Positions 1 to 57,649 of a DNA stretch of 57,649 nt are shown one piece after another. Numbering within the stretch: position 1 is the stretch's first letter; every line of letters begins with the position of its first letter. This DNA is from Chthoniobacterales bacterium (GTDB taxonomy: Bacteria > Verrucomicrobiota > Verrucomicrobiia > Chthoniobacterales > UBA6821). The stretch lies in the NCBI GenBank assembly GCA_019747895.1, contig JAIEQF010000022.1, positions 1-57,649 of the forward strand. Reading direction: 5' to 3'. Made by a program: the position numbers and the translations under genes. The notes beneath the pieces were generated by a model. The model worked only from the letters and a program-made list of their open reading frames with translations. It was not told the DNA's origin and did no database searches.

Positions 1-74
1 GACGGGATGAGAACGCAGTCTTTTCCTAAAAAGGACAAGTCAGTTGCTTGTAAGTTCTAAGTAATTTGACTATA
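1..74 (+). mobile_element. MITE copy 1 (3' part, cut by window start)
   Basis: This is the last 74 bases of a 166-bp miniature inverted-repeat element whose two full copies lie at 24687-24852 and 45567-45732. It ends with the terminal repeat TTCTAAGTAATTTGACTATA. It differs from the other copies at only a few positions. TA at the tip suggests IS630/Tc1-mariner-type mobilisation. No transposase is present in the window. Confidence 0.85.
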
Positions 75-208
75 ACGACCGACTCTCCATTAACAACATC
101 CTCCACAAGGAGAACTGATTCTCCTGCTGTTGTGGGTGACTCTAAGTAGGGACGAGATTCTTTCAAATAGCAGTCTGTTCCCGATTGGCAGATGCCAAAA
201 ATAAACAC
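75..208 (-). other. Possible gene remnant running into MITE copy 1
   Basis: On the minus strand a GTG-initiated frame encodes about 45 residues of ordinary composition (FGICQSGTDCYLKESRPYLE, then SPTTAGESVLLVEDVVNGES) before it enters the MITE, where it continues only as MITE-encoded residues. A stop lies just upstream in the same frame. I do not recognise the product. It may be a coding relic cut by the MITE or a chance open frame. Confidence 0.2.
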
Positions 209-387
209 TCGCTACGTTGACCTGTAGCGTCGTTTGTTGAGGGGGGTGCTATGATTACATGGCTTGGAAAGGCGGCGTTAGAAGACCTCAAATTTCAGCA
301 AATCAGTCAGATAATCAAGATGTTGCTAAAAAAAATTGGTAATCGTTCAGCCTCGCGGGAGGGAGCGAGTTGCAAAGGATGCCTTCC

Positions 388-470
388 TCTCAACAGCCGC
401 GCTAGCGGCGCTCAACAGCTGCTTTATTCCCGCTTTCGCGGGAATGACGTAGCGGCTCAACATCTCAACT
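388..470. repeat. Family D repeat (CTCAAC-type)
   Basis: CTCAACAGCC, GCTCAACAGC, GGCTCAACATCTCAAC and an internal GCCGCGCTAGCGGC palindrome surround the hairpin at 426-445. The same vocabulary (GGTTGAG, CCGCCTTCAGCGG) occurs between lemA and the rhodopsin gene. Confidence 0.5.
426..445. repeat. REP-like hairpin ATTCCCGC-TTTC-GCGGGAAT
   Basis: Perfect 8-bp stem with a 4-base loop, followed by GACG. This hairpin-plus-GACG form is a very common dispersed palindrome in Gram-negative genomes. A half-decayed relative may sit at about 24875-24900. Confidence 0.6.
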
Positions 471-638
471 TTTACAAAAGCAGGTTGAATAATCTTACTC
501 TTTGCCAAGCAACTGAACGATTACAAAAATTGATTCTTTCTGTGGCAGGGGCCTGGCGGCTTTTCTCTGTAGGACTAGCCACTATTTATCTCGTTTAGAG
601 ACTTCCTTTGATCGAAAAACAGCCCCTAGGAGGGATTG

Positions 639-2048
639 TCACCGATGTCGACCGAATCCCATAAAGGGGCGGCGGCCTGATTTCTTGGGAGCTTCTGTCC
701 CTGATGCTGGGGACGTGCCAGATCTAAAAGAGCGGCCGGTAGAGCGTTGAGCGCTAGAGCTTCGTGGGCTGAAACTTTGTGAGGAATTTCCTGCTGGACG
801 ATCAGCGCGAGGGCGATCTGTGCCAGAACGTGGGCCTTGAATGCCACGAGAACCACGAGGCCCGCCACGAAAATTTCTCTCACGATCATTAGGATCGCGC
901 GGAGGAGCCTTAGCGCCCATGTCAAAACCTTCTGCCTTCTTGCGCAAGATGCCACGGCCAATGAAGCGTTCAAGGGCACGCAGCGAACCATGATCTTCAG
1001 ATGTTACAAAACTGATCGCCTCGCCAATGGCTTGGGCACGACCTGTCCGGCCGATGCGGTGCACATAATCTTCATGATGCGGAGGAAAATCGTAATTCAC
1101 AACGTGAGAGATTCCATCGACGTCGATGCCTCGTGCTGCAATATCAGTGGCAACAAGAGCGATAACTTTTCCATCTTTGAAATCTTGAAGCGCTCGCAAG
1201 CGCTGGTTCTGAGAGCGATTCGAGTGAAGCGTCGCTGTTGTGATGCCGCTTTTTTCCAACTGCTTAGCGATGCGGTCAGCACCATGCTTGGTGCGAGTGA
1301 AGATGAGGACCATGCGAAAGAGATCATCTTTCATCAAATGCGCTAGGAGTGGCGACTTCAAATGATGTGGCACTTCGTAGACAAATTGTGCCACAGTTTC
1401 TGCTGGATTGGAACGGCGGCCAATTTCGACGATGGTCGGCGTTTGAAGAAATTCTTGCGTCAACTTTTCAATATCACGCGACAAAGTTGCTGAGAAAAAG
1501 AGGGTTTGGCGTTGGCGCGGCAGTAGTTTAACGATTTGACGAATCGCAGGAATGAAGCCCATGTCGAGCATGCGATCAGCCTCATCCAGAACGAGGTATT
1601 GGATGCCAGCAAAAGCTTTTTCTCTGCCGCGAATAATATCGAGCAGACGACCCGGAGTCGCAATGACGATATCGACTTGATCCGTCAGCGCCTTGATCTG
1701 AGCGCGTTCGCTGACGCCACCATAAATTTTTGCAATCTTGAACGGAAGATGACGAGCGTAGGCCCGGACATTCTCGTCGATCTGGACAACTAGCTCGCGT
1801 GTGGGAGCCACAATAAGGACTTGCATCCGTGCCGAGTCGCCTTCACGACGTGCTGCAGCCATCTTCGAGAGGAGCGGCAAAACAAACGCTGCCGTCTTTC
1901 CAGTTCCTGTCTGCGCAATGCCGATGAGATCTTTTCCTTCCAAGATCGGAGGGATGGCAGCTACTTGAATCGGTGTGGGCTCTGTGTACCCAGCCTCAGT
2001 AATGGCTTTGAGAATATTGGAATCGAGATGGAGTGCGCGGAAGGACAT
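639..2048 (-). CDS. rhlE: DEAD-box ATP-dependent RNA helicase, RhlE type
   Basis: This 469-residue protein unwinds short RNA duplexes using ATP and probably works in ribosome assembly or RNA turnover in the cytoplasm. All family motifs are visible in order: the PTPIQ Q-motif, AQTGTGKT (Walker A), PTRELVVQ, TPGRLLD, DEAD (in VLDEADRMLDMGF), SAT, and in domain 2 ATDIAARGIDVDG and HRIGRTGRA. The last ~90 residues are rich in Arg, Gly and Ser, a typical RNA-binding tail for this subgroup. The ATG start is followed directly by MSFRALHLDSNIL, matching the usual RhlE N-terminus. It is divergent from msrA, with a family A repeat arm directly upstream. CsdA and RhlB are alternatives within the same superfamily. 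Confidence 0.93.
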   Translation of the reverse strand: MSFRALHLDSNILKAITEAGYTEPTPIQVAAIPPILEGKDLIGIAQTGTGKTAAFVLPLLSKMAAARREGDSARMQVLIVAPTRELVVQIDENVRAYARHLPFKIAKIYGGVSERAQIKALTDQVDIVIATPGRLLDIIRGREKAFAGIQYLVLDEADRMLDMGFIPAIRQIVKLLPRQRQTLFFSATLSRDIEKLTQEFLQTPTIVEIGRRSNPAETVAQFVYEVPHHLKSPLLAHLMKDDLFRMVLIFTRTKHGADRIAKQLEKSGITTATLHSNRSQNQRLRALQDFKDGKVIALVATDIAARGIDVDGISHVVNYDFPPHHEDYVHRIGRTGRAQAIGEAISFVTSEDHGSLRALERFIGRGILRKKAEGFDMGAKAPPRDPNDRERNFRGGPRGSRGIQGPRSGTDRPRADRPAGNSSQSFSPRSSSAQRSTGRSFRSGTSPASGTEAPKKSGRRPFMGFGRHR

Positions 2049-2052
2049 TCTT

Positions 2053-2084
2053 GCAGGTTACAGGTTACAGGTTGCAGGTTACAG
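2053..2084. repeat. Family A 7-nt repeat arm (single)
   Basis: Tandem GCAGGTT/ACAGGTT units between the divergent rhlE and msrA starts. No inverted partner arm is obvious before msrA. Confidence 0.8.
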
Positions 2085-2138
2085 CGAAAAATGCACTTCA
2101 CCCTTTATCTTTCAATGGCTATTGTTTTTTTAATAGGC

Positions 2139-2714
2139 ATGAAATCACTTTTATTTTTTCTCATCATGACCACATCGCTTCTTGCTACTCCGTCTAAAAA
2201 TTTGAATTCTTCTTCTAAAGCCGTTTTTGGTGGAGGTTGCTTTTGGTGTCTAGAGGCTCTTTTTCAAAGGTTGCCGGGAGTTACTCATGTTCAGTCGGGC
2301 TTTGCGGGAGGCGACACAAAACATCCAACCTACGAAGAGGTCTGCACAGGGCAGACCGGTCATGCTGAAGTTATCGAGGTGACGTATGATCCTAAGAACA
2401 TTTCCTACAATCAGCTACTCGACTTTTTCTGGAAAGTCCACGATCCGACAACGCTGAATCGACAGGGAGCTGATGCCGGAACGCAATATCGTTCGATCAT
2501 TTTAACAACAACACCTGAGCAGCAGCGCCTCGCCGAGCTTTCTAAAAAGAAAGCGCAAGCCGCTGTTAAAAATCCGATTGTGACAGAAATTAAACCGCTC
2601 GTGGCTTTTTATCCAGCGGACATCAGTCATCAAGATTACTATCGCAATCATCCGAATGCTCCTTACTGCCGTGCGGTCATCGCGCCGAAGCTGGAGAAAT
2701 TAAAAGTAGAATAA
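2139..2714 (+). CDS. msrA: Peptide methionine sulfoxide reductase MsrA, exported
   Basis: MsrA reduces methionine-S-sulfoxide in oxidised proteins. The catalytic motif GGGCFWCLEALFQ is at about residues 31-43, and the C-terminal PYCRAVIAPKLEKL carries a candidate resolving Cys. From the ATG at 2139 the product is 191 residues and begins MKSLLFFLIMTTSLLATPS, a likely signal peptide, so the enzyme probably acts in the periplasm. The frame is open further upstream to 1821, but that part overlaps rhlE on the other strand and reads through the family A repeat. An ATG at 2115 is an alternative start. The gene converges on the PUR-type gene with a 3-base gap. Confidence 0.93.
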   Translation: MKSLLFFLIMTTSLLATPSKNLNSSSKAVFGGGCFWCLEALFQRLPGVTHVQSGFAGGDTKHPTYEEVCTGQTGHAEVIEVTYDPKNISYNQLLDFFWKVHDPTTLNRQGADAGTQYRSIILTTTPEQQRLAELSKKKAQAAVKNPIVTEIKPLVAFYPADISHQDYYRNHPNAPYCRAVIAPKLEKLKVE

Positions 2715-2717
2715 AAC

Positions 2718-2978
2718 TTATTCTGTCTTAGCAGCTTCGGTGGAGAGAATATCCTGAATCAAATCAGCAAAGTCTTTGAAGCCACTAGCGGGAACAATCA
2801 CAGTGTTACGACGACCTTGCGCCTCTTCCGTGAGACGAAGAAATTTTCCACGTTCGTTTTCACGAAGCTGAGCCGTAAAAAATTTACGTTCGACTTGAAG
2901 TTCGCGTGTCTCTAGCGACTGATCGTGGGAATATTGGCGGTAGGATGAAGAATAGGAATGATAAGAATCGTCGTTCAT
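2718..2978 (-). CDS. PUR-alpha-like DNA/RNA-binding protein
   Basis: This small protein (86 residues from the ATG at 2978; an in-frame ATG at 2996 adds six) contains ELQVERKFFTAQLRENERG, then GKFLRLTEEAQGRRNTVIVP and a SGFKDFADLIQDIL helix. That is one PUR repeat: a four-stranded sheet and a helix that bind single-stranded nucleic acid. Bacterial PUR proteins form intertwined dimers of one repeat each, which fits this length. The N-terminus is Ser/Tyr-rich (SYHSYSSSYRQYS). The cellular role in bacteria is not known. It is divergent from the protease gene at 3061. Confidence 0.75.
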   Translation of the reverse strand: MNDDSYHSYSSSYRQYSHDQSLETRELQVERKFFTAQLRENERGKFLRLTEEAQGRRNTVIVPASGFKDFADLIQDILSTEAAKTE

Positions 2979-3060
2979 AAAAGTAAGAGTCCCCATTTTT
3001 AAAAATGTCTCACCATAAAATCAATTGTTTTTTGTAAAGGAGGCATTAATCTTTCCATCC

Positions 3061-4683
3061 ATGAAAATATTTTACGCCAGGTTAACAAATTTTTGCGTTG
3101 TCCTAGCGGCAGTTCTGCTTGTCACTATTATTTTCAAAAAATACCAGCATCCTCATCATGAGCAGATTTCAGTCATTGCCCAGAGCAATCATGCAGGAGG
3201 AATAGCAGTACTGGATTCACAATCACCGCGAGTCTCAGCTCGACAAGGCTCTGGAACAGCATCACCACTCGATTGCCCATCTGAACAAGAGTTGAAAGAG
3301 TTTCCAGGAGCTCGCGTCATCGAATTTGCAGAGGTGGATGGACCTGAGCCGGGGCAGAAAATACGAATGAGGATTTTGGAAACGAAATTTAAATATCCTT
3401 ATGTTCGCATTGAAGAAGTGATGGAGCCTCTCACTAATAGGGTTGTTAGTCGCGAAGAGATGGTGGCAGATCATCTGCTTGTAACCTTGCCTGAGGGAGA
3501 AGATCCCGTCGCTTTTTTTAACAAACTGGGTTCTCAAGCAGTCTCTATGGAGCGGATTTCTACAAATCAACGACTCTATCAACTTCAGCTTGCAAAAAAT
3601 AATTTAGCAGCGCTACCTCAAATGCTAGATGGAATCAGGCAAAACAAGCTGGCAGCAGCTATTAGCGAGCCTGATTTTTTTTATCATGTCTGTTCTATTC
3701 CCAATGATAGTTTGTACTCTCAGCAATGGTATCTCTGGAAAAGTTGCAACGGTGTCGATGGGCAGATTCCTTCTAAGATCTTTTTTTCTGGCATTGATGC
3801 TCCCGATGCTTGGGATGTGCGAACATCAGCGGCCTCTGTCATCGTCGCTGTGGTCGATTCTGGAATTCGTTACACACATGAAGACCTCGCTGCTAATATG
3901 TGGCATAATCCTGTGCCAACTTATGGTGATATTTACGGATGTAATGCTGTTGCTAAAAATGGTGATCCGATGGATGACCTGGGGCATGGAACTTTTTGTG
4001 CAGGAATTATTGGAGCAGCAGGTAACAATAGAAAAGGCATTGCAGGGGTTGCTTGGAAAGTACAGCTCATGGCATGCAAAAACATCAATGCTCAAGGCGA
4101 TGCCGTTACTAGTGATAACATTACCTGCATCAATTATGCCTGTGATCATGGGGCAAAAATTTTGAATTGCAGTTGGAATTCCAGAGGACACGCTTTTTAT
4201 TCAGCCAGTGAACGCGCTGCATTTCAATACGCCCATGATCAGGGCGTTATTGTGGTTGCATCTGTAGGAGATGGTGGGATTAACGATGATGTTAATAAAG
4301 ATGATTATCCAACTTGTTATGGCTTTGATAATATCGTTGCGGTTGCTTCAACAAATGCTGCTAATGAATTGTCGAACTTTTCTAGCTATGGAGCGACAAC
4401 CGTTCATCTTGCCGCTCCAGGAGAAGAGATCACATCAACCTACAATGCTTCTGATTCCTCTTATAACTATGGATATGGAACTTCTTTTGCAGCGCCGCAA
4501 GTGACAGGAACATTGGCTCTCATGAAAGAACAATTTCCGACCTTGTCTTATCAAGAGTTAATTGCGCAACTCCTCGCCGCAACGGATAAGATTCTTTCCC
4601 TTCAAGGAAAAGTCATCTCTGGGGGACGACTTAATGTAGCAAAAGCATTGGGCGCGGTTGAGGCGGATGCTCCTACTTTTTAA
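3061..4683 (+). CDS. Subtilisin-like (S8) serine protease with N-terminal membrane anchor
   Basis: The S8 catalytic triad is intact: Asp266 in AVVDSGIRYTHEDL, His309 in DDLGHGTFCAGI and Ser475 in YGTSFAAPQVTG, in a 540-residue product. The N-terminus (NFCVVLAAVLLVTIIF) is a signal anchor or signal peptide. Residues ~30-220 form a poorly conserved region that looks like an inhibitory propeptide, so the enzyme is probably exported and self-processed. The ATG at 3061 is preferred; an AAAGGAGG lies 16 bases upstream, rather far, and an in-frame TTG at 3025 is the alternative. The last codons overlap the convergent rnr gene by 11 bases. The substrate is unknown. Confidence 0.85.
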   Translation: MKIFYARLTNFCVVLAAVLLVTIIFKKYQHPHHEQISVIAQSNHAGGIAVLDSQSPRVSARQGSGTASPLDCPSEQELKEFPGARVIEFAEVDGPEPGQKIRMRILETKFKYPYVRIEEVMEPLTNRVVSREEMVADHLLVTLPEGEDPVAFFNKLGSQAVSMERISTNQRLYQLQLAKNNLAALPQMLDGIRQNKLAAAISEPDFFYHVCSIPNDSLYSQQWYLWKSCNGVDGQIPSKIFFSGIDAPDAWDVRTSAASVIVAVVDSGIRYTHEDLAANMWHNPVPTYGDIYGCNAVAKNGDPMDDLGHGTFCAGIIGAAGNNRKGIAGVAWKVQLMACKNINAQGDAVTSDNITCINYACDHGAKILNCSWNSRGHAFYSASERAAFQYAHDQGVIVVASVGDGGINDDVNKDDYPTCYGFDNIVAVASTNAANELSNFSSYGATTVHLAAPGEEITSTYNASDSSYNYGYGTSFAAPQVTGTLALMKEQFPTLSYQELIAQLLAATDKILSLQGKVISGGRLNVAKALGAVEADAPTF

Positions 4684-7246
4684 GAGGAACAATCCTAAAA
4701 TCAATCTGCTGCTTCCAGCGATCGACGCCGGCAACAGCAACCATGATTTGCTGTCCTGCATGATAGACCTTCTTTGTCTGTCGGCCTACCAAGCGGGTGC
4801 GAGGTGCATCAAAAAGATAAAAATCATCCTCCATGCTCGAGACGGGAACCAATCCTGAAACAAGAACTTCAGGTAACTCAACAAAAAGTCCATAATTGCG
4901 GGCTTCGATGATGTTGGCTTTCCAAGTATGCTTTTTGCGAGCGTGTTGCTCTGCTTCAAAGTAGTCGAGCTTCTTGAGGCGCACGGACTCTTTTTCTGCG
5001 TCGGCAGCGGTTCGTTCGGTTGTAGAAATGTGATCGCCAATAGCGAGCAAGTCTCCCGATCGAGGCCCACGCAGGCGCGCGTCGAGATGTCGTGCTAGAG
5101 CACGATGAACAACGAGATCAGCATATCGCCGGATAGGGCTCGTGAAATGAGCATAATCTTTTTTCTGAAGACCGTAGTGCCCTAATGGATCAGGAGAGTA
5201 GCGCGCTCTCTTTAAGCTTTTGAGAAGGCCGATCTTGAGCGCATGTTCGTACGGTTTTCCATGCAGGCTGTGAAGAAATTTTTGGAGCTCGCGCCGATGT
5301 GTTAGGTCTCCCACAGCGACTTGATAAGTTGCTACGAGTTCACGAAATTCATTTAATTTTTCGTTGTCTGGTTTTTCATGAACGCGATAGAGGAGTGGTT
5401 GTTTGGCCAGTTTGAGGTGGCGTGCCACGAGTTCGTTAGCAAGCAACATCAGCTCTTCGATCAATTGATGAGAAATATCATTTTGGACCAATTCCAATTT
5501 TTCTACTTTTCCTTCACGATTGAGTCGAACCTTCACCTCTGGCATATCTAGCTCCAGCGAGCCTTGTTGAAAGCGAAGGCGTCGGAGGAGAGAAGAACAT
5601 TCCCAAGCAGTGTGAACCCGCTCCCTAAGAACCTGTTCAAAATCTCCTAAAGTAGCGCACTGCGGTGTCGCTGCGGTGCTCGCCTGCGTCGAGTATTTCG
5701 GTATACACTCCTCGGCTGTGCTCCTTGCTCCTGGCATTGCATCAATTTTAGAAAATTTTGAAGAGGTTCTATGGCAAGTTTGAGGTGGCTGTTCTAAAAT
5801 TTTCAGCGCTTCTTGATAGGTCAGTCGAGCTTTGCTGCGAATGACGCTCCGCGCGAAGCGGACATCTTTAACAACGCCACTGCGGTTGATGCTCGCAAAA
5901 ACAGAGAAGGCTAAACGGTCTTCATTAGGACGAAGACTGCAGAGACCGTTGCTCAGATTTTCTGGCAACATTGGAATGACGCGGTCCACCAGATAAACAC
6001 TATTGCCTCGATGGTAAGCCTCGCGGTCCAAGGAAGAATGAGGCTGCACGTAGTGGGAGACGTCGGCAATGTGAATCGTGACATCCCATCCTGCGCTGGT
6101 GCGCTGAACTTCAATCGCATCATCAAAATCACGGGCATCGTCGGGATCAATCGTGATGACAAAACGGTCGCGCAAGTCTTCACGGTCCCGCAAATCTTCC
6201 TCACGAACGGTTCCTTCAAAGCCGGAGGCTTCGGTCAAGACCTCTGGCGGAAATTCAGTGGGGAGCTGGTGCTTGCGAATGATCGAAAGAATATCAACGC
6301 CAGGAGCTGTCATCGGGCCCAGGACCTCGATGAGATGGCCTTCCGGTTGCGTGTGGCGATTTTCCCAACGATCGAGGGACGCAACGACTTTTTCTCCCGC
6401 CTTACCACTAAGCAAATCACCGGAGAGATAAAGATTATGTTGAAGATGCGGATTGTCGGGGATGACGTAGGAAAAATCTTGAGAATGCTGCAACGTGCCA
6501 ACGATGGTTTTGTTGGCACGATTTAAAATGCGAATGACTTCTCCTTCCGCGCGACGTTCTTTCGTCTGCGTGGGGCGACGGGCGCGGCGATCTTTGATCA
6601 GGCGAGCCAAGACGTAATCGCCTTGCATTCCCGTATCGAGATTCTCGGGGCTAATGTAGATGTCAGGCCCCTCCTCTGGCAGTAAATGAGCGGCTCCGCT
6701 CGTGTGGACCTGCAAAGTTCCGAAGAGAAGATCTGCATTTCTGGGAAGGACGTAATGATCTTTACGAAGTTTTAAAACCAAACGCTCCTTCTCAAGTTGG
6801 TATAAGGCTTCAGTAACCATCTCTTTTTGAGGATGGTGACGGAATAATTTTTGCTGCAACGCCTCTAGAGAAAGGGCCTCTTTTTTTAAAAGAGTCAGGA
6901 GTTCATTCTCAAGTTCCAGGAGAGGATTTCTTTTTGGTTGAGAAAAATTTTTCTTCTTTGAAAAAGAAGCGACTTTTTTGTGAATCTTTTTTCCAGAGAC
7001 TTTCTTTCGTCGTCGGTCATCTTTCTGATGCCTTTTTGATCTCTTCGATGTTAACCCGGAAATTTCATGTCTCTCAGTCTGCAGCTTGGCCAAAGCCGAT
7101 GAAGACTGCGTTGTCGTTGGATTTTGATCAGAGCGGTATGTACTCATACAGCCCTGATCAAAATTCTGCCTCCGCCTTGTCTCATTAGCTTTTTCCTTCG
7201 CTTCGCTGTGAGAGGTATGAAATTTCCGGGTTAAATGTTTCGCCAC
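4673..7246 (-). CDS. rnr: Ribonuclease R (RNB family 3'-5' exoribonuclease) with two palindromic inserts
   Basis: An 857-residue exoribonuclease that degrades structured RNA from the 3' end. Visible are OB-fold cold-shock domains, the RNB catalytic domain with the Mg-binding DPDDARDFDDA motif, HFTSPIRRYADLVVHR, and a C-terminal S1 domain (KANIIEARNYGLFVELPEVL). Two segments do not belong to the family. Residues ~5-66 are encoded by a 184-bp palindrome (7051-7234). Residues ~493-540, inside the RNB domain, are encoded by a 143-bp element (5628-5770). Both stay in frame. The GTG at 7246 is the only start that keeps the first insert; the native start may be one lost or masked by the insertion, before the Lys-rich segment. 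Divergent from the ketoacyl synthase gene. Confidence 0.93.
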   Translation of the reverse strand: MAKHLTRKFHTSHSEAKEKANETRRRQNFDQGCMSTYRSDQNPTTTQSSSALAKLQTERHEISGLTSKRSKRHQKDDRRRKKVSGKKIHKKVASFSKKKNFSQPKRNPLLELENELLTLLKKEALSLEALQQKLFRHHPQKEMVTEALYQLEKERLVLKLRKDHYVLPRNADLLFGTLQVHTSGAAHLLPEEGPDIYISPENLDTGMQGDYVLARLIKDRRARRPTQTKERRAEGEVIRILNRANKTIVGTLQHSQDFSYVIPDNPHLQHNLYLSGDLLSGKAGEKVVASLDRWENRHTQPEGHLIEVLGPMTAPGVDILSIIRKHQLPTEFPPEVLTEASGFEGTVREEDLRDREDLRDRFVITIDPDDARDFDDAIEVQRTSAGWDVTIHIADVSHYVQPHSSLDREAYHRGNSVYLVDRVIPMLPENLSNGLCSLRPNEDRLAFSVFASINRSGVVKDVRFARSVIRSKARLTYQEALKILEQPPQTCHRTSSKFSKIDAMPGARSTAEECIPKYSTQASTAATPQCATLGDFEQVLRERVHTAWECSSLLRRLRFQQGSLELDMPEVKVRLNREGKVEKLELVQNDISHQLIEELMLLANELVARHLKLAKQPLLYRVHEKPDNEKLNEFRELVATYQVAVGDLTHRRELQKFLHSLHGKPYEHALKIGLLKSLKRARYSPDPLGHYGLQKKDYAHFTSPIRRYADLVVHRALARHLDARLRGPRSGDLLAIGDHISTTERTAADAEKESVRLKKLDYFEAEQHARKKHTWKANIIEARNYGLFVELPEVLVSGLVPVSSMEDDFYLFDAPRTRLVGRQTKKVYHAGQQIMVAVAGVDRWKQQIDFRIVPLKK
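5628..5770. mobile_element. Palindromic element inside rnr (internal)
   Basis: Terminal inverted repeats AGAACCTGTTCAAAATCTCC (left) and the complement of GAAAATTTTGAAGAGGTTCT (right) bound 143 bp of GC-richer DNA with a second inverted repeat near its centre (CGAGTATTTC against ACACTCCTCG). It encodes ~48 residues between the ARLTYQEALKILE and DFEQVLRERVHTAW parts of RNase R, which are normally close together. No transposase is encoded. Confidence 0.75.
7051..7234. mobile_element. Palindromic element inside rnr (N-terminal)
   Basis: A 184-bp imperfect palindrome. The outer arms TTAACCCGGAAATTTCAT and ATGAAATTTCCGGGTTAA are exact complements. Inner arms TTTTGATCAG and CTGATCAAAA, and a centre GTATGTACTCATAC, also pair. 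ATG flanks both sides on the plus strand, a possible 3-bp target duplication. It supplies residues ~5-66 of the RNase R frame. Confidence 0.8.
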
Positions 7247-7300
7247 AGCGCCATCATTACGGCTTGAATTTTTTTCGCCAACAACAAAATAAAGAAAAGT

Positions 7301-7452
7301 AATGAGCGACGAGTGGCGGGTAACGAGTATTTTTGATTGAAAGCAAAATGACTTTTAGAGAATTTCATTTTTACAGAACATATTTTAAGTATCCTTAGGA
7401 TATGTTGCCTCAGAATCCGCCACTCGTTACTCGTTACTCGTTACCCGTTACT
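7301..7452. repeat. Family B bracketing element (rnr / ketoacyl synthase)
   Basis: The left arm (7301-7329, GACGAGTGGCGGGTAACGAG) and inverted right arm (7419-7452, CACTCGTTACTCGTTACTCG) enclose ~90 bp. The right arm is read as codons of the downstream synthase. The loop resembles that of the element at 21603-21757. Confidence 0.85.
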
Positions 7453-8652
7453 GGGGCGAAGCCCCAATTCGCCATCACCGGCATGGGAGCTGTCTCTGCT
7501 GGTGGGAAAAATGTTGAAGAGCTATGGCAAAGCGTTTTGCAAGGCCGCGTCAAGGCCGAGCGGTATCAATTCAAGAAGAGTGGTGTTGTGCTGCCTATCT
7601 ATCGCGCTGAGTTACCAGAGCTTTCAAAAAAAGATCAACATCTCGTGAGACAAGCAGATCGAACAGCTCAGCTTCTTTTAGCAGCTGCCCGTGAGGCCTG
7701 GAACAATGCTCAGCTGACGAATTCAACTTATGCAAAAGATCGCATCGGTATCATCATTGGAAGTTCGCGAGGACCGATGATGTTGCAAGAAGAGCAGATT
7801 AGTTCTTTGAAAAAAAAACCAAGTGCGGCGGTTTATAGCACCTCCTCTTCCATGGCCGGCCTTCTTGCTGCAGCTTTTTCAATTGAGGGACCTTCTTTTG
7901 TCGTGGCTTCTACCTGCACCTCCGGAGCAACAGCACTTGCCATGGGGCAGCAGCTCCTTCAGTCAGGTGTCCTTGACCTTGTCTTGGTTGGTGGTGTAGA
8001 TGCACCTTTAACAGAGTCGCTCTTGGAGCAGTATCGCGCAGCGGGAGTTCTTGCTGAGCAGCAGGATCCATCGATGGCACTGCGCCCCTTTGATCGCAAA
8101 CGGTCCGGAACTGTTTTGGGTGAAGGGGCTGTGGTCGTAATGTTGGAGTCCGAAAAGTTAGCATTGAAACGCACTGCGCCAATTATTGGTAAACTCCATG
8201 CTGTTGCTTTGCAGAGTCATCCTGGCCGTCGCGCCAGTCTTGATCCTCAAGGAAAGGCGCTGCAGCAAGTTATAAAGGGATCTTTGGAGCAAGCCCTGTT
8301 GACGCTTGATCGTATTGGCGTTGTTCATTTACATGGAACGGGAACCAAACAGAATGATCTGATCGAAAGTTGTGCCGTCAGCTCTATTTTTGGAAACCTT
8401 GTTCAACAGCCAATTTCATGGGCCAACAAGAGTATTACCGGTCACATTCTGGGAGCATCGCCGCTTTTCCAATTAGTTCTTGCTTTGCAAACAATGAGGC
8501 ACAGGTGGGTGCCTTCGTTGGTTCACTGTGATCAGCTTGATCCAGCCTGTCCCATCCGCGTGAGTCGGGGAGAACTGATCGCAGCCTCCCCTGCGCTCTG
8601 CCTTAATTCTGGATTCTGGGGGAACGTTTCGAGTATTGTGATTTCACCATGA
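7402..8652 (+). CDS. Beta-ketoacyl-ACP synthase, KAS II (FabF)-like
   Basis: A condensing enzyme that extends acyl chains on acyl carrier protein. The thiolase-fold catalytic Cys-His-His set is present: Cys172 in ASTCTSGATAL, His311 in HLHGTGTKQND and His348 in SITGHILGAS. At 416 residues it has FabF length. The N-terminal FAITGMGAVSAGG strand is essential to the fold, and no ATG, GTG or TTG lies between it and the ATG at 7402. The preceding residues PPLVTRYSLPVTG, encoded by the family B repeat, must therefore be translated. There is no acyl carrier protein or other fatty-acid gene next to it, so housekeeping and specialised lipid roles cannot be separated. Confidence 0.88.
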   Translation: MLPQNPPLVTRYSLPVTGAKPQFAITGMGAVSAGGKNVEELWQSVLQGRVKAERYQFKKSGVVLPIYRAELPELSKKDQHLVRQADRTAQLLLAAAREAWNNAQLTNSTYAKDRIGIIIGSSRGPMMLQEEQISSLKKKPSAAVYSTSSSMAGLLAAAFSIEGPSFVVASTCTSGATALAMGQQLLQSGVLDLVLVGGVDAPLTESLLEQYRAAGVLAEQQDPSMALRPFDRKRSGTVLGEGAVVVMLESEKLALKRTAPIIGKLHAVALQSHPGRRASLDPQGKALQQVIKGSLEQALLTLDRIGVVHLHGTGTKQNDLIESCAVSSIFGNLVQQPISWANKSITGHILGASPLFQLVLALQTMRHRWVPSLVHCDQLDPACPIRVSRGELIAASPALCLNSGFWGNVSSIVISP

Positions 8653-8762
8653 GGAGGAAAACGGAATAGCTACAAAAATAAAAAATCGCTAGCGTATTTT
8701 CGTCTCCGTCTTATGTTCTTTTGCGGCTATTTATTTTCTTATTTGTTTTAATTCTAAGTTTC

Positions 8763-9554
8763 ATGAAACGGTGGTCCACCTACATTATCAATCTTGATCG
8801 AGCTCCAGAGCGTTGGGAGCATATGAGCCAAACTTTTACGGAGGCTGAAATCCCTATTGTTCGCGTTCCTGCTATTGATGGCAATCAGCTGACATTTCCT
8901 TGCGCCGATTTTGATGAGAAAAAATTTCGGCGGTTTCATGGACGCGGAGTTAATATTTATGAGGTAGCCTGTTATCTGAGTCATCTCAAAGCGATGAAGC
9001 TTTTCTTAGAAAGCGACGATGAGTTTGCGATGATTTGTGAAGATGATCTTTTTTTGAACATAGGATGCAGAGAGGTAGTGGAAGCAGCATTGGCTTCCTC
9101 TTCCCTCTGGAACATTCTCCGGATGACGGGCCTTCGCGAAGGAAAATCCTGTCGGGTTCAGCAACTCACTCCTCATTGTTTTTTAACGCTGCACCTCAGT
9201 CGATTGAAGGGAGCTGGTGCGTACTTGATCGACCGAAAAGCGGCTTCTGTTCTTGTTAAAGAGTTGATTCCTATGTGGCTTCCTTGGGATCATGCAGTTG
9301 ATCGCGAGTGGGTTTTTGGTTTAAGAGCGCTCGCAGTGGCTCCTTTTCCCATTTCGCAAACAGATGAAAAATTTGAAAGCGCGATTCAAAAAATGTCTCA
9401 GCCAAAACTCTCTTCGCTCCAGCGTTGTCTGACAACCTATCCCTATCAAGCGCTGAATGAACTCTCGCGATGGATCCATCGTGGATTTTATTTTTTAAAA
9501 TTGAAATTAATGACGATCTTGCTTCCTTCCACTCGAAAGCCAGAGGGAAAATAA
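8763..9554 (+). CDS. Glycosyltransferase family 25 (LPS-type) protein
   Basis: A 263-residue sugar transferase of the family that includes LPS beta-1,4-galactosyltransferases. Diagnostic features are TYIINLDRAPERWEHM at the N-terminus, ACYLSHLKAMKLFLES, the EDDLF acidic motif (FAMICEDDLFLN) and GAYLIDRKAASVLV followed by WDHAVDREW. The ATG at 8763 places the first strand at the normal position; the frame is open to 8721 without family similarity. A weak family C-like sequence (TTCTTTTGCGGCTATT) precedes it. Its 3' end overlaps the convergent permease gene by 48 bases. Confidence 0.85.
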   Translation: MKRWSTYIINLDRAPERWEHMSQTFTEAEIPIVRVPAIDGNQLTFPCADFDEKKFRRFHGRGVNIYEVACYLSHLKAMKLFLESDDEFAMICEDDLFLNIGCREVVEAALASSSLWNILRMTGLREGKSCRVQQLTPHCFLTLHLSRLKGAGAYLIDRKAASVLVKELIPMWLPWDHAVDREWVFGLRALAVAPFPISQTDEKFESAIQKMSQPKLSSLQRCLTTYPYQALNELSRWIHRGFYFLKLKLMTILLPSTRKPEGK

Positions 9555-10463
9555 AATAAGCACAAGCGAGTAGAGAAGAGGTGATGTTAATTTCTCTCCG
9601 CTGAAAATAATTCCTAGAAAAGCGCCAATTGGGGGAACGAGGTAATTACAAGTCGAGGCAAAGCTTGGGCCTGCGCGATTGATGAGGAGTACAAAAAGAG
9701 TGTAGACCAACCCTCCGCAAAAAATTCCAAGCGCGATCAAAGCGATAAGGGCAGAGAGAGCCGGATGAAATGTCATAGTCGTCCAAGGTTTAGTGACCCA
9801 CAACATCAGTGGAATTGTCGTGATGGCAGCTCCCGTCAAGATTCCTTGCGCAGAACGGATGGGGCCAAAGCGATTTCCTAGACGAATTTTGATTAAGAGC
9901 ATGGCGATCGCAAAAAAGAGTGCAGAAGCGAGTACTGCTAAGATAGGAAGAACAAGAGAAGTGCCCGCAGTTGAAGAAAGGGATGTCTCATTAAAACTAG
10001 GAGCAACCAAAACAATCACGCCGATAAAGCCTAAAAAAATACCACCAGCTTTTTTTAAACCAATTCTTGATCCTGGAACAAACAGTGCTTCCAACACGGT
10101 CGCAAAGAGAGGAACCGTTCCAATAAGAACAGCGGTAACGCTGCTTGCTAAGCGCAATTGGGCCCAGGCGACTAAGACACAAGGAAGGGTTGCTTCTAAC
10201 AATCCGATGAGGAGAAAATCAGGTAATGATTTCCAAAAAGAAGAAGGAGTTTTTGAAATAGAGGGCCTGTCCACGCGGGCTGCCACGAGCAATGTTAACA
10301 ACAGAGCTCCGATCCCAATTCTTCCAGCCGCAATCGTTGTTGTCGAAAAGCTGACGAGAGCAAACTTCGTTAAGATGTATTGAGATCCCCAAATGAATCC
10401 TGCTCCGAAAAGGAGGAGGTAGTTGATGATGGTGAAGGAGGTAAGTTTGGAAGAAGAATTCAC
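9507..10463 (-). CDS. EamA/DMT-superfamily permease (copy 1)
   Basis: A 318-residue inner-membrane protein with about ten hydrophobic segments and two EamA repeats. The first begins LLLFGAGFIWGSQYILTKF, the second follows a central KIRLGNRFGPIRSAQG loop. Such proteins export small metabolites or amino acids; the substrate cannot be told. It is a close tandem paralog of the gene at 10497-11456, with which it shares NYLLLFG, GSQY, FLGFIGV, RAGPSFASTCNYLVPPIGAF and SGEKLTS. It lies downstream of that copy in the same direction and probably arose by local duplication. Confidence 0.85.
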   Translation of the reverse strand: MNSSSKLTSFTIINYLLLFGAGFIWGSQYILTKFALVSFSTTTIAAGRIGIGALLLTLLVAARVDRPSISKTPSSFWKSLPDFLLIGLLEATLPCVLVAWAQLRLASSVTAVLIGTVPLFATVLEALFVPGSRIGLKKAGGIFLGFIGVIVLVAPSFNETSLSSTAGTSLVLPILAVLASALFFAIAMLLIKIRLGNRFGPIRSAQGILTGAAITTIPLMLWVTKPWTTMTFHPALSALIALIALGIFCGGLVYTLFVLLINRAGPSFASTCNYLVPPIGAFLGIIFSGEKLTSPLLYSLVLILFSLWLSSGRKQDRH

Positions 10464-10496
10464 AGCGATGGAAGGGATGAGAAAAAAATTAGTATT

Positions 10497-11456
10497 TTAA
10501 TTTTTGTTTTTCTTTCCACTGGAGAGCCAAAGTGCCACTAAAATTAAAGCGAGCGCACTGATCATATTCGAGGTCATTTTTTCTCCGCTGAAAGCAATGC
10601 CTAGGAAAGCGCCAATCGGAGGAACAAGATAATTGCAAGTGGAAGCAAAACTCGGCCCTGCACGATTGATCAGTTTGACATAAAGAATGTAGACGAGGCC
10701 TCCGCAAAAAATACCGAGCAAGAGGAGCGTGAGTGATGAAGAACGAAGCGGATGAAAGGAGGTCATTAGCCAAGGCTTGGTGAGCCAGAGCATGAGAGGC
10801 AAGGCAGTGATAGCCGCTCCTGTAAGAATGCCTTGAGCCGAATGAATGTGGCCCAGCTTAGATCCTAGGCGCACTTTGATGAGGAGCATTGTAATGGAAA
10901 AGCAAAGCGCTGCGGTCAATACAGCTAAGACAGGCAAGAGGGGTAATGAAGTGGCATGGGAGGAGGCGAATATTTTTGAGAGAAGAGTCGTCGGCTCAAC
11001 GAGAATGACGACTCCAACAAAACCGAGAAAAATTCCAAGAACTTTCATTGTTGAAATGGTGTGGTCTTTTACAAAAAGCCCTTCCATGAGCGTTGCAAAT
11101 AGCGGAACAGTGCCGATTAAAATAGCAGTGACGCTGCTGGGAAGCTGATGCTGAGCCCATGCAACAAGGATACAGGGGAGCGTTGCTTCTAAAAATCCGA
11201 TGAGAATAAAATCTGGAAGAAATTTCCAAAAGGTATGCTTTTGTTGTTGGTCAGGTTTAACTTTTTCACTTCCTGCGACAAGGAGTAATGTCAGTGTGAT
11301 GGTTCCGATGCTAATGCGACCCGCAGCAATCATCGAGGTGGAGAAACTCTCGAGAGCAATTTTATTTAGTAGATATTGAGAACCCCAGATGAGCCCGCAT
11401 CCAAAAAGGAGGAGATAGTTGATGAAGATGAAGGAGGAAGATTTGGAAGAATTCAT
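10497..11456 (-). CDS. EamA/DMT-superfamily permease (copy 2)
   Basis: A 319-residue membrane protein, paralog of the next gene downstream, with the same ten-segment topology and shared blocks (LIWGSQYLLNKIALESFSTS, LEATLPCILVAWAQ, AGPSFASTCNYLVPPIGAF). The start at 11456 (MNSSKSSSFIFINYLL) aligns with the paralog's MNSSSKLTSFTIINYLL; an ATG three codons upstream at 11465 is the alternative. The substrate is unknown. The 33-base gap to copy 1 suggests co-transcription. Confidence 0.85.
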   Translation of the reverse strand: MNSSKSSSFIFINYLLLFGCGLIWGSQYLLNKIALESFSTSMIAAGRISIGTITLTLLLVAGSEKVKPDQQQKHTFWKFLPDFILIGFLEATLPCILVAWAQHQLPSSVTAILIGTVPLFATLMEGLFVKDHTISTMKVLGIFLGFVGVVILVEPTTLLSKIFASSHATSLPLLPVLAVLTAALCFSITMLLIKVRLGSKLGHIHSAQGILTGAAITALPLMLWLTKPWLMTSFHPLRSSSLTLLLLGIFCGGLVYILYVKLINRAGPSFASTCNYLVPPIGAFLGIAFSGEKMTSNMISALALILVALWLSSGKKNKN

Positions 11457-11489
11457 GGAGATCAAAATGATGAGAGAAGATTTTATAAA

Positions 11490-12173
11490 TTAGGACAGCG
11501 CTGATGAGGGGGTTAGCTTCGAAGAGAGCAAGTGCGCACTTGGCAAGTCATGTACTCCGGCAGAAGCGGCTATGAGGGATTTTTTGATCTCATCTGTTAG
11601 AAGATGCAAATCTCTTCCATGAAAATAGGTAAGCGCTTTTAAGCATTCACTAGGTTGAAAAGCAGATCCAAACATGGCAGAGGCCGCAGCTAGGCCATGG
11701 CTTAAAGAAGCTCCGGCGTAGATCATAGCAGCAATATCGATGTAGTCTTTTGATTCTACACATTGAAAAAGGACTTTGAGTTTTGTTGCCATGAGATCTT
11801 CAAGAGAGGCCACTTGCATGATTCCATCGCGTGTTGAATGTGGTTCTCCAATACGACCAAAGCTAAGATTGCCAAAGAAAGAAATTTTCACAGGAATAGA
11901 ATCTGAAAAAGGAACAGCAATCGTTAAGCTCTCTTCTCGATCTTGCAACAAGGTTGACGTTTTAAAAAAAGAAAATGTATCTCGTAATAACTCCTTCTTT
12001 AATTTTTTGTCAGAAAAAAAATCAAAGTCAATCGATTGACGATGACCAAGCTGCAAAGCAATAGCAGTGCCGCCGTAGAGGATGAATCCGAGGTTGGCTG
12101 CAGGCTTCAATTCAAGCCAAAGGCGTTGTTGAGCTGCAGAGAGAATTTCTAGATGTGGATCAAAAGTCAGCAT
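11490..12173 (-). CDS. AbiEii/DUF1814-type nucleotidyltransferase (toxin-like)
   Basis: A 227-residue protein with the nucleotidyltransferase signature LYGGTAIALQLGHRQSIDFD, where GG and DFD are the nucleotide- and metal-binding elements, followed by FFSDKKLKKELL and SLEDLMATKLKVLFQ. This is the fold of AbiEii/MenT toxins, which in known cases transfer nucleotides to tRNA or other targets. The ATG at 12173 lies 5 bases after the stop of the small upstream gene, as in toxin-antitoxin pairs. The frame is open to 12260, but that part overlaps the partner gene. Whether it is a toxin or a housekeeping transferase cannot be decided from sequence. Confidence 0.78.
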   Translation of the reverse strand: MLTFDPHLEILSAAQQRLWLELKPAANLGFILYGGTAIALQLGHRQSIDFDFFSDKKLKKELLRDTFSFFKTSTLLQDREESLTIAVPFSDSIPVKISFFGNLSFGRIGEPHSTRDGIMQVASLEDLMATKLKVLFQCVESKDYIDIAAMIYAGASLSHGLAAASAMFGSAFQPSECLKALTYFHGRDLHLLTDEIKKSLIAASAGVHDLPSAHLLSSKLTPSSALS

Positions 12174-12178
12174 GGCGA

Positions 12179-12490
12179 TCAGGATGAAAATTTTCTCGAA
12201 GGCAAGGGCGGGACCTCTTCGCACTTCGCTAAACCAAGTCGATAGTGCCAATAGTGCCAAGAACGATCATCAAATTCTCCGGGCTCGGCTTGCTGGAGCA
12301 CGTCCTTAAATCCACTCTCTCCGATTTCATGAGCCAGAGCACAGACATCGTTGTAGTCGCCGAGATTCATGACTTGAGCGACGATTCGCTCAGGATCTTC
12401 TAGTGCTTGTGCAGCAGGTTTCCACCAAAGATATTTGGCCATCGCTCGAATGACAGGTGAGTTCTTCCAAGTTGGATGAGAAGCGGGCAT
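12179..12490 (-). CDS. Small protein paired with AbiEii-type transferase (antitoxin-like)
   Basis: A 103-residue protein with RIVAQVMNLGDYNDVCALAH, then DVLQQAEPGEFDDRSWHYWH and YRLGL. Small proteins of this layout (a helical N-terminus, an acidic stretch, a W-x-W-x-RLGL end) often sit just upstream of AbiEii-type nucleotidyltransferases and are presumed partners or antitoxins. The 5-base gap to the transferase start supports translational coupling. No DNA-binding motif is evident, so self-repression is not indicated. Confidence 0.65.
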   Translation of the reverse strand: MPASHPTWKNSPVIRAMAKYLWWKPAAQALEDPERIVAQVMNLGDYNDVCALAHEIGESGFKDVLQQAEPGEFDDRSWHYWHYRLGLAKCEEVPPLPSRKFSS

Positions 12491-12514
12491 ATGTGCGACG
12501 ATGATAGCTAAAAA

Positions 12515-13060
12515 TTATTTCTTCCACAATGGCTTTGCCTTGAGCACAGCTTTATAAATAGGGCACTCTGGAACATGGGCTCCAGGCAGGTGGCCAATGC
12601 TCATCAAGAACTCGCCGACAATTTCGCCTCCGGTAAAGCGGAATGTCTTTTTAAAGAGCTTCACCCATTCTTCTTTCGGCTTGGGGTGATGTGATAACAG
12701 CCACTGCGCGAAAGAGCCACATTCTTTTTGGAGCTGCAGGATGGTCTTTGCATTTTCGATGGCAGCATTGATTTTTAAACGATTGCGGATAATGCCAGCA
12801 TCGCCTAGAAGCCTCTTTCTGTCAGCCTCGCCGTAGGCTGCAATTTTTTTAATATGAAAATTGTCATAGGCCTTTCGAAAGTTAGCCTCTTTTTTTAGAA
12901 TTGTTTCCCAACTGAGGCCGGCTTGGTTGATTTCTAAAATGAGTCTTCCAAAAAGTTCGTTGTCATCATCCAAAGGAAAACCGTAGAGCGTGTCATGGTA
13001 TTTTCGATGACATTCTTTTTTTGGGTCCGTAATTGTGGTGATGAAGTTGCAGTAGGACAT
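12515..13060 (-). CDS. tag: DNA-3-methyladenine glycosylase I
   Basis: This repair enzyme removes 3-methyladenine from alkylated DNA. The 181-residue product carries the HhH-GPD-like Tag fold: KYHDTLYGFPLDDDNELFGR near the N-terminus (the YHD.EWG.P motif), LILEINQAGLSWETILKK, and FTGGEIVGEFLMSIGHLPGA near the end. The C-terminal Cys/His pattern of the Tag zinc site is partly recognisable (HVPECPIY). It is the last of several minus-strand genes that could be read from upstream of 13527. Confidence 0.88.
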   Translation of the reverse strand: MSYCNFITTITDPKKECHRKYHDTLYGFPLDDDNELFGRLILEINQAGLSWETILKKEANFRKAYDNFHIKKIAAYGEADRKRLLGDAGIIRNRLKINAAIENAKTILQLQKECGSFAQWLLSHHPKPKEEWVKLFKKTFRFTGGEIVGEFLMSIGHLPGAHVPECPIYKAVLKAKPLWKK

Positions 13061-13110
13061 ATTCTCGGGTTAATAGGAGGTAGGTTACAGGTAAAATTTC
13101 AGGGAGATTC

Positions 13111-13527
13111 CTATGTGTGTTTCAGGCCAGAATGAATTTCAGGATTCCCCTCGTTCCAGAGAACCTCTTGTTTAATTTTTTCGATGAGCCATCGATCGGT
13201 TTTATAAAACAACGTGAATTCATAAACAGCATGCGTGTTAAAAAAATCGCCCTGGAATCGGCGCAGAATGAGCGCGGAGCAGCGGCAGGTCGCTTGATCA
13301 TCTGAGATGGAGATTTCTAAATTGAAAAAGAGATGCTGCGTCTGGAGTTTTTCGAGGGCATCGACTCTTTGTTGAACATACTCTTCCACAGAAAGAGTCA
13401 TTTTTGTTTTCCGTAAACTGGTGTAATCACAACTCACTTGGTCCATCAACAACGACTGCATCCCTTTCCAATCTTTGAGGTCAAAGCTATTGGCGAAGCG
13501 GGCGATGAGATTTCTAATTTCGTCCAT
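13111..13527 (-). CDS. SnoaL/NTF2-like domain protein
   Basis: A 138-residue single-domain protein starting MDEIRNLIARFANSFDLKDW, followed by GMQSLLMDQVSCDYT and a run of alternating hydrophobic strands ending in DRWLIEKIKQEVLWNEG. This matches the cone-shaped SnoaL/NTF2 fold used by polyketide cyclases, dehydratases and many small binding proteins. The catalytic role and ligand are unknown. It lies 50 bases upstream of tag in the same direction and is divergent from the CLC gene. Confidence 0.7.
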   Translation of the reverse strand: MDEIRNLIARFANSFDLKDWKGMQSLLMDQVSCDYTSLRKTKMTLSVEEYVQQRVDALEKLQTQHLFFNLEISISDDQATCRCSALILRRFQGDFFNTHAVYEFTLFYKTDRWLIEKIKQEVLWNEGNPEIHSGLKHT

Positions 13528-13627
13528 GATAAAATTTGGTAACGTAAAAATAATATCTTTTTGCAGTTGCCATGGGAATCCCTCAATTTGCCCTTTTTCT
13601 TTTTTGTGGTAGTTTGTTGCTATTCAT

Positions 13628-14950
13628 TTGCCCTTTTCTACCTTGTTTCACCAAAGTCTAGCCTTACTCCGTTCTTGTGCCCGTTGGATTGTGATCCTCC
13701 TTCCGATCTCTGCAGCCATTGGATCAGCGTGTGCTTTTTTTATCTGGAGTTTGAATATTGTCACGCAATGCCGCTTCGATCATCCGTGGCTGCTGTTTTT
13801 GCTGCCGCTAGCGGGGCTCGGCATTGGACTTGTTTATCATCATTTTGGAAAGATATCGGAAGGTGGCAACAATCTCATCCTCGAGCAGATTCATAAATTA
13901 GGAGGAGGTGTGCCGCGACGGATGGCTCCGCTCATTTTGTTCGCAACGCTGGTGACGCATCTCTTCGGTGGTTCTGTGGGACGTGAAGGAACGGCCGTGC
14001 AAATGGGAGGGAGCATGGCTAGCACTTGGGGACGAATGTTACGTTTGCGTCCTGAGCAGATGAGGATCCTGCTCTTGAGCGGCGTGGCTGCTGGCTTTGG
14101 AGCTGTTTTTGGAACGCCTCTTGCTGGCGCTGTTTTTGCGTTGGAGGTTTTGATGGTGGGGCATCTTTATTACGAAGCTCTTTTGCCGGCACTCGTAGCG
14201 GCGTCGCTCGGGAATTTTTTCTGCCATGCTTGGGGCGTCAAGCACATGATCTATCAACTGCATGAAGAGACCTGGCAAGTAACAGGATTTTCTATTCATT
14301 TTGATTTTCTGCTGCTCCTAAAGGTTGCGCTCATCGGTATTGCGGCGGGATTGGCTGGACGACTTTTTGTAAAAACAGAACATTTTTTGCGACACGGTTT
14401 TAAAAAAATCATTCCTTATGCTCCCGCGTGGCCCCTTTTAGGAGGAACGATGATCATTGGACTTGTGTTGATGTTAGGAACAAGATCGTACATCGGATTG
14501 GGAGAATGGTCGCCAAATCCTCATGACATCACGATTGCCACGCTCTTTCGAGGGGTCAATGTGGATGGAGGAGCTTGGTTTTGGAAACTTCTTTTTACAG
14601 CGATCACGCTGGCTGCTGGTTTTAAAGGAGGCGAAGTCACGCCCCTCTTCTTTATCGGAGCGGCTCTTGGAAACCTCCTTGCCACGTTGCTTGGAGGCCC
14701 ATCGGATCTTTTCACGGCGCTCGGATTTGTGGCTCTCTTTGCTGGCGCCTCAAACACTCCGCTGGCCTGCACCATCATGGGAGCAGAACTTTTTGGCGCA
14801 GGACATCTGCTGGAGATGGGAATTGTCTGCTTTGCCGCTTATCTTTGCAGCAGTCGCCAAGGGATCTATCGAGCGCAGCAAGCGAGTGGTTCAAAAAAAT
14901 ACAGAACCGTGTTGCGAAAAAAATCTTTTTTGAAGCCCTCTGATTCCTAA
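13628..14950 (+). CDS. CLC-family anion channel/antiporter
   Basis: A 440-residue, ~11-segment membrane protein. The gating-glutamate motif is GGSVGREGTAVQMGG, followed by FGAVFGTPLAGAVFALEVL and, in the second half, GGEVTPLFFIGAALGN. The first selectivity loop is not GSGIP but SEGGNNLILEQIH; a GNN-type loop occurs in a bacterial CLC subgroup that, as I recall, includes fluoride/proton antiporters. It may therefore export fluoride rather than chloride. The start is a TTG at 13628 (MPFSTLFHQSLALL); no better in-frame start was found. The last four bases overlap the convergent M20 peptidase gene. Confidence 0.85.
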   Translation: MPFSTLFHQSLALLRSCARWIVILLPISAAIGSACAFFIWSLNIVTQCRFDHPWLLFLLPLAGLGIGLVYHHFGKISEGGNNLILEQIHKLGGGVPRRMAPLILFATLVTHLFGGSVGREGTAVQMGGSMASTWGRMLRLRPEQMRILLLSGVAAGFGAVFGTPLAGAVFALEVLMVGHLYYEALLPALVAASLGNFFCHAWGVKHMIYQLHEETWQVTGFSIHFDFLLLLKVALIGIAAGLAGRLFVKTEHFLRHGFKKIIPYAPAWPLLGGTMIIGLVLMLGTRSYIGLGEWSPNPHDITIATLFRGVNVDGGAWFWKLLFTAITLAAGFKGGEVTPLFFIGAALGNLLATLLGGPSDLFTALGFVALFAGASNTPLACTIMGAELFGAGHLLEMGIVCFAAYLCSSRQGIYRAQQASGSKKYRTVLRKKSFLKPSDS

Positions 14951-16302
14951 ACGTAGCTTAACTTCTCAAGCAAGACCTGATTCAACTTAATCCCATCGAG
15001 GAAATTTTTCAGGAGCATATTTTCATTGGGAGAATGCATGCCGCAATCAGGATTGGCCAAGCCAACCAAGAGGGTGTCAACGCCGAGAATTTTTTTGAAG
15101 GCGGCGATGATCGGAATGCTAGCACCATCGCGTAGCAAAAAGGGTTTGCTTCCAAAGCACTCCTGAAGCGCGTCTTGAGCTGCCTTGCCGTCTTTCGATT
15201 GAGGATCTACAAAACAAGCCTCACCAGAATGCCCGAGAGTGATTTCCAATGAAACGCCGGGAGGAAGTTGCTTGCGGAGATGAGCTGCAGCGAGTTCGAG
15301 GATTTTTTGTGGATCTTGATCCGCAACGAGGCGGAAGCTCAATTTTACAAAAGCTTCCTTCGGCAAAATGGTTTTCGTTCCCTCCCCTTGATAGCCGCCA
15401 CCAAAGCCATTGACCTCAACGGTCGGGCGTGCGCCAATGCGTTCGAGCGTGCTGAATCCAGCCTCTCCAAAAAGTTCCGTCACGCCGGCAAGCTCTTTGA
15501 TCGAGTCATCGCCGCCTGAGGCTTTTTCTAGCGCTGCTGCGGCTTCTCGTTCCCACGGTTGAAGAGGTTGAACTTCGTCATAAAATCCTGGGATTAAAAT
15601 ATGTCCCTTCTCATCGTGGAGTGAAGCAATCAGTCGTGCTGCGACCATGAGAGGATTGGCGACAGCTCCTCCAAATAAACCGCTGTGTAAATCCTGTGAT
15701 GGGCCACGCACAATGAACTCCATTGCTGCAACGCCTCGCAGTGCGTAGGTGATTGCCGGAAGATTGTCAGGGCCCATGCCCGTGTCGGAAACAAGAATCA
15801 CATCGGGAGCTAACTCTTGACGATGCTCCTCGAGGAAAGCCGATAAGTGCGGACTTCCGATTTCTTCTTCTCCTTCAATCAGGAAGATCAGATTGACCGG
15901 CAAGCTGCCGTTCTTTTCCAATGCCTGAGCCACTCCGAGAATATGGGCTAGCGTCGGAGCTTTGTTGTCGGAAGAGCCACGAGCATAAATTTTTCCTTCT
16001 TTCTCGTCGATACGCGGTTCAAAAGGAGCGGAAGTCCACTCTGGAAGTGGATCGGGCGGCTGCACATCGTAATGACCATAAATCAAAACGGTCCGCTTCT
16101 TTGGATCACGAGCAGTCTTGGCTACGACAATCGGATGACCAGGTGTCTGATGGATTGTCGTTACGAGCCCCATTTTCTTAAAAAGAGCCTCCAGCCACGA
16201 GGCACAGGCAACAACATCAGGAGTATGTTCCGGTTGCGTCGAGACGCTGGGGAAGCGGAGGTATTCGATGAGTGTGGAAATGGGGTCGAGTGATGCGGGC
16301 AT
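14947..16302 (-). CDS. M20-family metallopeptidase (dipeptidase-like)
   Basis: A 451-residue zinc-dependent exopeptidase or deacylase. Metal ligands are visible in order: His and Asp in YGHYDVQPPDP, Asp in ARGSSDNKAPT, the catalytic-base region EGEEEIGS, Asp in SDTGMGP and the late His in CGMHSPNENM. A lid/dimerisation domain occupies ~residues 190-310 (DLHSGLFGGAVANPLMVAAR). The layout is that of cytosolic non-specific dipeptidases and related succinyl-diaminopimelate desuccinylases. YGHYDVQPP favours the dipeptidase branch. It is divergent from smc across a family A element. Confidence 0.88.
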   Translation of the reverse strand: MPASLDPISTLIEYLRFPSVSTQPEHTPDVVACASWLEALFKKMGLVTTIHQTPGHPIVVAKTARDPKKRTVLIYGHYDVQPPDPLPEWTSAPFEPRIDEKEGKIYARGSSDNKAPTLAHILGVAQALEKNGSLPVNLIFLIEGEEEIGSPHLSAFLEEHRQELAPDVILVSDTGMGPDNLPAITYALRGVAAMEFIVRGPSQDLHSGLFGGAVANPLMVAARLIASLHDEKGHILIPGFYDEVQPLQPWEREAAAALEKASGGDDSIKELAGVTELFGEAGFSTLERIGARPTVEVNGFGGGYQGEGTKTILPKEAFVKLSFRLVADQDPQKILELAAAHLRKQLPPGVSLEITLGHSGEACFVDPQSKDGKAAQDALQECFGSKPFLLRDGASIPIIAAFKKILGVDTLLVGLANPDCGMHSPNENMLLKNFLDGIKLNQVLLEKLSYV

Positions 16303-16324
16303 AGATGGAGGTTAAAGAATACAA

Positions 16325-16465
16325 ATTGCGGGTTACGGATTACAGGAAATTTTTTCATTTCTCTTTTGACGAAATGAGCCGCTCCACTTAGCGTACCAGG
16401 CAGCAGAATAAGAAATCGTCAAAGCGATTGTTCCTGCGACCTGTCCCCTGCAACCTGTAACCTGC
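16325..16465. repeat. Family A bracketing element (M20 peptidase / smc)
   Basis: A degenerate left arm (16325-16346, GCGGGTTACGGATTACAGG) and an inverted right arm (16433-16465, ending in CCCCTGCAACCTGTAACCTG) enclose ~85 bp. The right arm ends two bases before the smc start codon, leaving no room for a Shine-Dalgarno site. Confidence 0.8.
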
Positions 16466-16467
16466 TC

Positions 16468-19400
16468 GTGTATCTTCAGTCTCTCGAAATCATCGGCTTT
16501 AAATCGTTCGCGACAAAAACCACGCTGCAATTCCATCGTGGCGTTACCGCTGTTGTGGGCCCAAATGGTTGTGGTAAGTCCAACATCCTAGATTCGATTC
16601 GTTGGGTGCTTGGCGAACAATCAGCCAAGGCGCTCCGCGGCGGTGAGATGTCAGATGTTATCTTTAGCGGCGCTGACACACGAGATCCGCACAACATGGC
16701 TGAAGTCTCCTTGACCTTTGGCGATTGTGAAAAAGATTTGAACGTTCCCTGGAATGAACTCTGTATTACCCGCCGCGTCTTTCGTGATGGTAAATCAGAA
16801 TACTTGATGAATGGAACGCATTGTCGTCTCAAAGACATTCATCAACTCTTCATGGATACCGGCATTGGTCGTAGCGCCTACTCGATCATGGAGCAAGGAA
16901 AGCTCGATCAGATTTTGAGCAGTCGCCCTGATGATCGCCGCGCTATTTTTGAAGAAGCTGCTGGGATTACCAAGTTCAAATCACAGAAAAAAGAAGCCCT
17001 ACGCAAACTCGAGTACACCGAAGCCAATTTGCTTCGCGTGACCGATATCATCAAGGAGGTCAAGCGTCAGATCGGCTCGCTGCAGCGCCAAGCAGGAAAA
17101 GCGCGGCGCTATCAAGAGTTGATGAGTGATCTTCGCGTGATGGATACCCATCTCTCTTACCGGACCTATCGGAATTTAGAAACATCGATCCACGAGCTTA
17201 CAGAGTCGATGGAACAAATCGGAGCGGCTCGCGCAGGGCAAGAGCAAGAGATTGCGGAGCAAGAAGAGACTTGTGCGAGTGTCCGACAACAGCTCACCGA
17301 GATTGACATCTCGATGGATCAAACGCGAGATGCGATGCAGACGTTGCGCAATCGGATTTTTTCCGGAGAGAGCCGCATTGAGACGCATCGCGAGCGCAAA
17401 ACAGAATTTGAAGCGATGGTGATTCGAGCTTCTGCCGATCGTGACGCTTGCTTTACTCGCATTAGCGAACAAGAAAAGGAGATGGAGCAAACGGATGCTC
17501 AACTTCATGAGCTGCTAGAATTGCTGCGTGGCGAAGAACAATTACTACAAGAAGGAACTGGACGATGTGCTAAAGCTCAGCAAGAGCGTCTCAATGCTGA
17601 ACGTGCGATTGATGGCCTTGCGCATCGCCTTCATACTTTAGAAAATCGTTTGTCCGATCTGCGTGGAAAAGTTTCTGTTGCTGGTGGCCGTCGTGATGCC
17701 AATGCTCAGCGACTTCAGGAACTTCGTTTGCAACAAAGCGGAATGGAGCAGACGCTAGCCACTTTGAATCAGCGTGCTGCCGAAGCGACTGCAGCGTGCG
17801 CTCAAGCACAAGAAGCGCTAGCTGTTTCAAAAGAGTCCTTGGAGGCTGCTCAGCAAAATTATGAAGCGGCGCAGCTAGAGCGACAAAAAACAGATCGTGA
17901 TTGGAACCAATCAAGCAAACAGCTTGCCGAGCGTGATTCTAAGCGTGAGATCCTCTGTCAGTTAGAGCGTGAGGGAGAAGGCCTCGGAGAAGGAACGCAA
18001 GCAATCCTTCGCGGATTGAATCGACCTGACTTTTTCCAAGCAGGAATTTTAGGAACATTGGCTTCGCTAATGGACGTTCCTACCGAAGACATTCCAGCCG
18101 TGGAAGCCGCGCTGGGAGCTGCAAGTCGCTCTGTGGTTTTTAAAGACATCAATGTTGCTGAAGCTGCCTTGCAAACATTGAAGGCAGGAGCTCAAGGACG
18201 CGCTGCCGTTGTTACTGTTGATTGGCCTTACGAAGAGCGTGCATTGGGGGCACTTCCTGCTGGGGGAGTTGCCTGGGCCTCAGCGCTCGTCAAGGCTTCC
18301 GAGCCGGTGCGGAAGGTCGTGGCCCGTCTTTTAGAGGGAGTCGTCGTTGTCGAAAATTTAGAAACGGCTTTTCGTCTCAAACAAGAATATCCAACATTGG
18401 CTTTTGCCTCGCGCACCGGAGAGTTCCTTGCTCACGATGGTGTTGCTTATGGTGGAGGTGGCAGTGAAGGGGAGGTTTCAGCTTCAGCGCTCTTGCGTCG
18501 TTCTCAAATCGCCGCTCTTGATCGTGAGTTGGGGACGTTGCGTCAAGAGGAGACCCGCCTCGCGGCAGCCAGAGATGCAGCAGTAGTTGCTGTGGAAGGA
18601 GCCTCGGAGCGACTCAAAGAAAAAAGAGAAGAGCTGCAGCAAGCCCAGACTGTTCTTGCTACCGCACAAGGAGACGATCGTCTGGCCGCACGTGAATTTC
18701 AAGAAACAGGACGTCGCCAAGAAACATTGTTGAGAGAAATCACAACATTGGAAGGACAGTTGCAACAGCTCGAAGAGCAGAGTGCCGCAGATCAGGCGCA
18801 GTTGGAACAGGTGACTCAAGAGTTAAATGCTGTGCGTGAAGAACGATCAGTGGCTCAATCTCATATTGTTTCCCTGCGTGATGTTGAAAATGAAGCAGCA
18901 GCAGCCCTTTCTGAAGTTAAATTACGCGTTGCTACTGAGCGTCAGCGCCAACAAGCGCTCACACAACGGAGAGGTCCTATTCAATCGCGACTGCGTGAGC
19001 TGGCAGAGACAATTGCTGTTCGAGAACGTGACCAACGCAATTATGAAGAAAAAATAGAGGCCTTGACGAAGGAGTCTCAAGAACTTGTTGGAAGCATCGG
19101 GCATTGGAAAGAAGAACTCGTGGGTGTCGAACAAGAAGTCGCACGTCTCTCGAGTGAACGCGGTGGCTTGCAAGAAGAAGCCGAAACGATGGAAGTGAAT
19201 TTGCGAGGCCTGCGCAAAAATCTTTTGGACTTACAAGACAAGCGCTCTCGTGATGAAGTAAAAGTGACTGAACTTCGGATGCGCCTAGAATCGATTCAGG
19301 AGCATATCTCCAGGCGTTATCAGGAAGACCTTTCTGCTTTTCAGCCGGATCGCTACATGTTGCTCAAGGCGGTGACGACGAGAGGAGAGAAAAAATCTCG

Positions 19401-20181
19401 TGGCGATGAAGAAAGCAATCAAGAGTCGGCTGTAGAACAACAGAACGGCGATGAGCCTCCTGTATCCGTCGGACCAACGCCCGTTGAAGAAATTCCATGG
19501 GAAAATGTTGAAGGGATTGTTGCAGAGTTGACCGAGCGCGTTGATTCCATGGGGCCTGTGAACCTCGAAGCCATTCAAGAATTCGAGGAGCTCGAAGAGC
19601 GTTATCAATTCCTCGAAAAGCAGAACACCGATCTGATTAATGCCAAGGCCGAGTTGCTCGAGGTCATTGCTCGGATTAATAAAACGACGAAGGAACTTTT
19701 TGCAACGACGTTTGAGCAAGTCCGCCTCAATTTCCAAGTGATGTTCACGGAACTTTTTGGCGGAGGAAAAGCTAACTTGCTCCTCGTGGATGATACCGAT
19801 CCGCTCGAGAGTGGTATCGAAATCATTGCGCGCCCTCCTGGCAAGCAGCTCCAGACCATTTCGCTACTGAGTGGTGGCGAGCGGACGATGACGGCTGTCG
19901 CGCTTCTTTTTGCCATCTACATGGTCAAGCCGAGTCCCTTCTGTGTGCTTGATGAAATGGATGCGCCGCTCGACGAGTCGAACATTGGACGATTCATCAA
20001 ACTGCTTGATCGCTTTGTCGACCAGAGCCAATTTTTTGTTATCACGCACAACAAGCGGACTATGTCACGAGCCGATACGCTTTATGGAGTCACGATGGAA
20101 GAGCGTGGTGTGACCAAGCTCCTCAGCGTGAAATTTCATGGGAAAGAAGAGAATTCACCACAAAGATCACAGAGCGGCTAA
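16468..20181 (+). CDS. smc: Chromosome segregation protein SMC
   Basis: A 1237-residue condensin ATPase that folds and segregates the chromosome. The N-terminal head has Walker A GPNGCGKSN. Two long coiled coils flank a hinge at ~residues 510-690 (GILGTLASLMDVPTEDIPA, later GGGGSEGE). The C-terminal head has the LSGGERTMTA signature and the Walker B FCVLDEMDAPLDESN. An unusual acidic/Gln-rich segment at ~970-1010 precedes the final coiled coil. The start is a GTG two bases after a family A arm (MYLQSLEIIGFKSFA is the standard N-terminus). The C-terminal NSPQRSQSG and the stop codon are encoded by a family C arm. No scpA or scpB lies nearby. Confidence 0.96.
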   Translation: MYLQSLEIIGFKSFATKTTLQFHRGVTAVVGPNGCGKSNILDSIRWVLGEQSAKALRGGEMSDVIFSGADTRDPHNMAEVSLTFGDCEKDLNVPWNELCITRRVFRDGKSEYLMNGTHCRLKDIHQLFMDTGIGRSAYSIMEQGKLDQILSSRPDDRRAIFEEAAGITKFKSQKKEALRKLEYTEANLLRVTDIIKEVKRQIGSLQRQAGKARRYQELMSDLRVMDTHLSYRTYRNLETSIHELTESMEQIGAARAGQEQEIAEQEETCASVRQQLTEIDISMDQTRDAMQTLRNRIFSGESRIETHRERKTEFEAMVIRASADRDACFTRISEQEKEMEQTDAQLHELLELLRGEEQLLQEGTGRCAKAQQERLNAERAIDGLAHRLHTLENRLSDLRGKVSVAGGRRDANAQRLQELRLQQSGMEQTLATLNQRAAEATAACAQAQEALAVSKESLEAAQQNYEAAQLERQKTDRDWNQSSKQLAERDSKREILCQLEREGEGLGEGTQAILRGLNRPDFFQAGILGTLASLMDVPTEDIPAVEAALGAASRSVVFKDINVAEAALQTLKAGAQGRAAVVTVDWPYEERALGALPAGGVAWASALVKASEPVRKVVARLLEGVVVVENLETAFRLKQEYPTLAFASRTGEFLAHDGVAYGGGGSEGEVSASALLRRSQIAALDRELGTLRQEETRLAAARDAAVVAVEGASERLKEKREELQQAQTVLATAQGDDRLAAREFQETGRRQETLLREITTLEGQLQQLEEQSAADQAQLEQVTQELNAVREERSVAQSHIVSLRDVENEAAAALSEVKLRVATERQRQQALTQRRGPIQSRLRELAETIAVRERDQRNYEEKIEALTKESQELVGSIGHWKEELVGVEQEVARLSSERGGLQEEAETMEVNLRGLRKNLLDLQDKRSRDEVKVTELRMRLESIQEHISRRYQEDLSAFQPDRYMLLKAVTTRGEKKSRGDEESNQESAVEQQNGDEPPVSVGPTPVEEIPWENVEGIVAELTERVDSMGPVNLEAIQEFEELEERYQFLEKQNTDLINAKAELLEVIARINKTTKELFATTFEQVRLNFQVMFTELFGGGKANLLLVDDTDPLESGIEIIARPPGKQLQTISLLSGGERTMTAVALLFAIYMVKPSPFCVLDEMDAPLDESNIGRFIKLLDRFVDQSQFFVITHNKRTMSRADTLYGVTMEERGVTKLLSVKFHGKEENSPQRSQSG

Positions 20182-20434
20182 AGCCGCAAACAAAGAACAC
20201 AAAAAGAATGCAACTCGCTCGCTCCCGCGAGTCTCGCCCCTTTCGGGGCTGCCTTCGGCAGTCGATCCGGCGGCTGCCACGCCGCACGTATGTTTTTATA
20301 AAAAAAATCTAAGTGTTAAAAACTGAAGTCGTTTTTCAATTTTCTATGATCACAAGCTTTTGAAGTTTCAAGCTTATCTACGCTTGTCATTCTCAAAGTC
20401 TTAAAATTTTTTTGAGTTCTTTGTGGTTAATTCT
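20155..20434. repeat. Family C bracketing element with GC-rich module (smc / GT8 copy 1)
   Basis: The left arm (20155-20210, CACCACAAAGATCACAGAGC and AACAAAGAACACAAAAAG) begins inside the smc 3' codons. The inverted right arm (about 20408-20434, GAGTTCTTTGTGGTTAATTC) ends 8 bases before the next start codon. The GC-rich module is nested within. Confidence 0.8.
20199..20316 (+). repeat. GC-rich multi-hairpin module, copy 1
   Basis: A ~118-bp unit with four successive small palindromes (CTCGCTCCCGCGAG, CCCCTTTCGGGG, CTGCCTTCGGCAG, GGCGGCTGCCACGCCGC), then CACGTATGTTTTTATA and a poly-A stretch. A nearly identical copy lies inverted at 43895-44020. Confidence 0.85.
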
Positions 20435-20442
20435 TTTTCCTT

Positions 20443-21543
20443 ATGAAGCCAAAAAACCAACGAGCAATTACAGTAGTTGTCACCAATGATTATTTTTATC
20501 AAGCGATGGTGCTGGGTCGCTCAATTAAGTGTTTTGAGCCCGAGAGTGATTTTATTGTTTTTGTCGTAGGCTATGATGAGAAGGATCCCGATTATCAACG
20601 CACTGATTTTACAGTTTTAGATGCGAAGATTTTGAATCCCAAAGAATGGAAGCGATTTATTTTTCAATATGATGGACTGCAAGCATCATGTGCGCTCAAG
20701 CCGCTAGCCCTGCTTCATTTGTTAACGCAATATGAAAAAGTCATTTATCTCGATGCCGACATGAAGCTCTTTGCGCCTTTAGAGCACGGCTGGAAGACGC
20801 TCGAAGAGGCTGATCTTTCCTTGACTCCTCATAGTTATCTCCCGATTAAAGATGATGGATTGGGGCCCGCGCGAGTAACGATGAGGCTTGCAGGAATTTT
20901 TAATGCAGGGTATGTCGGCGTGACTGAAACTGGTAGCAATTTTTTAAAGTGGTGGTGGGAGCAAACAAATTATAATTGTGTGGTAGCCCATGGCAGGGGT
21001 GTTTTCTTAGACCAAATTTACCTTAATGAAGCAACCTATATGGTGGAGCGTCTCGCGATTTTAAAAGATCACAGCTACAACGTTGCTTGTTGGAATCTAC
21101 ATGAAAGAGGATTGAAAAAAACCTGTTCTAAAAAATTTCCTTATCTCGTTAATGAAAAACCCCTCGTCTGTTTTCATTTTTCTAGTTATGCAGAGTTAAT
21201 CAAGGTAAGGCCTCCGCCATGCGGCAAAGAAATTTTTCATGATCTGTACCGCAATTACAACAAAGAGATCTTGCTCGAAAAGAAAAACTTATCAGTATCA
21301 GAAAAAAAATATCCCTTTAACTACTTTGAAGATGGAGAGATCATCAGCGTTTCGTGGCGAGAATTTGTGCGGCGTGGTATTCCTGAGTTGGAAAACGTAC
21401 AAGATCCTTTTTTGATGAATGCCCCTAAAAGAGCAGCGATCGAAGCAATTATGGTGAGGCGACCTGGATCTTATCAACCCAAGCTAGAACGAGAAAATTT
21501 TTTTATGATCCCTTCTCTGATCCCTTCTGAAGAAACTTCGTAA
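20443..21543 (+). CDS. GT8-like glycosyltransferase, paralog 1
   Basis: A 366-residue GT-A fold transferase. VVTNDYFYQAMVLGRSIKCF forms the first Rossmann unit, CALKPLALLHLL the nucleotide-binding segment, KVIYLDADMKLF carries the DxD metal motif (Asp104, Asp106), and AGIFNAGYVGV the acceptor-side loop, as in glycogenin-like GT8 enzymes. A C-terminal ~90-residue region (KYPFNYFEDGEIISVSW, RRGIPELENVQDPF) is shared by all three paralogs and is not part of the GT8 core. There is no signal peptide, so it is cytosolic. The acceptor may be a surface glycan, but nothing in the sequence proves it. Confidence 0.8.
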   Translation: MKPKNQRAITVVVTNDYFYQAMVLGRSIKCFEPESDFIVFVVGYDEKDPDYQRTDFTVLDAKILNPKEWKRFIFQYDGLQASCALKPLALLHLLTQYEKVIYLDADMKLFAPLEHGWKTLEEADLSLTPHSYLPIKDDGLGPARVTMRLAGIFNAGYVGVTETGSNFLKWWWEQTNYNCVVAHGRGVFLDQIYLNEATYMVERLAILKDHSYNVACWNLHERGLKKTCSKKFPYLVNEKPLVCFHFSSYAELIKVRPPPCGKEIFHDLYRNYNKEILLEKKNLSVSEKKYPFNYFEDGEIISVSWREFVRRGIPELENVQDPFLMNAPKRAAIEAIMVRRPGSYQPKLERENFFMIPSLIPSEETS

Positions 21544-21602
21544 TTCGAATATAAAGAGATTCACAGAGATGGAAGCGATAGAAGGGATGCTGAAAAAATA
21601 AA

Positions 21603-21757
21603 GTAACGAGTGGCGAGTAGCGGGTAACAAGTATTCTTAGCCTGAATACAAAATCAATTTTTAGGAAATTTTATTTTTACAAACCCTATTTTCAAAACAA
21701 GTGCCTCGAGAACACATTGACTGAGAACCCGTCACTTGCTACTCGCCACCCGTTACT
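21603..21757. repeat. Family B bracketing element (GT8 copies 1 / 2)
   Basis: The left arm (21603-21634, TAACGAGTGGCGAGTAGCGG) and inverted right arm (21728-21757, CTACTCGCCACCCGTTACTC) enclose ~95 bp. The loop (ATTTTTACAAACCCTATTTT) resembles that of the 7301-7452 element (ATTTTTACAGAACATATTTT), so these are copies of one ~150-bp element and not independent simple repeats. Confidence 0.85.
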
Positions 21758-21787
21758 CTCTCTATACCTTTCATTGCTTCCATCCCT

Positions 21788-22921
21788 ATGAGTTCTTTTT
21801 CATCAAAATTCAAACGAGCCATTGTCTCGATTGTGACCAATGACTATTTTTACCAAGCAATGGCGCTTTGGCGTTCGATCCAACGTTTTGAACCCGAGAG
21901 CGACTTTGTTGTTTTTATCGTAGGTTATGATGAGAAGGATCCAGATTACCAATGCGCTGGCTTTACGGTTTTAGATGCGAAGGTATTGAATGAAAAAGAA
22001 TGGGAGCGATTTGTTTTTCAATATCATCCTCTAGAAGCCTCCTGTGCTCTAAAACCGCAGGCCCTTCTTTATTTATTAGAAAAGTATGAACGAGTGATTT
22101 ACCTCGACACCGACATGAGGCTCTTTGGCAAGATGGAGAGAGGCTGGAAAGCGCTCGAACAGCGGGATCTTTCACTCACTCCTCACAACACCACACCGAT
22201 TCCTGTGAGCGGCATTCAACCATCTCGATTTATCGTCAAAATGTCGGGGATTTTTAATGCAGGGTACGTCGGTGCTTCTCGAGGAGCCATTTCCTTTTTA
22301 AAATGGTGGTGGCAACAGACCGAGTATAATTGTGTCACCTTGATCCATATGGGAGTTTACTTGGATCAGTTTTATCTCAACTATGCCGTCACACTTGTGG
22401 AGCGCCTTCATGTTATGAAAGATCCTACCTACAACGTGGCTTCTTGGAATCACCATGAAAGAGAATTGGAAAAAATAGGATCGTGCTATTTTGTGAACAA
22501 ACAACCGCTGACCTGTTTCCATTTTTCAGGGTGGATGAAAGGGGCGGCCTACAGCAGCTTGGAAAGTAGGAAAAAAGATCTTCTTTTTGGTGAGATTTTT
22601 TTTGATCTCTTTTGCGAGCATCAAGAACTCTTATTGTCTGAAAAAAAGAAACTCAGCGAAAAAAAATATCCCTACGCTCATTTTCAAGATGGAGAGAGAG
22701 TGGATAAAATCTGGAAAGAATGGCTGCGGCGAGATATTCCTGAATTAAAAAATATTCAAAATCCTTTTTTATTAACGAGCGATCAACGAGAATGCGTCGA
22801 AGAGATCATGGTTCAACGTCCTAGAGACTTTCGGCCAAACCTGGATCGAGAAATTGTTTTATCACCCGCTATTATTTATGAATCCATCTACGTTACAACA
22901 GCTCTCGAGCTCTCTGCGTGA
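21788..22921 (+). CDS. GT8-like glycosyltransferase, paralog 2
   Basis: A 377-residue paralog of the preceding gene. It keeps VTNDYFYQAMALWRSIQRFE, the DxD motif in VIYLDTDMRLF, SGIFNAGYVGASRG, FLKWWWQQTEYNC and the shared C-terminal region (YPYAHFQDGERVDKIWKEW, RRDIPELKNIQNPF). The ATG at 21788 gives MSSFSSKFKRAIVSIVTND. The 3' end overlaps the small gene at 22878 by 44 bases in another frame. Donor and acceptor are unknown. Confidence 0.8.
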   Translation: MSSFSSKFKRAIVSIVTNDYFYQAMALWRSIQRFEPESDFVVFIVGYDEKDPDYQCAGFTVLDAKVLNEKEWERFVFQYHPLEASCALKPQALLYLLEKYERVIYLDTDMRLFGKMERGWKALEQRDLSLTPHNTTPIPVSGIQPSRFIVKMSGIFNAGYVGASRGAISFLKWWWQQTEYNCVTLIHMGVYLDQFYLNYAVTLVERLHVMKDPTYNVASWNHHERELEKIGSCYFVNKQPLTCFHFSGWMKGAAYSSLESRKKDLLFGEIFFDLFCEHQELLLSEKKKLSEKKYPYAHFQDGERVDKIWKEWLRRDIPELKNIQNPFLLTSDQRECVEEIMVQRPRDFRPNLDREIVLSPAIIYESIYVTTALELSA

Positions 22922-23126
22922 GCGTTTGAGCATCATCGCCGATCATGAACTTCGTGATCGTGATCCGGCCACGCATTTAAAAAAACTTCAAGAAGCCTCC
23001 GAGGCAATTGAACAATGGGAAAAAGTTTTGTTATTAGAAAAGAATGTCGACCCCAAGCTGCGGCATTATCTTGCACAGCGAAGCTATGATAAAGCGTTGG
23101 AGTGGTTGGCTTCAATGCTCATATGA
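22878..23126 (+). CDS. Small helical protein overlapping GT8 paralog 2
   Basis: An 82-residue frame (MNPSTLQQLSSSLRERLSII, then ADHELRDRDPATHLKKLQEA and LRHYLAQRSYDKALEWL) with the composition of a soluble helical protein rather than a shadow frame: two thirds of it lies past the end of the transferase gene. The ATG at 22878 lies within the transferase's last 15 codons, which suggests translational coupling. The regular spacing of charged and hydrophobic residues fits a helical hairpin. I do not recognise the family. Confidence 0.6.
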   Translation: MNPSTLQQLSSSLRERLSIIADHELRDRDPATHLKKLQEASEAIEQWEKVLLLEKNVDPKLRHYLAQRSYDKALEWLASMLI

Positions 23127-23139
23127 AAAAAGAAGAAAA

Positions 23140-23328
23140 TTAACCGCAAACAATGCAAAGAACACAAAAAAGGGGCACAAAATTTTTCAAGAGATCTATT
23201 TTTAAAAAGGAAATCATTTGCTGCATTGAACCTTTAATCTGGCTGCTTATAAGCAGCCAGATTGGGTAAAAGCTTTCAATAAAGACTTCATTGATTGCTT
23301 GAATTTAAGCTTTTTCTTTGCGGTTAAT
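23140..23328. repeat. Family C bracketing element (small gene / GT8 copy 3)
   Basis: The left arm (TTAACCGCAAACAATGCAAAG, GAACACAAAAAAG) starts 13 bases after the small gene's stop. The inverted right arm (TTTCTTTGCGGTTAA) ends at 23327. A perfect 28-bp palindrome lies in the loop. Confidence 0.8.
23236..23263. repeat. Perfect 28-bp palindrome, TTATAA centre
   Basis: The half-arm AATCTGGCTGCTTA pairs exactly with its complement through a TTATAA centre. A related perfect palindrome occupies the loop of the family C element at 41835-42074. Confidence 0.85.
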
Positions 23329-23355
23329 TTTTTTTTCATCAAAAAAATGTGAACC

Positions 23356-24399
23356 ATGAAACCAAAAAATAACCGAGCCATCGTAGCAGTTGTGAGCAGT
23401 GATTGCTTTCACCAAGCCGTTGTTTTGTGGCGGTCAATCAAACGTTTTGAGGGAAAAAGCGACTTCATTATTTTTGTGATCGGGTATGATAAGAATGATC
23501 CCGATTATCAAAACGCTGGTTTCACAGTCGTCGATGCAACGGTTTTAAATCCCAAAGAATGGCATCAATTTATTTTTCAATACAATGCCCAACAAGCTGC
23601 CTGTGCGCTGAAGCCGTTAGCGATACTGAAGGCGTTGAAGTCCTATGAAAAAGTCATCTATCTCGATACCGACATAAAACTTTTTGGTCCGCTGAAAACA
23701 GCCTGGGAAGCGCTTGAGAGCGCTGATCTCTCCTTGACGCCGCATTATTATCAACCTATTCCCTATGATTCGTGTGCCGAAGATTTTCGTTTACTGGTCA
23801 GATTATCGGGGATTTTTAATGCGGGATATGTCGGGGCTACTCAAGCTGGCGGTGATTTTTTAAAATGGTTGTGGGAGCAAACAAAACACAATTGCATCGA
23901 ATCTATTTGGCATGGGCTTTTCTTAGATCAGCGGTGGCTTGATAGTGCAGTGGCACTGGTGCGGCGGCTTCACGTTGTGCAAGATCGCACTTATAATGTC
24001 GCCTATTGGAATCTTCATGAACGAGAGCTTCACAAGGAGATGGGACGTTATTTCGTCAACGAAGAGCTATTGACCTTTTTCCATTTTGCTGGTTTGACAA
24101 AAGAATCAGATTTTTCACCTCAAAAAGAGGAGCCGCCTTTTTACGAATTATTTCGCGATCATCAAAAAGAATTAGCGTGCGCAAAGAAAAAACTTTTAGT
24201 GAAAGAATATCCTTTTCGTCATTTTAAAGATGGCGAAGTCATTGACGAGTCATGGAAGGAATGGATGCGACGCGGCGTTCCTGAATTAGAAAATATCCAG
24301 AATCCCTTTTTGCTGAAGCGTTCAGAAAGGGAACAAATTGAAGCGGCCATGGTCAAACGGCCGCTTCATTTTCGTCCGAAGTTAGAGAGGGAAATTTAG
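23356..24399 (+). CDS. GT8-like glycosyltransferase, paralog 3
   Basis: A 347-residue third paralog with VVSSDCFHQAVVLWRSIKRF, CALKPLAILKALKSYEKVIY, LDTDIKLFG (DxD), SGIFNAGYVGATQAGGDF and the same C-terminal region (YPFRHFKDGEVIDESWKEW, RRGVPELENIQNPF). It begins MKPKNNRAIVAVVSSD, close to MKPKNQRAITVVVTND of paralog 1. Divergence among the three is mainly in the middle loop after FNAGYVG, where acceptor specificity usually resides. Confidence 0.8.
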   Translation: MKPKNNRAIVAVVSSDCFHQAVVLWRSIKRFEGKSDFIIFVIGYDKNDPDYQNAGFTVVDATVLNPKEWHQFIFQYNAQQAACALKPLAILKALKSYEKVIYLDTDIKLFGPLKTAWEALESADLSLTPHYYQPIPYDSCAEDFRLLVRLSGIFNAGYVGATQAGGDFLKWLWEQTKHNCIESIWHGLFLDQRWLDSAVALVRRLHVVQDRTYNVAYWNLHERELHKEMGRYFVNEELLTFFHFAGLTKESDFSPQKEEPPFYELFRDHQKELACAKKKLLVKEYPFRHFKDGEVIDESWKEWMRRGVPELENIQNPFLLKRSEREQIEAAMVKRPLHFRPKLEREI

Positions 24400-25023
24400 A
24401 ATATTCAAGGTCGCAAATTGCGACTTTGAAGCAAGGCGCCAATATCTATTAGGCTTTGGCCATTTTTTACATGAGTGCCGTTACTATTGTGTTATTTTTT
24501 CAGCATCATCAAAAAGCGCAATGTGCATTTCAGAATCAAGAGCCGCTACATCCCAGATGTCATTCCCTCGGAGGCAGGAAAACAAGCCAATATCGATTTT
24601 GATTCGATCTTTTATGAAAGTACGATCTCTCTCCTTCTTGGAAATGTTGTATTCTTTTTGTGAAACTATATCACTTCTTCGAGAACTATAGTAAAATTAC
24701 TTAGAAATTACAGGGAAGAACGCAGGGATTTTTAGAAAAGGCCAGGCCGAAGACCGAGCGCTATCGAAACGATAACGTGACGGGATGAGAACGCAGTCTT
24801 TTCCTAAAAATGACAAGTCAATTGCTTGTAAGTTCTAAGTAATTTGACTATAAAATGAAGTTCCTCAGCGTCCTAGATTCCAGCCTCTGCGGGAACGACA
24901 GTTTATTAGAATTGTTGAATAGTATTGAAATAAGATATTCCTACTTTTTCAGAAATGTCACATAAGTGAAACATGAGTAGTAAAAATAAACATTCATTTT
25001 CAAAAATCGTCCGTTTGTTCTGA
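24400..25023. other. Gene-free stretch with MITE copy 2
   Basis: This 624-bp gap contains a short palindrome GTCGCAAATTGCGAC just after the GT8 stop (24410-24424; possibly a weak terminator), the MITE at 24687-24852 and a decayed REP-like piece. A 62-codon frame at 24475-24663 has no recognisable similarity and I do not call it a gene. Confidence 0.6.
24687..24852 (+). mobile_element. MITE copy 2 (166 bp)
   Basis: The left end TATAGTAAAATTACTTAGAA has one mismatch to the perfect inverted terminus; the right end is TTCTAAGTAATTTGACTATA. Inside, TTTTTAGAAAAGG and CTTTTCCTAAAAA are also complementary. Same orientation as the other two copies. Confidence 0.9.
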
Positions 25024-27027
25024 TTAAAGAATCTCCACTCTACAAGCTGGCAGCGCCTGAAGAAATGCTTTGCCGTAAGATTTGGTGACCATGCGGCTGT
25101 CGAGGATCGCAACGATGCCGTGATCATTTTTATTGCGAATGAGGCGACCAACTCCTTGGCGCAATTTTAAAATGGCTTCCGGAAGCGAGTAGTCGCCAAA
25201 AGCATTGCCGCCCGAGCGTGTGATTTGCTCGAGTTTGGCTTCGGTGAGCGGTTGATCAGGTGTTGCAAAAGGGAGTCGCGTGATGATGACGTTGGAAAGG
25301 GCTTCTCCAGGAATATCAACACCAGTCCAAAAACTCTCCGTGCCAAAAAGGACGCACGGTTTTCCCGAACGGAACTCTTCCAACATGCGCGTGCGAGAAA
25401 GATTTTCTCCTTGGACGAGAAGCTGCCATTTTTTTCGATCAAAGAAGGGTTGCATCTTTTGTGCGACCGCTTGCATGGTTTTATAACTCGTAAAGAGGAC
25501 AAAGGCACGCGCCTGGCTCAGTTCGGTAAAATGAGCGATCCATTCTTCCAGCGCAGCCTCGTAGCGTTCCTCGCGCGGATCTGGCATGGTGCGAACGAGA
25601 TGAAGTTTCATCTGCTCTTGATAATCAAAAGGAGAGCCGAGCTGTAGAGCCCCTACACCAGAGGCTCCGATGCGGTTCCGAAAATAAGAGAGTTCGGGAT
25701 TTCCTGTCGAAAGTGTCGCGCTTGTTAAAATGGCACTGGCTCCCTTGCGAAAAAGAAGTTGTTGGAGATGGCGATCAATGCTGACGGGTGCGACTTGCAA
25801 ATTATAAAAAGAGGAAGTCTTGCCCGTTTTTTCAACCCAATAGACGGAATCGGGTTCGCGCTGTTCTAAAAAGGTAACGATCCCCTCTTCGATCTCTTCC
25901 AATTGCGTTGCTAAATCGCTCAACTCGGATTGAGTCGTCTCATTTTCTACAGCTTCCGCAGCGCTTGTCACCAAGACGCTAAGCCGGTGCAATCGATGGA
26001 TCAAGGTGCTCTCTATTTTTCCTAATGCGCCCAGATCTTTTTCTCGAAGGCGATGCTCTCGCCCTTTTTGAAAGCGGCAGAGGGCAGCAATCTGTTCAAA
26101 AAAGAGGTCGGCCTCCGGTAGTATTTCGGAAACGGCTGTGATGGCCGTTGTTGCTTTGACCTGCTGTAAAAGACCTTTGTGAGTTTTCGGATGATAAAGT
26201 CGGTGTAAAATCTGGCGCAGTCCATATTGCGAGATGGTGAGGCCAAGATGACGAGAGGCGATGCTTTCCAGCGTATGGGCCTCGTCAAAAATCACAAAGT
26301 CATTAGGGAAGAGATATCCCTTTTCAGAAGAAGAAGCATCTTCTAGGAGCGTAAAAAAAAGAGGATGGTTTAGGATTAAAATGGGAGCTGTTAAGGAACG
26401 GCGACGTGCCGCTTGATAAAAGCAGCGCGGATTTTTGCCGCAGATTTTGGGAGTGCAAAGATGGCGCTCGCTGCAGACCTGAGCCCAGATCTGAGGATCG
26501 GGAACTTCTGGAAGATCGCTTAACGTGCCGTCGGTTGTGGTCTCACTCCAGAGGCGTAAGCGCTCGAGTTGAGGGAGTATCTCTGCTGAGAAGAGATCGT
26601 TGCCATGTTGCAAGGCTCGTTCTAGTCGTGCTGGACAGAGGTAGTTTTGACGGCCTTTCAGGAGGACTGCTTCACACGAGATCCCCAAAATTTTTTCTAA
26701 GAGCGGAATATCTTTGTAGAGGAGTTGCTCTTGTAACGTGATCGTATGCGTGGAGATGATCGCCTTGCGTCCCTCGTGCAATGCCGTTAAGAGAGCAGGA
26801 ATGAGATAGGCGAGCGACTTGCCAACGCCTGTTCCAGCTTCGACGACGAGGTGCTTTTCTTGTTCTAAAGCTGTTGCAATGGCATTCGCCATTTCTTCTT
26901 GTTGAGGGCGCTTTTCAAATCCAGGAATGCGAGCGAGCGGTCCTTCGTTGCTGAAGATCTTGGCGACAGCGTCAGTCAATGATGTTTCAGCATCGAGCAT
27001 GTTGCGAGAAGAGTGGTCATCGTTCAT
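25024..27027 (-). CDS. dinG: DinG-family ATP-dependent DNA helicase
   Basis: A 667-residue superfamily 2 XPD-like helicase (5'-3'). Walker A is VVEAGTGVGKSLAYL, and FVIFDEAHTLES is the DEAH box. The four Fe-S cysteines are present: Cys in NYLCPARL, and three in HLCTPKICGKNPRCFY. The C-terminal motor motifs are GTESFWTGVDIPGE, TRLPFATPDQPL and LRQGVGRLIRN. Members resolve R-loops and other DNA structures during repair and replication. There is no N-terminal exonuclease domain, so this is the DinG/YoaA form. The start at 27027 is divergent from the Lpt-type gene across a family A element. Confidence 0.93.
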   Translation of the reverse strand: MNDDHSSRNMLDAETSLTDAVAKIFSNEGPLARIPGFEKRPQQEEMANAIATALEQEKHLVVEAGTGVGKSLAYLIPALLTALHEGRKAIISTHTITLQEQLLYKDIPLLEKILGISCEAVLLKGRQNYLCPARLERALQHGNDLFSAEILPQLERLRLWSETTTDGTLSDLPEVPDPQIWAQVCSERHLCTPKICGKNPRCFYQAARRRSLTAPILILNHPLFFTLLEDASSSEKGYLFPNDFVIFDEAHTLESIASRHLGLTISQYGLRQILHRLYHPKTHKGLLQQVKATTAITAVSEILPEADLFFEQIAALCRFQKGREHRLREKDLGALGKIESTLIHRLHRLSVLVTSAAEAVENETTQSELSDLATQLEEIEEGIVTFLEQREPDSVYWVEKTGKTSSFYNLQVAPVSIDRHLQQLLFRKGASAILTSATLSTGNPELSYFRNRIGASGVGALQLGSPFDYQEQMKLHLVRTMPDPREERYEAALEEWIAHFTELSQARAFVLFTSYKTMQAVAQKMQPFFDRKKWQLLVQGENLSRTRMLEEFRSGKPCVLFGTESFWTGVDIPGEALSNVIITRLPFATPDQPLTEAKLEQITRSGGNAFGDYSLPEAILKLRQGVGRLIRNKNDHGIVAILDSRMVTKSYGKAFLQALPACRVEIL

Positions 27028-27040
27028 GGAGGAATAAAGG

Positions 27041-27179
27041 CTACAGGTTGCAGGTTGCAGGTTACAGCAAAAGTTAGTTAAAAACCAAAAAAACGATTTT
27101 TCTCAACCTCTCATTTTAAAATTTTACTGTCCCCTGTTCTCTGCAACCTGTAACCTGTAACCTGCAACCTGTCTCCTGC
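27041..27179. repeat. Family A bracketing element (dinG / Lpt-type permease)
   Basis: The left arm (27041-27067, ACAGGTTGCAGGTTGCAGG) starts 13 bases from the dinG start. The inverted right arm (27128-27179, TGCAACCTGTAACCTGTAAC and continuing) ends 5 bases before the next ATG. The loop is ~60 bp. Confidence 0.88.
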
Positions 27180-27184
27180 TTCCC

Positions 27185-28315
27185 ATGGATCTCCTCGATT
27201 TATACGTCCTCAAAAAATTTCTCATTCCTTTTGTCTATTCCATTGTCGGTTTTATTGCGATTTGGTTTGTCTGGGATTTGAGTAGTAATGCGCCAGATTT
27301 TATTCAAGGGCATATCGGTTTTGGAATGCTCGTACAATTCTATCTCACTCAGATACCAGAGGTGATGGTGCTCAGTATTCCTGTGGCTATCTTGCTAGCG
27401 CTTCTTTATTCCTTCACCCAGATGTCGCGGCACAATGAAATTATTTCGATGTTGTGCAGTGGGCGAAGTCTTTATCGTATTTTTTTGCCCTTCGTGTTTG
27501 TAGGGTTGTTGCTGGTGAGTCTTGTTACTTATTTTAATTATCAGCAGGCGCCGCAAGCCAAGGCGATTAAAGATCAGCTGAAAGATGAGATCAAAACTGG
27601 CTTGAAGAGCACCAAGTTTTTAAAAAACCATCTCTTTCGTAATCGAGTGGATAATCGCACTTGGTATATGCAGGCGCTCGACGTCGCTCATCAACGAGCT
27701 TATCAACTCCAAATCATTCAACAAGATGCTGACGGCAACATTGTCGAAAAATGGTATATCGGCGATTCTTCTTATGACCCTGCAGCGCACACGTGGCACT
27801 TTTTTAATGTCAACCATGTGGTTGTAGATGCGACTGGAAATATCGTCAGCTTTGATTTTGCGGAGAAGCGTGATATTAGTAATTGGAGCGAATCGCCATG
27901 GCGTATTGGCAGTTCTGCGATGGATCCTAATGTTTTAGGCGTTCCTGAGTTGAAAGAATACTTAGCGCACAATAGCGATTTTCCTAAAGTTCGTTTAGCT
28001 CCTTTCATTACCCACCTCTATTATCGCTGGTCCTTGCCTTGGACTTGCTTGATTGTGATTTTTATTGCGGTTCCGCTGGGAGTAGTTTATTCCCGACGTA
28101 GTATCCTTGGAGGAATAAGCTTGGCTGTTGGACTTTTTGCAGGACTGCTTTTTGCTGATAATCTTTTTTTGGCTTTAGGAAAAGGATCTCGCTGTTTTCC
28201 TTGGATAGCAGCGTGGGGGCCAAATTTTATTTTCTTAGGAATAGGCTGTTATCTCCTTTGGATCAAAGCCACAGGTCGAGAGCTGCCTAAAATCAAATTG
28301 CCTTGGGCAGATTAG
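27185..28315 (+). CDS. LptF/LptG-family LPS-export permease
   Basis: A 376-residue YjgP/YjgQ protein: three N-terminal membrane segments (LLDLYVLKKFLIPFVYSIVG is the typical start), a periplasmic jellyroll domain at ~120-265 (KSTKFLKNHLFRNRVDNRTW), and three C-terminal segments (PWTCLIVIFIAVPLGVVYSR). With its partner and the LptB ATPase it extracts LPS from the inner membrane toward the outer membrane. The partner is not in the window, so F cannot be told from G; the order LLDLYVLKKF leans to LptG. Starts at the ATG directly after a family A arm. Confidence 0.87.
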   Translation: MDLLDLYVLKKFLIPFVYSIVGFIAIWFVWDLSSNAPDFIQGHIGFGMLVQFYLTQIPEVMVLSIPVAILLALLYSFTQMSRHNEIISMLCSGRSLYRIFLPFVFVGLLLVSLVTYFNYQQAPQAKAIKDQLKDEIKTGLKSTKFLKNHLFRNRVDNRTWYMQALDVAHQRAYQLQIIQQDADGNIVEKWYIGDSSYDPAAHTWHFFNVNHVVVDATGNIVSFDFAEKRDISNWSESPWRIGSSAMDPNVLGVPELKEYLAHNSDFPKVRLAPFITHLYYRWSLPWTCLIVIFIAVPLGVVYSRRSILGGISLAVGLFAGLLFADNLFLALGKGSRCFPWIAAWGPNFIFLGIGCYLLWIKATGRELPKIKLPWAD

Positions 28316-28333
28316 ATAAATCGATTGAAAAGA

Positions 28334-28510
28334 ATAGCCACAAAAGAACACAAAGGGCACGAAAAATAAGAAATATATGGGGGAATGATTTCTTTTATAA
28401 GCCTACTGATTTTGCTGAACAACCGATATCTCAAGGCTGTCTATAGGCAGTACAGGATTATAAATTTTTGATTTTTTTCTTTGTGTTCTTTGTGTTCTTT
28501 TGTGGCTATT
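28334..28510. repeat. Family C bracketing element (Lpt-type gene / hypothetical)
   Basis: The left arm (AATAGCCACAAAAGAACACA, then AAGGGCACG) and inverted right arm (TTTGTGTTCTTTGTGTTCTT, then TTGTGGCTATT) enclose ~110 bp with a decayed palindrome (CTGTCTATAGGCAG) in the loop. Confidence 0.88.
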
Positions 28511-28523
28511 TTCTTTTTTTAAC

Positions 28524-29027
28524 ATGATGCAACAAGATTGGAATATTAAATCACGCTCTGATAGCTGCCAAGTGACTAACCTTCCTTTTGCCGAGGGAGA
28601 TTTTTTTTACACGCTGCTTTTTTTTAATGAAGAAGAGTGTCAACGACTTGATCTGAGTGAATCAGCTTGGGAAGAGCGCAAACACGATGTCACTGCGCCC
28701 GTGCCTTTTTCTTATTGGCGTTCCAAATATGAGCCTCCTCCTCCGCCAATGCCAGAGCCGCTTCCCAAAGATGATGCAGAAGGAATGCTCCGTTATTTTC
28801 TCAAACAGCAAGATCCTAAAAATGGGAATGTTTGTTACATCCTCGCCCTGATGCTGGAGAGAAAAAAGTTACTCCGACCACTTCCCTCTCCTGAAAAAAC
28901 AACGCTTCTTTATGAGCATGTTGGAACTGGCGAAACTTTCATTCTGACTGATCCTCAGTTAAGCCTCGAAAATTTAATAGAGGTGCAGCAGGAGGTTTTT
29001 GAACTTCTCAATGGCTCACGCCAATGA
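28524..29027 (+). CDS. Conserved-looking hypothetical protein, 167 residues
   Basis: It begins MMQQDWNIKSRSDSCQVTNL and continues PFAEGDFFYTLLFF, SYWRSKYEPPPPPMPEPLP, LKQQDPKNGNVCYILALMLE and TLLYEHVGTGETFILTD. The CxxTxxPF...F segment followed by a W-rich stretch and a proline linker looks like a domain I have seen in planctomycete and verrucomicrobial proteins without assigned function. No signal peptide or membrane segment. The ATG at 28524 avoids including repeat sequence; a TTG at 28500 is also in frame. Confidence 0.7.
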   Translation: MMQQDWNIKSRSDSCQVTNLPFAEGDFFYTLLFFNEEECQRLDLSESAWEERKHDVTAPVPFSYWRSKYEPPPPPMPEPLPKDDAEGMLRYFLKQQDPKNGNVCYILALMLERKKLLRPLPSPEKTTLLYEHVGTGETFILTDPQLSLENLIEVQQEVFELLNGSRQ

Positions 29028-29034
29028 GAAGTTT

Positions 29035-29186
29035 GTAACGAGTAACGAGTAATGGGTAACGAGTTTTTTTAAGATCGACAACGCATTCAATCATCGTTTT
29101 CAACAGTATTAATGAACTTTCAGAAAGAGGATAACTCAGAACATAGTGTCTCAGGACCCGTTACTCGTTACTCGTTACCCGTTACA
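29035..29186. repeat. Family B bracketing element (hypothetical / dusB)
   Basis: The left arm (29035-29066, GTAACGAGTAACGAGTAATG) begins 7 bases after a stop. The inverted right arm (29157-29186, CCCGTTACTCGTTACTCGTT) is inside the dusB frame. The dusB ATG is in the loop. Confidence 0.88.
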
Positions 29187-30137
29187 GCCTCTCTTCCCCT
29201 GCTTTTCTTGGCCCCCATGGCCGGCGTGACCAATTCCATTTTTCGGCGCATTTGTAAGGAACGAGGTGCCGATATTTTAACAACCGAATTTCTTTCAGCT
29301 GATGGAATCATGCATCGCAATGCCAGGACGGAGCAGTATTTAAATTTTTTGGAAGAAGAACGTCCGCTCGGCGTGCAGTTGTTTGGAGGCGATCCAGAGC
29401 GTTTGGCAGAGGCTGCGCGAGCGGTTGTCGACTGGGTAAGGCCAGATTTTATCGATCTCAATTTTGGATGTCCTGTCAATAAAGTTGTCTGTCGTCATGG
29501 CGGGTCTTCGCTTTTGAGAGATTGTCCCACGTTAGAAAAAATTGCTCAGTCTGTTGTCAAGGCTGTGTCCCCATTGCCAGTGACAGCCAAAATTCGTATT
29601 GGATGGGATGAATCCTCCATCAATGCGACAACAACAGCGCGCTTGCTCGAGGGGTCAGGGATTCAGCGTCTCGCGGTGCATGGTCGTACGCGGTCGCAAG
29701 GCTATTCAGGGAAAGCTAATTGGGACGTTATTGCTGAGGTGGTACAAGCGGTGAAGATGCCGGTCATTGGAAATGGAGATATTGCTGTTGCAGCAGATGT
29801 GCTTCAACACCTCTCCACGGGAGTAGCAGGTTTTATGATTGGTCGTGCTGCCATGACAAATCCGTGGATCTTTTCAGAAATTCGATCGCTACTTCGGGGA
29901 GATCAACTTCCTTTTCAACCAACATTGGAAGAGCGCTGGGAGCTGATTCGGCGACATTGTCGTGAAGAGATTGCGCTCAAAAAAAATGAAGCAGCCGCTA
30001 TGGCTTCCATGCGAGCTCGTCTGATGGCGTATACAAAAGGATTTCCGGGCGCTCGGCCTCTTCGAGAAAAAATTTCAGGCATCAGTTCCTTGGTTGAGTT
30101 GGAAGAGCTCATGATGCCGCTGTTGGAAGAGAATTAA
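29112..30137 (+). CDS. dusB: tRNA-dihydrouridine synthase DusB
   Basis: A 341-residue FMN enzyme that reduces uridines in the tRNA D-loop. It shows LFLAPMAGVTNSIFRRICKE, GVQLFGGDP, DLNFGCPVNKVV with the catalytic Cys of GCP, AKIRIGWD, AVHGRTRSQGYSGKANWD and VIGNGDI. The last ~90 residues form the helical tRNA-recognition domain. The core starts only at residue ~31, and no start codon lies between it and the ATG at 29112. The N-terminal PVTRYSLPVTASLP encoded by the family B arm must therefore be translated. It ends in a TAA that belongs to the next family C arm. Confidence 0.92.
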   Translation: MNFQKEDNSEHSVSGPVTRYSLPVTASLPLLFLAPMAGVTNSIFRRICKERGADILTTEFLSADGIMHRNARTEQYLNFLEEERPLGVQLFGGDPERLAEAARAVVDWVRPDFIDLNFGCPVNKVVCRHGGSSLLRDCPTLEKIAQSVVKAVSPLPVTAKIRIGWDESSINATTTARLLEGSGIQRLAVHGRTRSQGYSGKANWDVIAEVVQAVKMPVIGNGDIAVAADVLQHLSTGVAGFMIGRAAMTNPWIFSEIRSLLRGDQLPFQPTLEERWELIRRHCREEIALKKNEAAAMASMRARLMAYTKGFPGARPLREKISGISSLVELEELMMPLLEEN

Positions 30138-30283
30138 CCGCAAAGAACGCAAAGAGCGCAAAGAAAGAAGTGGAACAAGTTGAAAGAAAAAGCATTGGGC
30201 ATTGTTGTTTTGTGCTCGTTGAGGTGCTAATTCAACTCTATAAATTTTCATCGGCAGATTTTTTTTGCGCTCTTTGCGGTTAA
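30134..30283. repeat. Family C bracketing element (dusB / channel gene)
   Basis: The left arm (TTAACCGCAAAGAACGCAAA, then GAGCGCAAAG) includes the dusB stop codon TAA. The inverted right arm (GCGCTCTTTGCGGTTAA) ends at 30283. The unit here is 9 nt. Confidence 0.85.
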
Positions 30284-30324
30284 TTTTTTCTTCTTTCCTT
30301 ACAAAAAACTACGACTTTTACACT

Positions 30325-31020
30325 ATGAAAAAAAATTTCCTTCATGCCAAAAATGCGACGCTTTTTTTGTGCGGCACGCTTTTCTTCCTGCTTTTTTTTG
30401 GTCCCATTCTCAACAAGGGCGAGGTTATTCTTATTTTTCTTTTAGGATTGAGCAGCAAGATTATTGCTCACAAAAAAATTAAACGCTACTTCCTGATTTT
30501 TTTAGCCTGCTTGCTAGTGCCACTCTTTTTTATCTTTCTCGCCTATTTCTTAGGCCTTATCGAAGCAAGGAATCAAAGAGCACTGACCTCGATTGCCTTG
30601 CATGCTGGGATTGTCGCTTTCTTGGCTCTCTATGCGATCGAGGCTCTCGAAGAGATGATGTCATCGTCTCAAGCCACTTTTACCGAAGTCGTCAGCGCGC
30701 TGAATACCTACATGATTTTTGGACTTATCTATGGCGAGATTTACGCCATGATTGCCTATTTTCAAAAAGATGCTTTCAATATCACGGAGAAAATTTTTGC
30801 AGCAGCGATACATCGCTCTCCGATTGAAGATAGTTGGCCTTACATCTACTTCAGTTTTATTACACAAACAACACTCGGATTCGGAGACATTACCCCAACT
30901 TCTCACTTAGCCCAAGTCATTACCATCTCACAGGGAATTTTTGGCCAGTTTTATATCGCCATTGTACTCGCCTATCTCCTTCATAATTACATCAGGGCTT
31001 CTTCTAAAGGGGCAACCTAA
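30325..31020 (+). CDS. Potassium-channel-like membrane protein (ion_trans_2)
   Basis: A 231-residue inner-membrane protein with about six hydrophobic segments. The pore loop and selectivity filter are QTTLGFGDITPTSHLAQVI, close to the TxGYGD/TxGFGD filter of K+ channels, followed by the inner helix GQFYIAIVLAYLL. The first four segments (LFLCGTLFFLLFFGPIL, GEVILIFLLGLSSKIIA and others) lack a voltage-sensor arginine ladder, and there is no cytosolic RCK domain. The start at 30325 (MKKNFLHAKN) is preferred over 30265, which lies in repeat sequence. It converges on the AddB-like gene with a 17-base gap. Confidence 0.8.
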   Translation: MKKNFLHAKNATLFLCGTLFFLLFFGPILNKGEVILIFLLGLSSKIIAHKKIKRYFLIFLACLLVPLFFIFLAYFLGLIEARNQRALTSIALHAGIVAFLALYAIEALEEMMSSSQATFTEVVSALNTYMIFGLIYGEIYAMIAYFQKDAFNITEKIFAAAIHRSPIEDSWPYIYFSFITQTTLGFGDITPTSHLAQVITISQGIFGQFYIAIVLAYLLHNYIRASSKGAT

Positions 31021-31037
31021 ACAGATACTAGTAGGCA

Positions 31038-33986
31038 CTACCCAGCCACTCCGCACAATGCTGCCCATGTTGGAGAGATGGTTGCATCGAGTGCTCCGAG
31101 CTCTTCAAAATGCCCATCAAGAATTAATTTAATGAGGCGCTCCGCCTCTTGCCAAGCTGGTTGGATCATAGATAAGTCGAAGGGTTCGCTAATGCCGGCT
31201 GATTCTGGATGAATGGGAAGTTGGAAAAAACAAAGATCTGTATTTTCAATAGTTGGCAAAGGCAATCCTGATTCTCTCGCTCCTTTCAATTGAGGTGCTA
31301 ATTTCAAATAGAGAGGGAGTTGAAGGTCGTGCCACAAGATTATTTCTTTCTGCGACTTGAAATGAGTTCGATTGGGAGTTTCTTTTTTCCACTCTTGACG
31401 ATGGGATGTTTTGTAATCAAGGAGCAACCAGCGCTTTTTTTCTGGATGCCAATCGAGGCGATCAATGCGTCCTTGGAGGAGCAACGAGCGTCCATCTTCA
31501 AGATGGATGAGCTCTTCAACGAGTGAAGGAGAATCACTTTTTCCTTCTGCCGCAATTGTTATCCAGCCTTCGGAACGATGTGCTGCTTCGGCTCGTGCAA
31601 AACCTTTTAAGGCGCGCAATAGTTCTCCTTGTTGAGAGGCAACAGCTGGAGCTGGGTTCCAGCCAAACTGCCATTGAAAAGACCTTTCTAAGGCCTGCTC
31701 CAGCCAGCTAGAAAAAACGGATTCTTTTTTTTCTTCCTGCAATGATGCCTCCGCACTGAAAGCTCCTAAGATGCGATGTATCAGCACACCAAATTGAGAT
31801 GGCGTCATTTCACTTGGAGTTTCCAAAACTTCTTGCAACTTTAAAACATGCTGAAGATAAAAAAGTCGCGGAGATTTTAAATATGTTCTGAGTGCCGTGA
31901 CATTGCAGGTTACAGGTTGCAGGTTGCAGGTTGCAGGTCGCAGCAGAAAAGAATCGTCAGTCGTTGTTCGTTGCTCGTTCCTATCAGCATGGCTGTCACT
32001 ATTTGATAACTGAACATGATTGAAAATATATTTGTCATCTTGAGGGCCTGTAACCTGTAACCTGCAACCTGTAACCTGCTGCAAAGCCGCGTTAACCTGC
32101 CGCGAATCGGCTTGAGTGAGCGCTAAGACACGGTGTGGCAGCGCTGCGGCCGAACATCCCTGTAAGAGCAAGCGACTCGGGCGCACTGGTTCTCCTCGTC
32201 CGTTATAGCGCGGAGCCAGAACAGCAACGCCGCCTTCGTGTTGTCGCGAGGCTAAAATCAGCTGAAGATAATAATGATCGCGAGCTAACTGTTCTTCGGA
32301 AGAGCCGAGGCCGAGCTTCTTGCGAAGGCGTTCTGAGAGCAACGGATCATTTTTTGAAGAAGCGGGAACAGCGCCCTCATGAAAAGAAGTTAGCACCAGC
32401 GAGGGAGTGTCTTCTGCAGCAGCTTCGAGCCATCCGATCATTTCTATGGCTTGAGGCTGCTCTAGCTCAGGAATAGTTTCTTTGCTCAACATTTCTAAAA
32501 GAAACGATAAGAGCTCTGTGCCGCGCCATAAAAAATCAGAGGAAGTAGAAAGCTGTTCCAATTCCTCTACGAGGAGCATTAACTTCTCAAAACATTCTAA
32601 AAAAAAGTGTCCTTCCAGGTCGCTGCGCCTCACGCACTCTTGTTCTAACAAATGGAGCAACAAGGCTCGCCATTGAAGGAGGATCTTTGAGAGAGGCTCG
32701 GGCTCTAAGGCGAAGGCGAATTTTTTTTCCAATTCTACAAGCAGTAAGCTGAGATTTTTTCTTTTTGGAAAAAGGGCCAAATCTTTTTGGTCCAAAAAAA
32801 GTGGAAGATGGTCGCGCTCCCAATCATCTAGTTCCTGAAGTAAGAGCTCCGAAGAAATTTCCAAAGCGCTACTCAGCTTCGTTGCTGAGATCGGATGCCT
32901 GAGAAGATCAGCGATAGCGGCGAGCGAAGGAGGTTCGCCAGGAGCTCGATCTAAGAAATTTTTGAGCGCTTCCAATAAAGCAAAGAGAGAGCTTCCGTGA
33001 AAAAAACGTCCTCCGGCCCATCGTGTTTCAAGGCCGGCAGCAGCACCCGCTTCTCGTAATAGCGGCAATGCTTCTGATTCGGGAGCAACAATTGTGATGG
33101 AAGTATCTGGAGAGGCCTCTCTCCAAGCAGCGATGATTTTCCATGCTTGTGCTGCTTGATCGCGACTTCGCTCGCACGGAACAAGCAACTCCTCCGCGAC
33201 CTCTGCAGGATGTTCTCGCCAGTACGAGGAAATCACGCGTCCATAACAGTCAAATCCCGCCGCATGGGCTTCGGGCGCGATGATAATTACCTCAGGATTT
33301 ACTTTTTGAAAAAAGGAAACAAAGAGTGGAGAAAAATCAACAACGCCTGCTATCAAGATTCGGTGAGGTGTTGTGCATTCTCCTTGTTGCAATTTCCTTT
33401 TCAATATTTCTAAGCGGTCCGCATAGCACCAGTGAGACAAAGTTTTTTGATATTCTTTTTGAAGGCGGGCCAATGCTTTCCATCGAGGTTCCTCTCGATC
33501 TGCTGACTCAGGAAAAAAAGGAGCGTGCTGGAGAAGGACTTCCTCGATGGAAAGGCCGGCCTTTCCAAGCTCGAGAGACACTGTTTCTGCCAAGGAGGCC
33601 ACGCGATAACAAATTTCTTCTTTGGCTGAGGAAATTACTCTCTTAGGAACTTGCTGGATTTCTTGAAGCTCTTGAAGTGTGAGCCTCAGAGCAGCTTGGC
33701 GCCAGGCTAAGAGGGAGATTCCTTTCCCCGCAGCGGGAAGTGTGTTGGGAATTTCAAGAAGAGCAGTGACAGCTTCTTCTAACGTCATGATGACGGGAGG
33801 AATGAGAAGTTGTGATTGCTCCTGCGCTTGGAGTGCTAGTAATTCGAGTAATCTTCGGCCGGCTCTTTTGCCAGGAAGAATCACCACCGTTTCAGAAAGG
33901 TTCGACTGCTGTGCAATCAAGTGCTGGGCAAGCCGAGGGAGCCAGGGTCGATGCCACCCAAAAAAAAGTGGTGAGGATGCAAGCAT
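31038..33986 (-). CDS. AddB-like helicase-nuclease with in-frame repeat insert
   Basis: A 982-residue protein of the AddB/PD-(D/E)XK family that processes double-strand breaks with an AddA helicase (not in the window). The N-terminal half is helicase-like (VVILPGKRAGRRLLELLALQ). The C-terminal nuclease shows LIHRILGAF, LLQGRIDRLDW, LLLDYKTSH and the QLPLYLKL segment. A clear Walker A is not evident, as in many AddB proteins. Residues ~636-695 are encoded by a 180-bp family A element and read VTGCRLQVTG at one end and PATCNLQPVTCNV at the other. They fall just before VTALRTYLKSPRLFYLQ, the domain boundary. It lies two bases after the ltaE stop in the same direction. Confidence 0.85.
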   Translation of the reverse strand: MLASSPLFFGWHRPWLPRLAQHLIAQQSNLSETVVILPGKRAGRRLLELLALQAQEQSQLLIPPVIMTLEEAVTALLEIPNTLPAAGKGISLLAWRQAALRLTLQELQEIQQVPKRVISSAKEEICYRVASLAETVSLELGKAGLSIEEVLLQHAPFFPESADREEPRWKALARLQKEYQKTLSHWCYADRLEILKRKLQQGECTTPHRILIAGVVDFSPLFVSFFQKVNPEVIIIAPEAHAAGFDCYGRVISSYWREHPAEVAEELLVPCERSRDQAAQAWKIIAAWREASPDTSITIVAPESEALPLLREAGAAAGLETRWAGGRFFHGSSLFALLEALKNFLDRAPGEPPSLAAIADLLRHPISATKLSSALEISSELLLQELDDWERDHLPLFLDQKDLALFPKRKNLSLLLVELEKKFAFALEPEPLSKILLQWRALLLHLLEQECVRRSDLEGHFFLECFEKLMLLVEELEQLSTSSDFLWRGTELLSFLLEMLSKETIPELEQPQAIEMIGWLEAAAEDTPSLVLTSFHEGAVPASSKNDPLLSERLRKKLGLGSSEEQLARDHYYLQLILASRQHEGGVAVLAPRYNGRGEPVRPSRLLLQGCSAAALPHRVLALTQADSRQVNAALQQVTGCRLQVTGPQDDKYIFNHVQLSNSDSHADRNEQRTTTDDSFLLRPATCNLQPVTCNVTALRTYLKSPRLFYLQHVLKLQEVLETPSEMTPSQFGVLIHRILGAFSAEASLQEEKKESVFSSWLEQALERSFQWQFGWNPAPAVASQQGELLRALKGFARAEAAHRSEGWITIAAEGKSDSPSLVEELIHLEDGRSLLLQGRIDRLDWHPEKKRWLLLDYKTSHRQEWKKETPNRTHFKSQKEIILWHDLQLPLYLKLAPQLKGARESGLPLPTIENTDLCFFQLPIHPESAGISEPFDLSMIQPAWQEAERLIKLILDGHFEELGALDATISPTWAALCGVAG
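31903..32082. repeat. Family A element inserted in frame in the AddB-like gene
   Basis: The left arm 31903-31943 (TTGCAGGTTACAGGTTGCAG and more) and inverted right arm 32047-32082 (CCTGTAACCTGTAACCTGCA and more) enclose ~100 bp. The total is 180 bp, exactly 60 codons, with no stop in the gene's frame. Confidence 0.92.
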
Positions 33987-33988
33987 TG

Positions 33989-35020
33989 TCAGTCACGCTT
34001 TTTCAGCTCAGTCAAATCCTTGAGAAAGTGCTCCACAGCGGCTTCTGGCGTGGCCCAGGAAGTGACAAGGCGAATGACAGAGCCAGCCGAATTTTTTTCC
34101 CAGACATAAAACCCATAATCTTTTTTTAATTCTTCAATCACGGTGTCAGGAAAAATCGGAAATAGCTGATTCGTCTGTGGCTCTTGAGCAAAAGCGTAAC
34201 CATGCGTTTGAATGCCATGCGCTAATTTTTTTGCCATCGCATTAGCATGGCATGCATTTTCAAAATAGAGTCCATCTTGAAATAATTCTCTAAATTGAAC
34301 AGCGATGACTCTTCCTTTTGCCATGAGCGCGCCGCGTTGCTTGAGATGATAGCGGAAGGAATCTTGTAAAGCTGGATTGACGATCACAACAGCTTCTCCG
34401 AGGAGAGCTCCATTTTTAGTACCCCCGATGTAGAAGGCATCGCAGAGAGCGGCGATGTCAGCGAGATCAGCATCATTGCCTTCCGCCATCACCGCATTTC
34501 CTAAGCGAGCGCCATCAAGGAAAAAGTAGAGTTGATGTTCATTGCACACGGCGCGAAGCGCTTGAAGTTCCTGCTTGCTGTAGATTGTTCCGACTTCGGT
34601 CGCTTGAGAAATATAGAGGGCTCTCGGTTGAACGCAGTGTTCATCTTTGTGAAAAGCCATCAACTCGCGAATGCTCTCAGGATCTAGCTTCCCAAACCGA
34701 CTTGGCAATGCATGCACTTTATGTCCGGTTGCCTCGAGAGCACCTGTTTCATGAACAGAAATATGACCATGCTCCGCAGCGATGATCGATTCATACGATT
34801 TTAAAAAAGACGAGAGCGTGATGAGATTGGCCTGAGTTCCTGTGGTCACAAAATGGATCGCTGCTCCTGGCTGCTTGATCAGATCTCGCAGGAGATCGGC
34901 TGCTGCTTGAGAAAAAGAATCAAGGCCATACCCAGGTTCTTGCTGGAGGTTCGTTTCTTGAAGGGCAGCTAAGATCCGAGGATGAGCACCTTCGGAATAG
35001 TCATTAAAAAAAGAGAACAT
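33989..35020 (-). CDS. ltaE: Low-specificity threonine aldolase (PLP enzyme)
   Basis: A 343-residue fold-type I PLP enzyme that cleaves threonine to glycine and acetaldehyde. It shows FFNDYSEGAHPRILAALQET, HFVTTGTQANLI (cofactor-phosphate region), AEHGHISVHETGA, FFLDGARLGNA (the Asp that holds the pyridine N) and FYIGGTKNGALLGEAVV (the Schiff-base Lys). The sequence leans to the beta-eliminating-lyase group, where L- and D-threonine specificities are hard to separate by eye. It is followed after 2 bases by the AddB-like gene, so the two are probably one transcript without an obvious functional link. Confidence 0.88.
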   Translation of the reverse strand: MFSFFNDYSEGAHPRILAALQETNLQQEPGYGLDSFSQAAADLLRDLIKQPGAAIHFVTTGTQANLITLSSFLKSYESIIAAEHGHISVHETGALEATGHKVHALPSRFGKLDPESIRELMAFHKDEHCVQPRALYISQATEVGTIYSKQELQALRAVCNEHQLYFFLDGARLGNAVMAEGNDADLADIAALCDAFYIGGTKNGALLGEAVVIVNPALQDSFRYHLKQRGALMAKGRVIAVQFRELFQDGLYFENACHANAMAKKLAHGIQTHGYAFAQEPQTNQLFPIFPDTVIEELKKDYGFYVWEKNSAGSVIRLVTSWATPEAAVEHFLKDLTELKKRD

Positions 35021-35060
35021 AGTAAATTGCCGAACGCAAACTCCAGCGAAGCAACAAAGG

Positions 35061-35133
<73 letters not shown>

Positions 35134-35218
35134 GTTTGAACAACGATAGTTCAGCTGATTAGTTTAAGAGAGACTGCGAGGAAGAGCAAGTCGCTTTCCA
35201 AAAAATTTCAACCTTAGG

Positions 35219-35325
35219 CCTTAGGGGTCAGTCCTGCCTTTTGTAACATTTAATGACATAGCATGAATTTTAAAACTAATGAAACTAGTGTCAAATGTTA
35301 CAAAAGGCAGGACTGACCCTTAAGG
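35219..35325. mobile_element. 107-bp palindromic element beside tRNA-Phe
   Basis: The ends CCTTAGGGGTCAGTCCTGCC and GGCAGGACTGACCCTTAAGG are inverted, with complementarity continuing through TTTTGTAACATTT and AAATGTTACAAAA and one mismatch near the tip. The loop is ~40 bp. The GGTCAGTCCTGCC end resembles dispersed repeats I associate with Y1 (REP-associated) transposases. The right tip supplies the thiD stop codon. Confidence 0.8.
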
Positions 35326-36156
35326 TGATGTTAGCTGATTCAATGCCGCAGCTTGCTCCCATTGAAAGCCGTGAGTAATCGCGTGAGTAATAAATTGTTT
35401 GGCTTCGCTCACTGCATCGATCAAAGAGGCTCCGCGCCCTAATCCAGCTGTGATGGCTGCTGAATAGGTGCAGCCGGTTCCATGAGTCTCGCGATCTTGA
35501 TAAAAAGGAGCAGTAAAAGATTTTTCTGTGCCATCAGGCATCAATAAAATATCCGTGGCCACTTCGCTTTGCAGGTGACCTCCTTTGAGTAGAAGAGGAA
35601 CGTTGATTTCATTGAGGAGTTTTTTCCCAGCAGTGTGCATCGCTTTTAATGAACGGAGCTGGCTGCTGCTTTTCGTCATCAAGATCAGTTCATCTAAATT
35701 AGGAGTGATGAGGTTTGCGATAGGAAAAAGTTTTTCTCGATAAGCAATCAAGGCATCAGGTTTTAATAACGAATCCCCTGAGCTTGCCACCATCACCGGA
35801 TCAACGATGAGAGGGGGTGGATTTTTTAGGCCGCTCAATACTTCAGCAATCATTTCGATAATCGGCGTTGAAAAGAGCATGCCTGTTTTAATCGCAGCGA
35901 CTGGAAATGATTCAAGCAATGTTAACAATTGATCGCGAATGATAGGGAGATCGATTGGCTGAATCGAAACGACTTTTCCTGGAACTTCAGCGACCACGCA
36001 AGTAACCACGGTCAAACCATAGCAGCCAAAAGCACCAAATGTTTTTAAATCCGCTTGGATGCCAGCGCCACTCGAGCAATCGGAGCCAGCGATAGTCAAG
36101 GTGACGGGAGGGCTCTTCTGTTGAAATGAGAGTTGGTTTTGAAAAGAAGTCATCAT
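35320..36156 (-). CDS. thiD: Hydroxymethylpyrimidine/phosphomethylpyrimidine kinase
   Basis: A 278-residue ribokinase-fold enzyme that phosphorylates HMP twice in thiamine diphosphate synthesis. It shows LTIAGSDCSSGAGIQADLK at the N-terminus, VPGKVVSIQP, IKTGMLFS, IVDPVMVASSGDSLL and the catalytic HGTGCTYSAAIT motif with its anion hole and base. The C-terminus ends LTSP; the final codons border, and the TAA stop belongs to, the 107-bp palindrome. No TPP riboswitch is visible in the short upstream region, which instead carries a family B element. Confidence 0.93.
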   Translation of the reverse strand: MMTSFQNQLSFQQKSPPVTLTIAGSDCSSGAGIQADLKTFGAFGCYGLTVVTCVVAEVPGKVVSIQPIDLPIIRDQLLTLLESFPVAAIKTGMLFSTPIIEMIAEVLSGLKNPPPLIVDPVMVASSGDSLLKPDALIAYREKLFPIANLITPNLDELILMTKSSSQLRSLKAMHTAGKKLLNEINVPLLLKGGHLQSEVATDILLMPDGTEKSFTAPFYQDRETHGTGCTYSAAITAGLGRGASLIDAVSEAKQFITHAITHGFQWEQAAALNQLTSP

Positions 36157-36188
36157 TTTATTTGAGAGCTAAAGTAGCTATTGAAAAA

Positions 36189-36346
36189 GTAATGAGTTGT
36201 GAGTAATGGGTAATGAGTGGCTGGCGTCAATTCCAAGACGCTATTTCTAAAGTTTATTTTTAAAAATAAAATCTAACAAAATAAGAATTTCGCAAAACTG
36301 GTTGTCTTTCGATCTTGAAAATACTCATTACTCATTACCCGTTACA
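36189..36346. repeat. Family B bracketing element (thiD / YugP-type protease)
   Basis: The left arm (36189-36219, TAATGAGTTGTGAGTAATGG) and inverted right arm (36322-36346, ACTCATTACTCATTACCCGT) are AT-shifted variants of the family B unit (GTAATGA) around a ~100-bp loop. Confidence 0.8.
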
Positions 36347-36357
36347 AATTACTATTT

Positions 36358-37038
36358 TTACCGACTATCTCTGCGCACCATGAGGAGATAGATCATATTT
36401 CCAACAGCGGCGACGAAAGCTGCGATGTAGGTCAATGCAGCTGCATCAAGCACAGCTTTAACTCCTGCAACTTCAGCAGGAGATTGAATGATTCCCATTT
36501 TTTGAAGAATGACTTTAGCGCGTGCCGAAGCGTCAAACTCAACGGGCAAGGTGATCAATTGAAAAATCATCAGCACGGCGTAGCAAGCTATGCCCAAGCT
36601 GATGAGGTTCGTAAGATGAAAAAAGAAACCGCCCAGCACGACGAATGGAAGTAGTTGAGAAGAGAATTGAGTGGCAGGGACAATGGCGGTGCGCCACCGC
36701 AACGGTGAGTAGTGTAGCTTATGCTGAATGGCATGTCCGCATTCATGCGCAGCTACGCCGACGGCGGAGACAGAATTACCATAAAAAACATCACTGGAGA
36801 GATTGAGGCATTTCTTGGAAGGATCATAGTGGTCTCCTAACATACTATCGATGGCGACAATCGAAACATCATGGATTTCAGAGGCGCTTAAAATCTGCTG
36901 TGCCGCTTGTGCACCCGTTAATCCGGATGTGGTGGCTACTTTTTTGTAGCGATTAAATGTCGAAGAGACGCGATATTGCGCCCAAAGTCCAAAAACCAAT
37001 GGAATTCCAATCAGGAGAAAATAATTCGAAAAGTTCAT
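36358..37038 (-). CDS. YugP-type membrane zinc metallopeptidase
   Basis: A 226-residue membrane protease with N-terminal FSNYFLLIGIPLVFGLWAQ, the zinc motif VAAHECGHAIQHK, then paired hydrophobic segments (LLPFVVLGGFFFHLT, ISLGIACYAVLMIF) and PVEFDASARAKVIL, which carries the probable third ligand. The C-terminus has another membrane segment (AAFVAAVGNMIYLLM). This is the widespread neutral zinc metallopeptidase family found in Bacillus as YugP; its substrate is unknown. The start at 37038 excludes repeat-encoded residues (ILPATCKAVPCNLT) that an upstream start at 37095 would add. Confidence 0.85.
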   Translation of the reverse strand: MNFSNYFLLIGIPLVFGLWAQYRVSSTFNRYKKVATTSGLTGAQAAQQILSASEIHDVSIVAIDSMLGDHYDPSKKCLNLSSDVFYGNSVSAVGVAAHECGHAIQHKLHYSPLRWRTAIVPATQFSSQLLPFVVLGGFFFHLTNLISLGIACYAVLMIFQLITLPVEFDASARAKVILQKMGIIQSPAEVAGVKAVLDAAALTYIAAFVAAVGNMIYLLMVRRDSR

Positions 37039-37040
37039 AG

Positions 37041-37154
37041 TCAGGTTGCAGGGTACAGCTTTGCAGGTTGCAGGTAAAATTAAGGTCTTCGACAAAAATT
37101 ATAACCCATGAAATCAGAATATCAAGTGCCTGTAACCTGCAACCTGTGACCTGA
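37041..37154. repeat. Family A bracketing element (YugP-type / M24 peptidase)
   Basis: The left arm (37041-37075, CAGGTTGCAGGGTACAG and GCAGGTTGCAGGT) starts 2 bases from the YugP-type start. The inverted right arm (37129-37154, CCTGTAACCTGCAACCTGTG) ends 9 bases from the M24 stop. Confidence 0.88.
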
Positions 37155-37163
37155 AAGGCTGCT

Positions 37164-38282
37164 TTAGACTTCCAACATTTTTGGAAACTTGCTCAACAGG
37201 CGATACCCTTTTTCGGTGATGACGACGACATCTTCATGCCGCACGCCGCCGAGGCCGGGAATGTAGAGCCCGGGTTCAATGGTAAAAACATGACCTGGTT
37301 TCAAAATGGTTTTTCCAAAACGAAGGCTATCGTGAATTTCTAATCCAAGGCCATGTCCGGTCCCATGGAAAAAACCGCTCCAGCGGCCTTTCTTTTGCTC
37401 GGTAGGGTAACCCTCTCTCGTAAAAAAATCTTGTAACGCTTGGTGGATTTTTTTTCCAGAGGCGCCCGGTTTGAGGCTTTTTAAAACTTGTTCCTGTCCC
37501 GCAAGGCAGGTCTCCCAAAGATGACGCTGCGCCGAAGAGGCTTTGCCGCGCACGACCGTCCGCGTGAGATCGCCGTAGTAGCCGCTCTTTCCATCACGAG
37601 GAAAAAGATCGATCACGATTAACTCGTTGGCTCGGAGGGGTCCATGTCCGCGTTCATGAGGATCACAGGCTTGCTGGCCTCCGGCGACGATTGAGTCTCC
37701 AGCAGGAATGCCGCCAGCACGCAGTATCGCTATTTCAATTTCGCAACGCAGAAGCTCGGAAGTGAGTGGTTGTCGGGCCCACTCGAGGCGGAGATTTTTT
37801 TTGATCGTGGAAGATTTTAAAATTTCATGAGCACGAGCCATGCCGACCTCAGTGATTTTTAAAGCATGCTTGAGGGCTCCGACTTCTTGAGTGGTCTTGA
37901 TGGCTCGCTCAGCAAAAAAATCAGCTTTCACCGGCGTTGTTGTAATGCCCCATTTTTTTAAATCGCAAGCCATGCCCAATGGAAAATCACGCGGCACCAG
38001 AACGCGACGAGCTCCTTGCTGCTTGACAAAAGCGGCAATGACTTCTTCCGAGCAGGGAATGTGGTTAAGGCGTAGCTTTAACTCGTTTTGAAGATCGCTA
38101 AAAGAAAAAACCGTATCGACCTGTGCCTCGCGTCGCCCACGATCGATTTCCAAATCACTTAACAAAAGACTCTTTTTTCCTCGATGTTCTAGATAAACAA
38201 AAGGATCAGGAGCCCGGAAACGCGTTGCATAGAACATATCAGCTCCGCGTTCGCTTTCGGAAATGATGAGACGGGTGGGCAT
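37164..38282 (-). CDS. M24-family metallopeptidase (Xaa-Pro aminopeptidase-like)
   Basis: A 372-residue pita-bread enzyme. The five metal ligands are visible: two Asp in IDLFPRDGKSGYYGDLTRTV, His in FFHGTGHGLGLEIHD, Glu in FTIEPGLY and Glu in GVRHEDVVVIT. The N-terminal ~130 residues form the creatinase-like domain (SERGADMFYATRF, LEHRGKKSLLLSDLEID). It removes N-terminal residues before proline or splits Xaa-Pro dipeptides. The ATG at 38282 (MPTRLIISESERGAD) is preferred. An upstream in-frame start at 38348 would add family B-encoded residues (LVTRHPPLVTLLL). Confidence 0.87.
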   Translation of the reverse strand: MPTRLIISESERGADMFYATRFRAPDPFVYLEHRGKKSLLLSDLEIDRGRREAQVDTVFSFSDLQNELKLRLNHIPCSEEVIAAFVKQQGARRVLVPRDFPLGMACDLKKWGITTTPVKADFFAERAIKTTQEVGALKHALKITEVGMARAHEILKSSTIKKNLRLEWARQPLTSELLRCEIEIAILRAGGIPAGDSIVAGGQQACDPHERGHGPLRANELIVIDLFPRDGKSGYYGDLTRTVVRGKASSAQRHLWETCLAGQEQVLKSLKPGASGKKIHQALQDFFTREGYPTEQKKGRWSGFFHGTGHGLGLEIHDSLRFGKTILKPGHVFTIEPGLYIPGLGGVRHEDVVVITEKGYRLLSKFPKMLEV

Positions 38283-38290
38283 AAGAAGAA

Positions 38291-38449
38291 GAGTAACGAG
38301 TGGCGGGTGGCGAGTAACGAGTTGCTGGCGCTTTCTAAAAAAAGCCATTCTAAAGGCAGTCTTTTTAGCATGTTTTTAATATTTTCGAAAATCTAATTAA
38401 TTTTTGATCGCAGCTCACTCGCTACCCGCTACCCGCCACTCGTTACTTT
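38291..38449. repeat. Family B bracketing element (M24 peptidase / rpsN)
   Basis: The left arm (38291-38322, GAGTAACGAGTGGCGGGTGG) lies 8 bases from the M24 start. The inverted right arm (38414-38449, CTCACTCGCTACCCGCTACC) ends ~60 bases before rpsN. The loop is ~90 bp. Confidence 0.88.
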
Positions 38450-38511
38450 CAGACGAAGTCTGAAAAAAATTCTTGCCAAAAGAAAATTTTGTCGCTACAT
38501 TTTTCCCCCTT

Positions 38512-38781
38512 ATGGCAAAAACTTCCTGGATCGAACGCGACAAACGCAAACGGGCAACCGTTGCGAAGTGGGCCGAGCTACGTGCTGAACTCAAAGCAAA
38601 AAAAGATTACATTGGCCTCAGCCAGCTTCCTCGTGATGCTAGCCCTGTGCGTCTCGTTAATCGTTGCAAATTGACCGGCCGTCGTCGCGCTTTCTTGCGC
38701 CGCTTCCAGCTTTCTCGTATCACCTTCCGCGAAATGGCCACGAATGGTCTGATCCCGGGCGTGACTAAGTCGAGCTGGTAA
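38512..38781 (+). CDS. rpsN: 30S ribosomal protein S14
   Basis: An 89-residue protein of the small-subunit head. It begins [20 protein letters not shown] and ends with the family core [20 protein letters not shown], then [19 protein letters not shown]. It lacks the CxxC pairs of the zinc-binding short form, so it is the zinc-independent type. It stands alone outside the usual spc operon position, flanked by a family B element and a family A element. Confidence 0.96.
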
Positions 38782-38784
38782 TCA

Positions 38785-38971
38785 AGCAGGTTGCAGCTTT
38801 TCAGGTTGCAGGTTACAGGAATATTTGGGTTTGATAACAAGTAGTTCAACCTAATTTAGGTTCAAAAACATATCTCTCTGTTTTCAAGTCATGGCCCCTG
38901 TGTTTCCATATCTGCAACTAGATACTTTGTTTTTTTTTCTGCAACCTGCAACCTGTAACCTGCAACCTGTC
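38785..38971. repeat. Family A bracketing element (rpsN / CorC-like)
   Basis: The left arm (38785-38819, AGCAGGTTGCAGCTTTTCAG, then GTTGCAGGTTACAGG) starts 3 bases after the rpsN stop. The inverted right arm (38939-38971, TGCAACCTGCAACCTGTAAC) lies within the downstream coding frame. Confidence 0.88.
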
Positions 38972-40270
38972 TTCGATTCCGGCGACGTTATTTTTTTTAA
39001 GCTGGCAGCGATTGTTGGACTTGTTTTGTTAAACGGGTTCTTTGTGGCGTGTGAGTTTGCCATTGTCAAAATTCGTCCCAGCCAAATCGAGGCACTCCTA
39101 GATCAAAAAGGTAATCGAGCTCAGCATGCTCGTCATATCACGCAGCACCTCGATGCCTATCTCTCGGCCACGCAGCTTGGCATTACGCTGGCGAGCTTGG
39201 CGCTCGGTTGGGTTGGAGAGCCTTTTCTCAATTCACTGCTGACGCCGCTTTTTCTTTCCATCGGAATTGGATCAGAAAAATTAATCACCTCGATCTCCTT
39301 TTTTGTGGCCTTCATGCTCATCACTTCCTTGCATATTGTCCTGGGAGAACAAGCGCCTAAGACGATGGCCATTCGCAAGCCAGTTCCTATCATGCTTTGG
39401 TTGGGCCCACCATTGGCGCTTTTTTATACGATCTTTCGCCCCATCATTCATCTTCTCAATAGTGCTTCGACGGGATTACTTCGCTATGTTTTCCGTCTGG
39501 AGCCAGCTAATGAGACCGAATTAGTGCATAGTGAAGAGGAGTTACGACTCATTTTGGGGGAGAGCACAAAGACCGATGAGATTACGCCACTAGGACAAAA
39601 ATTAGCACTCAATGCTCTCGATCTTCGCTATCGTGTGGTCCGAGATATCATGACTCCTCGCAGTGACGTGATCTTTTTTGATATCAATAAAAGTTTTGAA
39701 GAAGAGTTAGCTAAGGTTATCGCCTCGCAGCACACGCGTTTTCCTATCTGTCGCGCAGAACTCGATGAGGCATCGGGCCTCATTCACATCAAAGATCTTC
39801 TGGAGCTCGTGCATGCAGGAAGAAATAATCTTTTTGAAATTCAACGGCCAGTGCTTCACGTTTCTGAAATGATGTCGCTAGAAAAATTACTTAGTTTTTT
39901 CTTACAGCGGCATGCTCACTTTGCTATCGCAGTTGATGAATATGGAGGAACAGTTGGTGTTGTGACGCTCGATAATGTGCTCGAAGAATTAGTTGGCTCG
40001 ATTCAAGACGAATTCGATACGGCAGATGAAGAGTTTTATCGCATCAATGAAAATGAATTTGAGGTAGCGGGGACGCTCGCGTTGCATGACCTTGCTGAAA
40101 TGTGTGATTTAAAAATTTCTGAGACAGAGGTTAGCACCGTAGGAGGCTATGTTACTCAACTTCTAGGACATCTTCCAACACGAGGTGAAGCGGTGGCGGT
40201 TGCTGATTATACAGCCACCATCACGGAGACCGATGGACGACGGGTATTGAAAGTGAAGTTTACAAAATAG
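38891..40270 (+). CDS. CorC/HlyC-type CNNM membrane protein (DUF21 + CBS + CorC_HlyC)
   Basis: A 459-residue inner-membrane protein. The N-terminal DUF21/CNNM domain has three membrane segments (AAIVGLVLLNGFFVACEFAI, SATQLGITLASLALGW, SFFVAFMLITSLHIVLGEQA). Two CBS motifs follow (VVRDIMTPRSDVIFF; FAIAVDEYGGTVGVVTLDNV), then a C-terminal CorC_HlyC domain. Family members are linked to Mg2+ or Co2+ efflux and resistance. No start codon lies between the family A repeat arm and the first membrane segment, so residues LQPATCNLQPV are repeat-encoded. The ATG at 38891 sits in the loop of that element. Confidence 0.87.
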   Translation: MAPVFPYLQLDTLFFFLQPATCNLQPVFDSGDVIFFKLAAIVGLVLLNGFFVACEFAIVKIRPSQIEALLDQKGNRAQHARHITQHLDAYLSATQLGITLASLALGWVGEPFLNSLLTPLFLSIGIGSEKLITSISFFVAFMLITSLHIVLGEQAPKTMAIRKPVPIMLWLGPPLALFYTIFRPIIHLLNSASTGLLRYVFRLEPANETELVHSEEELRLILGESTKTDEITPLGQKLALNALDLRYRVVRDIMTPRSDVIFFDINKSFEEELAKVIASQHTRFPICRAELDEASGLIHIKDLLELVHAGRNNLFEIQRPVLHVSEMMSLEKLLSFFLQRHAHFAIAVDEYGGTVGVVTLDNVLEELVGSIQDEFDTADEEFYRINENEFEVAGTLALHDLAEMCDLKISETEVSTVGGYVTQLLGHLPTRGEAVAVADYTATITETDGRRVLKVKFTK

Positions 40271-40299
40271 CCGCAAAAGAAAGTCAAAAAAAGAAAGGA

Positions 40300-40390
40300 A
40301 TAGCCACAAAAGAACACAAAAAGCACAAAAAAAGATTGTTAGAGGCTGTCAAAAATTCTTTGTGTTCTTTGTGCTCTTTTGTGGCTATTA
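40300..40390. repeat. Family C bracketing element (CorC-like / pgeF)
   Basis: The left arm (ATAGCCACAAAAGAACACAA, then AAAGCACAAAAA) and inverted right arm (TTTGTGTTCTTTGTGCTCTT, then TTGTGGCTATT) lie only ~20 bp apart, the shortest loop in the window. Confidence 0.88.
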
Positions 40391-40399
40391 ATTTTCACT

Positions 40400-41050
40400 G
40401 TGAGTCTCCAGCCTTTTCTTCAAGATCTTCCTTTTCTCTCCGCTTATTACGTTGGGCGGGTTCCTGGCATGCAGTTCCCTGCTGATCGACAGGAAGCGTT
40501 GAAGGCGCAGATTCCTTTTTTCAAAAAAACGGCGCGAGAACTTTTTCCTGCAGCAAAATCTTTTTTTTGTGCTCAGGAAGTTCATGGCACAGAGATCGCA
40601 ATTCTGAGGGGCTCTGAACCGCAACAAGACTTAATCCCTAATATCGATGGGATGATTACGAATGGGCCTGGTATCGTACTTGGGATTACCTTCGCTGATT
40701 GTGCTCCTGTCTGGATCGTCGATTCCCAGCGCAAAGCGGTTGCCCTCGTTCATTCAGGAAGGCGTGGGACAGAGGCTGGAATTGTGCCCAAAGCGATCCA
40801 ACTACTCCAAGCAAAGTTTGCGTCGCAACCTAAAGATCTGATCGTGACGATAGGGCCGTGTATTCGACCTCCGTGCTATGAAGTCGATTTTGCAAAAACA
40901 ATTCGAGAGCAGGCTGCGCAAGCTGGAGTCGGCGAGATTCGCGATGAAGGAATCTGCACGGCGTGTGATTTAGAAAAATATTATTCTTATCGCCGCGAAA
41001 AAGGAAAAACGGGGCACATGCTTGGGCTAGTGATGCTGCGAAGCAACTGA
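40400..41050 (+). CDS. pgeF: Peptidoglycan editing factor PgeF (YfiH/laccase-domain)
   Basis: A protein of ~216 residues with the multicopper-polyphenol-oxidase fold that in E. coli removes wrongly incorporated L-Ser from peptidoglycan precursors. The zinc-site residues are in QEVHGTEIA (His), GITFADCAPVW (Cys) and ALVHSGRRGTEAGI (His). TIGPCIRPPCYEVD is the other family block. The GTG at 40400 is preferred; a TTG at 40379 is also in frame but lies in the repeat arm. It converges on the TPM gene with a 13-base gap occupied by a small hairpin. Confidence 0.87.
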   Translation: MSLQPFLQDLPFLSAYYVGRVPGMQFPADRQEALKAQIPFFKKTARELFPAAKSFFCAQEVHGTEIAILRGSEPQQDLIPNIDGMITNGPGIVLGITFADCAPVWIVDSQRKAVALVHSGRRGTEAGIVPKAIQLLQAKFASQPKDLIVTIGPCIRPPCYEVDFAKTIREQAAQAGVGEIRDEGICTACDLEKYYSYRREKGKTGHMLGLVMLRSN

Positions 41051-41063
41051 TCGCGCAGCGATC
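41049..41063. terminator. Short hairpin between convergent pgeF and TPM genes
   Basis: GATCGC-GCA-GCGATC forms a 6-bp stem exactly in the gap between two convergent stop codons. There is no T-run, so a terminator role is only suggested by position. Confidence 0.3.
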
Positions 41064-41816
41064 CTACCAACTCCCCCCTGCGCCGCCGCCGCCACTATCG
41101 CCACCGCCTCCAGAAAAACCACCGCCATCTCCTCCTCCGAATCCGCCATCACCACCAAAACCGCCGCCGCCAAACCACCAGCCGCCACCGCCTCTAGTGT
41201 CAGATTCTATGCCGTTTCTAGAGCGCCATTTGTTGAGTAGCATTGAACCAAGCATCAGGAATAAAAAGAATCCAAAAGGAGACAAAAGAATTCTTTGCCA
41301 CGAGAGGGTTTCTTTTTTTCGAAGGCCTGCCTGGTATTCGTGAGCCGTGGCTTTCATGATCGCATCAAGGCCTGCTGTGAAGCCGCCGTTGTAATCGCCA
41401 TGTTGAAAAGCCGGGGCCATCGTCTCATCAATGATGCGCTTGCAGATGGCATCAGGTAGTGCTCCTTCTAAGCCGTAGCCTGTTTGAATGCGAATTTGAT
41501 GTTCTTTTGCAAAAACTAAAACGAGAACGCCGTTACTATTTTTTTTCGTTCCGGGGTGCCATGCTGTGTAAAGTTTTTGAGCGATATCTTCGGGAGAACT
41601 TTTGCTCCAAGATTGAGGATAAATGGCAACGACAATTTGATTGGAAGTCTTGCGATCAAAATCAGCAAGTTGTTGATTGAGTGCAGCAGCAACTTGTGGA
41701 GAGACGACGCCGGCACCATCGTTGAAGTAGTGCGTGGGCGGCGGCGGTAATGTTTCGTCAGCGCGGCTAATGCCTCCTAGCAATAAAAATGAGAAAATGA
41801 GCCACAAAGAACGCAT
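41064..41816 (-). CDS. TPM-domain (YgcG-type) membrane protein with Gly-rich tail
   Basis: A 250-residue protein with a signal peptide (SLWLIFSFLLLGGISRA), a TPM domain at ~30-170 (HYFNDGAGVVSPQVAAALNQ, QIVVAIYPQSW, HQIRIQTGYGLEGALPD), a membrane helix (LLSPFGFFLFLMLGSMLLN) and a Gly/Phe-rich tail (GGGFGGDGGFGGGDGGG). Such proteins pair with LemA in many bacteria and are thought to sit at the envelope; TPM domains can have phosphatase activity. The start at 41816 gives the signal peptide. Upstream in the same direction is lemA, separated by a family C element. Confidence 0.87.
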   Translation of the reverse strand: MRSLWLIFSFLLLGGISRADETLPPPPTHYFNDGAGVVSPQVAAALNQQLADFDRKTSNQIVVAIYPQSWSKSSPEDIAQKLYTAWHPGTKKNSNGVLVLVFAKEHQIRIQTGYGLEGALPDAICKRIIDETMAPAFQHGDYNGGFTAGLDAIMKATAHEYQAGLRKKETLSWQRILLSPFGFFLFLMLGSMLLNKWRSRNGIESDTRGGGGWWFGGGGFGGDGGFGGGDGGGFSGGGGDSGGGGAGGSW

Positions 41817-41834
41817 AACAGAAAAGAAGAAGAA

Positions 41835-42074
41835 ATTAACCACAAAGAACGCAAAAGATGAAAGAAGAGAAGAAGAAATTAGCCACAAAGAGCACGAAGA
41901 AATCAAAGAAACTAGCAGATGTTTTTCTTGAAAAAGAAGCTAACGCTTTATTTGATGCCGCGTTCCTGCTGCTTATAAGCAGCAGGAAAAGATAAGATCT
42001 TCAAAAAGCAAAAAAGGTTTTTCTTTCAAAGCCTCTTTGATTTCTTTGTGGCCATTCTCTTTTTTGCAGTTAAT
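41835..42074. repeat. Family C bracketing element, doubled arm (TPM / lemA)
   Basis: Two left arms in tandem (TTAACCACAAAGAACGCAAA and TTAGCCACAAAGAGCACGAA) face right-arm sequence at 42035-42074 (TTTGATTTCTTTGTGGCCAT, then TTTTGCAGTTAA). The perfect palindrome at 41963-41988 sits in the loop. Confidence 0.8.
41963..41988. repeat. Perfect 26-bp palindrome, TTATAA centre
   Basis: The half-arm TTCCTGCTGCTTA is exactly repeated in complement. It shares CTGCTTATAAGCAG with the palindrome at 23236-23263. Confidence 0.85.
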
Positions 42075-42703
42075 TATTTTTTCTCACTACCAAAATTAAA
42101 CTGCACCGTTGGGGCCGTGCTAGCGCCTGCAGCTGCTGTAAAATAAGGCTTTGGAGCATAACCCATCATTCCTGCTAAGATGACGACTGGGAAAGAGCGG
42201 ACCTTGATGTTGTAGATTTGAACAGCGACGTTGAAGCGCTCGCGTTCGACAGCAATCCGATTTTCAGTTCCTTCCAACTGCGCCTGCAAGTCACGGAAAT
42301 TAGTACTCGACTTTAAATCAGGATAATTTTCGCTCACAACCAACAATCGAGAAATGGCCGATCCTAATTGGCCTTGTGCTTGTTGAAAAGCTGCTAACTG
42401 AGCAGGATCAGTCGGTGCCTGTGTAGGATTGATATTAACTTTGCCAACCGAAGCGCGGGCTTCGGTAACAGCGATCATCGTTGATTTTTCGAAATTAGCA
42501 GAACCTGCAACCGTCTGAACAAGGTTGGGAATAAGATCGGCGCGACGTTGATAAACATTTTGGACTTGAGCCCAAGAAGCATCAACCGCTTGAGAAGTCC
42601 TCACGAGACCATTGTAAATGCCAGCGACAAAAGCGACCGATCCCACGAAGAGAACAACGATCAAGGCTAGTGTGATGAGAAGAATGCGAAGAGTGTTATT
42701 CAT
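42074..42703 (-). CDS. lemA: LemA family protein
   Basis: A 209-residue protein with one N-terminal membrane helix (ILLITLALIVVLFVGSVAFV) and the LemA coiled-coil domain: VDASWAQVQNVYQRRADLIP, NLVQTVAGSANFEKSTM, LLVVSENYPDLKSSTNFRDL and ENRIAVERERFNVAVQIYN. The N-terminus probably faces the periplasm with the helical domain in the cytoplasm. Function is poorly defined; association with TPM proteins, as here, is common. Transcription probably continues through the family C element into the TPM gene. Confidence 0.92.
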   Translation of the reverse strand: MNNTLRILLITLALIVVLFVGSVAFVAGIYNGLVRTSQAVDASWAQVQNVYQRRADLIPNLVQTVAGSANFEKSTMIAVTEARASVGKVNINPTQAPTDPAQLAAFQQAQGQLGSAISRLLVVSENYPDLKSSTNFRDLQAQLEGTENRIAVERERFNVAVQIYNIKVRSFPVVILAGMMGYAPKPYFTAAAGASTAPTVQFNFGSEKK

Positions 42704-42718
42704 GAGAAGAAGTTGAGA

Positions 42719-42923
42719 GGTTGAGCCGCCGCCTTCAGCGGCTGTTGAGAGGTTGAGAGGAAAGTTTTGTCTAAACAGTTCTCAAATTATTTTATGTCAT
42801 TAATATCCAAAAACAGCTGGCTAATTAAAATAAGAAAAAAGAATTGTAACTTAGCTGATATCTTTTGAAAATGAATTTTTGTTTCACGATCTTTAACGAG
42901 CCGTCGAAGGCGGCGACTCAACC
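42719..42923. repeat. Family D bracketing element (lemA / rhodopsin)
   Basis: The left arm GGTTGAGCCGCCGCCTTCAG (about 42719) and inverted right arm GTCGAAGGCGGCGACTCAAC (ending about 42922) flank an AT-rich spacer between divergent genes. It uses the CTCAAC vocabulary seen at 388-470. Confidence 0.75.
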
Positions 42924-42936
42924 CATAAACCTTTTT

Positions 42937-43698
42937 ATGAAATCCATTTTAACGTTAACCGTAGGAGAGTTTGAGCTGGTTCATGACATGCTCTCTCTTT
43001 TGATTGCGGCGATGGGAGCCTCAGCGCTTTTTTTTCTGCTCTCTCGAAAACAAGTCGTGGAGCGGTTTCAGCCGCTGTTGCTCCTAGCAGGGATCATAGC
43101 TTCGATTGGTTGTTATCATGCTTTTCGTCTCTTTAATAGTTGGAATGAAGCGTTTGAGCTTGCGGGAAATTCTTATGCAGCCTCAGGACATTTTTTCCAT
43201 GAAGTGTATCGCTATGGCGATTGGGCCCTGACAATGCCGTTGCTTTTGGTCGAGCTTGTTTTGGTCCTGCCCATTTTAAAAGGTCAAACAGCAGCGCTTT
43301 TAAAACGCCTTATTGGTACTGCATTGATATCAATTCTTTTTTCCTACTTAGGAGCTAGCAATATTGGAGAACATGGGGTGCTCCTATTGTGGAGTTGCTG
43401 GCTGCTAGCGCTGCTTCCCTTTCTCTACATCGCACGGATCTTTGTTGGAGAACTCTCGCACGAGGCCGCACAACAAGGCGCTCCAGTCGACAGGCTTTTT
43501 GTTGGCGCGCGAAATCTTTTTCTTCTTTCGTGGTTTTTTTATCCGTTAGCTAACCTCATCGCTCTTTGTAGTCACGGTTTTGGGGAAGTGGGCTTAGTCA
43601 CTTTTCTCATCGGAGCAGGCATTGCTGATTTGATTTCCAAATGCGGCGTTAGTTTTTACATTTACCGCATTGCACTGCTTCGCAGCAGTGAAAGTTAA
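42937..43698 (+). CDS. Xanthorhodopsin-like light-driven proton pump
   Basis: A 253-residue seven-helix microbial rhodopsin. The retinal Schiff-base lysine is Lys235 in ADLISKCGVSF. Helix C reads YRYGDWALTMPLLLVEL, with the proton acceptor Asp95, Thr99 and the donor Glu106 (a D-T-E outward proton-pump set). Leu103 at the tuning position predicts green absorption. His61 (CYHAFRLFNSW) matches the His that pairs with the acceptor, and the spacing His61/Asp95/Glu106 mirrors xanthorhodopsin (62/96/107). Trp155 lies where carotenoid-binding members have Gly, so an antenna is not expected. The ATG at 42937 is preferred; 42871 would add residues coded by a family D arm. No carotenoid or retinal genes are nearby. 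Confidence 0.9.
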   Translation: MKSILTLTVGEFELVHDMLSLLIAAMGASALFFLLSRKQVVERFQPLLLLAGIIASIGCYHAFRLFNSWNEAFELAGNSYAASGHFFHEVYRYGDWALTMPLLLVELVLVLPILKGQTAALLKRLIGTALISILFSYLGASNIGEHGVLLLWSCWLLALLPFLYIARIFVGELSHEAAQQGAPVDRLFVGARNLFLLSWFFYPLANLIALCSHGFGEVGLVTFLIGAGIADLISKCGVSFYIYRIALLRSSES

Positions 43699-43737
43699 AA
43701 GGCAACCGTTTAGGCAATGTCGTCAACTTAAGGAAAG

Positions 43738-44047
43738 CAATTCACCACAAAGAGCACAAAGCCGCTAAAGCGGCACACAAAGAACACAAAAAATTTTTTA
43801 TAAAAAAATTTTAAGGTTTTAGAATGGCAAGCGCAGATCAGCTTGAAGTTCGAAAACTTGTCATCATGGAAAATTGGAAAAACACTTTCTATACACACTT
43901 AGATTTTTTTTATAAAAACATACGTGCGGCGTGGTAGTCGCCGGATCGACCGCCGAAGGCAGCCCCGAAAGGGGCGAGACTCGCGGGAGCGAGCGAGTTG
44001 CATTCTTTTTGTGTTCTTTGTTTAATCTCTGTGATCTTTGTGGTGAA
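43738..44047. repeat. Family C bracketing element with GC-rich module (rhodopsin / pfkA)
   Basis: This ~350-bp gap between convergent genes holds a left arm (43738-43794, CACCACAAAGAGCACAAAGC, with CCGCTAAAGCGG inside), a right arm (44004-44047, TTTGTGTTCTTTG and TGATCTTTGTGGTGAA) and the GC-rich module. Confidence 0.8.
43895..44020 (-). repeat. GC-rich multi-hairpin module, copy 2 (inverted)
   Basis: Nearly identical, in reverse orientation, to 20199-20316, including all four palindromes and the ACACTTAGATTTTTTTTATA-type edge. The pair flanks 23.7 kb. Confidence 0.85.
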
Positions 44048-44053
44048 TTTCTT

Positions 44054-45052
44054 CTAAACTTCCACAGGATCGCCAAACTCAATCTGCAAATGGCGTGCGA
44101 GGCGGATGAGCTCAGGAGAGGGATGTTTTTTGTGACCGATGACCTTCTCCAAATCAACTAACGTAGCATGACTGCGCACCAGAGCGGTCATGGAGCCGCT
44201 TTCGCCTTGCAGCAAGCCCATCACCGCAAGTTCTCCAAAGCGTGCTGCCAAGATGCGATCGAAGTGCGTTGGGCCACCACCACGTTGCACATGGCCTAGA
44301 ACGGTCTTTCTGATTTCCTGATCAAACTCTCCTTTTTCTTGTTCCAGCATGCGAGCAATGAACGTGTCGGCGTCACAGACTCCTTCCGCAAGGACAATGA
44401 TGGAGTTGTCGCGCATTTGTTGATATCGCGATTTGAGGAGCTCCACGATGCGCGGCATGTTGTAGGTGAATTCTGGAATGACCGCCACTTCTGCCCCGCA
44501 GCTAATAGCTGTGGTGAGCGCAAGATATCCAGAGTTGCGGCCCATGACTTCAATCAAAAAGCAACGACGATGGGAACGTGCTGTATCGCGAATGCGATCG
44601 ATGAGTTCCATGATCGTGTTGCCTGCGGTGTCCGCTCCGATGGCCATTTCGGTGCCAGCCATATCATTGTCGATGCTTGCCGGAATCCCAATAACAGGAA
44701 ATCCACGGCGATGAAGTTCACGTGCGCCAGTGAGAGAACCGTCTCCACCGATGACAACGAGTCCTTGGACTCCCAATTTTCGCAATTGTTGAGCGGCTTC
44801 ATCGATCCCAGCAGGATCATAGAAACGTTGGCAGCGACTCGATTGCAAGATGGTTCCTCCACGATCAATCATTCCAGAGAGGATGCGGGCAGAAAGTTCT
44901 TCAATGCTTCCTTCAAAAATACCATCATAACCATTATTAATTCCAAAAATTTTGCAGCCACTTTCAAGTGCTGTACGAACGACAGCACGAATGGCAGGAT
45001 TCATGCCGGGGGCATCTCCTCCAGAAGTTAAAACAGCAATATTTCTGAGCAT
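44054..45052 (-). CDS. pfkA: 6-phosphofructokinase
   Basis: A 332-residue glycolytic kinase. It shows AVLTSGGDAPGMNPAIRAVV, NNGYDGIFEG, GTILQSSRC, VVIGGDGSLTGA, PASIDNDMAGTEMAIGADT (with the catalytic Asp), EVMGRNSGYLA and VLGHVQRGG. Gly after GGD (GGDGS rather than GGDDT) and the absence of the PPi-type Lys before IDND favour ATP over pyrophosphate as donor. The ATG at 45052 begins the first strand (MLRNIAVLTSGGD). The 3' end lies 6 bases from the repeat module. Confidence 0.93.
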   Translation of the reverse strand: MLRNIAVLTSGGDAPGMNPAIRAVVRTALESGCKIFGINNGYDGIFEGSIEELSARILSGMIDRGGTILQSSRCQRFYDPAGIDEAAQQLRKLGVQGLVVIGGDGSLTGARELHRRGFPVIGIPASIDNDMAGTEMAIGADTAGNTIMELIDRIRDTARSHRRCFLIEVMGRNSGYLALTTAISCGAEVAVIPEFTYNMPRIVELLKSRYQQMRDNSIIVLAEGVCDADTFIARMLEQEKGEFDQEIRKTVLGHVQRGGGPTHFDRILAARFGELAVMGLLQGESGSMTALVRSHATLVDLEKVIGHKKHPSPELIRLARHLQIEFGDPVEV

Positions 45053-45310
45053 AAAAAAGGAAGGTACTTCAAAAAAATCTTTTTTAAAAGTTCATATTCA
45101 TTTGTTTTTTCTTTAGTTTTCAGAGCATTGTCTTTTTTTAAAGTCTTTTTAAAAAATCCACCATGATATTGGCCTCACTTTTTTTATTGCTGCTGTTAGT
45201 GGTGGTAACAATCAACTTATAGATCAATCTCATCACGATACCGAGATTGGGGCAGGCATGGCAAATATCGATCAAACTCAACGAGGGGCAGAGCTCCATC
45301 ACAGGAGGTA
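45053..45310. other. Gap upstream of pfkA and the porin relic
   Basis: AT-rich DNA holding the pfkA promoter region on the minus strand. On the plus strand a short frame (GLTFFIAAVSGGNNQLIDQS and on) ends at a TAG that overlaps the GTG of the porin relic. It could be a frameshifted 5' portion of that gene but has no recognisable motif. AGGAGG at about 45303-45308 fits as the relic's ribosome-binding site. Confidence 0.4.
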
Positions 45311-45571
45311 GTGCCTTCCCCTTATCGGCCATTAGGACCTATTCCCAACCTGCTAGAAGAAGAGCAACAGGCCGCACATTTTGTTTCGGATGGTCGCAAT
45401 TTTTTGGATCAACACGGAGTCGATTTTTTTCTGAGCTATACATCTGATATTGCTGGTAATCCTGTAGAAGGAGCCAATCCCAATGGTTTTACCTATGCCG
45501 ATTTTTTCTACCTCGGTGGTGTTTTTAAAATGCAGGAACTATTTGGATGGCCTCCTGGAGGATCGGTATAG
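45311..45571 (+). pseudogene. Truncated OprB-type carbohydrate porin, cut by MITE copy 3
   Basis: Only the N-terminal ~85 residues remain. DQHGVDFFLSYTSDIAGNPV, GFTYADFFYLGGVFKMQELF and GWPPGG match the opening strands of OprB outer-membrane sugar porins (usually ~400 residues or more). The frame then enters the MITE, and its stop is the TAG of the element's terminal TATAG. No signal peptide precedes it; the GTG start with AGGAGG 6 bases upstream would give an unexported product. The remaining porin sequence is not found after the MITE, so the gene is broken at both ends. Confidence 0.75.
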
Positions 45572-45732
45572 TCAAATTACTTAGAAATTACAGGGAAGAA
45601 CGCAGGAATTTTTAGAAAAGGCCAGGCCGAAGACCCAGCGCTATCTAAACGATAACGTGACGGGATGAGAACGCAGTCTTTTCCTAAAAAGGGCAAGTCG
45701 ATTGCTTGTAAGTTCTAAGTAATTTGACTATA
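45567..45732 (+). mobile_element. MITE copy 3 (166 bp)
   Basis: Perfect 20-bp terminal inverted repeats: TATAGTCAAATTACTTAGAA at the left and its exact complement at the right. It interrupts the porin gene. Confidence 0.93.
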
Positions 45733-45980
45733 ACAAAAAAAATTGAACGTTTCCTTTTCTGGGGAGTCTATTACATTACACAGCCTTTTGAACATTTGTT
45801 CTTAGCGAGTCATCGCGATCTGTTTTTGGTTTTTCAGGTCGAGTAACGGTGGCTCGCTTTTTTTATCCGTTTACAGCCTTGAACGGATATTTTTTATCTA
45901 AATTAATAAAAAACATTTCTTTTTAAAAAAAGATCTTATACTTTTCTCAGCTTCATTCAGAAAACTCTTGTTCCCCATTT
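45733..45980. other. Gap between MITE and the secreted protein gene
   Basis: AT-rich, with a strong terminator at 45864-45895 and likely the promoter of the downstream gene in the poly-A/T region after 45900. No coding frame is convincing. Confidence 0.5.
45864..45895 (+). terminator. Rho-independent terminator
   Basis: TATCCGTT pairs with AACGGATA around a 10-base loop and is followed by six T. It probably belonged to the gene now reduced to the porin relic. Confidence 0.75.
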
Positions 45981-47510
45981 ATGAAGGCAAAATTATTTTT
46001 TCTCACATTGCTGTTCAGCAGTGCTATTTCTTCTTTGCAGGCAGTCCCTATGTTGGGCGAAGGGGGAGAAAAGGCAAAAGAAAATGAAGCTGAAAAAATA
46101 AAGTTTCACCAAGATGAGGAGCAACATCAGCGTGATGCAACGGCTTCAAGCGAGAACAGTTCAGTTTTAAGAGGAGAGATGCCTCAGGGCGGAGACAGTG
46201 ATAATGAAACTACAGCAACTGTTCCTGCTCCAGCGACTGCTTCTTCTAAAAAAGGGCCGCAAAAATTAACTCCTGAACAAGGTGTGCAGAGAGCTCGCGG
46301 ATTGGTAGCAATGGCTTTTCAAAAAAATGATCTCACTGCAGAAGAATGGGTAAAAGCTGGTCAAAGAATTAGAATGTTGAAGGAATGGAGCCAGAATATC
46401 ATTACGCCTCCACCGCAGGCTCCTATCGATTGGTTAATGGGTAAAAAATTACCTGAGCCGCCAACAGAAGAAGAAGTGAATCAAGCACGCATCATACAAG
46501 CGCAGGCGCTTGCTTTAGAAGTCGCTTTGCCTGCTTGGAAGAAAAGCGCTATCGCAAAGCAAGCTGTTAAGGAATTGTTAGAAGCACCAAGAGAAGAAGC
46601 GACTGATTGTTGGGCCTTCTGGAGAAAAGCTCCTGCTGCTCCTCATACAGCTGATCAGGTATTTCAAAAAGTAATAGAAAATGAGACAGCCTGGAGACAG
46701 GCTGCTGATAACTTTCGTAAGCAGATTGAGCAACTTCCAGAAGGTCTTAAAGAGGACGTTGTGTCTCTTTGGACGGGAACCAAAACAAGTGCTGAAGTTA
46801 ACAATCCTCTTGCTCAAGCATGGGCTGATGAACTCAAGCATTTCGAACAAGCAGAGAAGGGCGTATCTGTCATAAAAGAAATGAACGACATGGGCATGTC
46901 TCAGGAGATCGCTCTGAAAACATTCGCAACAAACATTATCTTATCAGAAGCTCAAGAGAATGTTGAAGTGGCCATGGCTGCTTATGAAGCAGACAAAGAT
47001 CAGGAGCATTTTAATAGTGCAACTCAGGCTATCGACAAGTTGGAAAAAGTAAGGGGAACAATAGAAAAACTCATTGGAACAGAAGGTCTTTCTGCGGACT
47101 ATCAGGAAAAATGGACCGCAGCTCTTAAGCGGCTAACTTATATTGCAGCTGTGTACAGAGCTAACCTTGCTGCGAGTAGTTTTTGGGCTGCTTATGATAA
47201 AGAGACGAAAGAGATTCTTGGAGCCGCTGTTGATAAAGATGATATTCTTATTCGTGATCGTGATGCTCAACCAATGCTAACGGTTGACTTGCTAGCAAAA
47301 GGAAATGAAGCCGTCGCTCTCTTTAATGAAGCTATCGCTGCAAAAAAAGCTCTTTTTCCCGAAGGGAGCCAGCTAAAAATCGCTGGACTGGAAATGGAAG
47401 TTGAAGAGCCATTAACTCCAGAAGAAGAGGCAGCAATAGGGAGAATAGCCGAGTTCCAAGAACAGATTGCTGATATCCTTTGCGTGATTCCCTCCGATTT
47501 TTCTAGTTGA
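45981..47510 (+). CDS. Secreted helical protein of unknown function, paralog 1
   Basis: A 509-residue protein with a clear signal peptide (KLFFLTLLFSSAISSLQA, cleavage before VPML), then a charged, low-complexity segment (~30-95) and a long Ala/Glu/Lys/Gln-rich helical body. Paired Trp residues recur (AEEWVKAGQRIRMLKEW; TAWRQAADNFRKQIEQ). No enzymatic motif is visible. The next gene encodes a diverged paralog with the same layout. It is probably periplasmic or surface-located. I do not recognise the family. Confidence 0.75.
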   Translation: MKAKLFFLTLLFSSAISSLQAVPMLGEGGEKAKENEAEKIKFHQDEEQHQRDATASSENSSVLRGEMPQGGDSDNETTATVPAPATASSKKGPQKLTPEQGVQRARGLVAMAFQKNDLTAEEWVKAGQRIRMLKEWSQNIITPPPQAPIDWLMGKKLPEPPTEEEVNQARIIQAQALALEVALPAWKKSAIAKQAVKELLEAPREEATDCWAFWRKAPAAPHTADQVFQKVIENETAWRQAADNFRKQIEQLPEGLKEDVVSLWTGTKTSAEVNNPLAQAWADELKHFEQAEKGVSVIKEMNDMGMSQEIALKTFATNIILSEAQENVEVAMAAYEADKDQEHFNSATQAIDKLEKVRGTIEKLIGTEGLSADYQEKWTAALKRLTYIAAVYRANLAASSFWAAYDKETKEILGAAVDKDDILIRDRDAQPMLTVDLLAKGNEAVALFNEAIAAKKALFPEGSQLKIAGLEMEVEEPLTPEEEAAIGRIAEFQEQIADILCVIPSDFSS

Positions 47511-47635
47511 AATACTCAGATTCGGAATCTTCATACAGAGCAAGATGAACGTTTGTAAAAATTGACGAGTCACTATGCTGAGTTGCGATTTGATTTGAAA
47601 AGAATTTCGTTATGGAATAGTTTGCCGCAAATAAA

Positions 47636-49357
47636 ATGTTAACATTGAAGTCCCCTCTGTTGTTTGGAATATTTTTTTTAGTAATCAGCTTGAGTGCGCC
47701 TCTTGTTGCTTGGCCGCTTGGCGAGGAGAAGGAAAAAGGAACACGAGATTCCCTTTCCAAAAAACAAGAGCGACGAGTTCCAGAAAATGGAGGCAACTCG
47801 TCACAAAAACAGCGAGGAGCTGTTGCTCATATCAAAGATTGGGATGATCTGCTCCATGAGCAAATATCGCAGCAATCAGGAGAAGCTCCTAAGCAAGGAC
47901 GAGAGGGGACCCTTGAACAACTCGCTCAAGCCGCTCAGCAAGCTTATGCACGAGGAGATGGAAATCATCCAGATTGGGATCGAGTTGCTGGGTTAATCGA
48001 AGATCTAAGGCCAGAAAATGGGGAGGAGCATGCGAAACGAAGACTTTCAGTCGGAGATGCAGCTGATGAAGCTCAAGAAGCAGAGGCAGAGGAACTGCAA
48101 CTGCACTTTTTTTGTGCTACTCTTCCTGCCATTAAAAAAACTTCTGTCGTCGCTGCCTTGCGTGGGCTCAATAATTTTAAGACAGCAGCAATCATAGAGA
48201 AAGCCAATGAAGAGCGTAGTGCCTGGGAAGGAGCGAAGGCCAGCTTTGAAGAAGCCTGCAAAACGTACGAGCTTCATCCTGATGATGGGCTTAATAATCC
48301 AACATCTGATCAAGGAGACGCTGATTTTTATTCGCCAGGTCCTTTTGAAGCCTATCTTCAAAAATTAAATTACAAAATAAATCGTTCAGAAATAGAAAAC
48401 CAACTCGATGCTCTTCATCATGAGATCATTCAGGGCATTATCAACGCAAATGTTACCACGGAAGATTTTGAGAAAAGAGCCTTGAATGCACAAGAAATAG
48501 CAGCGCGCTATCAACCACTCTTCGGAATGATTGCAGAAGCAAAAGAGATTGCAGACCCAGCAGTCCAACACAAATGGGAACAATTCCACCAAGAGGCAGC
48601 AGCTCGCTACCTCGAAGATCTTTCTCAAGTAGCAAAAATCAAACTTTGGCAAAATAGAAATCAAGTCACCTCCATCAATAAGACTGCTGAACGAGCTCAT
48701 GAACGGGCAGAACGGGCAGAGCGGGCTGCTGATGTAGGGGTTTGGCAGATGGCGCTTGAACAAGGCGAAGCGGCTAAAGATGCGTGGATTGAAAGAAGCA
48801 ATCAGTTAGCAGTAGCTCGAGAAAATATCGAGGCTCACAAAAAGATGGTGTCATTAAAAATTTCACCTGCCATTGAAAAAGAAATTGAGGGAGCGTTAAA
48901 CAAAGCTAAGGAGAGAGTGTCTTTTTGGTCGGCTTCTCTTTTGTCAATGGAATGCTTCAAAAAATATAATGAAGCTTTGAGCATCCGCCGTGAAAAAACA
49001 ATTCTTCAAAAAGAAATAGATCAGTTTCCGGCACTATTAAAGAAAGCGGTTTTTGATGATCCCGATAGTCATGAATATTTATGCCAGCACAATAAGTCGA
49101 GTAAGGAAAAATTAGAGAGGCTGACAAATGCATGCATAGTGCTTTTCGCTGCCACTAACGCTAATTGTAAAACAGCGATCAGTGCCCTTGTCCAAGAAAA
49201 AGAAAATATTTCTGTGGAGCAGAAAGGCCCATGGGAGAGCCGCCTTGAAACTTTCTTGAGGTTAGAACAATTAGATCAAGCTCTCTTGAGGTTAGAACAA
49301 TTAGAGTTAGAAATAAGATTTAATACGCCTTTCCAAAAACCACGCGCTGACGACTAG
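47636..49357 (+). CDS. Secreted helical protein of unknown function, paralog 2
   Basis: A 573-residue protein with a signal peptide (PLLFGIFFLVISLSAPLVA) followed by a charged stretch and coiled-coil-like helices (AERAHERAERAERAADVGVW). Blocks match paralog 1 in order: the AxGDGNHPDWDRVAGLIEDL type near residue 110, FCATLPAIKKTSVVAALRGL against VALPAWKKSAIAKQAVKELL, and ANEERSAWEGAKASFEEACK against ENETAWRQAADNFRKQIEQ. The C-terminus holds a 21-bp direct DNA repeat (LLRLEQL twice). The last 38 bases overlap the convergent proS gene. Function unknown. Confidence 0.75.
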   Translation: MLTLKSPLLFGIFFLVISLSAPLVAWPLGEEKEKGTRDSLSKKQERRVPENGGNSSQKQRGAVAHIKDWDDLLHEQISQQSGEAPKQGREGTLEQLAQAAQQAYARGDGNHPDWDRVAGLIEDLRPENGEEHAKRRLSVGDAADEAQEAEAEELQLHFFCATLPAIKKTSVVAALRGLNNFKTAAIIEKANEERSAWEGAKASFEEACKTYELHPDDGLNNPTSDQGDADFYSPGPFEAYLQKLNYKINRSEIENQLDALHHEIIQGIINANVTTEDFEKRALNAQEIAARYQPLFGMIAEAKEIADPAVQHKWEQFHQEAAARYLEDLSQVAKIKLWQNRNQVTSINKTAERAHERAERAERAADVGVWQMALEQGEAAKDAWIERSNQLAVARENIEAHKKMVSLKISPAIEKEIEGALNKAKERVSFWSASLLSMECFKKYNEALSIRREKTILQKEIDQFPALLKKAVFDDPDSHEYLCQHNKSSKEKLERLTNACIVLFAATNANCKTAISALVQEKENISVEQKGPWESRLETFLRLEQLDQALLRLEQLELEIRFNTPFQKPRADD

Positions 49358-50828
49358 GCTCTCCGCTGAAGGGACAAATGCCAGGCTCGGGAGCCGCTTC
49401 AAAAGGGATGCAGCGGATCGTCACTTTAAGATCCTCTTTTATTTTTGCTTCGAGTTCAGGGCAACCATTCCAATGAGTTAGCGCAAAGCCACCATGAATC
49501 TCAGGCTTGTTGCTATTTTTCGGCGTGAAGAAATCGCAAAATTCTTCTTTCGTGTTGATTTCGCGAGTATGTTCTTTTTGGAAAGTGAGCGCGCGATCAA
49601 AAAGTGACTGCTGGATCTCGGCTAAAATTTCAGGAACGCGTTGAGCCAGCTCTCCAAGCGCCAACGATTCTTTTTCTTTCGGGCCACGATCACGACGTGC
49701 CAAGGCCACGGTGCCTGCTTCCAGGTCGCGCGGTCCAATCTCCAAGCGCAATGGAGCTCCACGCTTGATCCAGTCCCAGTTTTTGGTGCTGCCATTGACA
49801 TCACGAGCGTCGATCTCCACGCGAATCGGTCCTCCTGCATACGAGGCCGCGCGCAACTGAGTCGCGACTTCTTCTGCTTTTTTCAGAATTATCGCGCGCT
49901 GTTCTTCTTTTGGAATAAAAGGAATGATCACCACCTGACTAGCAGCGATGCGTGGAGGAAGGATCGCGCCATCATCATCACCATGAGCCATGAGGAGCAT
50001 GCCGACCATGCGGGTGCTAACGCCCCAACTGGTGGTCCAGGCATGTTCTAATTTTCCTTCGCGCGATTGGAATTCAATTCCAGAAGCTTTAGCAAAATTT
50101 TGTCCCAAGAAATGAGAGGTGCCTGCTTGAATGGCCTTGCGATCTTGGACCATGGCTTCGAGGCAGTAGGTTTTGACCGCACCAGGAAAACGCTCGCTGG
50201 CGGTTTTTTCGCCGCAGATGACCGGCACGGCAAGATAATCTTGCATGAAAGCTTCATAAACGCGGAGCATCTTCTCGGTCTCGATGATCGCCTCGTTTTC
50301 CGTTTCATGAGCGGTGTGGCCTTCTTGCCAAAGAAATTCAGCGGTTCGCAAAAAGAGACGGGGCCTCATTTCCCAGCGCACGACGTTGGCCCATTGATTG
50401 AGAAGAATCGGAAGATCGCGATACGACTTGACCCATTTGGCGTAGACGGAGCCGATAATCGTCTCCGATGTCGGACGCACCACGAGTGGCTCAGTCAGTT
50501 TGCCGGCAGGAACTAATTTTCCATCCTGCATCTCGAGGCGATGGTGCGTGACCACAGCGCACTCTTTGGCAAAGCCTTCGACATGCTCTGCTTCTTTTTG
50601 TAAATGACTCAGTGGAATAAAAAGGGGAAAGTAGGCATTGCGATGTCCCGTGGCTTTGAACATTCCATCCAACACGCTCTGCATCTGCTCCCAGAGGGCA
50701 TAGCCCCAAGGCTTGATGACCATGCAGCCACGAACTTCGGAGTTCTCAGCCATTTCGGCGACGCGGACAAGTTGTTGATACCACTCAGGAAAATCTTCGT
50801 GACGGCAGGGAGAAATGGCGGTTTTCAT
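49320..50828 (-). CDS. proS: Prolyl-tRNA synthetase, archaeal/eukaryotic type
   Basis: A 502-residue class II synthetase that charges tRNA-Pro. It has the class II motifs (GCMVIKPWGYALWEQMQSVL; VVRPTSETIIGSVYAKWVKS; FLRTAEFLWQEGHTAH; AWTTSWGVSTRMVGMLLMAH), the anticodon-binding domain (VVIIPFIPKEEQR) and a C-terminal zinc-like extension ending RVVFGKAY. The editing insertion between motifs 2 and 3 typical of the E. coli type is missing, placing it in the ProS type 3 group. The start MKTAISPCRHEDFPEWYQQL matches the family N-terminus. Confidence 0.94.
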   Translation of the reverse strand: MKTAISPCRHEDFPEWYQQLVRVAEMAENSEVRGCMVIKPWGYALWEQMQSVLDGMFKATGHRNAYFPLFIPLSHLQKEAEHVEGFAKECAVVTHHRLEMQDGKLVPAGKLTEPLVVRPTSETIIGSVYAKWVKSYRDLPILLNQWANVVRWEMRPRLFLRTAEFLWQEGHTAHETENEAIIETEKMLRVYEAFMQDYLAVPVICGEKTASERFPGAVKTYCLEAMVQDRKAIQAGTSHFLGQNFAKASGIEFQSREGKLEHAWTTSWGVSTRMVGMLLMAHGDDDGAILPPRIAASQVVIIPFIPKEEQRAIILKKAEEVATQLRAASYAGGPIRVEIDARDVNGSTKNWDWIKRGAPLRLEIGPRDLEAGTVALARRDRGPKEKESLALGELAQRVPEILAEIQQSLFDRALTFQKEHTREINTKEEFCDFFTPKNSNKPEIHGGFALTHWNGCPELEAKIKEDLKVTIRCIPFEAAPEPGICPFSGEPSRQRVVFGKAY

Positions 50829-50830
50829 AG

Positions 50831-50862
50831 CAGGTTACAGGTTACAGGTTGCAGGGTACAGG
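50831..50862. repeat. Family A 7-nt repeat arm (single, proS / gmhA)
   Basis: CAGGTTACAGGTTACAGGTT and further units start 2 bases from the proS start codon in the divergent spacer. No inverted partner is seen before gmhA. Confidence 0.8.
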
Positions 50863-50939
50863 TGGTAGGAAAAAATTTGGTGATTTAATTTTCGCTTTTT
50901 ACGACTTGACCCTTGAAACATCATCCCCAAGATAAGCAC

Positions 50940-51515
50940 ATGAATAAACCTTCCCATTTTCAATCTTCGTTAAACGATGCGATCGAAGTTTTTCAAAGTC
51001 TGGCCAGCTTCCAAGCTTCATTAGAAGAAGCGGCGGAGCTGGTGAGCAAAGCTTTGCTTTCAGGGAACAAATTGATGCTCTGCGGCAATGGCGGAAGTGC
51101 AAGTGACAGTGCGCACATTGCGACGGAATTTACCTGTCGTTTTTGCGAAGATCGTCGCCCCTACCCTGCGATGGCCTTTACGATTGATGGCGGGCTGATG
51201 ACAGCGATTGGCAACGATTATCATTTTGACGATGTCTTCAAGCGTCAGGTTGCAGCGTTTGGGAAAAAAGGAGATGTTCTCATCGGATTGACGACCAGCG
51301 GCAACTCCAAGAACGTCCTGGAAGCCTTAAAAGAAGCCAAGGAGCGAGGCATTCATACGATTGCCTTTCTCGGAAAGAGTGGCGGATTTACAAAAGGAAT
51401 CGCGGATATCGAAATGATTATTCCTGGCAAAGCGACTGCACGCATTCAAGAAGCACAGAAATTTTTGCTGCACGTCATGTGTGAGATGGTGGAAACACAG
51501 CTTCCGAAAGAATGA
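50940..51515 (+). CDS. gmhA: Phosphoheptose isomerase (SIS domain)
   Basis: A 191-residue enzyme that converts sedoheptulose 7-phosphate to D-glycero-D-manno-heptose 7-phosphate, the first step of LPS core heptose. It shows MLCGNGGSASDSAHIATEFT, IGNDYHFDDVF, LIGLTTSGNSKNVLEAL and the late RIQEAQKFLLHVMCEMVE. The length is that of GmhA. The ATG at 50940 is preferred over the frame opening at 50913. No other heptose genes are nearby. Confidence 0.92.
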   Translation: MNKPSHFQSSLNDAIEVFQSLASFQASLEEAAELVSKALLSGNKLMLCGNGGSASDSAHIATEFTCRFCEDRRPYPAMAFTIDGGLMTAIGNDYHFDDVFKRQVAAFGKKGDVLIGLTTSGNSKNVLEALKEAKERGIHTIAFLGKSGGFTKGIADIEMIIPGKATARIQEAQKFLLHVMCEMVETQLPKE

Positions 51516-51519
51516 GAAA

Positions 51520-51695
51520 TAGCCACAAAAGAACACAAGGAACACAAAAAATAAAAATTTGCTGTGATAAGTTTTCTATAAAAAGTTTAGCTCTTTTTGT
51601 TATAGGGCCACTGAAAAGTTAGTGAAATTAGATAAAATAAATTCAATTTTATAAAATTTTCTTTTGTGTTCTTTGTGTTCTTTTGTGGCTATTAA
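51520..51695. repeat. Family C bracketing element (gmhA / mqnD)
   Basis: The left arm (ATAGCCACAAAAGAACACAA, then GGAACACAAAA) begins 5 bases after the gmhA stop. The inverted right arm (TTTTGTGTTCTTTGTGTTCT, then TTTGTGGCTATTAA) ends 14 bases from the mqnD stop. The junction is convergent. Confidence 0.9.
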
Positions 51696-51708
51696 TTCTT
51701 CTTTTTTC

Positions 51709-52593
51709 TTACTCCACAAACTCAAGTTGTTTGATTGCCGGGACTAGGCCTCGTTCTGCAGCCCGTCCTAAAAATTCTAGAATCGCAGCGCGGCCTGTTG
51801 GGCCATAATCCAGTGTGTAGTCATTGACATACATACCGATGAATTTGTCAGCGAGGGGAACTTCCATGCCGCGAGCATGAGCCATGCTATGATCAACGGC
51901 GGCGCGGCGATGTTCCAAACCATACTGAATGCTCGCTTTCATGATCTCATTGATCTCGCGACGTTGTTCGAGTGAAAAATCTTTTCGGATCACATTGCCT
52001 CCGAGCGGCAGTGGCAGGCCGGTTTCCTCTTTCCACCAGGCTCCCAGGTCGAGGATCTTCGTGAATCCTTCATCGGCGAAGGTGAGTTGTCCTTCATGAA
52101 TGATGAGGCCGACATCAGCTTGTCCCGAGCGCACAGCATCAAAAATCTGATCAAAAGGAATCACCACATGATCAAAATTTTCTAAGCAAAGTTGCGCCGC
52201 CAAGTAAGCACTGGTCATAAGCCCTGGTACCGCGATGCGTTTCGAACGGAGCCAATTTTTTTTCTCCTCGAGCGAAGCATTTTCTGTGGGAAGTCCCGGA
52301 TGATTTTTTGGTGCTACAAACATTGGGCCATAACCATCGCCCATGCTGGCGCCGCACGGAAGAAGCGCGTAGTGATCGAGGAGATGCGCATAGGCGTGAA
52401 TCGAAACGGCGGAGAGGTGCAGCTCTTGGCTTAGCGCGCGTTCATTGAGTGTTTGAATATCTTGCAGCGTGTGCTCAAAGCGATAACCATGCAACGGAAT
52501 CTTTTCGGCCGCCATGGCGTAAAACATGAAGGCATCGTCGGGATCGGGTGAATGCCCGAGGAGCAAAGTGGAAGATGGAGCAATTGAATTCAT
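51709..52593 (-). CDS. mqnD: 1,4-dihydroxy-6-naphthoate synthase (futalosine pathway)
   Basis: A 294-residue MqnA/MqnD-family enzyme of menaquinone synthesis by the futalosine route. It shows LGHSPDPDDAFMFYAMAAEK, DIQTLNERAL, SAVSIHAYAHLLDHYALLPC, GASMGDGYGPMFVAP, GLIIHEGQLTFADEG and PLPLGGNVIRKD. The SPDPDDAF start and the ALLPCGASMGDGYGP loop favour MqnD over MqnA. Other mqn genes are not in the window. Confidence 0.87.
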   Translation of the reverse strand: MNSIAPSSTLLLGHSPDPDDAFMFYAMAAEKIPLHGYRFEHTLQDIQTLNERALSQELHLSAVSIHAYAHLLDHYALLPCGASMGDGYGPMFVAPKNHPGLPTENASLEEKKNWLRSKRIAVPGLMTSAYLAAQLCLENFDHVVIPFDQIFDAVRSGQADVGLIIHEGQLTFADEGFTKILDLGAWWKEETGLPLPLGGNVIRKDFSLEQRREINEIMKASIQYGLEHRRAAVDHSMAHARGMEVPLADKFIGMYVNDYTLDYGPTGRAAILEFLGRAAERGLVPAIKQLEFVE

Positions 52594-52702
52594 AAAAAGA
52601 AAATTAACTGTGAAGTTCGCGAAAGAACACGAAAAAGAAATAGAGATGTTAATTTTTCTTAGAAATTGTTGGACTGATTTGCATCAAGATGAATGATTTT
52701 GG

Positions 52703-52735
52703 TCTGTAACCTGCAACCTGTAACCTGTAACCTGC
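52703..52735. repeat. Family A 7-nt repeat arm (single, mqnD / aroC)
   Basis: TCTGTAACCTGCAACCTGTA and further units end 4 bases before the aroC ATG. A degenerate family C-like piece (GAAAGAACACGAAAAAG at about 52621) lies near the mqnD start, so this spacer mixes two families. Confidence 0.8.
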
Positions 52736-52739
52736 TTTC

Positions 52740-53843
52740 ATGGCCAGCAATTCTTTCGGCACACTTTTTCGCATCACGACCTGGGGCGAGTCGCATGGCA
52801 AGGCCATTGGAGTCGTTATTGATGGTTGTCCTGCTGGTTTAGAAATCAGCGAAGAAGAAATTAATGCAGCTCTTGCGAAGAGGGCCCCTGGCAAAAATGC
52901 TTTTGTGACGCCTCGCGCTGAGCCAGATCTGGCCGTGATTTACTCCGGTGTTTTTGAAGGAAAAACAACCGGGACTCCGATTTCCATCATTATTTTTAAT
53001 CAAGATGCTGACTCGAGTAAGTATGAGGCGATTAAAAATCAACTCCGTCCCGGGCATGCTAACTTTACTTATTTAGAAAAATATGGGTTCTTTGATGCTC
53101 GTGGTGGAGGGCGCGCATCTGCTCGCGAAACGGCTTGCCGTGTGGCAGCAGGGGCTATCGCTAAAAAATTATTAAAACATTCTTCGGTGCAAGTGACCGC
53201 ATTTTTGAATTCTGTCGCTGATGTTGAAATTAAGAATCTGCCGGAGCAGGATTCCTTGCGAGCGCTAGTTGATGCCAGCCAGCTTTTTTGTCCTGATGCT
53301 GAGGCTACAGAACGGATGATAGAAAAAATAGAAGCGGCTAAAACAGCAGGTGATTCTCTCGGTGGTACCGTTGGGTTTGTCGCCACAGGCCTTCCCGTTG
53401 GCCTCGGAGATCCCATTTATGAAAAGTTAGAAGCAAACTTAGCCAAGGCGATGATGAGTTTGCCTGCCTCGAAAGGTTTTGAGATAGGAGAAGGATTCAA
53501 CGCTGGTCGCATGACTGGATCAACGCACAATGATCTTTTTATAAAAACGGATCGCAAAATTCAAACAGAGAGCAATCGTGCCGGAGGAACTCTTGGCGGC
53601 ATTTCAACGGGCATGCCGTTGTGTGGACGAGTTGCTTTCAAGCCGACATCGAGCATTAAGTTGCCTCAAGAGAGCCTGGATCTTCAAGGAGTGCCCGTTA
53701 TTTTTCAACTTCCCGAAGGCTCTCGTCACGATCCTTGCGTAGCCATTCGGGCAGTGCCTGTGGTAGAAGCGATGGTGGTGCTGGTTTTAGCGGATGCCTT
53801 GCTTTTGAATCGGAGTGCGCAACTATCAACGTGGTCTAAGTAG
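52740..53843 (+). CDS. aroC: Chorismate synthase
   Basis: A 367-residue FMN-dependent enzyme that makes chorismate from EPSP, the last shikimate-pathway step. It shows FGTLFRITTWGESHGKAIGV, DGCPAGLEIS, RPGHANFTYLEKYGFFDARG, GGRASARETACRVAAGAIAK, AGGTLGGISTGMP and FKPTSSI. The start MASNSFGTLF is canonical. It is followed by a family C element and aroB in the same direction, so the two shikimate genes may share a transcript. Confidence 0.96.
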   Translation: MASNSFGTLFRITTWGESHGKAIGVVIDGCPAGLEISEEEINAALAKRAPGKNAFVTPRAEPDLAVIYSGVFEGKTTGTPISIIIFNQDADSSKYEAIKNQLRPGHANFTYLEKYGFFDARGGGRASARETACRVAAGAIAKKLLKHSSVQVTAFLNSVADVEIKNLPEQDSLRALVDASQLFCPDAEATERMIEKIEAAKTAGDSLGGTVGFVATGLPVGLGDPIYEKLEANLAKAMMSLPASKGFEIGEGFNAGRMTGSTHNDLFIKTDRKIQTESNRAGGTLGGISTGMPLCGRVAFKPTSSIKLPQESLDLQGVPVIFQLPEGSRHDPCVAIRAVPVVEAMVVLVLADALLLNRSAQLSTWSK

Positions 53844-53848
53844 AAAGA

Positions 53849-53979
53849 AAATAGCCACAAAAGAACACAAAGAACACAAAAAGCTAAGATCATTGGAGCA
53901 AATGGAAGAGGATTTTTTTTTGTTAAAAATAAATTTCATTTTTCCTTTTGATTTTTCCTTTGCGTTCTTTTGTGGCTAA
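53849..53979. repeat. Family C bracketing element (aroC / aroB)
   Basis: The left arm (AATAGCCACAAAAGAACACA, then AAGAACACAAAAAG) starts 5 bases after the aroC stop. The inverted right arm (TTTGCGTTCTTTTGTGGCTA) ends ~20 bases before aroB. Confidence 0.88.
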
Positions 53980-53998
53980 TTTTTTTTTCATAAAACCG

Positions 53999-55102
53999 AT
54001 GCATCTACAAATCAAACTCAACCCGCCTTATCCAATTTATTTGGGCAGCGGAATCCTCTCCGAGCTACTGCCCGACTACTGTCGCTCTTTGAACAAGCGC
54101 TTCGTCATCATCAGCGATGATCAAGTGCCAACAGAAACTGTTCTTAACGTTAAGCACTTGCTAGATGACGCTGGCTTGGATGCCAGAGTTTTTTATTTTC
54201 CGGCAGGAGAAATTCATAAGACACGTGAGACAAAAGCATGTTTGGAAAATGTTTTGTTAGATTGGCAATATGGTCGGGATACCTGTCTTCTGGCCCTGGG
54301 CGGAGGTGTCACCACGGACCTTGTCGGATTTTTAGCTTCTACTTATTGTCGCGGCATTCCGGTGATTTATTTGCCAACGACACTGCTGGCGATGGTTGAT
54401 GCTAGTATTGGCGGAAAGACCGGAGTGAATACGCGCCATGGGAAAAATTTGATTGGGACTTTTTATCAGCCTCTCGCCGTTTTTATGGACACAGATGTTC
54501 TGAAAACGTTGCCTCCTGAGCAGTGGAGTAATGGCGTTGTGGAAATCATCAAGCATGCTCTTATTGCTAACGCCGAGCTTTTTCAAAAGCTCCAAGTCTC
54601 CGTCGACAGCCTAAAAAACAATCCTCAACTTTTACTCGAAATCATTCATGAAAGTTGTTTGATCAAAAAAAATATTGTGGAGGGTGATGAAAAAGAATCA
54701 GGGCTGCGGCAATGGCTCAACTATGGACATACCATAGGGCATGCTGTGGAGAGCCTCGAGGAGTACCGACTCAGTCATGGACAGGCTGTGGCCATCGGAC
54801 TTCTAGTAGAAACAAAACTTTCTGTTGAAGCTGGGTTTTTAGCAGCGTCTGTTTTAGACGATCTTGAAAAATTGTTAACAGCTTATCAACTTCGCTTGAA
54901 GACCGCGGTATTTCAAAATAGGAAAGCCTTGCTGCACCAATTGAAGGGCGATAAGAAATCAAAAGAAGGAGAGTCTCACTTTGTGATGTTGAATAAAATG
55001 GGGAGTGCGCGCGTGATGGACGATGCTTATGCTTTTCCGATAGGGTCAGTCATCTTGGAGCGAGCGCTCGACTGGGCCGCAGAGCGATTTGGGAAAAATT
55101 AG
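53999..55102 (+). CDS. aroB: 3-dehydroquinate synthase
   Basis: A 367-residue NAD- and Zn-dependent enzyme, the second shikimate-pathway step (DAHP to dehydroquinate). It shows PYPIYLGSGILSEL, LALGGGVTTDLVGFLASTYC, RGIPVIYLPTTLLAMVDASI, GGKTGVNTRHGKNLIGTFYQ and the zinc ligands in WLNYGHTIGHAVE and LSHGQAVAIG. The ATG at 53999 (MHLQIKLNPPYPIYLG) is preferred over an upstream in-frame start at 53948 that lies in repeat sequence. It overlaps the convergent LysR gene by four bases. Confidence 0.95.
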   Translation: MHLQIKLNPPYPIYLGSGILSELLPDYCRSLNKRFVIISDDQVPTETVLNVKHLLDDAGLDARVFYFPAGEIHKTRETKACLENVLLDWQYGRDTCLLALGGGVTTDLVGFLASTYCRGIPVIYLPTTLLAMVDASIGGKTGVNTRHGKNLIGTFYQPLAVFMDTDVLKTLPPEQWSNGVVEIIKHALIANAELFQKLQVSVDSLKNNPQLLLEIIHESCLIKKNIVEGDEKESGLRQWLNYGHTIGHAVESLEEYRLSHGQAVAIGLLVETKLSVEAGFLAASVLDDLEKLLTAYQLRLKTAVFQNRKALLHQLKGDKKSKEGESHFVMLNKMGSARVMDDAYAFPIGSVILERALDWAAERFGKN

Positions 55103-55980
55103 CTAGTCAAATAACTCAGAAAAACCTGACGTAAGCCGATAGGATCTGGGCCCAAGGATAAAATGGTCGAGAAGTGGCGGTGAATTTTCAGTCGTGGAAT
55201 ATTCAGAATTTTGAGTGTTCCGTTGGTGATTTCATTCGTGATGCTGATGCGTGAGGCAAAGCCCAGGCCCATTTCCATCGCAACGGCTCGTTTGATCGCT
55301 TCGCTGCTTGGGAATTCTTGAACAATGTTGAGATGTTTTGTGGCGATCTTAGCTCGCTGAAGATGTTCTTCGACATATTGCCGCGTTCCCGATCCTTGTT
55401 CTCGAAAAATAAAAGCAGATTGCGAAAGTTCGTGAAGGGAAACAGATTTTTTTTTCGAGAGAGAATTTTTTGGAGAAGCGATGACGACGATTTCATCTTC
55501 AAAAAAAGGACGCATGCGCAGATCGCGACGGCGACAGGGGCTTTCGATCAGGCCAATGTCAATCCGTTGATCTAAGAGGGCTCCGATTGTTGACGTGCTA
55601 TTGCCGCCCACGATTTCAATAGTGATCGAGGGATGTTGTTTTTTAAAAAGAGCGAGTACTCGAGGCAAATAATATTGCATGACAGTGTTGCTGGTCCCTA
55701 CGCGCAGGCGACCTTGAAAAGTTTGTCCTGGTTGACGAAGTTGTGCGACGACCTCTTCTTCAAGAGCGGCAACGTGGCGCGCATGTGCGAGCAAGGTGAT
55801 GCCGGCCTCTGTTAAGGTCACGCCATGGCGCGAACGAATAAAAAATGGTGTGCGAAAAGTTTCTTCAAGAAGCTTGATGTGCTGCGTGACTGCTGGCTGA
55901 GAAATGCGGAGAGCCTTAGCAGCAGCGCTGATGCTCTGCTGAGTGGCGACCTCACAAAAAACTTGAAGGCGATAATCCAT
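55099..55980 (-). CDS. LysR-family transcriptional regulator (CysB/CbbR/YeiE-like)
   Basis: A 293-residue regulator. The winged helix-turn-helix is DYRLQVFCEVATQQSISAAA, then KALRISQPAVTQHIKLLEE. The effector domain begins ~residue 90 (GRLRVGTSNTVMQYYLPRVL) with GLIESPCRRRDLR. The ATG at 55980 is the family start; the frame runs to 56112 without similarity and overlaps the divergent gene. It is divergent from the YeiH-type transporter, as yeiE is from yeiH in E. coli, so it probably controls that gene through the AT-rich palindrome between them. Confidence 0.88.
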   Translation of the reverse strand: MDYRLQVFCEVATQQSISAAAKALRISQPAVTQHIKLLEETFRTPFFIRSRHGVTLTEAGITLLAHARHVAALEEEVVAQLRQPGQTFQGRLRVGTSNTVMQYYLPRVLALFKKQHPSITIEIVGGNSTSTIGALLDQRIDIGLIESPCRRRDLRMRPFFEDEIVVIASPKNSLSKKKSVSLHELSQSAFIFREQGSGTRQYVEEHLQRAKIATKHLNIVQEFPSSEAIKRAVAMEMGLGFASRISITNEITNGTLKILNIPRLKIHRHFSTILSLGPDPIGLRQVFLSYLTS

Positions 55981-56022
55981 TTGGAAGAGAGGGTGAAGAG
56001 CTGCAAAGCAGCTACAACAGTT

Positions 56023-56037
56023 ATAATATAATATTAT
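56023..56037. promoter_or_regulatory. Candidate LysR operator (T-N11-A palindrome)
   Basis: ATAATATAATATTAT is a near-perfect palindrome containing a T-N11-A core, 43 bases from the LysR start and 55 from the transporter start. A half-site CAATATTATTC follows at about 56052-56062. Confidence 0.5.
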
Positions 56038-56091
56038 GGCTAATAACAAAACAATATTATTCAAGTTATGGAATCTCGACGAGCATGAAGC

Positions 56092-57120
56092 ATGAAATTT
56101 CACTGTCCGCATTTTCGTTCAGGAGTGGCGTTGACTTGCTTTCTTGCTGTGCTCGCCATGAATTTGAATCATCTTCCTGGATTAGGCCAGATTGGAGTCC
56201 TGGCTTTGGCATTGCTGCTGGGGCTTGCGGCACGGATCCTGCTGCATATCCCAGAGCTGCAAGAAACAGGAATTCATTTTTCAGCAAAACACCTTCTTCG
56301 TATTGGAACAGTGCTCATTGGAGTGCGGTGTAATTTTGATCTGCTGGTGCATGTGGGGCCGCGCATTATTATTGTTGTGGCGAGTGTTGTCATTGGAGGT
56401 CTTGTTGGGATCACGTGGCTAGGGCGTCGCGCTGGACTTTCTGAAACGCTTTCTTTGCTCCTTGCCATCAACACTTCCATTTGTGGTGCTTCGGCAGTGG
56501 CTTCCGTCGCGCCTACGTTGCGCGCTACAAAAGAAGAAGTAGCTCTTGTTATTCCGCTAGGAAGTCTCATTGGCACAATCGGTGTGCTGGGGATGACGAC
56601 TCTAGCTCATTTTTTCCAGATAGCGCCGTTATCGTTTGGAGTCCTTGCAGGAGCCAGCTTGCAAGAAGTTGCTCAAGTCATCGCTGCTGTTTCAGTGCTT
56701 CCTGCGTCCATAGATTCGGGCGTAGCTACTAAATTTCTTCGAGTTCTTTTTCTTGCTCCGACAATGCTGGTCTTGGGATTTTTTCTGATGAGGAAGGCCT
56801 TGCGAACAGGCGATTCGCGGCAAGGCGGGGTCTATGCCTTAGTCAGTTCTGTTTGGTTTGTGTTTGGTTTTTTAATTGTTGGAGTCCTGCACACGATGAT
56901 GGAGCGATGGGGAAATATTTTTTTTATGGCTCGTCTGGATCAAGTTATTTTGAGCTTAGCAACATTTTTAATGGCGATGGCAATGGCGGGTGTTGGCCTG
57001 CAGGTCCGCCTGGAACGCTTGTGGCAACAAGGCTTGCGGATCGTTGCTGTTGCTTTTATTGGCTGGTTATTCTTAGTCATTATTGCTGGCGCTGAAATTC
57101 ATTTGCTGCATTTGAAATAA
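56092..57120 (+). CDS. YeiH-family (UPF0324) putative sulfate/anion exporter
   Basis: A 342-residue membrane protein with about ten segments. It has the family blocks RIGTVLIGVRCNFDLLVHVG, INTSICGASAVASVAPTL, GVLAGASLQEVAQVIAAVSV and a C-terminal AMAMAGVGLQVRLERL. Members are annotated as putative sulfate exporters; in some bacteria they go with taurine or sulfonate degradation, but the substrate is not settled. ATGs at 56085 (other frame) and 56092 are close; 56092 starts MKFHCPHFRSGVAL. The next feature is the rRNA operon promoter. Confidence 0.87.
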   Translation: MKFHCPHFRSGVALTCFLAVLAMNLNHLPGLGQIGVLALALLLGLAARILLHIPELQETGIHFSAKHLLRIGTVLIGVRCNFDLLVHVGPRIIIVVASVVIGGLVGITWLGRRAGLSETLSLLLAINTSICGASAVASVAPTLRATKEEVALVIPLGSLIGTIGVLGMTTLAHFFQIAPLSFGVLAGASLQEVAQVIAAVSVLPASIDSGVATKFLRVLFLAPTMLVLGFFLMRKALRTGDSRQGGVYALVSSVWFVFGFLIVGVLHTMMERWGNIFFMARLDQVILSLATFLMAMAMAGVGLQVRLERLWQQGLRIVAVAFIGWLFLVIIAGAEIHLLHLK

Positions 57121-57576
57121 GACGGCTTCTAAATTTTTTAAAAAAAAATAAAAGAATTCATTGACTCAGGATTCATTTCTTGTATTCTCTTCCATCCCGA
57201 CGGTGACCCCGGTTGCCGATTTGGATTGTTCTTTTACCGGTCTGCGAAAAAAACAACAGGTCACTTCCAAGTAAATTAGAAGCTTCCTGAGGTTGCAGAC
57301 ACCGGCAATGATCTTTGATAGCGCTAGTTCAATGTTGCACACAAATGGACATTGAATGGATCAAATAGTCTAAAAATTTGAAGAGCCTCCCAAGGCTCTA
57401 AAGTTTTTAGCACTTACATTTACAAAACAGCAAAAACTGAATTGTGCGTTTTCTGTCGAAAACAATTAAGTTTTAATTATATTAAGCGAACCATTACCGC
57501 GCTTTCTTTCGAGAAAGTGTGGAATAATAATAGGGCTCGAATACGGTTTCCGTTTAGCACGGAAACCACAAACTTT
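57121..57576 (+). other. rRNA operon promoter and leader region
   Basis: A 456-bp gene-free stretch. It holds the promoter at 57161-57188 and a ~390-base leader with hairpins (GAGCC-TCCCAA-GGCTC at about 57382; CGCTTTC-TTTCGAGAAAGTG at about 57500; GGTTTCCG-TTTAGCA-CGGAAACC at 57545-57568, next to the 16S start), which are likely antitermination and processing structures. Confidence 0.65.
57161..57188 (+). promoter_or_regulatory. Probable sigma-70-type rRNA promoter
   Basis: TTGACT (-35) and TATTCT (-10) are separated by 16 bases and lie downstream of an A/T-rich block (57132-57150) that could act as an UP element. Confidence 0.6.
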
Positions 57577-57649
57577 TCAACGGAGAGTTTGATTCTGGCT
57601 CAGAACGAACGCTGGCGGCGTGGATAAGACATGCAAGTCGAACGGAATT
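57577..57649 (+). rRNA. rrs: 16S rRNA, 5' end (cut by window end)
   Basis: The universal 27F site AGAGTTTGATTCTGGCTCAG starts at 57584, which puts position 1 near 57577. AACGAACGCTGGCGGCGTGG, then ATAAGACATGCAAGTCGAAC, is the signature used for the phylum suggestion. Only ~73 bases are inside the window. Confidence 0.96.

Follow-up and report, generated by a model that had tools for sequence, protein, structure and literature searches.

The 5' to 3' stretch analysed here (the window) is a whole contig of 57,649 bp from the source genome G000, and its AddB-like gene contains, in frame, two inverted arrays of a 7-bp word around a loop. Where did this segment come from, and what has it become within the protein? 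It belongs to an uncultured verrucomicrobium from fresh water (Chthoniobacterales/'Spartobacteria'), whose genome of 2.06 Mb is 96% complete. Its relatives are likewise uncultured freshwater Verrucomicrobiota, labelled Chthoniobacterales or Spartobacteria. The genomes compared were MAGs; G002 and G005 correspond to MAGs of the 'DeepCast' water-column series and Lac Pavin. G005 is nearer to G000 (dS 0.46) and G002 is farther (dS 1.86, about 1.9). We consider it likely that the segment is one of hundreds of interspersed hairpin repeats with tandem-heptamer arms, and that it later became a translated linker.

The AddB-like gene and its element

NCBIfam gave AddB-type matches to the gene product (P0001), all of them under cut-off (TIGR02786, 73.6 bits against a cut-off of 486.5); because the AddB equivalog cut-off was not passed, we call the gene AddB-like only. 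Pfam recognised PDDEXK_1 at residues 695-905 (E 9e-24). The RecB-type motifs were intact, and the nuclease motif (H737, D842, D857, K859, Q889, Y893) was invariant among 11 relatives. The reading frame was open over all 982 residues, in agreement with the preliminary description, which had placed the element in frame without a stop. Repeats are prone to misassembly and all of these are metagenome assemblies, so an assembly artefact or a dead, frameshifted gene was weighed. However, the same element was present in frame in the independent G002 assembly, the catalytic residues were invariant and the frame was open. A dead gene was rejected, and the artefact reading as a whole has a negligible probability. 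Sequence conservation supports a gene that is alive.

The anatomy of the element is given in Table 1. The TRF units were TTGCAGG for the left array (5.9 copies) and CCTGTAA for the right array (4.6 copies), both 7-bp. When compared with shuffled sequences, the element folded with a z of -6.7 as DNA and -5.3 as RNA, and 0 of 200 shuffles equalled it in each case. The exact word CAGGTTRCAGGTTRCAGG occurred 159 times in the 2.06-Mb genome and its reversed pattern 0 times, excluding a chance origin; the heptamer element is real. The same count largely refutes local expansion, by which the linker would have grown by slippage from its own sequence, unrelated to the intergenic repeats. Heptamer arrays do slip, and the linker differs in length in all relatives. 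However, slippage cannot give two inverted arms of one word, and the same 18-mers stood at 159 against 0 in the control, making this origin very improbable.

Table 1. Coordinates in the window of the AddB-like gene, its element and the other heptamer or nonamer elements
Feature	Position	Strand	Remarks
AddB-like helicase/nuclease gene, P0001, 982 aa	31038..33986	-	ORF without internal stop; hosts the element
Heptamer-armed element in the AddB-like gene	31903..32082		two inverted CAGGTTR arrays plus loop
G-rich arm, CAGGTTR x 5.9 (about six heptamers)	31903..31943	+	TRF
Loop, 103 bp	31944..32046		between both arms of the addB element
Inverted arm, YAACCTG x 4.6	about 32047..32079	-	TRF
Degenerate second-family heptamers (TCGTTGTTCGTTGCTCGTTCC)	31961..31981	-	nested in the addB-element loop
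Family A element, intergenic	27038..27179		G005 orthologous spacer: GGCTGAA / AGCCTTT arms
Family A element	16309..16465		left arm degenerate
Family A element	37042..37153		same spacer: G005 CGCGAAATT nonamers, G002 GAAGATA heptamers
Family A element	38802..38970		over 5' end of 459-aa ORF (38891-40270, +)
Single family A arm	2051..2084	+	
Single family A arm	50830..50863	+	
Single family A arm	52704..52735	-	
Family B element, GTAACGAG arms	29035..29185		G005 same word; G002 TATAGGC/CTACAGC arms
Family C element, 9-mer ACAAAGAAC arms	28327..28520		G005: AAGGCTA heptamers
Family C element	40293..40389		G005 same spacer: GTAAAGAG/CTCTTTAC arms

In the gene sense, the element corresponds to residues about 636-694 (QQVTGCRLQVTG...LLRPATCNLQPVTC). 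AlphaFold predicted disorder for this insert, its pLDDT block means being 25-36, whereas the folded domains on either side were well modelled. The loop showed weak homology to its G002 counterpart (z 3.0) and none to the other family A loops of the window or to the other loops examined. An Rfam scan of the window returned tRNA and a 16S start, with no further match.

The addB linker in relatives

P0001 was aligned with the orthologues of the genus. The G002 protein (71% identical over the whole alignment) shared the element, with position and frame both unchanged (contig VHCR01000139.1). In G005 (85% identical) the element was absent and 31 other linker residues (QKKSIDCIASEQSHHSLFHGRPIDSQLIERL) stood instead. 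The end of this G005 linker (FHGRPIDSQLIERLNVT) was homologous to the linkers of G001 and G004, indicating that the element replaced linker sequence. The 60 added codons (180 bp) of the preliminary description are thus the element's own length, whereas the net gain over the element-free G005 protein was 39 residues (982 against 943). Absence from a close relative was borne out by G005; flanks that join cleanly were not, and its 31-residue linker rules out that 60 codons were simply inserted. Among the relatives compared, none had a clean empty site for the addB copy. The preliminary description had named an unrelated segment of the same length at this place in related proteins as refuting it; this was found in part, the linker differing in length and sequence in every relative. 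In G004 it contained an unrelated palindromic element of 61 codons, and a copy of the same palindrome lay elsewhere in the G003 addB gene. Together with the heptamer element, these show a linker that is tolerant and has often been invaded. At about residue 371 of G002 addB there was another in-frame insert (HGGPSPGSAQRDAERADEDFGAGLYSTHPPSLNRNPTQSASGSRKPPQDQRERCGLNA), of unassigned family.

The element is old, since it is common to G000 and G002 (synonymous divergence about 1.9). G005 is nearer to G000 yet lacks it, so that either loss by recombination or a double insertion must be assumed. The element was probably lost from G005 addB by recombination; alternatively, two independent insertions may have hit one spot.

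Over the 16 codons of the right arm, 6 synonymous differences and 0 nonsynonymous ones separated G000 from G002 (binomial p 0.0005 given the proportion of synonymous sites, with two informative sequences). The loop appears to have evolved about neutrally between the two genomes, and the flanks of the element had a dN of 0.15-0.22 with synonymous sites near saturation. The identical right-arm peptide and the strong RNA hairpin would be consistent with an insert kept for a function, for example as a regulatory mRNA hairpin or a useful linker. However, G005 does without the insert, the G002 arms mismatch with each other at three positions, the loop seems neutral and the pLDDT of the insert is very low; such a function is therefore quite unlikely.

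Heptamer arrays in the genome

Exact words numbered 159 in G000, 47 in G002 and 49 in G005, and the same CAGGTTR words were absent (0) from G001, G003 and G004. The broader AGGYTRM pattern was largely confined to the host's family, although some further families of the order had it at low counts. In G048, G056, G068, G084, G104 and others the reversed control pattern (GGAMRTYGGAMRTYGGA) was itself abundant, showing that families elsewhere in the order have tandem heptamers of other kinds. Loci around AddB genes, mostly of other phyla, held only 13 arrays in 841 kb, and these were of other words.

Tandem arrays with a period of 5-12 numbered 94 in 337.5 kb of G000, the period being 7 in 70 of them and 9 in 16; the same search of a Markov control found no arrays. 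The array words formed related series (CAGGTTR; AGGCTRN; GTAAYGAG; the nonamer ACAAAGAAC). Most arrays were intergenic, at a median of 16.5 bp from the nearest gene end, and 20 of 113 fell in ORF models, the in-gene counts resting on 337.5 kb, a sixth of the genome. When arrays were paired, 26 of 27 pairs were inverted and convergent with the G-rich unit inward. Of the 70 heptamer arrays, 32 had a strong inverted partner on the inward side and 0 had one on the opposite side, and a partner arm was recognisable for only about half of the arrays. Flanks were shared between loci in 33 pairs inside (loops) against 6 pairs outside. Loops common to several loci support copying of arm plus loop.

In-frame arrays in other genes

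Heptamer arrays were also in frame inside murD, a cysN-like gene, rsmH, a dnaX-like gene and a 705-aa ORF. G000 and G005 had the murD array at an identical position, and G001, G003 and G004 lacked it; solved MurD structures had a gap in the alignment there. Its word was CAACCTG in one sister species and TTCAGCC in the other, giving the peptides SLQPATCNLQS (G000) and LQSSAFSLQPL (G005). In the cysN/APS-kinase-like gene the array was present in G000 only. Both of these insertions were single arms, with cleaner junctions than in addB. A two-armed element was found in rsmH of G002, with AGCCTCC-type arrays in rsmH of G000 and G005, and the array of the dnaX-like gene sat in a linker. Insertions in murD, the cysN-like gene and rsmH thus make the tolerance claimed for addB a general one, and heptamer repeats can be built into working proteins.

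The heptamers in frame in these genes all read CAA or CAG, although TAA was the reading of 53% of such heptamers across the sampled genome stretches. In genes with arrays, the array was used in a stop-free frame. A 7-bp unit would be read as a 7-residue unit, which would stay open if the single in-frame TAA per 21 bp were CAA or CAG.

The rsmH gene of G000 (C36:29093-30205) and its G005 and G002 orthologues had an N-terminal extension (MNLTYPSSLFSPAFSIALAETWDHLAARLHRKMALAASG) conserved in the clade. G002 C102, taken at one point as a free 254-aa ORF, was rejected as such and is rsmH with this extension. The array at C38:13096, listed in ORF 1027, probably lies upstream of that gene's true start and was set aside.

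Same sites with other words

Orthologous spacers of the window, G005 and G002 had the same build with a different word at most sites (Table 1), and the word was kept in G005 at only about 1/14 element-bearing spacers. These observations would fit resident arrays, whose positions would be old and fixed while the word is overwritten by ectopic gene conversion plus slippage, with addB as one such site. The same site and architecture with another word in the sister species were seen at 27038, 29035, 28327, 40293 and 50830, in murD, at the cysN 5' end and in rsmH, and the left-arm units of G002 addB share a T to C change (CAGGTT to CAGGCT). However, whole elements were gained or missing at some sites (cysN, and a clean presence/absence site at window 43,7xx where G005 was without the element), showing that elements are also inserted or deleted. 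New elements arriving time after time at tolerant sites would predict the same pattern. Resident arrays are possible as a full account of addB, though we think it somewhat doubtful. We hold as a tentative idea, and a rather improbable one, that words are overwritten from other arrays, lineage by lineage and inside genes too, the peptide of essential enzymes such as MurD having been rewritten along with the intergenic repeats.

Other repeats of the window were observed alongside these sites. A nonamer array (TCTTTGTGT) had about one unit at window 42034-42048 and about seven extra in G005 C181 (reverse complement about 8090-8148), a difference that is slippage within an array. Near-identical copies (96%) of a 167-bp repeat lay at 24687-24853 and 45567-45733, with a part also at the contig start (1-75) and a copy in G005 C24 (97-98%). 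Inverted 129-bp copies with 98% identity, at 20188-20316 and 43895-44023, formed a longer family C composite.

Spread of the copies

We return to an interspersed hairpin repeat turned linker as the preferred reading. The repeats would have spread in one clade of the freshwater verrucomicrobial genus, and in the ancestor of the G000 species and G002 a copy would have taken over part of the disordered helicase/nuclease linker, being retained because the linker tolerates changes of length and sequence and because an array read as 7-residue units can stay open. The insert would now be ordinary translated linker, with its frame and right-arm peptide kept and its loop drifting. In dispersal, arm and loop may have been copied together, non-autonomously, through single-strand transposition of a RAYT-like kind or through ectopic recombination, and copying into tolerant sites would have been followed by loss, arm decay and word change. 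No transposase flanked by heptamers was found, which counts against this explanation, as do the absence of the element from the nearer relative G005, the lack of a clean empty site and the share of about half of the arrays that had no recognisable partner arm. Movement as a unit, as first proposed, agrees with the fixed polarity of the arms (26 of 27 pairs inverted) and with loops common to several loci; it does not agree with the single arms in murD and cysN or with words that differ between species at one site.

Mobile REPIN-like units moved by the clade's own RAYT (Y1_Tnp) transposases would fit the looped, inverted doublets that the elements have in common with REPINs (PMC3116915). Y1_Tnp was found in G000, G002 and G005 and not in G001, G003 and G004, and across 22 family genomes word counts were higher with Y1_Tnp (p 0.0008), in a test confounded by relatedness. 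However, the RAYT loci had no heptamer arms and one was flanked by a GGGGTCAGTCCTGCC palindrome, its more likely partner; G006 and G013 had 22-29 words and no RAYT, and single arms occur. RAYT was therefore set aside as the mover despite its co-occurrence in the genus, and the REPIN-like reading is unlikely.

Two other palindromes were noted. One (GGGGTCAGTCCTGCCTTTTGTAACATTT) lay at window 35219-35325, with a clean empty site in G005, and also beside a RAYT (Y1_Tnp) gene at G000:C18; it is a likely RAYT partner because it adjoins that gene. The other, in G003 and G004 (L063, L064, L219-L228, including the G004 addB linker), was nearly perfect and about 210 bp long, with ends TTAACCCGGATATTTCATAC and some 150 scored matches in each of the two genomes. 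Inside host ORFs (493-996 codons) it was read in one constant frame (LTRIFHTDHLRRPGSQMDAALISKSSSGSMYSYSRRQTSSLALPHQPSRPPRHDQYEISGL), making it a strong candidate for an RPE-like, protein-coding MITE.

Comparison with known systems

The GGGAATC / GGGGA(C/T)T heptamers of Xanthomonas and Nostoc form dispersed tandem arrays, for the most part between genes and close to gene ends (Rehm et al. 2015, PMC4692102). Convergent inverted pairs number about 70 per Xanthomonas genome; 7-11% of the heptamers are intragenic, the word does not vary, and two species have 83% of positions in common (PMC4692102). The present elements resemble Xanthomonas GGGAATC in their dispersed 7-bp tandem units and convergent inverted pairs. 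Unlike there, the elements here use several words side by side, and orthologous sites mostly have different ones. CAGGTTR, AGGCTRN and GTAAYGAG contain no GGG; without the GGG tract of GGGNATC, the G-quadruplex idea is not directly transferable. In-frame insertion in conserved enzymes was outside the subject of PMC4692102. The TAACTGA repeats of Beggiatoaceae, cyanobacteria and Bacteroidetes are intergenic heptamer arrays, some in ORFs, for which all frames of one strand yield a heptapeptide (MacGregor 2015, PMC4679880). Unlike the elements here, they are direct, almost never inverted, consist of one word and stand just upstream of start codons. Cyanobacterial STRR heptanucleotides (Calothrix, as cited in PMC4692102) include several tandem heptamers in one genome, as here; in the literature consulted, hairpin pairing and coding insertion are not described for them. 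Borg tandem repeats in ORFs yield disordered protein segments from units that are multiples of three (PMC9879509), whereas the unit here is 7 and only the total length keeps the frame. REPINs of Pseudomonas and others are two inverted short repeats with a variable spacer that form a hairpin (PMC3116915). The likeness lies in the hairpin from an inverted doublet and in RAYT genes in the same genomes; the difference lies in tandem heptamer arms without a REP palindrome and in the lack of a heptamer-flanked RAYT gene among those found.

The Rickettsia-like behavior of the preliminary description was upheld in part: the element is palindromic and, like its kin, in frame in conserved genes, but clean flanks and a homologous full-length family were lacking. 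The arms of the Rickettsia and Wolbachia palindromic elements (RPE/WPE) are not known to be tandem repeats. These elements are about 100-150 bp long and are tolerated in frame in conserved protein genes (PMC2229807). Palindromic, in-frame cases like RPE are addB and, with both arms, rsmH of G002, with single arms in murD and the cysN-like gene. By contrast with RPE/WPE, the arms here are short tandem words, the loops mostly differ and most copies are intergenic.

Nearest among the known systems are the inverted GGGAATC heptamers of Xanthomonas and, as to behavior, the RPE. We call the elements a variant of heptameric interspersed inverted repeats that work like RPE when inside genes, since they have traits in common with each known system, yet a defining feature of each fails. 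The spread and word change of heptamer repeats, long noticed in many bacteria, become testable here, as does the way in which selfish or neutral DNA turns into a protein linker. Tandem-heptamer repeats enter conserved genes repeatedly, with different words at the same site in sister species. Rickettsia and Wolbachia are the best-known sources of protein-coding palindromic repeats; here such repeats occur in an unrelated lake-water lineage and are of a different kind.
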